From assembly GCA_021324675.1 (NCBI GenBank), contig JAJPIR010000136.1, positions 1-34,973 on the forward strand: a DNA stretch of 34,973 nucleotides. The letters run 5' to 3'. This document shows positions 1-34,973 of the stretch, piece after piece (positions within the stretch are counted from its first letter, which is position 1; each line of letters opens with the position of its first letter). This DNA comes from Actinomycetota bacterium. Its GTDB lineage: Bacteria > Actinomycetota > Actinomycetes > Mycobacteriales > Pseudonocardiaceae. The translations under genes and the position numbers were made by a program. The notes beneath the pieces were generated by a model. The model saw only the letters and a program-made list of their open reading frames with translations. It had not been told where the DNA came from and made no database searches.

Positions 1-160
1 AACGTGTCGACCACTCGAACGTGTCGCCCACTCGTACGTTGCCCTGCGGCCCACCCGGCGAATCCGGGAACATGGAGTAGCACTCCTCGCTGAGGCCAAC
101 GACACTGGAGGCGACCCGAAAAACAGTTTCCGGCTCAGTCAGGGCGAGTGGCAGTCTCAC
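1..160 (-). CDS. partial hypothetical protein, cut by window edge
   Basis: Reading the minus strand from a GTG at 160 gives 53 codons without a stop, running off the left edge. The visible peptide contains LTEPETVFRVASS and MFPDSPGG and ends in GDTFEWSTR. Its start would lie 26 nt inside the 3' end of the Gre-like gene, an overlap typical of a translationally coupled operon. I do not recognise the family. Composition looks coding (G/C-rich third positions, no low-complexity runs), but with only the N-terminus visible no function can be assigned. The start could also be an internal codon. Confidence 0.4.
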   Translation of the reverse strand, partial: MRLPLALTEPETVFRVASSVVGLSEECYSMFPDSPGGPQGNVRVGDTFEWSTR

Positions 161-611
161 TACTCCACTGCGCGGGTCTGACCGCCATCACGCGAACTCG
201 CTGTGGGCCAGCCGGTGTGTGGTAGTCGACGCTATCGCCCACCTGCTGCCCGAGCAGCGCCTGCCCGAGCGGGCTGCTTGGCGTCACCACCGCTTCATCG
301 TTTTGGGCCAACCCTGCAGATCCCAACCAGACCGTCTCTTGGCTGCCGTCCTGGTACTGCAGGTGCACCGTGGCGCCGACTCCGATCCGGTCATCCGTAA
401 CCTGCCCACGCAGGTGCCCGAGATCGGCCAGCAGCTGGCTGATCTCAGCGATCCGGTCGCGGACCCACTGCAGCTCCTGGACCCGTTCCAAGACTTGAGC
501 CTGATCTGCGCGGTCGCTAGACGAGTCACTGTCAACCAAGCCGGCAATCAGCTGCTGTTCTCGCTCACGCAGCGCGCGTCGCTCGGCCTCCAAACGCTGT
601 TCATTCGTCAA
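135..611 (-). CDS. GreA/GreB-family transcription factor (Rv3788-like)
   Basis: 158-aa protein with the Gre layout. Residues 1-70 form a charged helical hairpin (coiled coil) that would enter the RNA polymerase secondary channel. Residues 75-150 form the FKBP-like C-terminal domain, with the signature stretch VGATVHLQYQDGSQETVWLG and then SPLGQALLGQQVGDSV. Start is TTG at 611, with an AGGGGG ribosome site 8 nt upstream. Canonical GreA carries two acidic tip residues needed for transcript cleavage; here the tip is DSDSSSDRADQ, so cleavage activity is uncertain. Actinobacteria often carry such a second Gre homologue (for example Rv3788 of M. tuberculosis), which binds polymerase and may only modulate it. 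The paralogue assignment is inference; the family call is firm. Confidence 0.8.
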   Translation of the reverse strand: MTNEQRLEAERRALREREQQLIAGLVDSDSSSDRADQAQVLERVQELQWVRDRIAEISQLLADLGHLRGQVTDDRIGVGATVHLQYQDGSQETVWLGSAGLAQNDEAVVTPSSPLGQALLGQQVGDSVDYHTPAGPQRVRVMAVRPAQWSSETATRPD

Positions 612-1055
612 TCGGCCTGCCCCCTAGCATCCTTGACGCTCGTGTCAGCCGCTGCCTCGCTTCGGGTTTGCCTTGGCCCGGTCGAATGTTGAACACCACG
701 CAACACAATGGTGAACACTCAACGGCTGCGGTTCAACCGGCATAACACACAGCACCCGGCGGGATGTCTGTTTGATGACTGTCAGCTAGCGGCTGGGACT
801 GGCCTTATCACTACGTACCAGCTAATCGAGTCAACATGCAGTGGTAGGAATAAGAAACCTGCATTGGCTGTCGCAGCTCGTGAACTGGCCAGAGCGTTTC
901 GAGGACGTGAAAGAACGCCAACGAGTTGGCTTGCTGCGTGGCCGTACCCGGCGCATCGGTCGCTTTGAGTACCGGCTAAGTCTCCTCGCCGGTATCAAGG
1001 CAATACTGCTCAAACTGGGTCAAGGCAGCTGCAATGCGATGGTTTGCGCCGCGGG
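612..1055. other. intergenic, no supported gene
   Basis: About 440 bases between the Gre-like gene and the 3' end of the ABC exporter gene, both on the minus strand. Short open frames exist on both strands (for example 841-1092 plus), but none has a convincing ribosome site or recognisable motif. It probably holds the promoter of the Gre-like gene. No clear terminator hairpin was found for the exporter gene. Confidence 0.4.
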
Positions 1056-2858
<1,803 letters not shown>

Positions 2859-3190
2859 GGAACAGCCCCCTTTGGGCATGGTGAGACCAAGGGTTGATGC
2901 GGTGGGTGTTCGCTCAGGCTAGGGCTCGGTACGGGCGACGCTCCACCGAGTTTCACCGGCTGCGTCACCGATCACGGTCTGTGTGAGGTTTCAGAAGTCG
3001 GCCTTCGGCTTCGACTTGTGTCGTCGGTACGGCCGGCCGTCACGGCACGATCGTGAGTCGTGTCCTTGCCACAACTGAGCGTAAGTGCACGGATGTGTGA
3101 GCTAAGTCACTACCTGGTGTAGGGCAAGCAGGTGCGGGTAACGCCCGGCTTGTTGAGGCACTTGTACTTCTGGACGCGGAGGTCTGCCTT
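2859..3190. other. divergent intergenic region with imperfect hairpin
   Basis: 332 bases separate the divergent ABC exporter and ctaD starts and must hold both promoters. At 2995-3017 lies an imperfect hairpin: arms AAGTCGGCC and GGC-TT-CGACTT, with a TTC loop and a 2-nt bulge. A palindromic GGCCGGCC lies near 3033-3040. Neither is a recognised riboswitch. The ctaD ribosome site (GCGGAGG) lies just before its ATG at 3191. Confidence 0.35.
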
Positions 3191-4957
3191 ATGACAGCCG
3201 TGTTACCTGCTCCTAGCCGGCCGTACCCTGCGTCTGCTCGGGCGCCAGTTGGTTCGAAACTGTTGGGGTATCTACGCACAACCGATCATAAGGAGATCGG
3301 CAAGCTGTACTTGGCGACGTCGATGGCTTTTTTCTTCATCGGTGGCGCGATGGCGATGCTGATGCGCGCCGAGCTGGCTCGGCCTGGGTTACAGTTTTTG
3401 TCTACCGAGGAGTATAACCAGCTGTTTACCATGCACGGCACTATCATGTTGCTGTTGTATGCCACCCCCATGGTGTTCGCCTTTGCTAACCTGGTGCTGC
3501 CGTTGCAGATCGGTTCTCCCGATGTGGCCTTTCCTCGGCTCAACGCGTTTTCTTACTGGCTGTTTTTATTCGGTGGTCTCATGGTGCTCTCGGGGTTTCT
3601 CACCCCCGGTGGGGCCGCTGATTTCGGGTGGTTTGCCTATACTCCGCTGTCAGATGCGATCCATTCTCCGCAGGTGGGTGGGGACCTGTGGGTGATGGGG
3701 TTGGTGATTGCCGGGCTGGGCACCATCCTCGGCGCCGTCAACATGATCACCACCGTGGTGTGCCTGCGCGCACCTGGGATGACCATGTTCCGGATGCCGA
3801 TTTTTACCTGGAACATCCTGTTTACTTCCGTTTTGGTGCTGCTGGCTTTCCCGATCCTGACTGCGGCACTGCTGGCGTTGGAGGCCGATCGGCGGCTCGG
3901 AGCGCACGTGTTCGACCCAGCCAACGGCGGCGCGATCCTCTGGCAGCACCTGTTCTGGTTTTTTGGTCACCCCGAGGTGTATATCGTCGCACTGCCTTTC
4001 TTCGGGATCATCACAGAGATCATCCCGGTGTTCAGCCGTAAACCACTGTTCGCCTACAAGAGCATGGTGTTCGCCACGGTCGGGATCACCACGCTATCGG
4101 TGGTCGTGTGGGCACACCACATGTACGCGACCGGCGCGGTGCTGCTGTCGTTTTTCTCGTTCAGCACATTTTTGATCGCTATCCCGACCGGGATCAAGTT
4201 TTTCAACTGGATCGGCACCATGTGGCGCGGACAGCTGACGTTTGAAACCCCGATGCTGTTCTCGATCGGCTTTTTGTTCACCTTCCTGATCGGAGGGCTA
4301 ACCGGCGTCCTGCTCGCTTCCCCACCGCTCGACTTCAATCTCACCGACACCTATTTTGTGGTCGCGCACTTCCACTACGTGCTGTACGGCACCATCGCGT
4401 TCGCCACTTTCGCCGGAATCTACTTCTGGTTTCCCAAAATCACCGGTCGGATGCTCGATGAAGCATGGGGAAAATTCCACTTCTGGACCACGTTCATCGG
4501 CTTTCACCTCACATTTTTGGTCATGCACTGGCTGGGGGCTGAAGGCATGCCCCGCCGCTACGCCGACTACCTGCCCACCGACGGATTCACCACGCTGAAC
4601 ATGGTGGCCTCCATCGGCGCTTTCGTGCTAGGTGCATCCACCCTACCTTTCCTGTGGAACGTTTTTTCTACAATGCGCTACGGACAACCCGTCACCGTGG
4701 ACGACCCCTGGGGGTACGGCAATTCCTTGGAATGGGCGACCAGTTGCCCACCGCCACGGCACAACTTCACCGAACTCCCCCGCATCCGCTCGGAACGGCC
4801 AGCCTTCGAGCTGCACTATCCGAATATGTCACAACGCATGCGAGCCGAGGCCTACGTCCACCCGTCCCTCGGCAAAAGAATGTTCGGCGACACCCGCCAA
4901 GAACGCGGACAACGAGAACGCGGTGTCGACACCCACATAGACACCGACGAATACTGA
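3191..4957 (+). CDS. ctaD: cytochrome c oxidase subunit I (aa3 type)
   Basis: 588-aa catalytic subunit of the terminal haem-copper oxidase, which reduces O2 and pumps protons in the cytoplasmic membrane. The core ligands are visible: H82 (TMHGTIM) and H395 for low-spin haem a; H393 for haem a3 (VVAHFHYVL); H260, H309 and H310 for CuB (FFGHPEVY and WAHHMYATG); and Y264, the cross-linked tyrosine. About 12 membrane helices follow a short cytoplasmic N-terminus with the typical [11 protein letters not shown] motif. Length matches actinobacterial CtaD. The gene stands alone, as ctaD does in many actinobacteria, whose ctaC and ctaE lie elsewhere. The last 30 residues are hydrophilic. The ATG at 3191 follows a strong GCGGAGG ribosome site. 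Confidence 0.97.
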
Positions 4958-5091
4958 GAGAAGCGACGCTTATATGTCGCCGAGATTCCGCGCTTGCCGA
5001 TCACCAGCCCCGGCCTTGGTCAGCAGCGATGAGGTCGATGTTGATGCGGATCGAGGGTAGAAGTTAGTGTCGGGGGCCTGGCGGACCACTC

Positions 5092-5538
5092 GTGCCTGAT
5101 GCGAATCCGCTTCCGGTAGCTGGTGAGTTCAGGTGGGTCAGGGTCGGGATGGACGCCGGGCAGGTGGCGGCTCGAGGCCGGGCGCTGGGCCGGTGGGAGG
5201 CGCTGGGCCTGTTGTACGCGGTGGCGGCTGCGCTGTGTCGCCCGTTGACTGCGCCCGCCGCGGTCGTGGTTATCCTGCGGGGAGTCGGGCTGCTTATGTG
5301 GGCAGCATGGCGGCAGGCGCCACCGAGACGAGCAGCCTGCTCATGGCGTTGTGTGTTTCCGTGGGTGGCGCTGGTCGTGCTGTTCGGTGGTTGGGAGCTG
5401 ACCGCCGGTCTCTGGGGAAACGACAGTGCGCACCCCACTTTCAGTTTGCTGGTTGATCCGGTCCTGGAGACCTACCCCGGTCGGCTTGTGGGTTGGTTGG
5501 CATGGTTGGCCATGGGCCGATGGCTGGCGATCCGATGA
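5092..5538 (+). CDS. small hypothetical membrane protein
   Basis: Up to 148 aa with three or four hydrophobic stretches: LGLLYAVAAAL; a helix around VVVILRGVGLLMWAAW; VFPWVALVVLFGGWEL; and a C-terminal GWLAWLAMGRWLAI. The longest start is GTG at 5092, but the ATG at 5149 (129 aa) is also plausible because the first 19 residues are not hydrophobic. The stop at 5538 overlaps the start of the next small membrane gene by 4 nt (ATGA), indicating co-translation. I believe it belongs to an uncharacterised actinobacterial family that pairs with DUF6186-like proteins, but cannot name a function. Confidence 0.6.
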   Translation: MPDANPLPVAGEFRWVRVGMDAGQVAARGRALGRWEALGLLYAVAAALCRPLTAPAAVVVILRGVGLLMWAAWRQAPPRRAACSWRCVFPWVALVVLFGGWELTAGLWGNDSAHPTFSLLVDPVLETYPGRLVGWLAWLAMGRWLAIR

Positions 5539-5735
5539 CCGCATATGTGGTGATTCTCGTCGGCTTTGTCAGCCTGCTCGGTGCGATGGTGGCCGTGGAG
5601 ATGGCTGGCCGGGCTGGGCGGGAGCCGTTTCGACCGGTGAGCTGTGTGGTGGAGGCGGCGCTGGCGTCGCGTCTTGGCCGGTGGCTGGTGTGGGCCGGCT
5701 GGCTGTGGGTCGGGTTTCATTTCCTCGCTCGCTGA
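5535..5735 (+). CDS. small membrane protein, DUF6186-like
   Basis: 66-aa protein starting at the ATG at 5535 within an ATGA overlap with the preceding gene; a longer frame back to 5493 is unlikely because of that coupling. It has an N-terminal helix (TAYVVILVGFVSLLGAMVAV), a conserved-looking arginine/proline turn (AGREPFRPVSCVVEAALASR) and a C-terminal helix ending in WVGFHFLAR. This architecture, with the GWHF/GFHF-type C-terminal motif, matches my memory of actinobacterial DUF6186. The function is unknown. The pairing with the upstream membrane gene suggests a two-subunit membrane complex (inference). Confidence 0.6.
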   Translation: MTAYVVILVGFVSLLGAMVAVEMAGRAGREPFRPVSCVVEAALASRLGRWLVWAGWLWVGFHFLAR

Positions 5736-6231
5736 GCTGAATCCGCGACGGTCACCAGGCAGAGGGAGATCACCAGCCAGAGGGAATGGGCGCAAAGCCT
5801 CACCGCCCAGGTGGGCGGCGCCAGCAGCCGTCCGGCTGGGCCAGCGGGCAGGCATTGGTGGCTGCCGATGGGTGTCTGGCGACAGCGAGCGTGCTGTTGT
5901 GGGCAGCCGGTCCGAGTAAACGGGCTGCGATCGACCGGCAGAGTACGGCAACCAAGCCCGTGCCCCACCGGTTATCTCCACGACCGTGACGCAACTTTCC
6001 GCGCTGGAAACGGCCGAACGGCCGCGAACTAATTTCTTTTACGTTCCTCTGGCGTATTTCACTGGACTGATCCCCTTCGGTCCTGAGAGGAACAAAGCGT
6101 CATCATGAGCCAGTTCGAGAAAGCGGTTCGCCACTGCGGTACAACTCATCGAAGTCTGACGTCGTACACCGACCTGGAGTGCACTGCTGATACCGGAAGA
6201 CGGTCAGCGCTGCCACCACGGAGGAGCCATC
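5736..6231. other. intergenic, no supported gene
   Basis: About 500 bases. Open frames occur on both strands, but their translations are arginine/proline-rich shadows without motifs. A frame from 6105 (ATGAGCCAG) runs into the YggT gene in another frame and lacks a good ribosome site. The stretch likely contains the YggT promoter in its last 150 bases. Confidence 0.35.
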
Positions 6232-6507
6232 ATGAGCCTTATCGGAGCCGTGCTCGGGTACGCACTAACGGTGTTCGTATTGCTGTTGATTGCCCGGTTG
6301 GTGCTGGATTGGGCGGAGGTGCTGGCCAACGGCCCTGGCTGGGTAAGCCAGGCCCGCGCGCTCACTCATGCCGCGACCGAGCCGGTCATCGCGCCGGTGC
6401 GGCGGGTGCTGCGGCCGGTGCGAATCGGGGAGCTGTCGATCGACTTGGCGTTCACAGCGGTGTTCGTTGTGGTGTTGATCCTGCGTTCGATCGCCTTCAG
6501 CCTGTAG
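6232..6507 (+). CDS. YggT family membrane protein
   Basis: 91-aa integral membrane protein with two hydrophobic segments: residues 4-27, ending in the conserved LIARLVLDW, and about 72-91. They are joined by a cytoplasmic loop carrying the family signature: ATEPVIAPVRRVLRPVRIG, then ELSIDLAF. A strong GGAGGAG ribosome site lies 5 nt before the ATG. YggT proteins usually sit beside sepF or divIVA in the division cluster; this copy is away from that context, so it may be a second copy. The role is poorly defined: links to cell division in actinobacteria and to osmotic tolerance in other bacteria are known for the family only. Confidence 0.9.
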   Translation: MSLIGAVLGYALTVFVLLLIARLVLDWAEVLANGPGWVSQARALTHAATEPVIAPVRRVLRPVRIGELSIDLAFTAVFVVVLILRSIAFSL

Positions 6508-6933
6508 CCCCAGCCGCGCGAGCGGCCAACGCGCGTCGTACTCAACTCAGGACCGTGGATTGCCTCATGCGAGGGGAGCATGGGGCCGGGCGTATGTCCG
6601 TGGCAACCGGCCCGGTGAGCGCTGGCTGATGTCCTGAGCCTGTTCGTCCAGCCTCACCGACGCCGCACCGGCGGCGGTTCTACTGCACCCGAACTGCACC
6701 AAATAATCATGCGGCAAGTCAACCCAATCAACCCAATCAAGCCAATCAAGCCAATCAAGCCAATCAAGCCTTGAGCCGAGGCTGTTCGTCCAGACAAAAC
6801 CACTGCCGCATCGGTGAACCCGGCGGCGCGGCTAACCGGAATGTCAATCCTTGCGTGACCTGGCCGCGAAACAGCGCGAAGGCTGACCCCGGCTTTCAAG
6901 ATGGTTGCCGCCGAATTGGAACCGTTCGTGTTG
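6508..6933. other. intergenic with a minisatellite-like repeat
   Basis: No gene is supported between YggT and the 3' end of the winged-helix gene. The stretch contains the 9-bp tandem repeat at 6720-6770. A minus-strand frame through the repeat reads LIGLIGLIG, which is a consequence of the repeat and not a protein signature. No clear terminator was seen. Confidence 0.35.
6720..6770. repeat. 9-bp tandem repeat
   Basis: Two copies of CAACCCAAT are followed by three copies of CAAGCCAAT and a partial CAAGCC, giving 51 bp of head-to-tail 9-mers. The only variation between unit types is the fourth base (C to G). The unit length is a multiple of three, so copy-number change would not shift any frame. 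It lies 3' of the winged-helix gene and outside any supported CDS. Confidence 0.9.
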
Positions 6934-7308
6934 CTAACGTTGTTGGGGGAACAGGAAAATGTAGCCGACGTTGCGGACTGTTTGGATAGGAGTCGGCCGG
7001 CGAGGATCACTTTCGATCCTCCGGCGAATTCGACGGATGTAGGTCGGCAGGTAATGGCGAGCCTGTCCTGTCTGGTCAGGCCCCCAGGTATTGTCCAACA
7101 ACTCACGCCGCGTGACAATCCGACCGGCGTTTTCCATCAGCTGCCGCAGGATCACGAACTCCTTGCGAGGAAGTTGAACAGGGATCCCCCGGACCGCAAG
7201 CCGGTGCGCATCAAGGTCAAGCTCCACGTCACCAACCCTCACCGTCCGTGGTGGTCCGAACGCCAGCGGGTCAACTGCTGGATAGCGGCTAGGCCCAGGA
7301 GTATTCAT
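6934..7308 (-). CDS. orphan OmpR/PhoB-type winged-helix DNA-binding protein
   Basis: 124 aa consisting almost only of a Trans_reg_C winged-helix domain. An N-terminal beta-sheet (VRVGDVELDLDAHRLAVRG) leads to the helix LPRKEFVILRQLMENAGRIV, the TRRELLDNTWG element, the recognition helix around YIRRIRRRIE and the C-terminal wing IQTVRNVGYIF. There is no receiver domain and no sensory kinase beside it; usual response regulators are about 230 aa. An AAGGA ribosome site lies about 7 nt before the ATG at 7308. It is either a genuine one-domain regulator (such stand-alone forms are known in actinobacteria) or the remnant of a response regulator. I favour the former because the frame is intact and properly initiated. 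Targets are unknown. Confidence 0.8.
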   Translation of the reverse strand: MNTPGPSRYPAVDPLAFGPPRTVRVGDVELDLDAHRLAVRGIPVQLPRKEFVILRQLMENAGRIVTRRELLDNTWGPDQTGQARHYLPTYIRRIRRRIESDPRRPTPIQTVRNVGYIFLFPQQR

Positions 7309-7795
7309 TCGCCGTCCTTACGCGTCATGGGGATCCGCCTCCAGGGACGATGGCATCGGAACCTACGGATGATCTTGATTGGTATGGCACGCAACCTTCG
7401 TCATACTTGCGCCACGAAAACCGCATTGGCGGATAGTAAGGTGGCCTTACCGATCGGGCTCGGGTGGCTTACTCGCACGTTGGCAACTATGCGCGAATTG
7501 TCGCATGGGCAGAATATGGGGGTATGCGTTCGCCCGTGTCGGAGTGCTACTGATTGCGATCAGGAAGCCTGCATGGTATTCCAGAAGATCTCGTTTGCCT
7601 ATAGAAGTTGATGCTGCGATCATGGCGAATGCATTGCTCGCTGTTCGCCAGGTGGCCGGGATTGGCACAGGCCGCTCGGCGGCCGGTATCGACGAGAGGT
7701 CGTGGCGCTGAACCGGGTAAGGCCAAAGGGGTCGTCTGATTGCCGCATCACACTGCCTTTGTTGCTCTATTCGGTGTCGGCCGTGCAGGTATTGC
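7309..7795. other. intergenic, no supported gene
   Basis: Nearly 490 bases, less G+C-rich than the surrounding genes. It lies between the start of the winged-helix gene and the 3' end of the HugZ-like gene, both on the minus strand. Short open frames on both strands (for example 7447-7668 minus) show no motif or ribosome site. The first 100 bases should carry the promoter of the winged-helix gene. Confidence 0.35.
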
Positions 7796-8596
7796 CTAGT
7801 GCTCCTTGTGGTCGGTAGCTAACCGATGGGGCCCGAGCGTGGCGGCGGAAAATCCGGCGAGCCGGTACAGTTCGGCAGCGAGCTGGACCGGGGTAGCGGC
7901 CGGGTGCTGGAAAGCCAACCGGAGATCGTAAACATCCTCGTCGTCTTCGATCCGCAGCCTTAAACCCAGTCGGTCCACACTGAGCGGGCGTATGTGGGTG
8001 CACCTGTGGTTTCCGAGAAGTCGCCGGGCGAGTCTTTGAAGGACGTCGGGATGGGCTTGGTCGAGGTGGCGAAGCCAGTCCGCCTCAAGGTGGCAGAACG
8101 GGTCGGGTTCGGCGTTGGCGAGGTCGGCAGGGGTAAACCAGGCGGTGCCCTCGACGTCGGAAAACACCGCAAAGACGGGGTACAGGCGGAGCAATTTCGA
8201 TCCGTAACCGAGGTCGAGCAGTCGATCGTCGGCGCGATGGGCGACCACCTCCAGGGCGACCTTCCGGGCCTCCTTGGGGCATAGTGCGCGCAGCCACCCG
8301 GTGATCCAAAGCACTCCTCGGACTGGTCGACGCAACGCGATCGGCGCGATGTCGGCAAGCTCGATCATGGCTGATACTTCGCCGTGGGTTGCGTTGTCCA
8401 CCAAGGTGAGCACAGGGTGGTCATCAGGCAGCAACAAGACGGTCGAGCCATCGTGGTATACGTGATGCAGCGCCGGTGCGATGCGGTCGGGCATACCAGT
8501 TGCGAGGAGAGCGGCGGTGCCGCCGCGGGCGGTGAGCGTTCGTGCCCGCTCGGCCGCGCTGGGTACTGAAGGCTGCCGGTGCTGGCGGTATCCCAT
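7796..8596 (-). CDS. HugZ/DUF2470-type split-barrel protein, iron-box controlled
   Basis: 266 aa with a pyridoxamine-oxidase-like split barrel (about residues 10-150; VLLLPDDHPVLTLVDN, VRGVLWITGWL, LLRLYPVFAVFSDVEGTAWF) and a C-terminal DUF2470 domain (about 165-245; DVLQRLARRL, VDRLGLRLRIEDDEDVYDLRLAF). This two-part layout is that of HugZ-type haem-binding or haem-degrading proteins and related actinobacterial proteins. An AGGAGG site lies 4 nt before the ATG at 8596 and only 1 nt before the ATG at 8599, so I chose 8596. A near-consensus DtxR/IdeR box sits 16 nt upstream of the start, supporting derepression under iron starvation. A role in haem iron release or handling is inference; flavin binding is the alternative. 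Confidence 0.75.
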   Translation of the reverse strand: MGYRQHRQPSVPSAAERARTLTARGGTAALLATGMPDRIAPALHHVYHDGSTVLLLPDDHPVLTLVDNATHGEVSAMIELADIAPIALRRPVRGVLWITGWLRALCPKEARKVALEVVAHRADDRLLDLGYGSKLLRLYPVFAVFSDVEGTAWFTPADLANAEPDPFCHLEADWLRHLDQAHPDVLQRLARRLLGNHRCTHIRPLSVDRLGLRLRIEDDEDVYDLRLAFQHPAATPVQLAAELYRLAGFSAATLGPHRLATDHKEH

Positions 8597-8611
8597 CATA
8601 CCTCCTGTCTT

Positions 8612-8630
8612 TTAGGGCAGCCTAACCTAA
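8612..8630 (-). promoter_or_regulatory. DtxR/IdeR-type iron box
   Basis: The 19-mer TTAGGGCAGCCTAACCTAA matches the mycobacterial IdeR consensus TTAGGTTAGSCTAACCTAA at 17 positions, allowing the degenerate S; the two mismatches are at positions 6 and 7. The right half is perfect. It overlaps the expected promoter/leader of the HugZ-like gene and ends 16 nt before its start. By the known mechanism, the iron-loaded regulator would bind here and repress transcription. Confidence 0.75.
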
Positions 8631-9017
8631 CTTCTACCAACTGTGAGGTTTTTTTCTGGACGTCTTGTTGCCACGTGGCCACTGCTTCGCGCCGGGGGAC
8701 TCGGTACTCGGGCGCTGCGGTTGTGTTTGGTGGCCAGATGGCGCGCCCTTTGATCAACATCAGCGCCAGCGCCACCCGGACGCGGTCGGCTCGATGCTGA
8801 CATTCCGGGAACTCCGTGTTCGGGTGGGCCGCGGTGCCGGCACTCGTGCAGGTCTGGGGGTGTGGCGGTGGTCGCCGACCGATATCGTCCCGGTCCCGGT
8901 GCCCGCCGCGGGTTGATGATCGGGCTTGTCCAGGAATGCACGCTAGCTGACCCTCGGCGATATCTAACCAAAGCCACCTTCCAATCTGCTGGTTTGCGCG
9001 AGGGAGCGGTACTACAG

Positions 9018-9036
9018 ACTAGGGAAATTCCTGGTG
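9018..9036. promoter_or_regulatory. palindromic motif, copy 1
   Basis: ACTAGGGAAATTCCTGGTG, an imperfect inverted repeat (AGG..CCT) lying 83 nt before the esterase start. It matches the site at 13443-13461 in 17 of 19 positions. A possible operator or promoter element; the binding factor is unknown. Confidence 0.4.
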
Positions 9037-9119
9037 CTCCGTCCCGGTGGTGTTCCATATGTTCATGACGTGAGGACAGCCGGAGGGCTCTGCCCACTTT
9101 TGAACGCGAGGAGGAATCT

Positions 9120-9920
9120 ATGACCAATGCTGGCTGCACGCTGGAGCCTACCCCGGGAACGGTCGGCCGCCATGTCAATGGTCGCGAGTATCTGATTAAT
9201 GTTCCGGCTGGATTACCTGGACCGTCGGCACCGTTGTTGCTGGGCCTCCACGGATTTCTCCAGGCTCCCCAGGAGCATGAGAAGGTAACCGGTTGGTCAG
9301 GGGTCGCGGCCAGCCAGAAATTCCTTGTTGCCTATCCCTCGGCCCAGCCGCAGCGATCGGCGTGGGACTTCAGCACGGGGTCCGATGACCTAGCCTATCT
9401 GCGCGACGTTGTCCGGGATATTTCCAGTACGTGGTGTGTCGACCCGCACCGGGTCTACGTGGAGGGCCATTCCAGTGGCGCGCTCATGGCGGCCCGGCTT
9501 GCGTGCGACGCGTTCGATCTGTTCGCCTCGGTTGCTGTCTACGCGGGCGTAGACCCATCGCTACTGGGTAGTCCCTGCGCTCAGGATCATTCAGCAGGCC
9601 GCGCGATTTCAATAGGTATCTTTCACGGCATCGACGATCCCATCAGCGATTTCCCGCTCGCTATCCAACACCGCGACAATTGGCTACGACGGAACGACTG
9701 CTCGTCTACCCCGAAAACGGAACCGAACGTACCGGTGGAAGCGTCTGTGTATGGACCCTGCAAAGCCGGTGTTGAGGTGGTGTGGCGGGTCTACAAGGCT
9801 GGGCATCTGTGGCCCACTGGCGCTGATGGCGTGGATATAATCCGGCGCATGTGGGAGTTCTTCCTGCGCAACCCCTTTCCGGCGTCCCCGTCCACGATCA
9901 GCACGGTGTCCTGCCCGTGA
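9120..9920 (+). CDS. PHB-depolymerase-family (LpqC-like) esterase
   Basis: 266-aa alpha/beta hydrolase of the carbohydrate-esterase-1/PHB-depolymerase group. The nucleophile elbow GHSSGA places Ser118, the acid is in HGIDDPI (D172 or D173), and the histidine is H229 in KAGHLWP. LLGLHGF supplies the oxyanion hole. No signal peptide is seen, unlike the lipoprotein LpqC of mycobacteria, so it should act in the cytoplasm unless exported otherwise. Substrates in the family include polyhydroxybutyrate oligomers and feruloyl or acetyl esters; which applies cannot be told. A GAGGAGG ribosome site precedes the ATG. The gene appears monocistronic and lies downstream of a palindromic motif shared with two other genes in the window. 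Confidence 0.85.
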   Translation: MTNAGCTLEPTPGTVGRHVNGREYLINVPAGLPGPSAPLLLGLHGFLQAPQEHEKVTGWSGVAASQKFLVAYPSAQPQRSAWDFSTGSDDLAYLRDVVRDISSTWCVDPHRVYVEGHSSGALMAARLACDAFDLFASVAVYAGVDPSLLGSPCAQDHSAGRAISIGIFHGIDDPISDFPLAIQHRDNWLRRNDCSSTPKTEPNVPVEASVYGPCKAGVEVVWRVYKAGHLWPTGADGVDIIRRMWEFFLRNPFPASPSTISTVSCP

Positions 9921-10050
9921 GCCTGCTTCATCGGCGGTGGGGCAGCAGCGGCGCAAGATGATGCACCACCCGCCCCACAATGTCGTTCGGTGATAGACCG
10001 CCACCGCCAACACCCGATCGGCCACCGACAAACCCCATCGCCGACCGGTC
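9885..10050 (-). pseudogene. transposase remnant (IS5-like DDE)
   Basis: On the minus strand, GLSVADRVLAVAVYHRTTL is followed, after frame changes, by VVHHLAPLL and then DTVLIVDGD. These blocks occur in this order in actinobacterial IS5-type transposases (ADRVLAVAVYHRTN ... DTVLIVDGT, the latter carrying the first catalytic Asp). Large parts between and after the blocks are missing, so the copy is dead. Its distal block lies inside the 3' end of the esterase gene on the opposite strand, so part of the match may be coincidental. Terminal inverted repeats were not found. Confidence 0.5.
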
Positions 10051-10327
10051 CCAGGCTGCTCACCCCCACCAGCGGCGCCACATGAACAGCTTGTCGAACT
10101 AGTGCACCGCCAACTCGCAAACACCGGAAACCACTCCGACCGCCGCCTACTGACCACCCGTACCGAGATGATCAGTAGGCGGCCCCCACTCACCTCGTCG
10201 ACACGCCGCCACGCGCCAAGCTTGAGGCGCTGGACCCGCGCATCTGTCGGAATTCCCGGACACCTATCCGAGAAAGTGTTCGTGAGTGGCATTTGGTGCT
10301 GGAACACTATGACCCACTCACGAGCGG
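9921..10327. other. intergenic with IS debris and a hairpin
   Basis: About 400 bases between the esterase and LAL regulator genes. It holds most of the transposase debris (to about 10050) and the perfect inverted repeat at 10142-10183. No other gene is supported. The LAL regulator promoter should be in the last 150 bases. Confidence 0.4.
10142..10183. repeat. perfect 12-bp inverted repeat
   Basis: GCCGCCTACTGA and TCAGTAGGCGGC are exact reverse complements separated by 18 nt. In RNA this forms a stable stem in either orientation. It could be a terminator-like hairpin (no T-run follows), an operator for the LAL regulator gene 145 nt downstream, or an IS-derived palindrome. Confidence 0.8.
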
Positions 10328-13099
10328 GTGGGAGTCGGGGTGGGCGGGAAACTGCTGGAGCGCAAGACGGTGCTGGACGCTATCTCGGAGCTGCTGGATG
10401 GCGCGCGTGCCAGGCGCGGTGGGGCGCTGTTCGTGGTGGGTGAGGTGGGTCTAGGTAAAACAAGCTGCCTCGACCAGGCCACCATGCTGGCTGCTCCCGC
10501 GATCCGAGTGGGTGTGGGACGCGGTGATGTGATGGAGACCTCGCTGCCCTTTGGCGTGTTCACCGCGGCGCTGGGTGCGTTGGGCTGCCGGGACCTGCTC
10601 ATAGCCCCCCCTGTGGGTGCGGGATTTGGTGATGTGCGAGCTGCCCGGTTCTACGGGGTGCTGCGGTGGTTGCAGGACAGCGCCGGTCCGGTGTTGTTAG
10701 CGCTGGATGACCTGCATTGGGCTGATCCGGATTCGCTGGCCTTGCTGTCGTTTCTGTGCCGCCGGCTAGCTGAGCTGCCCGTCGCGATGCTGGGCACGCT
10801 GCGGCCATGGCCGCCTGCTGCCCACGAACTGGTCAACGCACTGGTCTACGACTCTTACGCCAGCCAGCAGCGGTTGGCGCCGCTGAGTGAGAACGCCGCA
10901 GCCACCTTGCTGGCCGCCAGGCTTGGCGACCCGATGGCTGAGACAGTCGCGGGTAGCGCAGCGGCGTTGTGTGGGGGTAATCCGCTGTTGTTGGAACAGG
11001 TCGCGGTGTCTATCGGGCGACGCGGGCGGCAGGAGGCACTGATCGGTGTCGATCCGGTGATCGGTGCCGAGGGGATCGTGTTGACCCGTTTCGCGGGACT
11101 GCCCGCGGCGGCGTTGAAGACCGCTCGGGCGGCCAGCGTGCTGGGAACCCGGTTTCGCCCGGCACTGGCCACCGTGGTTGCTGGTCTGGACAGCCAGCAG
11201 GCAGAGGCGGCATTGTCGGCGCTTTGTGGCAGCGGATTGGTGCGTGCGGAAACCGATACGACGGCGAGGTTTGTTCATCCCCTGTTCGGACAGAGCCTGT
11301 ACCACGACCTGGCGGCGCCGGTCCGTGCCCGGCTACACGCTCGGGCCTTCGCTGTGCTGTGTGAGTACGGCTTGGAGGCAGAGGCTGTCGAGCACGCGAT
11401 CCGGGCTGATCTGATCGGCGATCAGACTGCGATCACGGTGGTGGAACGGGCCGGTCGGGCGGCGATGGCGGCCGGGGCGTTGGGTACCGCCGCCGAGCAT
11501 CTCCGAGCCGCGGTCCGGCTGGCTGGGGACCGGGCCAGCCCGGCGCTGTCTCTGGCCCTGGGTGAGGCCCTGGTGGTTGGTGGCCAGCCGGCCGAAGCGA
11601 TCGGCGTGTACGAGCAGTTGCGAATCCGGGCCGACCTGGACACCACCGATCGGGTTCAAACCTTGCGGATGCTGGGGCGGGCACTGTTCCTCACCGCCGG
11701 GCAAGATGAGGCCACCGAGCCGTTTGCGCAGGCCGCCGCGTTGGCCGAGACCTGCAGCGAGACCACCCTGGCCGAACTGCTCATCGGTGAGGAGGCGCTC
11801 GGCTTGGCAACCCTCGGCCCGGCTCACTCACTACCACTGGCGAAGAGGGCGTATGAGCTGACGAGGAACGCACCCGGGCCGCTACGCTGCTACGCCGCCG
11901 GGGTCTGGGGGCTGGTCGTGTTGCTGACTGGAGACCCAGCGGGCTTGACGGCTTGTGACACGGCCGCTCGTGAGTTGATGACAGAGTCGGGCGAGTCGGC
12001 CGAGGTGCGCTGGGGCTACGGGCCGTTGGCTGCCTTTGCTTTCGCGAGTTTGTTTACCGAGCGCTTCGCCGACGCCGAACACGCCCTGGCGATCGCCCTG
12101 GCCACGGCCGACCGGATCGGTGCCATCGAGGCCGCAGCCTGGCACATGATTATCAAGGCTTTGCTCGCCACGCGGCAAGGTCGGCTGGCTGAGGCCCTTA
12201 CATGGGTGGATCGAGCAAATCCAGTGGCAGAGCTCATACCCTACCGCCAAGGATCCGCCGGGTACGTCAAGGCTGAGGTCCTGCTGTTGATGGGCCGGCT
12301 TGCCGAGTGTGCGGACTGGTGCCGGCGCATCGAGCCGACCGCGACCGCCAGACGGCATTCTTTCGCGCTGTTACGGCTCTGGCACGTCCGGGCGCAGCTG
12401 CTACACGATGCCGGTGATCACGCTGGTGCCTGTGCGCTGTATGAGCAGATCACGCAGCTGACCAACCGGATGGGGATCGCTGAGCCCTGCGCGATCCCCT
12501 GGGCTCGCCACGCCCTGATCTCCTACCTGGCCAGCGAACGGCACGACGACGCCCGCCGGGTGATCGACTGGCTGGAGCGCGGCGCCGAGCGGCTGCCGTG
12601 CCGATGGCCCCGGATCGCCGCAGCCATCGGCCGGGCCGGGCTGGCCGAGGCCGGCGGCAACACCGAAGCCGCGAATGACCATTATCGGGATGCGCTGGAT
12701 TTGCACCGGCACGTCGAGCTACCAGTGGAGCACGTCGAGACCCTGCTGGCGTACGGCACGTTCCTGCGCAGGAGCGGGCAGCCAATCCAGGCGCGCCCGC
12801 ACTTGGCCCAAGCCTTGAAGATCGCCGAGAACTGCGAGGCGCGATGGCTGGCCGACCGGGCCCGTATCGAACTCGTTATCGCTGGCGGGCGCCGGCGCCG
12901 CGCCAGGGAGGACCCTGCTCGGCTGACCGCCCAAGAACAACGTGTGGCCAGGCTGGCCGCTGCCGGCCACTCCAACAAGACCATCGCCAGCCAGCTGTTC
13001 CTATCGACCAAGACCGTCGAATACCACCTCGCGCAGATCTATACCAAACTCGGCATCAGCTCTCGCCGTGAGCTGATGACAGGGCATCACGACATCTGA
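10328..13099 (+). CDS. LAL-type LuxR transcriptional regulator with AAA ATPase
   Basis: 923-aa large ATP-binding regulator of the LuxR family. The N-terminal ATPase has Walker A GEVGLGKT (residues 38-45) and Walker B VLLALDD (122-128). A long TPR-like helical middle region (about 350-840) is rich in AEA/LAEAL repeats. A C-terminal LuxR helix-turn-helix follows at about 855-915 (LTAQEQRVARLAAAGHSNKT, then STKTVEYHLAQIYTKLGISS). Start is GTG at 10328. LAL proteins sense a ligand or ATP state and activate target promoters; many are pathway-specific activators of secondary metabolism in actinomycetes. It is 0.9 kb from the amino-acid-ligase cluster, which it could control, but nothing in the sequence proves that. 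Confidence 0.92.
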   Translation: MGVGVGGKLLERKTVLDAISELLDGARARRGGALFVVGEVGLGKTSCLDQATMLAAPAIRVGVGRGDVMETSLPFGVFTAALGALGCRDLLIAPPVGAGFGDVRAARFYGVLRWLQDSAGPVLLALDDLHWADPDSLALLSFLCRRLAELPVAMLGTLRPWPPAAHELVNALVYDSYASQQRLAPLSENAAATLLAARLGDPMAETVAGSAAALCGGNPLLLEQVAVSIGRRGRQEALIGVDPVIGAEGIVLTRFAGLPAAALKTARAASVLGTRFRPALATVVAGLDSQQAEAALSALCGSGLVRAETDTTARFVHPLFGQSLYHDLAAPVRARLHARAFAVLCEYGLEAEAVEHAIRADLIGDQTAITVVERAGRAAMAAGALGTAAEHLRAAVRLAGDRASPALSLALGEALVVGGQPAEAIGVYEQLRIRADLDTTDRVQTLRMLGRALFLTAGQDEATEPFAQAAALAETCSETTLAELLIGEEALGLATLGPAHSLPLAKRAYELTRNAPGPLRCYAAGVWGLVVLLTGDPAGLTACDTAARELMTESGESAEVRWGYGPLAAFAFASLFTERFADAEHALAIALATADRIGAIEAAAWHMIIKALLATRQGRLAEALTWVDRANPVAELIPYRQGSAGYVKAEVLLLMGRLAECADWCRRIEPTATARRHSFALLRLWHVRAQLLHDAGDHAGACALYEQITQLTNRMGIAEPCAIPWARHALISYLASERHDDARRVIDWLERGAERLPCRWPRIAAAIGRAGLAEAGGNTEAANDHYRDALDLHRHVELPVEHVETLLAYGTFLRRSGQPIQARPHLAQALKIAENCEARWLADRARIELVIAGGRRRRAREDPARLTAQEQRVARLAAAGHSNKTIASQLFLSTKTVEYHLAQIYTKLGISSRRELMTGHHDI

Positions 13100-13110
13100 T
13101 GGCGCTAAAA

Positions 13111-13129
13111 ACTAGGGTTAGCCCGGGTG
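13111..13129. promoter_or_regulatory. palindromic motif, copy 3 (weaker)
   Basis: ACTAGGGTTAGCCCGGGTG matches the 9018 copy at 13 of 19 positions, with the outer ACTAGGG and GGTG conserved. It lies 57 nt before the start of the small gene at 13187. Listed because of its similar placement to the two stronger copies; it may be chance. Confidence 0.25.
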
Positions 13130-13186
13130 TACATCGGCCGGACATCTCCTACCGTAGGCACCAGTTTCACTCAAGGCCGAGGTGAT

Positions 13187-13396
13187 ATGGCTGCCGATGA
13201 CGAAAGTGCGTCCCCAGGCATGATCAGCCTCATGGTGAACCTGCGCTTGAATGGGAGCGAGCCACCTAGCGGCACAATCGTCGCGCTCGACGGTGCGGTG
13301 GCGCAGCCTTTCTACGGCTGGATCGATCTGATGAGCGTGATCAACAAATTGCGTGGATGGGATGGCACCGAAGAGATCCGGGACCAATTACCGTGA
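13187..13396 (+). CDS. small hypothetical protein
   Basis: 69 aa from the ATG at 13187, preceded by GAGGTGAT; a longer frame from 13127 exists but lacks a ribosome site. The chain is soluble and looks beta-rich at first (MISLMVNLRLNGSEPPSGTI, VALDGAVAQPFYGWIDLM), then helical (SVINKLRG). The pattern of a short strand, a PPSG turn and FYGWIDLMSVINKLR suggests a folded mini-domain. I do not recognise the family. It sits alone between the LAL regulator and the truncated sigma factor, with a hairpin motif 44 nt downstream. Confidence 0.55.
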   Translation: MAADDESASPGMISLMVNLRLNGSEPPSGTIVALDGAVAQPFYGWIDLMSVINKLRGWDGTEEIRDQLP

Positions 13397-13439
13397 TCTC
13401 TGGCTCTGCGCCACGATTCCATTGGTAGGTCTATTCTTA

Positions 13440-13463
13440 GACACTAGGGAGTTTCCTGGTGTC
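13440..13463. promoter_or_regulatory. palindromic motif, copy 2, forming a hairpin
   Basis: GACACTAGG and CCTGGTGTC pair over nine positions (one T-G wobble) around a GAGTTT loop. The core at 13443-13461 is 17/19 identical to the motif before the esterase gene. It lies 75 nt before the sigma gene start and 44 nt after the small gene. It could be an operator or a weak terminator; no T-run follows. Confidence 0.45.
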
Positions 13464-13536
13464 TGTGTTCGGTCTGGGCGCCTAGCCTAGTTCATCGATA
13501 GTCGATGGGCGAACCGAACCCACGGGGAGGCTCTGA

Positions 13537-13920
13537 ATGACGAAAACGGACGCACGGGACAACTGCGTGGGCGTCAGCTACTTTTCTGCTCATGCCGCTG
13601 ACGATGCAGCGCAGGTGTTGTTAGGGATCAGCAAAGGGAATCCGGCTGCTTGGGATGAGGTTCTCCTCGGGTACAGCAAGGTCGTATCCGCGACCGTGCG
13701 GTCGTTTCGTTTGCAGGACTCTGACTCGCTCGACGCGATACAGACGACCTGGTTGAGGCTGGCTGAGAACGTCGACCAGGTGCAGTGTCCCGAGCGGCTG
13801 GGCGGGTGGCTCGCGACCACTGCACGCCGCGAATGTTTGCGCATCTTGCGCCAGGCCGATATGGACACGGTATTGACTCGGCATCTCCGAACTCGTTGTG
13901 GAGTCCTCGGCCGGTCCTGA
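13537..13920 (+). CDS. truncated sigma-70 (ECF-like) factor, region 2 only
   Basis: 127 aa. Residues 25-105 match sigma-70 region 2: AAWDEVLLGYSKVVSATVRS, DSLDAIQTTWLRLAEN and GGWLATTARRECLRILRQ are the usual core-binding and -10-recognition helices. The chain then ends (HLRTRCGVLGRS) with no region 4, which normally recognises the -35 element; full ECF factors are about 170-200 aa. No frame downstream restores a region 4 before the aspartate kinase gene. The start is good (GGGGAGG before the ATG at 13537). It is therefore either a decayed sigma gene or a region-2-only protein. The upstream palindrome and flanking small gene may be its former regulon. Confidence 0.7.
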   Translation: MTKTDARDNCVGVSYFSAHAADDAAQVLLGISKGNPAAWDEVLLGYSKVVSATVRSFRLQDSDSLDAIQTTWLRLAENVDQVQCPERLGGWLATTARRECLRILRQADMDTVLTRHLRTRCGVLGRS

Positions 13921-14041
13921 GTAATCGGTCATTGATGCGAAGAGGGATTCTATGCGATTCGTGAAAATACAGGCCGTATTCTCCAACATACCATGCGCCA
14001 GCTGATCCGTGTTTTGACTGAAAGTTGAAGGGTAACCAGCT

Positions 14042-15067
14042 TTGCGAGTTTTCCGTTTGCGACGCAGTTCCGATATTGTCGTCATGAAGTTCGGTGGTTC
14101 GAGTCTGGCCAGCATGAGCGGTGTCCGCGCCGCTGCGCGACGGATGGTGGCCACGCAGCGGCGTGGCCACCAGGTAGTGGGCGTTGTTTCCGCGATGGCG
14201 TCTACGACCGACAACTTAATTCAGCTCGCGCGAGACATACTGGCCAAGCCGCCAGCTCGTGAACTGGACTTGATTACGTCCACAGGGGAGGTATTCAGCG
14301 CCGCGTTGACCGCGATGGCCGTGCGCGCTCTGGGAACTCCAGCGCTAGCACTCACCGGCGGACAGGCCGGAATTCATACCGACGACACGTTCGGTGCGGC
14401 ACGCGTGCTGAACGTGTGTCCTGGCCGCATTACAAAGTTCCTCGATAAGGGCGGAATCGTTGTGGTGACTGGATTCCAAGGTGTCGGCAGTTGGGGTGAC
14501 GTCACCACGCTGGGGCGTGGTGGATCGGACGCCACGGCCGTCCTACTCGCGGCAGCACTTGGGACCGAAACGTGCGAAATCCTCACTGACGTGGATGGTG
14601 TACACGCAGTCGATCCACGCCTGGTGCCTAATGCCCGTAAATTGTCCCAGGTCAGTTACCTGGACATGCTCCGAATGGCCGAGGCGGGGGCCAAGGTACT
14701 GCAACTGTGCGCCGTACAGTTAGCACGCGACCTTGGAGTCCCTTTACACGTGCGGTCGAGTTTCACGAACGTCGAGGGAACGCGGATCGGCACCGTGAAG
14801 GACAAGACAGACGGACTTGTGTTGTCTGTGGCGTACATCCGGGAATCTGGTAAGATCACCGTTCTAGCCGCGGAACCGGACGGTGGACCGGCGCTGACGA
14901 CCGCCGTGTTAGATGCCTTGGATTCTCACGGCATCCCAATCCTGCTGAGCCGAGCAGAGACCGACCGGGTCGTCATTTTTGTCGATAGAACGAAAATCGA
15001 CTCCTCTGTGCGAATTCTGTACACCCGCCTTATAGCTCATGTCGAACAACCATTAGTAAAAAACTAA
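14042..15067 (+). CDS. aspartate kinase, short form
   Basis: 341-aa amino acid kinase that phosphorylates the beta-carboxyl of L-aspartate. Motifs: MKFGGSSLASMSG (residues 15-27, ATP/phosphate site), LITSTGEVFSAALTA, VVVTGFQGV, TTLGRGGSDATAVLLAAAL and LTDVDGVHAVDPRLVP. Housekeeping Ask proteins are about 405-450 aa with two full ACT domains; here only about 75 residues follow the catalytic domain (KITVLAAEPDGGPALTTAVL, then VVIFVDR), so the regulatory part is reduced. Start is probably TTG at 14042 (GAAGGG 8 nt upstream), although the ATG at 14084 would still keep the KFGGSS motif. It is first in a plus-strand cluster with three amide-forming enzymes and an exporter, so it more likely supplies a dedicated Asp-derived unit than general metabolism (inference). 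Confidence 0.9.
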   Translation: MRVFRLRRSSDIVVMKFGGSSLASMSGVRAAARRMVATQRRGHQVVGVVSAMASTTDNLIQLARDILAKPPARELDLITSTGEVFSAALTAMAVRALGTPALALTGGQAGIHTDDTFGAARVLNVCPGRITKFLDKGGIVVVTGFQGVGSWGDVTTLGRGGSDATAVLLAAALGTETCEILTDVDGVHAVDPRLVPNARKLSQVSYLDMLRMAEAGAKVLQLCAVQLARDLGVPLHVRSSFTNVEGTRIGTVKDKTDGLVLSVAYIRESGKITVLAAEPDGGPALTTAVLDALDSHGIPILLSRAETDRVVIFVDRTKIDSSVRILYTRLIAHVEQPLVKN

Positions 15068-15083
15068 TCGGACGTAAAGAATA

Positions 15084-15215
15084 ATGAGTTATAGTACACT
15101 TTACCCGCCGCTCGTCGATGTCTTCGACGGCGCAGCGCAGGCGATTTGGGTGCTTCACCGAACCCCCCCTTTTCGTCAATGCAATTTTCGTTGTCGTTGG
15201 CTCCAAGAAGTATAG
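15084..15215 (+). CDS. possible 43-aa small ORF
   Basis: An ATG at 15084 opens 43 codons beginning MSYSTLYPPLVDVFDGA and ending in a Cys/Arg-rich tail (FRQCNFRCRWLQEV). The ribosome site is weak. It fills the gap between the aspartate kinase and Ddl-like genes. It could be a small peptide gene, a leader, or plain intergenic sequence; no family is recognised. Confidence 0.2.
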   Translation: MSYSTLYPPLVDVFDGAAQAIWVLHRTPPFRQCNFRCRWLQEV

Positions 15216-15270
15216 CTGCGTTACCGGCGACTGGCCAGTATCCTTTGCTGTTCAACCTCAAGGATGTGCG

Positions 15271-16284
15271 GTGATATCCAAAAGGGCACTTCAGAAAAAT
15301 ATACACAAACTGCGCGGCAAAAAGATTGCCGTGGTGTATGGCGCATCCTCTATGGAGGACGCCGCGTACATGAAAGCCGTCCCGCGGGATGAGTGGTCGC
15401 TCAGCGCAATCATGGCCGTGCTGAACGATTGTGGTCTGATTGCAGAGCACATTGATCCAACCGAACCCAGCTTTGTCGACGTCGTGCGCACATTCGACAT
15501 TGCTTTTTTGAATACTCACGGACCCTACGGAGAGGACGGCCGCCTTCAGGGCCTACTGGATTATCTGGGGATACCATACACTTGCTCTGGAGTACTAGCG
15601 AGCAGTATTGGCATGGACAAGCTGGTCACAAAGGCTGTATTCCGGCACCTCGATATCCGCACTCCGCCTAATTCCGGTCTATTGGACCTAGCTGACCCAG
15701 TTATGCCTGACAACGTCGGGCTTCCTGCCATGTTAAAGGCGGTCGACGGCGGCAGTAGCATTGGCTTGGAGCGGATCAAAACTGCCCGTGACTTGTCTCG
15801 TGCGATCCGGAGACTGGTGGATCGAGGATTTCATCGGTGCTTCCTTGAAGAGTTCGTCGAAGGTCGCTCCGTAACTGCCAGTGTGCTCGTCACCGAGGAC
15901 GGACCGGCGGTGCTTCCGCTTTTGGAGTGTATCACTGAAGCCACCTTCTACGACGAGGAAACAAAGCTTGGGAGGACGGAGGAGGCATCGATCGAATACC
16001 GTGTCCCTCTCGACCTGAGCGACCATATCACAACCAGTATTACCGAGGGCGCCTACGCTTTGGCAACGTTCCTCGACTGCAAAGGAGCCCTTCGCGTCGA
16101 CTATGTTATCGATCGACTCGGACACCCTTATGCCCTGGAGATAAACACTATTCCTGGGCTGCAGCGTCACAGCAACTTGCCGATCGCCTGCAAGGCTGCC
16201 GGACTCACCTATCAAGTACTGATCACGACGCTGCTGGCGCAGGTGGTCGAAGACACGGAAGTCCTCCGGTTGGTGTCTGCATGA
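15271..16284 (+). CDS. D-alanine-D-alanine ligase-like ATP-grasp enzyme
   Basis: 337 aa from GTG at 15271 (AAGGA 7 nt upstream); a frame to 15118 is open but its extra 51 residues resemble no Ddl N-terminus. Ddl signatures: NTHGPYGEDGRLQGLLDYLG, YTCSGVLASSIGMDK, LKAVDGGSSIGLE, LEEFVEGRSVTASVLV, LRVDYVIDRLGHPYALEINT and IPGLQRHSNLP. It should form an amide between two amino acids via an acyl-phosphate. In E. coli DdlB the second-substrate pocket has Ser-Leu before Val-Pro; here the equivalent is HSNLP, so the serine is kept but the leucine is Asn by my alignment, hinting at another acceptor. It is coupled to the MFS gene by an ATGA overlap. In this setting it is probably biosynthetic rather than the cell-wall Ddl. 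Confidence 0.88.
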   Translation: MISKRALQKNIHKLRGKKIAVVYGASSMEDAAYMKAVPRDEWSLSAIMAVLNDCGLIAEHIDPTEPSFVDVVRTFDIAFLNTHGPYGEDGRLQGLLDYLGIPYTCSGVLASSIGMDKLVTKAVFRHLDIRTPPNSGLLDLADPVMPDNVGLPAMLKAVDGGSSIGLERIKTARDLSRAIRRLVDRGFHRCFLEEFVEGRSVTASVLVTEDGPAVLPLLECITEATFYDEETKLGRTEEASIEYRVPLDLSDHITTSITEGAYALATFLDCKGALRVDYVIDRLGHPYALEINTIPGLQRHSNLPIACKAAGLTYQVLITTLLAQVVEDTEVLRLVSA

Positions 16285-17546
16285 TTTCCAGGTTAGGCAT
16301 CCTGCCCACCGAGGGTTCCCTACGCGCGTTTGCCATTGCGAATATAATCAACACTGTCGGAAGTGGACTGTATCTAGCGGGCAGTGCATTGTTCTTCACT
16401 CACGTCGTGAGGCTTGGCGTTGATCAGGTAGCTGTCGGGCTGACTATCGGAACTGCCGTCGGGCTTGCGTTGGCGACACGGTTCGGGCGCTTGGCCGACC
16501 TGTATGGTCCGAAACTGATCTACCTTGTGCTGCTGCTGGTACAGGCCTCTGCGATGGCGGCGTTCACTCTGGTCCGCAGTTATCTTGCATTCTTGGTCGT
16601 AGCCATCGTCAGCGGTATCGCCGATCGTGGGATTGCCGGCACGGTGGGAGCATTCGTTCACCATCTTGGTGGCCGGGCGAACCGACTTACGGCCCGAGCG
16701 CAGCTGCGAGCTACGACCAATGTGGGACTCGGAGTCGGAACACTACTCGCCAGCGCTGCCCTGGTCGCCAACACATCGACCGCGTACACACTTCTGATCG
16801 CCGGAAACTCACTTCTCTTCTTGATTACAGCCCTCATGGTCGCCAGGCTGGCGACACCACGAATACAATTACGCCCACGAGGCCAGAACGCCGCACTCCC
16901 GGACCGGTCATCACCGATCCGAAACCGCCCGTATCTGCTGGTAGCGGCAGGTAATGGGCTTCTTTCACTGCATGTCACGACATTGTCTTTTGCGGTGCCG
17001 CTGTGGATAGCGGATCGCACAACAGCACCGATCTGGATCCTTTCGGTGATCCTCGTGGTGAATACTGTGCTGGTCATCGGCTTCCAGGTACGGGTAAGTG
17101 CCGGCGCAAAGACCGTGGCCGGTGGTGTGCGACTGAGCCGTCGGGCAGGTCTCGCGTTAGCGACGTCTTGCATCTTGATGGCCGTAACACCCCATGTCGG
17201 ATCAGCCGTTGTAGTCGTACTGCTTTTGTTGTGGGCGTGCGTTTTCACCTTCGGTGAATTGTGCCAGTCGTCAGGAGGATTCTGCTTTAGTTTCGAACTT
17301 GCGCCCGACACCGCACACGGTGCCTTCCAGAGCGCGTTCTCGCTGGGACCCGGCGTGATGCGGGCCTGTGGACCGAGCCTTCTCGCCGCTTTAGTGCTCA
17401 AACATGGCACCGTGGGATGGTTTGCCTTGGCCATGCTGTTCCTGGTTGCCGCGCTCTTCACCTCTCTGGCTGCTGCTAGTGCGTCTCGACAGCTGTGTGT
17501 GGCGCCGGCTTCCATCGCTGGCAGCCGACCCGGCTTGGAAAAATAG
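16281..17546 (+). CDS. MFS exporter
   Basis: 421-aa major facilitator with about 12 hydrophobic segments. Motif A of the family is visible after helix 2 (GRLADLYGPKLIYLVLL). Its ATG overlaps the Ddl-like stop by 4 nt, so the two are co-translated. Later landmarks include the charged central loop around residues 193-215 and GPGVMRACGPSLLAAL near the C-terminus. Drug-export MFS proteins of this size commonly accompany antibiotic gene clusters and provide export and self-resistance. Here the likely cargo is the product of the surrounding amino-acid-ligating enzymes (inference from position only). Confidence 0.85.
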   Translation: MISRLGILPTEGSLRAFAIANIINTVGSGLYLAGSALFFTHVVRLGVDQVAVGLTIGTAVGLALATRFGRLADLYGPKLIYLVLLLVQASAMAAFTLVRSYLAFLVVAIVSGIADRGIAGTVGAFVHHLGGRANRLTARAQLRATTNVGLGVGTLLASAALVANTSTAYTLLIAGNSLLFLITALMVARLATPRIQLRPRGQNAALPDRSSPIRNRPYLLVAAGNGLLSLHVTTLSFAVPLWIADRTTAPIWILSVILVVNTVLVIGFQVRVSAGAKTVAGGVRLSRRAGLALATSCILMAVTPHVGSAVVVVLLLLWACVFTFGELCQSSGGFCFSFELAPDTAHGAFQSAFSLGPGVMRACGPSLLAALVLKHGTVGWFALAMLFLVAALFTSLAAASASRQLCVAPASIAGSRPGLEK

Positions 17547-17710
17547 GAATTAGATCTTTGCGGGAGCTTCAACACGTCGAACGGACTGCATATCGGCTTT
17601 GCTGATCCATCTCGCTGGGGCGCCGCAAACCGAAGTGTTCCGGCAATACGGTTTTGGTCCAGTTGGACGGGTCGCGCGATCATCCTCACGCCGAGATTAT
17701 GGAGGCAATA

Positions 17711-18895
17711 ATGCGCACCGAGGTTATCCAGAATATTTCATACCTCCAACCTGAAAAATGGGAGACCCTTACGGGAGGATCTTTCTACGCCAGTTATGCG
17801 TGGATGTGCTACCAGCAGACGGATCCAGCATCCGAGTCAAGATATGTCTTGGTATGGGACGATAGTGGTGAACTGCTGGCGGCAACGCCGGTGTATCTAG
17901 TGGAACACGAGGCGAGTGCTCGCTACGACCCTGCGTGCCTCTTTCCGCAGCTGCCCCAGCATGGCGGCGGCGCACCAGCCGTCCGACAGCAGCGAACACT
18001 GTTGGTCGGCAACCGCCGCGGCTATGCGAACCGCTTGCTCGTCAAGCCAGGCAGGAGTGCTGACGTGGCACTGCGGCTGCTACTGGCCGCCGTAAACGAG
18101 ATCGCGGCTGAGGAAGCCAACGAGCGAGCGTGGTGGCTCTACCTCACCGAGGACGACATCGTCTGGTTGAGCAAGGTCGGGACCGGAATGGTCTTATCTC
18201 CTTGGCTTCTGGCCGCCGACTGCGTAGTCACCTTACCGGGTGAGTCGTTCGACGAGTACTTAGCGATGCTGTCCAAGAATGCGCGAAGGCAGGTCCGTAA
18301 GGACCGCGTGACGTTCGCGGCGGCGGGATACAAGTGCACCACTCTACGACTTGATGAATGCTGGCGGCAAGTCAGCCCACTAATCGCTTCCCATCAGCGT
18401 TGGCACGGACATATATCTAGTGATGAGATCATTCGCGATCTCATGCATGCGCAAGCCATGACGGCGGGCGCACACAGTCGGGTTTACGGCTGCTCGAATG
18501 CTCACCAGTTGGTTGCATGTGCCATTACCTTCGCTACCAGTGCCGAGCTTGTGGCGCGAGCCTTCGGCTTTGATCACGCACGCGGCCACAGCGCTTGTGA
18601 GTATTTCGAGTTGATGTACTACCGCCCGATCGAGTATGCGTACCAGCATGGTATGCAACGGCTCCATCTCGGCATTGGGACGCTACAGGCGAAAATCCGA
18701 CGCGGTGCCCGTGTGCGCCTGCTCTGGGGCATCGCCACGGGATCGAGGATCCATCCCTCCGAGGCTGGCATAGCCGAAACGCATAACGCAGCCTACTGGC
18801 GTGTCATTGTCGAGCAACTCGGCAACCAATGCCCAGCTCTCATACCGTCGGTTCTTCTCGCAGCTCAAGAACTACGGCGCTCGGCCGTACAATGA
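17711..18895 (+). CDS. FemAB/DUF482-like N-acyltransferase (GNAT fold)
   Basis: 394 aa from the ATG at 17711, preceded by GGAGG; a longer frame from 17654 lacks a ribosome site. An N-terminal half begins SFYASYAWMCYQQTDP and carries VLVWDDSGELLAATPVYLV. The C-terminal half has the FemAB/peptidoglycan-recognition pattern: MLSKNARRQVRKDRVTFAAA, a long helix with IIRDLMHAQ, ACAITFATSAELVARAFGFD, FELMYYRPIEYAYQHGMQRL and LGIGTLQAKIRRGA. Related proteins transfer an acyl or aminoacyl group (from CoA or aminoacyl-tRNA) to an amine. Which donor is used cannot be told. Next to a Ddl-like and an ATP-grasp ligase, it is likely a third amide-forming step. It ends 18 nt before the next gene. Confidence 0.75.
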   Translation: MRTEVIQNISYLQPEKWETLTGGSFYASYAWMCYQQTDPASESRYVLVWDDSGELLAATPVYLVEHEASARYDPACLFPQLPQHGGGAPAVRQQRTLLVGNRRGYANRLLVKPGRSADVALRLLLAAVNEIAAEEANERAWWLYLTEDDIVWLSKVGTGMVLSPWLLAADCVVTLPGESFDEYLAMLSKNARRQVRKDRVTFAAAGYKCTTLRLDECWRQVSPLIASHQRWHGHISSDEIIRDLMHAQAMTAGAHSRVYGCSNAHQLVACAITFATSAELVARAFGFDHARGHSACEYFELMYYRPIEYAYQHGMQRLHLGIGTLQAKIRRGARVRLLWGIATGSRIHPSEAGIAETHNAAYWRVIVEQLGNQCPALIPSVLLAAQELRRSAVQ

Positions 18896-18913
18896 AGGGA
18901 CATTCTACCGCTC

Positions 18914-20212
18914 ATGGGTGATTCATGGTTTGTCTGCATTGAACTGCACACACTACCTGGTGGTGTTCGAACACTGCCATCGGCAGGAGAGGTAGTGACG
19001 GCCTCAAGTGCAGCCGCACTACAGGCTGCACGCCAGATCGGCCTACGCACGGCGGTAGTTGTCACCGACCGCGTATTCTACGGTCATGCGTTCGACCATC
19101 TCGTTGACGAGTGGCTGGTCGCCGACACCTCAAGCGCGGCGAATGTTATCAGGGCCCTGACCACCTTGAGCGGTGCTGTCGTCGCAGTAACCAGCTCCGT
19201 GGACAGTTTCGTTCGGGTTGCCGCGAAGGTCTCTCGTGCACAGCATCTTCTCGGTCCCACTCCGGACGGCGCTGGAATTAGGCGAGACAAGTCCGCTGCA
19301 CGCCAAGCACTTGCCGCTGCTGGAATGCCGGACATCCGATGGGGCGTGCAAGACGCCACCGATGAAAATCTCACCTCCCCCATTGGCTATCCTGCCGTCG
19401 TTAAACCAGTCGACGGAGCAGCCAGTTGGGACGTTGTATTGGTCAACAATGATTACGACGCCCGTGCGCTCGCCGCGCGCCACCTGGGTAGGACCACGTA
19501 CGGTCGAGGGGTCACCCCATGCCGGCGCCTAATATTTGAGCAGGTCCTGGAAGGCCCAGTCTACAGCGCTGAAGGGATCATCGACACCGAAGGCATCACG
19601 GTGTTCGGCTACTCCGACCGGGTGATGACACCCCCACCTTATTACGTGGAGCTCGCAGTACGGTTTTCCGCGGAACGGCCTTTCCCCGACGCGGATCAGT
19701 ACGTGGCGGACTGTTTGCGAGCGCTTGGCTACGATTTCGGGCCCTTTCACCTCGAGTTTGTTGTCACCCCGGACGGGCCTCGACTGTTGGAACTTAATCC
19801 ACGCCTGGTCGGTTCGGGGAATCAGTACGCCATCAGCCGCCTCACCGGTACTGCACCAGCTGCGGTCCTCGTTGCCAAGCTTGCGCGCCAGGCGTCGCCA
19901 ACACTGCAGTTCGCTGGCGCAGTCACCGAACTGCGTCTTACTGTCAATCTGACCGGTCAACTCGTGCAGTACCAAGGGCTTGATGAGGCGGTACGGTCAC
20001 CGGGCTGCCACGCGGCAGGTCTCTATGTCGCAATTGGCGACCAAGTCAGTCACGTGGTGGAGTCCAACAGTCAACTGGTGGGCTACGTACAGGCCATCGG
20101 ACTCGACCGTGAAGACTCCTATAGAAAAGCCGCTGCTGGCGCAGAGCGGATCAAGCTTCACATCAAGCCCAGCGCGAATTGTCGCCTGATTCCGCGACAC
20201 ACTGATCACTAA
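18914..20212 (+). CDS. ATP-grasp amino acid/peptide ligase
   Basis: 432 aa. An N-terminal Rossmann-like pre-ATP-grasp domain (residues about 1-125) is followed by the ATP-grasp fold: DKSAARQALAAAGMPDIRWG, YPAVVKPVDGAASWDVVLVN, RRLIFEQVLEGPVYSAEGII, GPFHLEFVVTPDGPRLLELN and PRLVGSG. The Glu-x-Asn-Pro-Arg metal site is intact. A C-terminal cap domain (from about 335) resembles those of L-amino-acid ligases (BacD type), carnosine synthase and PurK-like enzymes. It should join two amino acids or an amino acid and a peptide with ATP hydrolysis. The best start is the ATG at 18914, with AAGGGA upstream at a rather long spacing. It is the last gene of the five-gene cluster. Specificity is unknown. 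Confidence 0.85.
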   Translation: MGDSWFVCIELHTLPGGVRTLPSAGEVVTASSAAALQAARQIGLRTAVVVTDRVFYGHAFDHLVDEWLVADTSSAANVIRALTTLSGAVVAVTSSVDSFVRVAAKVSRAQHLLGPTPDGAGIRRDKSAARQALAAAGMPDIRWGVQDATDENLTSPIGYPAVVKPVDGAASWDVVLVNNDYDARALAARHLGRTTYGRGVTPCRRLIFEQVLEGPVYSAEGIIDTEGITVFGYSDRVMTPPPYYVELAVRFSAERPFPDADQYVADCLRALGYDFGPFHLEFVVTPDGPRLLELNPRLVGSGNQYAISRLTGTAPAAVLVAKLARQASPTLQFAGAVTELRLTVNLTGQLVQYQGLDEAVRSPGCHAAGLYVAIGDQVSHVVESNSQLVGYVQAIGLDREDSYRKAAAGAERIKLHIKPSANCRLIPRHTDH

Positions 20213-20318
20213 AGGAGCCGTACCGCTCTGATCCTGTCGTGGCGCCACACCGCTCATGTCCGGGTCTCGGGCCTTGCGCCAGCGTTGCTGTGCGGGTTTG
20301 TCCACGGAGGGCGCAGAC

Positions 20319-20441
20319 GTGCCGTATAAGGCGATCTTGCTGGTTGGGTCGCCTGGGGGTAGCGCTAGTTTTCTTGCTCGGGATGATCGACGGCATCTTT
20401 CCGTGCTGGGGCCTAGCCGGTTTCGGGAGCAAGCATCATGA
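20319..20441 (+). CDS. 40-aa small ORF coupled to the decarboxylase gene
   Basis: GTG at 20319 with a strong GGAGGG site 7 nt upstream opens 40 codons. The peptide contains YKAILLVGSPGGSASFLARD and ends SRFREQAS. Its TGA overlaps the ATG of the decarboxylase gene (ATGA), so ribosomes could pass directly from one to the other. Such a leader could serve translational coupling, or the protein may be a real small subunit or the tail of a lost gene. No family is recognised. Confidence 0.45.
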   Translation: MPYKAILLVGSPGGSASFLARDDRRHLSVLGPSRFREQAS

Positions 20442-21811
20442 CGACCGATCTTCGTCACCTGTTGACGCGCACCGCTGACATTGCGCTGCGGTACCTCGAA
20501 ACCTCCGGTGAGCGCCCCGTGGCTCGCGGTGTGTCTCTGGAGCACTTGGTGGCGGCGCTGGGTGGCCCGTTGCCGGCTGGGCCGACCGACTCGGCGCAGG
20601 TGATCGAGTCGTTGGCTCGAGGCGCCGATGTTGGTCTGGTGGTCACCAACGCTGGGCGTTACTTCGGATTCGTTGAGGGTGGCGTTGTTCCCGCAGCGCT
20701 GGCGGCTGATTGGCTCACCTCGGCCTGGGATCAAAACCCCGCCTTTTTCGCGTTGTCACCCGCTGGCGCCGCAGCCGAGGAAGTGTGCCGCGGCTGGCTG
20801 TGTGAGCTGTTTGGCCTGCCGGAGACCTCCTCGGCCGGGTTCACCACGGGGGCTCAGATGGCCAACTTCGCGGGACTTGCGGTGGGAGTGCGTCACGTCT
20901 TGACCGCAGCGGGGTGGGATGTCGAGGCCGACGGCCTGTTCGGGGCCCCGGAAATCACCGTCGTGGTCGGTGAGGAAAGGCACGCCACCGTGGACCGGGC
21001 GCTGCGCTTGCTGGGATTTGGCAAGCGGCACATCACCGCAGTGGCAGCCGACGATCAGGGCCGGATGCTCGCAGCGGCGCTGCGCGACGCCCTCGGTGAC
21101 GGACCGGTCATCGTGTGTGCGCAGGCCGGCAACGTCAACACCGGTGCGTTCGACCCCTTGCGCGAGATCTGTGGGATCGCCCACCAGCACGGCGCCTGGG
21201 TGCACGTCGACGGTGCCTTCGGTCTGTGGGCCGCGGCTACGCCCTCGCTGCGCCACCTAGTCGACGGGGTGGGGCTCGCCGACTCCTGGGCGACCGACGC
21301 CCACAAATGGCTCAACGTGCCCTATGACTGCGGCATCGTGCTGTGCGCACATCCTGGCAGCCACCAGGCGGCGATGACGCTGTCCGCGGCTTACCTCACC
21401 CGCACCGGCAGCCGCGACGGCACCGACTGGACGCCCGAAAGCTCGCGGCGAGCCCGCGCCTTTGCGGTGTGGGCCGCGCTGCGCAGTCTCGGTCGCACGG
21501 GTGTCGGCAACCTTGTCGAACGCTGCTGCGCCCAAGCGCGTCGCTTTGCCGAGATCCTGTCGGCCAACGATCAGGTCGCCATCCTCAACGACGTCGTCCT
21601 CAACCAGGTGCTGGTGCGCATCGCAGACGACGACGAGCGCACGCGCGCGGTTGCGGCCGCAGTCCAAGCCAGCGGGGTGGCCTGGCTTAGCACCACCGTG
21701 CGGCAGGGCAAGACCGCGTTGCGCATCAGCGTTTGCGACCACGCCACCGACGACGCCAACATTGCGGCGGCTGCGCAGGCCGTGTTGCGCGCGGTGGCTG
21801 GAAATCTGTAA
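20438..21811 (+). CDS. PLP-dependent group II decarboxylase
   Basis: 457-aa fold-type I PLP enzyme of the aromatic-amino-acid/glutamate/tyrosine decarboxylase group. Motifs: GYFGFVEGG-like GRYFGFVEGGVVPAAL near the N-terminus, the substrate-pocket region FTTGAQMANFAGLAVGV, HVDGAFGLWAAA (Asp binding the pyridine nitrogen) and DSWATDAHKWLNVPYDCG with the Schiff-base lysine K290. Length fits the family (450-520). The product would be an amine from an amino acid, or, as in some members, an aldehyde. Aspartate 1-decarboxylase-like activity is possible but not provable. It starts inside the stop codon of a 40-aa ORF and precedes a methyltransferase gene by 165 nt. Its codon usage is G/C-richer than that of the cluster upstream. 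Confidence 0.85.
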   Translation: MTTDLRHLLTRTADIALRYLETSGERPVARGVSLEHLVAALGGPLPAGPTDSAQVIESLARGADVGLVVTNAGRYFGFVEGGVVPAALAADWLTSAWDQNPAFFALSPAGAAAEEVCRGWLCELFGLPETSSAGFTTGAQMANFAGLAVGVRHVLTAAGWDVEADGLFGAPEITVVVGEERHATVDRALRLLGFGKRHITAVAADDQGRMLAAALRDALGDGPVIVCAQAGNVNTGAFDPLREICGIAHQHGAWVHVDGAFGLWAAATPSLRHLVDGVGLADSWATDAHKWLNVPYDCGIVLCAHPGSHQAAMTLSAAYLTRTGSRDGTDWTPESSRRARAFAVWAALRSLGRTGVGNLVERCCAQARRFAEILSANDQVAILNDVVLNQVLVRIADDDERTRAVAAAVQASGVAWLSTTVRQGKTALRISVCDHATDDANIAAAAQAVLRAVAGNL

Positions 21812-21976
21812 GCGACACCCGGCGGTGCACCGCAGACCAGGTGATTTCCTAGCCGTCGTCGTGTCAGGGCCTGATCGAGCTCGAACCCAGCTGTCGATTC
21901 CGTGACACTCAGCAGCTGATCTGACTGTATTCCAGCGTGGAAGTATCACCAGGCCTGGCACGCGCCTCAAGCAGGA

Positions 21977-22792
21977 GTGACTCGATGGTGCGGAGGTGGC
22001 TTCGCAGCGGTCGATGACGCCACAGATCCGATCTCCCTCGTGCACTACCTCGATCGGATGTCCGGCCAGCTCGATGAGGTCAAGCGACGGATCCGGCAGC
22101 AGCTTGAGGTGGGCGAGGGCGAGTTCGTGCTGGATGTCGGCTGTGGCACCGGCGATGACGCATGTGGTCTGTCTCCCCTCGCGGGTCGTTCGGGCCGGAT
22201 CATCGGCGTTGACGCCAGCACCACGATGGTGCAGGAAGCCCGGCGGCGCGCCACTGGGTCCGCTCCTTCCGTGGCGTTCGCCGTCGGTGACGCCCAGGCC
22301 CTGCCGTTCACCGCAGCCAGCTTCGATGCTTGCCGCGCGGAGCGGGTCCTGCAGCATCTGCGGCATCCAGCGCTGGCCGTGGTCGAGATGGCCCGTGTCA
22401 CCCGAACAGGAGGTCGGGTGGTGGTGTGTGAACCTGATTGGCAGACGCTGGTCGTTGACCATCCCGACCAGGCATTGACGCAGCGGATCCTCGACTTCCG
22501 AGCCGGCAGCCTGCAATCACCGTGGATCGGGCGCCAACTCGCCCGGCTGTTCCGGTGCGCCCGCCTGGCGGAGATCTCGGTGACACCGGTGTCGGTGGCG
22601 TTCAACTTGCCCGAAACCATCGACAGCTTCCGGCTCGACATGACGCTGCGGCAAGCGGCACAGGCTGGAGTGATCACCGCTACCGACAAGTCTCACTGGC
22701 TGGCGGAACTGATCGAAACGGCGCAGACGGGTTGCTTTGTCGCCGCGGCGACCTGCTTCCTGGTCAGGGGCATCAAGCCGTTCGGGAGGTGA
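21977..22792 (+). CDS. SAM-dependent class I methyltransferase
   Basis: 271 aa. Motif I VLDVGCGTGDD lies at about residues 51-61. The motif II/III pattern follows as GRIIGVDAST, FAVGDAQALPFTAASFDACR and ERVLQHLRHPALAVVEMARV, then GGRVVVCEPDWQTLVVD. This is the Methyltransf_11/25 type seen in ubiquinone/menaquinone and natural-product methylation. The GTG at 21977 is the only clear in-frame early start. It overlaps the CAGGAG that would otherwise serve the out-of-frame ATG at 21985, so the start is uncertain. The substrate is unknown. It lies between the decarboxylase and the acyl-CoA ligase on the same strand with 130-165 nt gaps, suggesting but not proving one transcription unit. Confidence 0.85.
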   Translation: MTRWCGGGFAAVDDATDPISLVHYLDRMSGQLDEVKRRIRQQLEVGEGEFVLDVGCGTGDDACGLSPLAGRSGRIIGVDASTTMVQEARRRATGSAPSVAFAVGDAQALPFTAASFDACRAERVLQHLRHPALAVVEMARVTRTGGRVVVCEPDWQTLVVDHPDQALTQRILDFRAGSLQSPWIGRQLARLFRCARLAEISVTPVSVAFNLPETIDSFRLDMTLRQAAQAGVITATDKSHWLAELIETAQTGCFVAAATCFLVRGIKPFGR

Positions 22793-22922
22793 CGACGTCA
22801 CCCATTTGTGACCGTCGGGCTCGGTATCACGAGCAGGCGAAACCGCTCTGTATCAGCGTGCACCTCTGCCGCTCTCAACCCCGGTCTTGCCGAGGATTGC
22901 GCTCTTTGCCTGGAGACCCACG

Positions 22923-24743
22923 ATGACTATGAACATCCTCCAGCGCCCGGTTACGGGCCGCGCGCTGGACGCGGCAACGCTGTGCGAGGCCTTTCAGATC
23001 ACTGCGGCGACCTGTCCGCAGCGGGTGGCGCTGCGCACACCGGGCGACGCGGTCGTGGTGACCTGGGAGCAGTACGCCGAGCGGGTGCGGCGCACCGCGG
23101 CCGGATTGGCCGCGCTTGGCGTCCGCCGCGGCGACACGGTCGCCGTCATGCTGACCAACCGGCCGGAGTTCTTCTGGGTGGATGTTGCAGCGATGCATTT
23201 AGGTGCCACGGCGTTCGGGATCTATAACACCTTCGCTCAGGAACAGTTGGAGTACGTGCTGCGCGACGCTCATTGCGCGGTGGTCATCACCGAGCAGGCG
23301 TTCGCCGACATGCTCGGGCGAGTCCGTCGGGCATGCCCGCAGCCGATGCACATTGTGTCGGTCGACGGCGGTGACAGCGTGCTGTCGCTGGATGAGCTCG
23401 ACGCCGCCGGAGACCCCAACTTTGATCTGGCTTCGACCTGGCCGCAGGTGAAGCCAGACGATGTGGTCACCTTGATCTACACATCGGGCACCACTGGACC
23501 GCCCAAGGGTGTGCAACTGACTCATGCTAGCGTGATCGCCAACGCCCGGGCCCAGCATCAAGCGATTCCCGCCTTCCGCGACGGTTTCTCGGCAGTGTCG
23601 TACCTGCCGCTGGCTCATGCCATCGCGCGGGTCTTCGAGCACTATGTTGCCCTGGCCCTGGGCGGGACACTGACCTGCTGCGCCGACTTGAACCACCTGG
23701 CAGCCGCGCTGGTGGATACGCGTCCGACCTGGTTCGCCGGACCACCGCGGGTCTGGGAAAGGCTCCAAGCGGGCGTGCTGGCCTCCATGAGTACTGAACC
23801 GGAGGATCGCCGTCGCCGCGACCTCCAGGACGCAATCGGGGTCGGCCTGCGTGTGGTGCGCGCGCAGCAGGCCGGTGAGCAGCCGACCGCCGCGTTGCGG
23901 GCCGAACATGAGCTGGCCGATACATTGGTGCTTTCCGGGTTGCGGGCTCGTCTCGGCCTCGATCGGGTCGAGACCGCGGTGGTCGGGGCGGCTCCGATTC
24001 ACCCCGAGGCGATCGAGTTCTTCTGGGCGCTCGGGGTGCCGCTGTGCGAGGGCTACGGTATGTCGGAGATCTGCCTCGCCACCGTCAACCCGATCGACAG
24101 AGTCAAGATCGGCACGGTGGGTCTGCCGATGCCGGGCATCGAGCTGCGCCTGGCCGGCGACGGTGAGGTGCTCATGCGCGGTCCGACCCGCATGCTCAGT
24201 TACCGTAACCTCCCGGGCAAGACCGCCGAAGCGATCGACCCACAGGGTTGGCTGCATTCGGGCGATATCGGTGAGTTCGACGAGGACGGTTACCTCCGGA
24301 TCATCGACCGCAAAAAAGAGATGATCATCAACGTTGCCGGGCACAACATGTCTCCGGCCAACGTCGAAGCCCGGCTGAAGGCCGCCAGCCCGCTGATCGG
24401 TCAAGCGGTGTGCATCGGCGACGGCCGCCCGTACAACGTGGCGCTGCTCGTGCTGGATCCCGACGCCGCCGCCGCATTCGCCGAGCGCCATCGGTTCCCG
24501 GACACGTCACTGAGCGCGTTGTGCGCTGACTGGCGAGTGCTCGAGGACGTCGCCGCCGGGGTCGCCCGAGCCAACGCGCAGCTTTCAGTGCCCGAGCAGA
24601 TCCAGCGCTGGACTCTGCTGGACGCCCAGTGGCTGCCCGGTGGAGACGAGCTCACCCCGACGATGAAGCTCCAACGCCGCCCCATCATGACCAAATATGC
24701 GGCCGTCATCGAGGCGCTCTACCGCGCATCAGTAAACCCCTGA
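22923..24743 (+). CDS. long-chain fatty acyl-CoA ligase-like (AMP-forming)
   Basis: 606 aa from the ATG at 22923 (another ATG lies 6 nt on). This is the ANL superfamily: P-loop YTSGTTGPPKGVQLTH (residues 186 onward), FAGPPRVWERLQAG, GYGMSEI, SGDIGEFDEDGYLRIIDRKK and INVAGHNMSPANVEARLK. It activates a carboxylic acid as acyl-AMP and transfers it to CoA. The PPRVWE and long-loop pattern resembles FadD15-type long-chain ligases. The catalytic C-terminal lysine is probably in LTPTMKLQRR. There is no carrier-protein domain. With the decarboxylase and methyltransferase upstream it may make an N-acyl amine precursor, but plain fatty-acid activation is equally likely. Confidence 0.9.
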   Translation: MTMNILQRPVTGRALDAATLCEAFQITAATCPQRVALRTPGDAVVVTWEQYAERVRRTAAGLAALGVRRGDTVAVMLTNRPEFFWVDVAAMHLGATAFGIYNTFAQEQLEYVLRDAHCAVVITEQAFADMLGRVRRACPQPMHIVSVDGGDSVLSLDELDAAGDPNFDLASTWPQVKPDDVVTLIYTSGTTGPPKGVQLTHASVIANARAQHQAIPAFRDGFSAVSYLPLAHAIARVFEHYVALALGGTLTCCADLNHLAAALVDTRPTWFAGPPRVWERLQAGVLASMSTEPEDRRRRDLQDAIGVGLRVVRAQQAGEQPTAALRAEHELADTLVLSGLRARLGLDRVETAVVGAAPIHPEAIEFFWALGVPLCEGYGMSEICLATVNPIDRVKIGTVGLPMPGIELRLAGDGEVLMRGPTRMLSYRNLPGKTAEAIDPQGWLHSGDIGEFDEDGYLRIIDRKKEMIINVAGHNMSPANVEARLKAASPLIGQAVCIGDGRPYNVALLVLDPDAAAAFAERHRFPDTSLSALCADWRVLEDVAAGVARANAQLSVPEQIQRWTLLDAQWLPGGDELTPTMKLQRRPIMTKYAAVIEALYRASVNP

Positions 24744-24889
24744 TCGCCCAGGGCGCCGCAACTTGTGTCGCCGAGTTCGACGGTGGCGACGAGGCCCGCC
24801 GAGGGCATCACTGGACGCGCCGACGTGCCTTCCGGACCAGAGCCGATACGACGAGCCCAGCCAGGGGTAGGCACGCGCGGGACTCGAAG

Positions 24890-25201
24890 CTAGGAATCCA
24901 CAACAAGATCGACAGTGGTGGTCTGGGAAGCGTGCCAGGGGTCACCGGTGACCACGTCGATCCTTGCCTGACCAGATCGGCGGGCGAGAAACAGTACCGT
25001 ATTGGGAGCCCCCATCGGGGACAGGATTTGCCCACCATTTCCCACGACTCCAGTAAGGAACGCTCCCAGCATCTCGATGACGTCCCCACCGGATTGAACG
25101 TGCCCACCGGTAGCGGTGAATACCAGCAAGTCGCCTGTCTTGATGGCGAGGCGCGGAGGTAACTCCTCCGCGCCTGACTGGATCTCGATCAGCCGACCCA
25201 T
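24890..25201 (-). CDS. small hypothetical protein linked to M12A protease
   Basis: 103 aa, predicted all-beta: alternating hydrophobic strands (RLAIKTGDLLVFTATGGHV, GAPNTVLFLARR, ARIDVVTG, TTVDLVVDS) joined by Gly/Asp turns. There is no signal peptide, no Cys pair and no membrane segment. It starts 54 nt after the end of the zinc protease gene on the same strand, so the two should be co-transcribed. Possible roles are inhibitor, substrate or chaperone of the protease, by position only. I do not recognise the family. Confidence 0.6.
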   Translation of the reverse strand: MGRLIEIQSGAEELPPRLAIKTGDLLVFTATGGHVQSGGDVIEMLGAFLTGVVGNGGQILSPMGAPNTVLFLARRSGQARIDVVTGDPWHASQTTTVDLVVDS

Positions 25202-25255
25202 AGTGCTGGACCCCTTGATCGTTTGTGCGGCGCCTGCCGGTGATCCCGGAGCGCG

Positions 25256-26227
25256 TCAGACCTTGACGTCCACATCCTCCGATTCATCCCAGTCGGCCAC
25301 GCTGCCCGGCCTGAGTTCGTGCGCCGGTTCATGCCCCTGCTTGGGGTAGATCTGACCTGCGAACGCATAGTCCGTCTGGTCAATGTCTACTCCCCCGAGG
25401 ATCGGTTCGCCATCTCGGGTGATCGAGCCGGGCAACTGGTAGCACATGATCGATGTCTGGTCGGCGGGGGTGGCCATCAGCGACCGCTCGTCGAGTGGGG
25501 TCAGCACCTGCTGATCAACCATCTGCTTGTCCCATCCCTGGGTCCGAGCGAAGTACTCATAAGCCTTCTCCGGATCGATCCGGGCGACCAGCGCCTTGCG
25601 CATGTGTTCATGGGGGAAGCCAAGCGTATGCCCGGTCTCGTGCCGGACGACACGGCGGTACTCGGATTCAGGAGTGTTCATCGTGAAACCCTGCAGATTC
25701 ATCGTCTGCTGATTTCGTGGAATGTGCAAAATATCGGTTCCCAGGTATGAGTAGTAGCCACCTGGTCCCCTCGAAATGCGCACCTGGCCGACTCCTTGGG
25801 TCTCGACGAATGAGATGCACGCCGTATTCGTCCATGCGTTCATATGAGTGACGATGCGTGCCCGAAGGTCCGCCGGAGTGTTTTCCATGAAGCTCACCGT
25901 CAGGGTTCGAGGAGTCGGACCCCAGTACTTCGAGGTCAGCACCGCAATGCGCTGTGGCTCATCGATGTGGAAGTCCGCCGCAGAACCGGCGGGCGATCCC
26001 AGTAATGGTGCATTGACGGGATTGATCTTGGTGGCAGTCTGCGCTGCGCTCACCAGCAGTCGCGCTGGAAGAGCTCTCAGTGTGCAGCCGAGCTCAAAAT
26101 CCTGCGGAGCACGGATCGGCGTGTCATAGTCTTCCTGTCCGGAACGCTGACCGTTGCCCGCTGCTGCGCGCGCTATTTCAGCGATCTTGCCAAGAGCTTC
26201 GAGAAGTCGTCCCTCGTTCTCGATCAT
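25256..26227 (-). CDS. astacin-type (M12A) zinc metalloprotease
   Basis: 323 aa. The extended zinc motif HETGHTLGFPHE places ligands H196, H200 and H206 and catalytic E197. The Met-turn S259-I-M261-C-Y263 supplies the family tyrosine. The N-terminal part of the catalytic domain begins at about residue 90 with IAVLTSKYWGPTPRTLTVSF and has ARIVTHMNAWTNTACISFVE, typical of M12A. I chose the ATG at 26227 because GGAG lies 7-8 nt upstream; a frame to 26308 has no such site. No signal peptide is present, which is unusual for astacins: the enzyme may be cytoplasmic or leave by another route. The 90-residue N-terminal region could act as a propeptide. It is followed by a small beta-rich gene. Confidence 0.88.
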   Translation of the reverse strand: MIENEGRLLEALGKIAEIARAAAGNGQRSGQEDYDTPIRAPQDFELGCTLRALPARLLVSAAQTATKINPVNAPLLGSPAGSAADFHIDEPQRIAVLTSKYWGPTPRTLTVSFMENTPADLRARIVTHMNAWTNTACISFVETQGVGQVRISRGPGGYYSYLGTDILHIPRNQQTMNLQGFTMNTPESEYRRVVRHETGHTLGFPHEHMRKALVARIDPEKAYEYFARTQGWDKQMVDQQVLTPLDERSLMATPADQTSIMCYQLPGSITRDGEPILGGVDIDQTDYAFAGQIYPKQGHEPAHELRPGSVADWDESEDVDVKV

Positions 26228-26612
26228 AGTGATTCTCCGTATCCATAAGCTGACAGTACGGAAATCAGCCCGCGCTGAACTGTCGGTGGCCACTCGAGAT
26301 GGGCGCAACTAATTCAGCACTGGCCTCAACCAGCATTTAGAGACCGGCGTTGCGGCACTGATACGCCATCGAGGGCGCATCACACTTTTGGGCGGCAGCC
26401 ATCTAGGTCACGCCTTACCCGTCCACCGCGGGCTTCGAACAGGTGGCCTCGGCTCCCTCGCCGTCCCGACGTGTTCGCTTGGCTCCGAAGGAATCGCAGG
26501 CATCACTCCCGACAAGCGACGGTAATGGGCGTGTGATCGATCACGCCTCACGCGCCTTTCCACAGCGCTGAGTGATCATGGCGGTGTTGCGTTTGTCGCC
26601 AGACGGAGCAGA
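26228..26612. other. intergenic, no supported gene
   Basis: About 385 bases between the protease start and the 3' end of the monooxygenase remnant. It must hold the protease promoter. No convincing open frame, hairpin or repeat was seen. Confidence 0.35.
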
Positions 26613-27325
26613 TCAAAGTGATCGGCGCAGGTCTTTTGTGGTTCTCCAGTGCAGGCCAGCCTGCGCTTTGCTGCAGGCCTCGTGGTGCAGGGGCCAGGGT
26701 TTGGTGGCGAGTTGGCCCCTTTGGTGGGGTTGGAGGGTGAGCACGGTGAACCACTCGCCGAGGACGTCCAGCGACGAGCGACCATCGGCCAGCCACTGGT
26801 GTGGCATGCGGTGGCCGGGCCGGCCGGTGGGGACATAGTCGGTCACCGGGTCGGATAGCTTCGGTGGTGCACTGTCATCGGCCAGCACGGCAGCTCAACG
26901 TCCTCAGGTGTCACCACGAACCAGGCCCAGAGCGGGCGCCGTCTGCCGCGATCAGATAGCGTGCTCGCACCTGGAAGGGCTCGCCGCTGTGGCGATCGAC
27001 GAGCGATGCCACCACACCATCGGATTCCTCACCGAGATCGACGAGCTGGACACCAAACAACACCTCCCCGCCGGCCGCGGCCATCAGGATGGGTTCCAGC
27101 CGATCCTGCGAGGTAACCGCCAGTCACTGGGCTGTCCCGGATCGGCGCTTTGACCCCACCATCTCGGCCTTCGCGTAATCCTGCTCAAGAAGGGCGTCAC
27201 GGAAACGGATTTGCCCGTACTCCGGTCGAGGGCACACGCCAGCGCCGCAACAGCGCCCGAGCTGTGAGCCCGACCGGCCCACCACCGACGATCAACACCG
27301 CCACATCAGTACGTGCTACGGCCAT
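26613..27325 (-). pseudogene. decayed FAD-dependent aromatic monooxygenase
   Basis: Three blocks in the right order but different frames mark a dead PHBH-type hydroxylase. From the ATG at 27325 comes the FAD-binding N-terminus (VAVLIVGGGPVGLTARA). About 27125-26935 carries SQDRLEPILMAA, then GEVLFGVQLVDL and VRARYLIAADGARS (the DG motif). About 26888-26613 carries the C-terminal DPVTDYVPTGRPGHRMPHQW and LDVLGEWFTVLTL. Intact members are about 500-550 aa (some 1.6 kb), so more than half is deleted and several frameshifts or stops separate the blocks. Relatives hydroxylate phenols or polyketide aromatics. The N-terminal block ends in a TGA about 40 codons after the start. No IS end was found beside it. 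Confidence 0.8.
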
Positions 27326-27837
27326 GCCGGCTCCCTCTTGGCGCCATCTACGGCCAGGTTGTCTCAATGGCCACGCCCCCGGGCAAAGGATCCAGCTGGC
27401 CCAACGCCCCGAATAGGCACCCCTGTGCTGAGCTTGATAATGATCCGGTGCACCGTTGCCACTACAGGAAAGAGAACAGAGCGCTACGCGACAGATACAT
27501 CATGTTCAACTCCTGATCGAGCGGGCTTGTGCGCCGAGCGCGCGAACCACTCGACCGATTTATTGATGACGTGGGTGTTTGCGCTTCTCGTTGTGATTAA
27601 GGGTCATGCTGGCGTGCCTACTGGTGACGCTGCTGCCGGTCTGACCTCGCCCGTGGCAGCGCCGAGTTGCGGCAACATTCGGCAACGGTTTAAACACATT
27701 TAGCAGCGCAACTCCGAGCTGCGCGATCGAGTCGCAGAGTGACCCGCCCACCACGGGTTGACAAGTCAAGTACGGGCATTGCCCTTGGGGGTCGATGCAA
27801 ATAGGCTCGGCGAGCACAGCGGAAATCGGAGGCGCCA
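27326..27837. other. intergenic upstream of the lanthipeptide locus
   Basis: About 510 bases between the monooxygenase remnant and the first precursor gene. No gene is supported. A TTGACA hexamer occurs at 27758-27763 but no good -10 follows at the proper distance. The precursor's GGAGG site is at 27828-27832. The region should contain the promoter of the lanthipeptide operon. Confidence 0.4.
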
Positions 27838-28098
27838 ATGGAGAACTCGCCGTTAGCGCAGTTCATCGAGAGGGTGAAAGGCGACGAGGGCCTCAGACAG
27901 CGGGTCTACGACGCCGAGAAGGCTTTGGTCCGCGACATCAAGGGCCATACGGACATCATCACCCGGATCGCGGCCGAAGCGGGGTACGACATTACGGGCT
28001 GGAATGGCCGCCCGGAGGCACGGCCGACGCGCGAGGAGCTGGAGGCGGGGGACTCCTGCACGTTAACGTGCTGCGCTTCGTTGACCTCGACTCTCTAG
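27838..28098 (+). CDS. Nif11-type lanthipeptide precursor 1
   Basis: 86-aa class II lanthipeptide precursor with a Nif11-like leader (residues 1-55: LAQFIERVKGDEGLRQRVYD, then IITRIAAEAGYDITGW). A short linker (RPTREELEAG) leads to a 15-residue core that starts after the probable Ala-Gly cleavage site at 70-71: DSCTLTCCASLTSTL. The core has three Cys and seven Ser/Thr, fitting several (methyl)lanthionine rings. A GGAGG site lies 5 nt before the ATG. The LanM gene starts 33 nt downstream. The leader aligns without gaps to precursor 2 through residue 59. Leader removal normally requires a C39-type peptidase, none of which is seen nearby. Confidence 0.9.
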   Translation: MENSPLAQFIERVKGDEGLRQRVYDAEKALVRDIKGHTDIITRIAAEAGYDITGWNGRPEARPTREELEAGDSCTLTCCASLTSTL

Positions 28099-28131
28099 TA
28101 CTACTCCGCCGACGGCCGATCCCCCGACTAG

Positions 28132-31100
28132 ATGAACGGTCACCTGCCTCGGCGCGTTTCCCTTCATCGTGCCCTGTCGGCGAGTACCAGCGACACCCGG
28201 CGACCACGCGTATTTGCCTACACGAGCGCTGGAGGCAAAATCTCTGACTCCTTCACCGACATAACGGCCTGGCTGCAGAGCTCAGCCCCGATCGGCGAGG
28301 CGGACCCGCCGCCGCCCGGCCCGGCCGTTCCCTTCGCCGAGCTGTGGCAGCGCCTTGCTGCCGCCGCGATGGACCAGCTGGCAGAGCCACAGGCTGAGAT
28401 CCGCGCGGATCTGACCGCAGACCTGGTCGCGAGGCTGTCCGCCGTCGGCGAGGCCACGCTGTGGGCCGAGTTCAACACGCGCCGCAGGCCGCGCGACGTG
28501 GTGATCGAGCACCTGCGTCCCGGCGGGCCTGGCCGCGCGATCTACTGCAGTTTCCTGGAGGAGTTGCGCAACGACGGGCTGCGGTCGCTCACTGCCCGGT
28601 ATCCCGTCCTGCGGCGCCACCTCGCGACAACCGTGCGGCACTGGCGGGAGGCGAATCGAGAGCTTTTGACGAGGGTCCGCGCCGATCGCGGGCTGCTCGC
28701 CGACGCCTTCGGGGTGCCCGCCGGCGCCCAGCTCGCAGGCGTCCAGCAAGGCCTCAGCGACCCGCACCGCGGCGGGCGGACCGTCGCCGCTTTGACATTC
28801 ACTCACAGCGGCGATCGGCGCCACATCATGTACAAGCCGAAGGATCTCAGACTGGATCGCGCGTTCCAGCAGCTGCTCGCCAAGGTGCCGAGGCCGACCC
28901 TCGCGGATACCGCGCTGCGAAGCATCGCCGTCTTGCCGCGCAACGGCTACGGATACATGGAATGGGTGCCGCACGTGCTGTGTGACGGCGACCGGCAACT
29001 TCGCTGCTTTTACCGCAACGCGGGTCGGTTGGCCGCGGTCTTATATCTGTTGAGTTGCGCCGACTGTCACCACGAGAATTTCGTCGCGCAGGGTGACCAG
29101 CTGCTTCTGGTCGACGGTGAAGCGCTGTTTCAGGGCACGCCCTGCGACCGCAACACCGACCGCAGGCAGTCGGTGGTCCGGTCCGGGCTCTACGACCGGA
29201 TGAGCGACTCGGTCGTGCGGCTCGGGCTGCTGCCGCAGTGGCACTTCGCCGGCGCAAAGCGGATCCCGCAGGACGTGAGCGCGCTGGGCATCGCGCCGCC
29301 TCGGAGCGCTCAGCGGGAGGAAATCGGCTGGGTAAAGCTAGGCACCGATGGGATGATCGCTGGCCGGGTCGAGCGAGCCACCGGCGTGCCGACCTCGTCG
29401 CCTGTCGGGGTCGGCAGCCGCAACCGGCTCAGCGACTTCGCTGGGGATTTCTGCGGCGGCTTCGAGGCCCAGCTTGTCGCTATCTCGGCCGAGAAGCGGC
29501 GCTGGCTCGGCAACGCCGGGTACCTCGCGCGGTTCAAGCACCATCGGAGCCGCTTCGTGCGCAGGGCCACGTGGGTCTACCTCTGGGCGCTCAAGCAGCA
29601 GACCGAGCCGGAGGCGCTGGCGTCGGAGTCCGGGCAGCGGCGAGTCAGGGCGAAACTCGGCCGCGATCGAGTTCCCTTCCTCGCGCGACCGGCCGATCCT
29701 CGCGTGGTCGCCGCAGAGGCCGCGCAGCTCGATGACCTCGACGTGCCCTTCTTCGAGCAGCCGGTCGATGGGATCGACCTGATCGCACCCGACGGCTCCA
29801 CGATTCCCGGCTACTTCGAGATGAGCGGCTACGACAGCGCACGGCGAAAACTCGAGCAGCTCGACACTGCGGCGATCGACCTTCAGATCGCGCTGATCCG
29901 CGGCGTCATCGCGGCGAAGGACATGCACGCGCACCGCCCACCACGGCGCGATCCGTCAGCGAGCGGTCGCCGTCTGGACGAGCCGTCATCCGCGGAGCGC
30001 CGAAGCGAGGCCGCGGCCATCGGTGACGTCCTCGTGTCCACCGCGATCAGCGACGACACGGGAGCGGTGGAGTGGCTGGGGATCGACGTCGCTGAGGACA
30101 CGGAGCGCTCGAGCTACCGGCCGCTTGGACTTTCTCTCTACGCCGGCCGGACCGGGATCGCGCTATTCCTGGCAGCGCTCGCCCGCGGTTGTGCTGCACG
30201 CAGCGACACCTACGCGCGCACCGCGATGGGCGCCTGCTCAGACCTCAACCGGGTCTACGACGGTCGCAACACAGTGGAGGACGGCCGAGGCTGGTGGCGC
30301 GAGCAGCCGCTTGGCCTGGCGGGAGGCGGAGGCGTGCTGCTAGCCCTCGTCCACCTGCGCGGACTGCTGCCAGCGGTCGCGCACCAGGCGGACCGCGTGA
30401 CATCGTTCCTGCTCGACGCGCTCGATCCGGACGTCCTTGCGTCCGACAAGCACCTCGACGTGATTTTCGGTTGCGCCGGCTTGATCGGTCCGCTGCTCGC
30501 CATCGGCACGCCCTGGGCGCTGGCGCTCGCCCGGGCGGCCGGCGACGCACTGGTCGAAGGCCAGGACGGGTCGGGCGGCTGGGTCACCCGATCCAGCGGG
30601 GACATGGCTCTCACCGGGTTCTCACACGGAGCCTCGGGCATGGCCGCCGCGCTGGTCCGGCTGCACTCGGCCACCGGGTGCAGCGACTACCTAGACGCGG
30701 CCGCGGCGGCGATAAGTTGGGAGCGCCGCCGCTTCGACCCTGCGGCGGGCAACTGGCCCGACCTGAGGGGTAATCCCGAGCCAGCCAAGGCGCGATTCAT
30801 GCTGAGCTGGTGCCACGGCGCTCCCGGCATCGCCCTAGCCCGACTCTGCCTCGCTGGCACGGCGTTGTGGGACTCAAGCGTCGAGGAGGAGCTCCACCGC
30901 GCGCTCGAGTCGACGGCGAACCAGACGCTGCCCGAGGACTCGCTGTGCTGCGGGCGCTTCGGGCGCGCGGCGATCCTCCGGATGGCTGCCCGGCAAGCGG
31001 GCGAACGGCGGTGGCTGGAGGCGGCGATCCAGCTCGAGGCGCAATGCCTCGAGCGCAGGCGCGCGACGGGAAGCTACAGCTTCCAGGATGTGCCGGGGCT

Positions 31101-31256
31101 GTTTCAGGGCACCGCCGGCGGCTTGCGTTGCTCGACGAGAACGGCTGGCTCATGCCGGCCGTCCTGTCGGCCGGCTTGCACGTGGGCGCCAAGGACTTCA
31201 CGGAGGAAGACTGCTCCACCAGGGCCACTGAACCGCAGGGAGGATGGGCGCAATGA
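28132..31256 (+). CDS. lanM: class II lanthipeptide synthetase LanM, frameshifted near 3' end
   Basis: About 1041 aa after frame repair. N-terminal DUF4135 dehydratase: MYKPK (K235-K237), ADCHHEN (D311, H313, N316) and VDGEA (D328, E330) are the phosphorylation/elimination residues. C-terminal LanC-like cyclase: SWCHGAPG (C894) and LCCGRFG (C939, C940), a three-cysteine zinc site of the ProcM kind. At about 31120-31123 one base is missing after GLFQGTAGG: the original frame runs on to 31593 as Arg/Pro-rich junk, while the +1 frame resumes LALLDENGWLMPAVLSAGLH and stops at 31256 in an ATGA overlap with precursor 2. The start at 28132 has a poor ribosome site. Function: dehydrates Ser/Thr in both precursors and adds Cys. 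The break may be a sequencing error or a recent inactivation. Confidence 0.92.
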
Positions 31257-31537
31257 ACGGCGCGACGATAGAGCAGTTCATCGAGAGGCTAAAGACCGAC
31301 GACGCGCTACGACGGAGAATCCTCGAAGCCGAGAACGCCGCGGCGCGCGACATCAACCGCGGCACGGACGCGATCACGCAGATCGCCGCGCAAGAGGGCT
31401 TCGACATCCGCGGCTGGCCGGGCCGCCCGATCACCGAGCTGCCGCCGGAGACGGAAAGCGACTTCGGGTGCTGCACGCTGACCTGCTGCCTGGCGTATAC
31501 CTCGGCGACCATCGCCGAGGACAGGCCCTCCTCTTGA
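31253..31537 (+). CDS. Nif11-type lanthipeptide precursor 2
   Basis: 94 aa from the ATG at 31253, with AGGGAGG about 9 nt upstream and a 4-nt overlap with the frame-repaired LanM stop. The Nif11-like leader (IEQFIERLKTDDALRRRILE, then AITQIAAQEGFDIRGWPGRP) closely parallels precursor 1. The core region after about residue 70 is FGCCTLTCCLAYTSATIAED plus four residues. CTLTCC occupies residues 74-79, the same positions as in precursor 1, but there is an extra preceding Cys and a longer hydrophilic tail. The canonical GG/GA cleavage site is unclear (ETESDFG). Co-translation with LanM suggests it is a true substrate. Both peptides may act together or as alternatives. Confidence 0.9.
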   Translation: MNGATIEQFIERLKTDDALRRRILEAENAAARDINRGTDAITQIAAQEGFDIRGWPGRPITELPPETESDFGCCTLTCCLAYTSATIAEDRPSS

Positions 31538-31671
31538 CATCGCTGGTCAACCATCTTGGACAAGCAGCCCCACGAGCCCAACTCCCTGCGTAGAGCTCCT
31601 CACGGATCATCGTGGCGCGTGAGGATGCCCGCGCCGGCAAGTTCGTAGTCAGCGGCGCCGGTGATCGCCCA

Positions 31672-31806
31672 TCAGCTCGGTCTGCCGGATTCGCGGTATA
31701 CCCTGCCGTGCTGTAACAGCCGGCCGACGGCAATCTGCGCATCGTGCCATCTGCCGAACGTCTCAATGCTGGGCGTAACATAGATGACACGCCTGTCTGA
31801 GTTCAT
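31672..31806 (-). CDS. possible lasso-type RiPP precursor-like small ORF
   Basis: 44 aa. The segment YVTPSIETFG fits the lasso-peptide leader pattern YxxPxLxxxG (with Ile for Leu). The usual leader threonine near position -2 is replaced (AQI), no ribosome site is evident and no lasso cyclase or protease gene is present. A chance match or a stranded relic is as likely as a functional gene. Confidence 0.2.
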   Translation of the reverse strand: MNSDRRVIYVTPSIETFGRWHDAQIAVGRLLQHGRVYRESGRPS

Positions 31807-32042
31807 CGTTTCGCAACCGGTGGGCCATTCGCTGTCGGGCCCGAATGTTGAGATATGATGCCCATCGTTTATGGCGGCTTTGCGCTCGTGCCCAGACGTC
31901 TGAGTTGCGTTCCGATCCGGTACTGGCTGTTTCCGTTTGTTGTCGCATCGTATCGTTGACGTTCGATCCGATACGCTGCGCCTCTGCTCGATTCCACAGA
32001 GTCTTGTTGCTGCTAAATCACCGATTTCTCGATGCGTATCTG

Positions 32043-32072
32043 TTGACATCGGCTTGGATTGACCCCTAGCAT
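32043..32072 (+). promoter_or_regulatory. possible sigma-70-type promoter
   Basis: TTGACA (32043-32048), an 18-nt spacer and TAGCAT (32067-32072) fit an actinobacterial housekeeping promoter reading rightward. No supported gene follows for 800 nt, so it might drive a small RNA or the reductase gene with a long leader. Confidence 0.3.
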
Positions 32073-32872
32073 CACTGGCAGAAAGTCGGCGAGGTGTGGC
32101 GCCGCGCCCCGGATGCCCTTCTCCGATCCCGCTCGACTTGTAACGGTGAACACGCTCACTCCACATGACTTGTTCGGCAACGATACTTTGTGGATAGCGC
32201 GCACCACTTCCCGGCGAGAGACCAGGGCAGCGAGCCCCGCATGAAGCATGCGAGGGTGGTGACGTTGTACAACTGCCATACGGTCGAGGCGGACTGCAGG
32301 AATAGGAAAGGAGGGACCGCGCTCAGTGCATTGCTGGGGGAATGTCGGAATCTTTCTTGTCAGTGCCCCGGGTGGCCTTTTCAATCTACTCCGCAAGCCC
32401 TTTTGATCCACTGAGGAATTAAGTTTAACACAGGCCTTTTCGCGCGCTATGGCATAGGCGTTGGAGCTGCCGTCATAGCAGGAAGGGTCTTGTCTTTTCA
32501 CCATGCAGACTTACAGAAAGAGCAAATCGGCAGACATCTACGTTCGGGTAGATGGTTGCTATCCCGCAACGCGCCGATGCCTGGAGGCAAAGTCCGATGA
32601 GCGAGAAATTAGTGCGCCTTGCCGGGTGGGCAGTGTCGGGTCCGCCAGCATCCAGAGCAGGGGGCCAGTGCTGAGCCGATCATTTGCATTTAATATCGCG
32701 GCAGATACAGCGGTCAGTAATCATGTCCTGAGCTGTCGGGCCAACCAGGGTGCCCACGGTAGCCACGGCACAGTGGGCTTCAGGGGCAACTATGGCGGTG
32801 GGGTCGCTCACATCACTCACGATCGTAGCGGTGCTGGGGCAGCCAAGGGCGGGGGTCGTTTAGGCGGCCACC

Positions 32873-34570
32873 GTGGCTGATTCGCCGGCTCGCCGGGTTG
32901 TCGCCTCGCGAATTTGGATCGGCGGGCTCAGCGTCAGCGCCATGCTGATTCTGGTTACGTGCATGCTGCCCAGAAATGGTCCTGCCCTGCGCGTAGACCC
33001 GGCGATCTGGTGGTATGTGGCCCGCGCGTCCGGCCTGTTGGCTGCGGCCTTGTTGGGGGCGTCGGTGCTGGGTGGCCTGCTGATGGGAGCCCGGCTCGCC
33101 CGGGGCAGCGCGCGGGTGTGGATTCAGGACTTGCACGAGTTCCTCGGGGCACTCGCCGTCGTGTTTACAGTGATGCATCTGGCCGCAGTACTCGCCGCCG
33201 ATCAGTTGGGCATCGGTCTGCGGGAGTTGCTGGTCCCCTTTGCCAGACCGGCCAATCCAGTGGCTCAAGGCTGCGGAGCGCTGGCCTTTTATCTGCTCGT
33301 TGCCGTCGTCCTCACGTCGTGGGCTCGAGCCCTGCTGCCTTGGCGGTGGTGGCGTCGCCTGCACCTGCTGGCCTTTCCACTGTTCGGCCTTGTCTGCGTG
33401 CACACGGCGCTGGCCGGTAGTGACATCACCCAGCCGGTCGTGCACTGGGCTGGCCTGCTGGTGGGAGCAGTTACGCTCTCGCTGGTGGCATTCCGCCTGC
33501 GCACTGCACGATCGGCTGCTACACCGCCCGCCGTGGCTGCGAGCTTCCCGGTGACGAGGCCGGTATCGCGGGCGCCGCAGCCACAGCTCACGAGCGCTGC
33601 GCCGGCGGCCGCCACGGCGGAGACCGGGATGCGATTACTCGTCAGCCAGACGACGTGGGAAGCCCACGACGTGCTGTCATTGCGTCTGCATTCCCCAGCC
33701 GGCGCACCATTACCCAGCTGGGAGCCTGGTGCACATATCGAACTGGCTTTGCCCTCGGGCCGGCGCCGGCAATACTCCCTGTGCAGTGACCCAGACGACG
33801 GCAGTTCCTACCGGATCGCGGTCCTGCAGGCGCCGGAGGGACGTGGTGGATCGGTGGAAGTGCATACTGCCGTCCGGGCCGGCCAGCTGATTACTGTGTA
33901 CGGGCCGCGTAATCATTTCCCCTTGGTGTCCAGCTCGGCGTATCTGTTCATCGCTGGCGGGATCGGGATTACCGCCATGATCGCGATGGCGGCCCGGGTG
34001 GCGGCCGAGGGCGTCGAGTGGAAGTTGGTTTATGCCGGACGATTCCGGGCCGGCATGGCGTTTCTCGAGGAGGTGAGTGCGCTCGATCCCGACCGGGTCG
34101 AGATCATGCCCGGCGACGAGCGCGGCCGGCCGCTTCTCGCCGAGCTCATCGGGGCTGCACCGCCGGGCACCGCGGTTTATTGCTGTGGACCGGACCGCAT
34201 GTTGTGCACGGTGCAGAAGCACGTCGCGGCCCGGCCAGATTTAAGCCTGCACTGTGAACGTTTTGCCGGCGCGGGCAGCGGTGAGCGCTTCACCGGTGTC
34301 GGAGGTGACGCCTTCCGCGTCGAATTGCGTCGCACCGGCCGCATTATCGAAGTGCCCACGGATCGCACCGTCCTGCGGGCCGTTCGTGAGGCCGTGCCAG
34401 CCGTGCCTATCGGCTGCGAACAAGGCGTCTGTGGAGCCTGCCGCACCACCGTCCTAGCCGGCGAGCCCGATCATCGTGACGAGCTGCTCACCGATGCTGA
34501 GCGCGCCGCCGGCACAATGCTGATCTGCGTTTCCCGAGCCCGTAGTAAACAGCTCATCCTCGACTTATGA
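32873..34570 (+). CDS. fusion: ferric-reductase-like membrane domain, FAD/NAD(P)H reductase, 2Fe-2S ferredoxin
   Basis: 565 aa from GTG at 32873. Residues 15-210 form a six-helix ferric-reductase-like haem domain, with histidines in DLHEFLG, VMHLAAV, RLHLLAF and CVHTALAG as likely b-haem ligands. A Pro/Ala-rich linker follows. Residues 250-465 are a ferredoxin-reductase module: RRQYSLCSDPDD (FAD), LFIAGGIGITAMIAMAAR (nucleotide) and YCCGPDRML. Residues 475-565 are a plant-type ferredoxin: C515, C520, C523 and C552. Electrons would flow from NAD(P)H via FAD to the iron-sulphur cluster and membrane haem, or the reverse order to an unknown acceptor. The PDR/VanB-type soluble part normally serves an oxygenase; fusing it to a membrane haem domain is unusual. 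Iron reduction or a redox partner role are both possible. Confidence 0.88.
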   Translation: MADSPARRVVASRIWIGGLSVSAMLILVTCMLPRNGPALRVDPAIWWYVARASGLLAAALLGASVLGGLLMGARLARGSARVWIQDLHEFLGALAVVFTVMHLAAVLAADQLGIGLRELLVPFARPANPVAQGCGALAFYLLVAVVLTSWARALLPWRWWRRLHLLAFPLFGLVCVHTALAGSDITQPVVHWAGLLVGAVTLSLVAFRLRTARSAATPPAVAASFPVTRPVSRAPQPQLTSAAPAAATAETGMRLLVSQTTWEAHDVLSLRLHSPAGAPLPSWEPGAHIELALPSGRRRQYSLCSDPDDGSSYRIAVLQAPEGRGGSVEVHTAVRAGQLITVYGPRNHFPLVSSSAYLFIAGGIGITAMIAMAARVAAEGVEWKLVYAGRFRAGMAFLEEVSALDPDRVEIMPGDERGRPLLAELIGAAPPGTAVYCCGPDRMLCTVQKHVAARPDLSLHCERFAGAGSGERFTGVGGDAFRVELRRTGRIIEVPTDRTVLRAVREAVPAVPIGCEQGVCGACRTTVLAGEPDHRDELLTDAERAAGTMLICVSRARSKQLILDL

Positions 34571-34973
34571 CCGGCCCCGACGACGACTTCACCATCAGCT
34601 CGGTCAGCGCGGCACGGGGACTCAGACCGCCAGGCCGGCATCACCACCTGGGGAACCGTCCGGGCGGTGACATACCCGGTCCGGCCTGGGCTCGATGCCG
34701 TCACAGGCCAGACCGAACGCACCCGCCGCTCCGACCGGTCTGCCCACACCAGGCGTACCACCGGGGACTGGACGGCACGGTTGCATTGATCGATTGAGTA
34801 ACCCGGCCTGCTTCATCCGCTTGCCTAAAACCATGCGAGAGGCCTTCAGGTGTCCTGTTATGAAGGTTGCGCCCGCTAGCTGCAGTATCAGCGAATGGGA
34901 ACGCTTATCGGTGCTGCACTGCCACCATATACAACCAATTACGGGATAAATAACTTCGACAACTTGGCACCTG
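34571..34973. other. window end, possible coupled gene remnant
   Basis: The reductase stop overlaps an ATG at 34567 (ATGA) opening 76 codons (MTGPDDDFTISSVSAARG...). After about residue 18 the frame becomes Arg/Pro/His-rich, while the +1 frame from about 34617 reads protein-like (ITTWGTVRAVTYPVRPGLDA) up to a TGA near 34790. This pattern suggests a short gene broken by a frameshift, but no family is recognised. Nothing else is supported to the window end. Confidence 0.3.

Follow-up and report, generated by a model that had tools for sequence, protein, structure and literature searches.

The stretch of DNA analysed here, referred to as the window, is 34,973 nucleotides long. All five plus-strand open reading frames between positions 14042 and 20212 were present and open, and their Pfam scores were over cut-off for the families that an earlier sequence-only reading had named: AA_kinase for AK (154.9 bits), Dala_Dala_lig_C and Dala_Dala_lig_N for DDL (118.6 and 41.5 bits), MFS_1 for MFS (45.3 bits), FemAB_like PF04339 for FEM (64.3 bits), and ATP-grasp_4 together with LAL_C2 for LAL (42.1 and 34.5 bits). 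As that reading had also held, none of the five proteins was assigned by Pfam to an NRPS, PKS or RiPP enzyme. A sixth gene, missed earlier, is present as a remnant, giving the following features:

14084..15067, + strand: AK, an aspartate kinase homologue with a shortened C-terminal part (Pfam AA_kinase, NCBIfam, codon usage)
15271..16284, + strand: DDL, a D-Ala-D-Ala-ligase-like ATP-grasp enzyme of a C39-linked subfamily (Pfam, alignments, PDB alignments, residue table)
16281..17546, + strand: MFS exporter (Pfam; identity to the MFS proteins of related loci)
about 17559..17702, + strand: remnant of a C39-type (papain-fold) peptidase gene (tblastn and profile matches)
17711..18895, + strand: FEM, a FemAB-like (PF04339) transferase (Pfam, alignments, fold matches)
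18914..20212, + strand: LAL, a BacD-type L-amino-acid ligase with ATP-grasp_4 and LAL_C2 domains (Pfam, PDB matches)

The likely starts were assigned from in-frame start codons and the starts of homologues. The AK frame opens at TTG 14042, with ATG 14084 the likelier start; the DDL frame opens at ATG 15118, with GTG 15271 the likely start; and FEM likely begins at ATG 17711. With these revised starts, AK and DDL lie about 200 bp apart. The MFS start overlaps the DDL stop by 4 bp. A promoter and terminator scan gave signals that were not above those of shuffled sequences.

The sequence-only reading had described the third codon positions as richer in A/T than those of neighbouring genes and had taken this as consistent with transfer. 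GC3 values were 0.635 for AK, 0.621 for DDL, 0.626 for MFS, 0.651 for FEM and 0.612 for LAL, i.e. 0.61–0.65 overall, versus a mean of 0.810 (sd 0.040) in a comparison set of 11 genes that we chose ourselves, seven from the window and four from contig C206 of the same genome. The codon usage of AK lay at a distance of 5.78 from the four other island genes versus 7.43 from the comparison genes, and in 10 genus relatives DDL matched only other Ddls of 28–37% identity. By GC3 and codon usage, AK, the DDL-like gene, MFS, the FemAB-like gene and LAL form one putatively acquired island, and transfer as a single unit is thus upheld. The island border is not sharp: an esterase-like ORF at 9120–9920 (GC3 0.682), an astacin-like ORF (0.675) and a sigma-like ORF (0.711), all outside the 11 comparison genes, have intermediate values. 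Inverted repeats of 21–24 nt that flank the island, 79–87% complementary, were unconvincing as its ends. The downstream PLP-decarboxylase, methyltransferase and FadD genes (GC3 0.77–0.81) probably lie outside the island, and were rejected as cluster genes on their GC3 and the lack of a match in the relatives' loci. Even so, the PLP gene resembles DDL in that its matches are only 28–33% identical in nine of the 10 genus relatives, with none in the tenth. A separate lanthipeptide locus begins 7.6 kb downstream of the island.

Six related loci were found, in which the MFS proteins are 43–57% and the LAL proteins 44–61% identical to those of the island. The order DDL-MFS-C39-FEM-LAL is conserved at four Streptomyces loci; a fifth Streptomyces locus is a damaged copy, MFS-C39-FEM-LAL beside a transposase gene, and a Frankiales MAG has DDL-LAL-MFS. 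On this conservation of content and order, the core DDL-MFS-C39-FEM-LAL defines what appears to be a rare actinobacterial cluster family. Relatives of FEM and LAL also occur together on two plasmids, beside annotated MFS, 2OG-Fe dioxygenase and methyltransferase genes; the MFS annotated there was not matched by that of the window. Among LAL homologues in general, linkage to FEM, DDL, C39 or AK was seen in none of 20 neighbourhoods. The LAL loci of G906 and G982, with no other cluster gene within 20 kb, were not accepted as family members, nor was G834, which has a partial LAL match alone near a chromosome end.

The earlier gene list stands for the five genes it named and is incomplete as regards C39. 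A longer C39 gene lies between MFS and FEM in all five Streptomyces loci. In the window, tblastn and profile matches (E=1.9e-8 and E=2.5e-11) cover a 3' tail only, which starts after the catalytic His and contains neither the catalytic Cys nor the His; in an alignment of 10 relatives, both residues, Cys48 and His139, are conserved without exception. From these alignments, the window copy has evidently lost most of its C39 gene. The predicted C39 model (pLDDT 82.5) matched double-glycine peptidases and, lower in the list, a primitive phytochelatin synthase and a pseudomurein endoisopeptidase. No VanX-family (PF01427) match was found in the window's own genome, which is 95% complete. With C39 gone and no such match, the window copy may be altered, making a changed product, or may be decaying.

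AK scored 279.3 bits against NCBIfam TIGR00657, over the cut-off of 208.7, which places it in the aspartate kinase subfamily, and 293.7 bits against TIGR00656, below the cut-off of 402.25. Alignment to the housekeeping AK left about 80 of its C-terminal residues without a counterpart. A full aspartate kinase regulatory region comprises two ACT domains; a Pfam scan confined to the island proteins returned no ACT match. The sequence-only reading had allowed that these genes might be sole housekeeping copies, which would have spoken against it. AK and DDL are extra copies: another AK adjoins asd on contig C206, and two other Ddls are encoded on contigs C171 and C281 of the same genome, so that a housekeeping set is ruled out for these two genes. 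The neighbourhood search that it had proposed as a check found DDL, MFS, FEM and LAL together in other genomes, so that neither of its two refuting conditions holds. AK had no match in any of the six related loci within the stretches examined. AK hence drops out of the defining set, and the proposal of an Asp-derived product, which depended on it, loses its support. With no AK in the six relatives, the gene looks like a lineage-specific addition to the cluster; in the reading that we prefer, this kinase with its shortened regulatory end would raise flux to an aspartate-derived precursor. The same absence, together with the gap of about 200 bp before DDL, would suit an account in which AK, and perhaps other genes, landed by chance beside an unrelated ligase cluster with no joint action. 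We consider this very unlikely, given that AK matches the other four genes in GC3 and codon usage, that 119 other genomes of the family yielded no similarly close AK (E<=1e-85), and that the other four genes are conserved together.

The LAL protein matched the PDB L-amino acid ligases 30vh and 3vot. Its equivalog scores, 31.4 of 840 bits for DdaF and 19.2 of 850 bits for BacD, identify it with neither enzyme; its domains are those of a BacD-type ligase, from which amide bond formation between free amino acids is predicted. The fold matches of FEM were led by FemX, Sbb17, Sba18 and FemA, based on a low-confidence model (confidence 61.7, TM about 0.4), and the list also contained GNAT proteins of the acyl-CoA type, among them the tandem GNAT 2wpw. 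FemX and Sbb17 are tRNA-dependent, and the FemAB-like transferase is perhaps aminoacyl-tRNA-dependent as well.

The DDL protein scored best in the PDB with ordinary Ddls (151.5 bits), versus 88.9 bits with VanA (3se7). In ordinary Ddls, the Tyr that follows the active-site Lys and the Leu/Met that follows Ser shape the second-substrate pocket. DDL has K-L in place of K-Y and S-N in place of S-L/M (L284 and N353 in the window protein), and therefore lacks the residues of a housekeeping D-Ala-D-Ala ligase. Neither the Tyr nor the Leu/Met occurred in any of the 32 cluster or C39-linked DDLs under comparison; both were present in six of six comparison Ddls, one of which has Arg for Lys. The changed second-substrate site predicts, at the level of sequence, a dipeptide other than D-Ala-D-Ala.

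The pairing of DDL with C39 extends beyond this cluster family. Among 40 Streptomyces C39 neighbourhoods, 27 contained a Ddl or MurF-domain match; 18 of these had the order DapF-Ddl-C39-MurF C-domain, and four carried a PLP gene of a type that annotations label Ser/Thr dehydratase, whose product is possibly a racemase. DDL was near the C39 gene in 24 of the 40, mostly with a MurF domain and a DapF-like or PLP gene close by as well, and the 13 with neither Ddl nor MurF were profile-search hits no stronger than E 5.8e-40. The pair also occurs without LAL or FEM, so that its role does not have to involve a peptide product. That Mur-ligase domains and DapF-like or PLP genes accompany it points to putative peptidoglycan-type D-dipeptides, beyond a free peptide product. 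A viral origin was provisionally set aside, as the IMG/VR contig concerned (L016) has the DapF-Ddl-C39-MurF cassette and lacks this cluster. A role in anti-phage defence was rejected, since PADLOC matched none of five proteins (AK, DDL, FEM, LAL and C39).

These neighbourhoods give some weight to an operon that remodels peptidoglycan precursors, with no exported peptide. DDL would supply a different terminal dipeptide while C39 (or VanX) cleared away the normal one, FEM would attach a branch amino acid in the manner of VanK, LAL would prepare a dipeptide substrate, and the MFS protein would protect against an outside antibiotic. M15 (VanX-family) matches lie beside three of the six related clusters, one of them split over two frames and without a Pfam hit; an alanine racemase (Alr) gene, which may be the housekeeping copy, lies beside one (L012). 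The modelled FemX-like fold of FEM would fit as well, as would the C39 peptidases that a survey reports in van loci of Ktedonobacteria (PMC9689679). We nevertheless regard remodelling as unlikely, because it would leave a ligase of free amino acids and an exporter without an obvious task, the six cluster loci gave no match of the MurF, DapF or Ser/Thr-dehydratase type, and the plasmid-borne FEM-LAL pairs sit in a biosynthetic setting.

Alternatively, DDL and C39 might be biosynthetic themselves, with LAL and FEM extending the DDL dipeptide, C39 trimming or transferring it, and M15 and Alr incidental. The tight linkage, seen in the DDL-MFS overlap and in the constant place of C39 in the five Streptomyces clusters, would agree with this, and the papain-fold matches include the transpeptidase-type phytochelatin synthase Alr0975. 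It is doubtful all the same, as DDL-C39 with Mur domains and without LAL or FEM is commoner than this cluster in the neighbourhoods read.

A bolder proposal, to which we give limited credence, is that DDL-C39 is an undescribed VanA-VanX-like peptidoglycan-precursor module, frequent in Streptomyces, which in a rare branch serves as immunity within a non-NRPS peptide cluster. A racemase (DapF-like, Ser/Thr-dehydratase-family PLP enzyme or Alr) would make a D-amino acid, the ligase with its re-tooled second site would join it into a new D-dipeptide, the papain-fold peptidase would remove the normal dipeptide, and the MurF domain would accept the new one. The peptide cluster would consist of LAL, the tRNA-dependent FemAB-like enzyme and the exporter, its product being aimed at the D-Ala-D-Ala branch.

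Our preferred reading starts from what the sequences give directly, namely gene content, co-occurrence, island composition, the DDL signature, the C39 loss and the lack of AK in the relatives' stretches. It holds that the locus is a horizontally acquired operon, with a core common to a few Streptomyces, for short-peptide biosynthesis and export without an NRPS, and that the DDL(-C39) D-dipeptide module provides self-protection or a building block; we adopt it tentatively, as a whole that falls just short of probable. LAL would couple two free amino acids by way of an acyl phosphate, the FemAB-like enzyme would add an aminoacyl group from aminoacyl-tRNA, and the MFS protein would export the product, presumably a small peptide or modified amino acid. 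DDL would make a D-amino-acid dipeptide other than D-Ala-D-Ala, as the two changed pocket residues suggest, and its C39 partner would cut or transfer a D-dipeptide-type bond. As a pair they would form a Van-like module, either shielding the peptidoglycan pathway of the producer or furnishing a building block. Besides the conserved gene order and the island composition, this reading draws on the DDL-C39 neighbourhoods, the M15 and Alr genes beside some clusters, the fold matches of C39 and FEM, and the C39-bearing van loci of Ktedonobacteria. Against it, no product or activity is known to us for any member of the cluster family; DDL-C39 also exists without LAL or FEM, and 13 of the 40 C39 neighbourhoods have neither Ddl nor MurF; M15 and Alr genes adjoin only some clusters; LAL homologues in general are not linked to the partner genes; the FEM model is of low confidence; the MFS annotated on the two plasmids goes unmatched; and the C39 loss speaks for an ancestral pathway that has been broken here.

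Mining centred on NRPS and PKS genes would probably overlook this concrete and testable short-peptide cluster family. The six related loci offer starting material, four of them, in Streptomyces strains, with all five core genes; Streptomyces wedmorensis NRRL 3426 and S. viridochromogenes NRRL 3413 are among these strains. The analysis also exposes a C39-linked DDL subfamily with a changed second-substrate site. Should its dipeptide be incorporated into peptidoglycan, antibiotic producers would possess a van-like system with a new combination of enzymes; should it become part of a product instead, it would mark a cell-wall-directed peptide. Titles and the starts of abstracts in the open PMC literature yielded no paper describing this gene set, which is weak evidence of absence.

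Among known systems, the bacilysin-type pathways (BacD; dapdiamide DdaF) likewise have an ATP-grasp_4 and LAL_C2 ligase and an MFS exporter without an NRPS, and LAL weakly matches the DdaF and BacD NCBIfam models. Unlike them, the island lacks their other enzymes (by Pfam on the five proteins) and adds DDL-like and FemAB-like partners, with a C39 peptidase gene in the relatives. The D-cycloserine cluster is similar in that an extra Ddl homologue adjoins an exporter in a small non-NRPS cluster; however, Pfam revealed no other gene of the dcs type among the five island proteins, and the island DDL is without the ordinary second-site residues. In that cluster, Ddl and a putative membrane transporter were proposed for self-resistance (PMC6804068). 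The Sbb17 and Sba18 tRNA-dependent Fem-like peptide synthases of antibiotic pathways resemble FEM at the level of fold, whereas FEM, a PF04339 family protein with a low-confidence model, is 14% identical to them. Like vanHAX(K) and the Ktedonobacteria van loci, for which the survey reports C39 plus M15B peptidases and a tendency to lose vanX (PMC9689679), the system has a Ddl-like ligase with peptidase partners (C39, M15) and an enzyme of the Fem type, while related cassettes contain MurF or racemase-type genes. It differs in that its own genome gave no VanX-family match and Pfam no VanH (D-lactate dehydrogenase) among the island proteins, in that its ligase is nearer to ordinary Ddls than to VanA, and in the addition of LAL and an exporter.

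The sequence-only reading had described five consecutive plus-strand genes, for an aspartate kinase homologue (AK), a D-Ala-D-Ala-ligase-like protein (DDL), an MFS exporter (MFS), a FemAB-like protein (FEM) and a BacD-type L-amino-acid ligase (LAL). All five are present with open reading frames, and the families named for them agree with the domain assignments. Relatives were sought by one scan of a genome collection (84,980 species by the collection's description) with an LAL alignment and two peptide patterns, resulting in six loci: Streptomyces megasporus (L010), S. viridochromogenes (L011), Streptomyces sp. AP-93 (L012), S. sulfonofaciens (L013), S. wedmorensis (L014) and a Frankiales MAG (L015). 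When the window proteins were used in tblastn, DDL, MFS, FEM and LAL were found together in L011, L012, L013 and L014, at identities of 53–56% (DDL), 53–57% (MFS), 45–51% (FEM) and 57–60% (LAL), which establishes a conserved cluster. The same search of L010 recovered FEM, LAL and an MFS gene shortened at its 5' end, with no DDL match and a transposase gene upstream; judged from its sequence, L010 is a second damaged copy. The transposase gene (L010, 6347–7240) stands at the expected place of DDL and the MFS start. L015 displayed the order DDL-LAL-MFS, followed by the contig end. Further members beyond these six loci may exist. Among 392 Streptomyces genomes, LAL matches at E<=1e-60 occurred in six, three of which proved by an exact 200-base check to be L010, L012 and L013, and another a partial LAL match standing alone (L024). 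The remaining two, L025 and L026, were rejected as cluster members, the other cluster genes being absent from the 20 kb examined around LAL. A phylum search of 396 genomes gave LAL matches at E<=1e-30 in two, the window's own genome and one at 35% identity.

AK had been counted among the defining genes, and this was not supported: AK was matched in 0/6 related loci at E<=1e-4, with 10 kb flanks searched where contigs allow and shorter ones in L012 and L015. Since the six relatives apparently do without AK, nothing obliges the product to belong to an Asp-derived class. At E<=1e-85, AK was matched in 1/120 family genomes, the window's own, and by its sequence the island copy is shortened.

The third codon positions of the five genes are A/T-richer, as had been suggested, with a GC share (GC3) of 0.61–0.65 in all five vs. 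0.77–0.81 in flanking genes (LuxR on the upstream side; PLP decarboxylase, methyltransferase and FadD on the downstream side). AK codon usage lies at a mean distance of 5.78 from DDL, MFS, FEM and LAL vs. 7.43 from 11 host genes of our choice (mean GC3 0.81). Because low-GC3 ORFs of the window sat outside these 11 (astacin-like, 0.675; esterase-like, 0.682; sigma-like, 0.711; two others, 0.740 and 0.743), the contrast, though real, is weaker than a mean of 0.81 implies. Within the genus (11 genomes), DDL was found in the window's own genome only, all other matches being 28–37% identical, and an order-level search gave matches at E<=1e-40 in 2/298 genomes, own genome counted. Neither AK nor DDL is the sole housekeeping copy, as evidenced by another AK adjoining asd on contig C206 and other Ddls on contigs C171 and C281. 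The best reading of this composition and distribution is that the island, AK included, was acquired by transfer. Immediately upstream lies a short ECF-sigma-like ORF (13537–13920), which matches region 2 alone and may be a sigma factor gene that has been truncated. The PLP decarboxylase (20438–21811) has GC3 like the comparison genes and 28–33% identical matches in 9/10 genus relatives, with none in the tenth. A class II lanthipeptide locus (27838–28098, 28132–31593 and 31244–31537) begins 7.6 kb downstream of the ligase cluster; its LanM (TIGR03897, 668 bits; GC3 0.80) is accompanied by two precursor-like ORFs, the downstream one with a Nif11 match slightly below the Pfam cut-off.

A gene of about 200 codons for a C39-type (papain-fold) peptidase (C39) is located between MFS and FEM in 5/5 Streptomyces loci. 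The Pfam peptidase-C39 cut-off was passed by 3/4 scanned copies, the fourth falling just under it. An alignment of ten relatives revealed Gln, Cys and His in every row (Q21, C48 and H139 in L013), the presumed third residue being D, E or N. An AlphaFold2 model (mean pLDDT 82.5), for which five cluster rows were used, best matched double-glycine peptidases (6mpz, E 2.3e-6), followed by phytochelatin synthase Alr0975 and pseudomurein endoisopeptidase PeiR. The window has lost this gene save for its end (17559–17702; profile E 2.5e-11), which begins past the catalytic His. The same profile found no second C39 match in the window's own genome, nor was an M15 peptidase found there; as the genome is 95% complete, their absence elsewhere in it is likely but not certain. 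The window copy without C39 may make an altered product or be in decay.

Residues were tabulated for 32 cluster or C39-linked DDLs, leaving aside four fragmentary or distant ones (L031, L093, L097 and L113). The residue after the active-site Lys was L (25), I (2) or R (5) and never Y, and the position aligned with the Leu/Met of the second-substrate site was N in 32/32; in the six Ddls used for comparison (two from the window's own genome, four from the genus) the first position is Y and the second M or L. Seven other tabulated active-site residues were identical in 32/32, except that some carry G or A in the Ser column. Roles are assigned to the residues by analogy with E. coli DdlB and with Van ligases. 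Because the other active-site residues are kept while Tyr and Leu/Met are replaced, DDL can fairly be predicted to be a dipeptide ligase that takes a different second substrate.

The pairing of Ddl with C39 extends beyond the cluster. When 72,556 plasmid records were searched with C39 by tblastn, three hits passed E<=1e-6, every one in Streptomyces; their surroundings were examined, together with those of two records out of 84 that DDL matched. The order DapF-Ddl-C39-MurF C-domain was observed in L030, L040 and an IMG/VR contig (L016), C39-MurF plus a short Ddl piece in L031, and MurC-MurF-Ddl-PLP gene-C39 in L041 and L042. C39 profile matches occurred in 91/392 Streptomyces genomes. Forty neighbourhoods were inspected, namely the 20 that ranked highest once the three cluster loci were set aside and 20 lower-ranked ones that were hand-picked and non-random: 24/40 had a Ddl match, 26/40 a MurF-domain match and 27/40 at least one, the 13 with neither all lying at profile E 5.8e-40 or weaker. 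The full DapF-Ddl-C39-MurF-C order was present in 18 of the 40 (L075–L092, 18 Streptomyces genomes) and a PLP gene in four. Upstream of this cassette, most compared loci carry small genes, one NUDIX-like by eye, and a helix-turn-helix-like gene that is conserved; the MurF part of L030 matches the C-terminal Mur domain only. MurC, MurF, Ddl, PLP gene and C39 also stand together in L095 and L098 (as in L041 and L042, Streptomyces plasmids or contigs), and the PLP gene of L041 and L042 is annotated as Ser/Thr dehydratase. This group is possibly an alternative precursor pathway, and the DapF-like and PLP genes may act as racemases. M15 (VanX-family) matches lie beside 3/6 clusters, the one in L015 being split over two frames with no Pfam hit; an alanine racemase gene adjoins 1/6. 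For Ktedonobacteria, a published van gene survey (PMC9689679) reports van loci that bear C39 and M15B peptidases and have a tendency towards vanX loss, which hints independently that C39 peptidases work alongside Ddl-type ligases.

LAL matches solved L-amino acid ligase structures. The FEM model is weak (61.7); its best fold matches were the aminoacyl-tRNA-dependent FemX, Sbb17, Sba18 and FemA, then acyl-CoA-type GNAT proteins. In a control of 20 neighbourhoods out of 45 genomes with LAL profile matches, FEM, DDL, C39 or AK lay near LAL in 0/20, an MFS match in 1/20 and a weak PLP-gene match in 1/20; the cluster grouping is therefore not a general habit of LALs. Relatives of FEM and LAL (24–31% identity) occur together on two Streptomyces plasmids, which belong to the 144 records that LAL matched. 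Their neighbours there are a gene annotated as MFS, a 2OG-Fe dioxygenase, a methyltransferase and a hypothetical protein resembling a LysA-type decarboxylase by eye; the window MFS as query found no match on either plasmid. In a further Streptomyces locus (L155), LAL was matched three times and MFS once (34% identity); this locus may be another ligase-based peptide cluster.

We propose that LAL would join free amino acids into a dipeptide, FEM would add a residue taken from tRNA, DDL would produce a D-dipeptide and MFS would export the product. C39 would target a D-dipeptide-type bond, for protection or maturation, and AK would increase aspartyl-phosphate flux. Open-access full texts yielded no paper on this gene set. 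The cluster would work in a manner like that of the bacilysin-type ligase pathways, with a possible Van-like module added, but it lacks features tested for the bacilysin and dapdiamide equivalogs, for the D-cycloserine cluster and for vanHAX.
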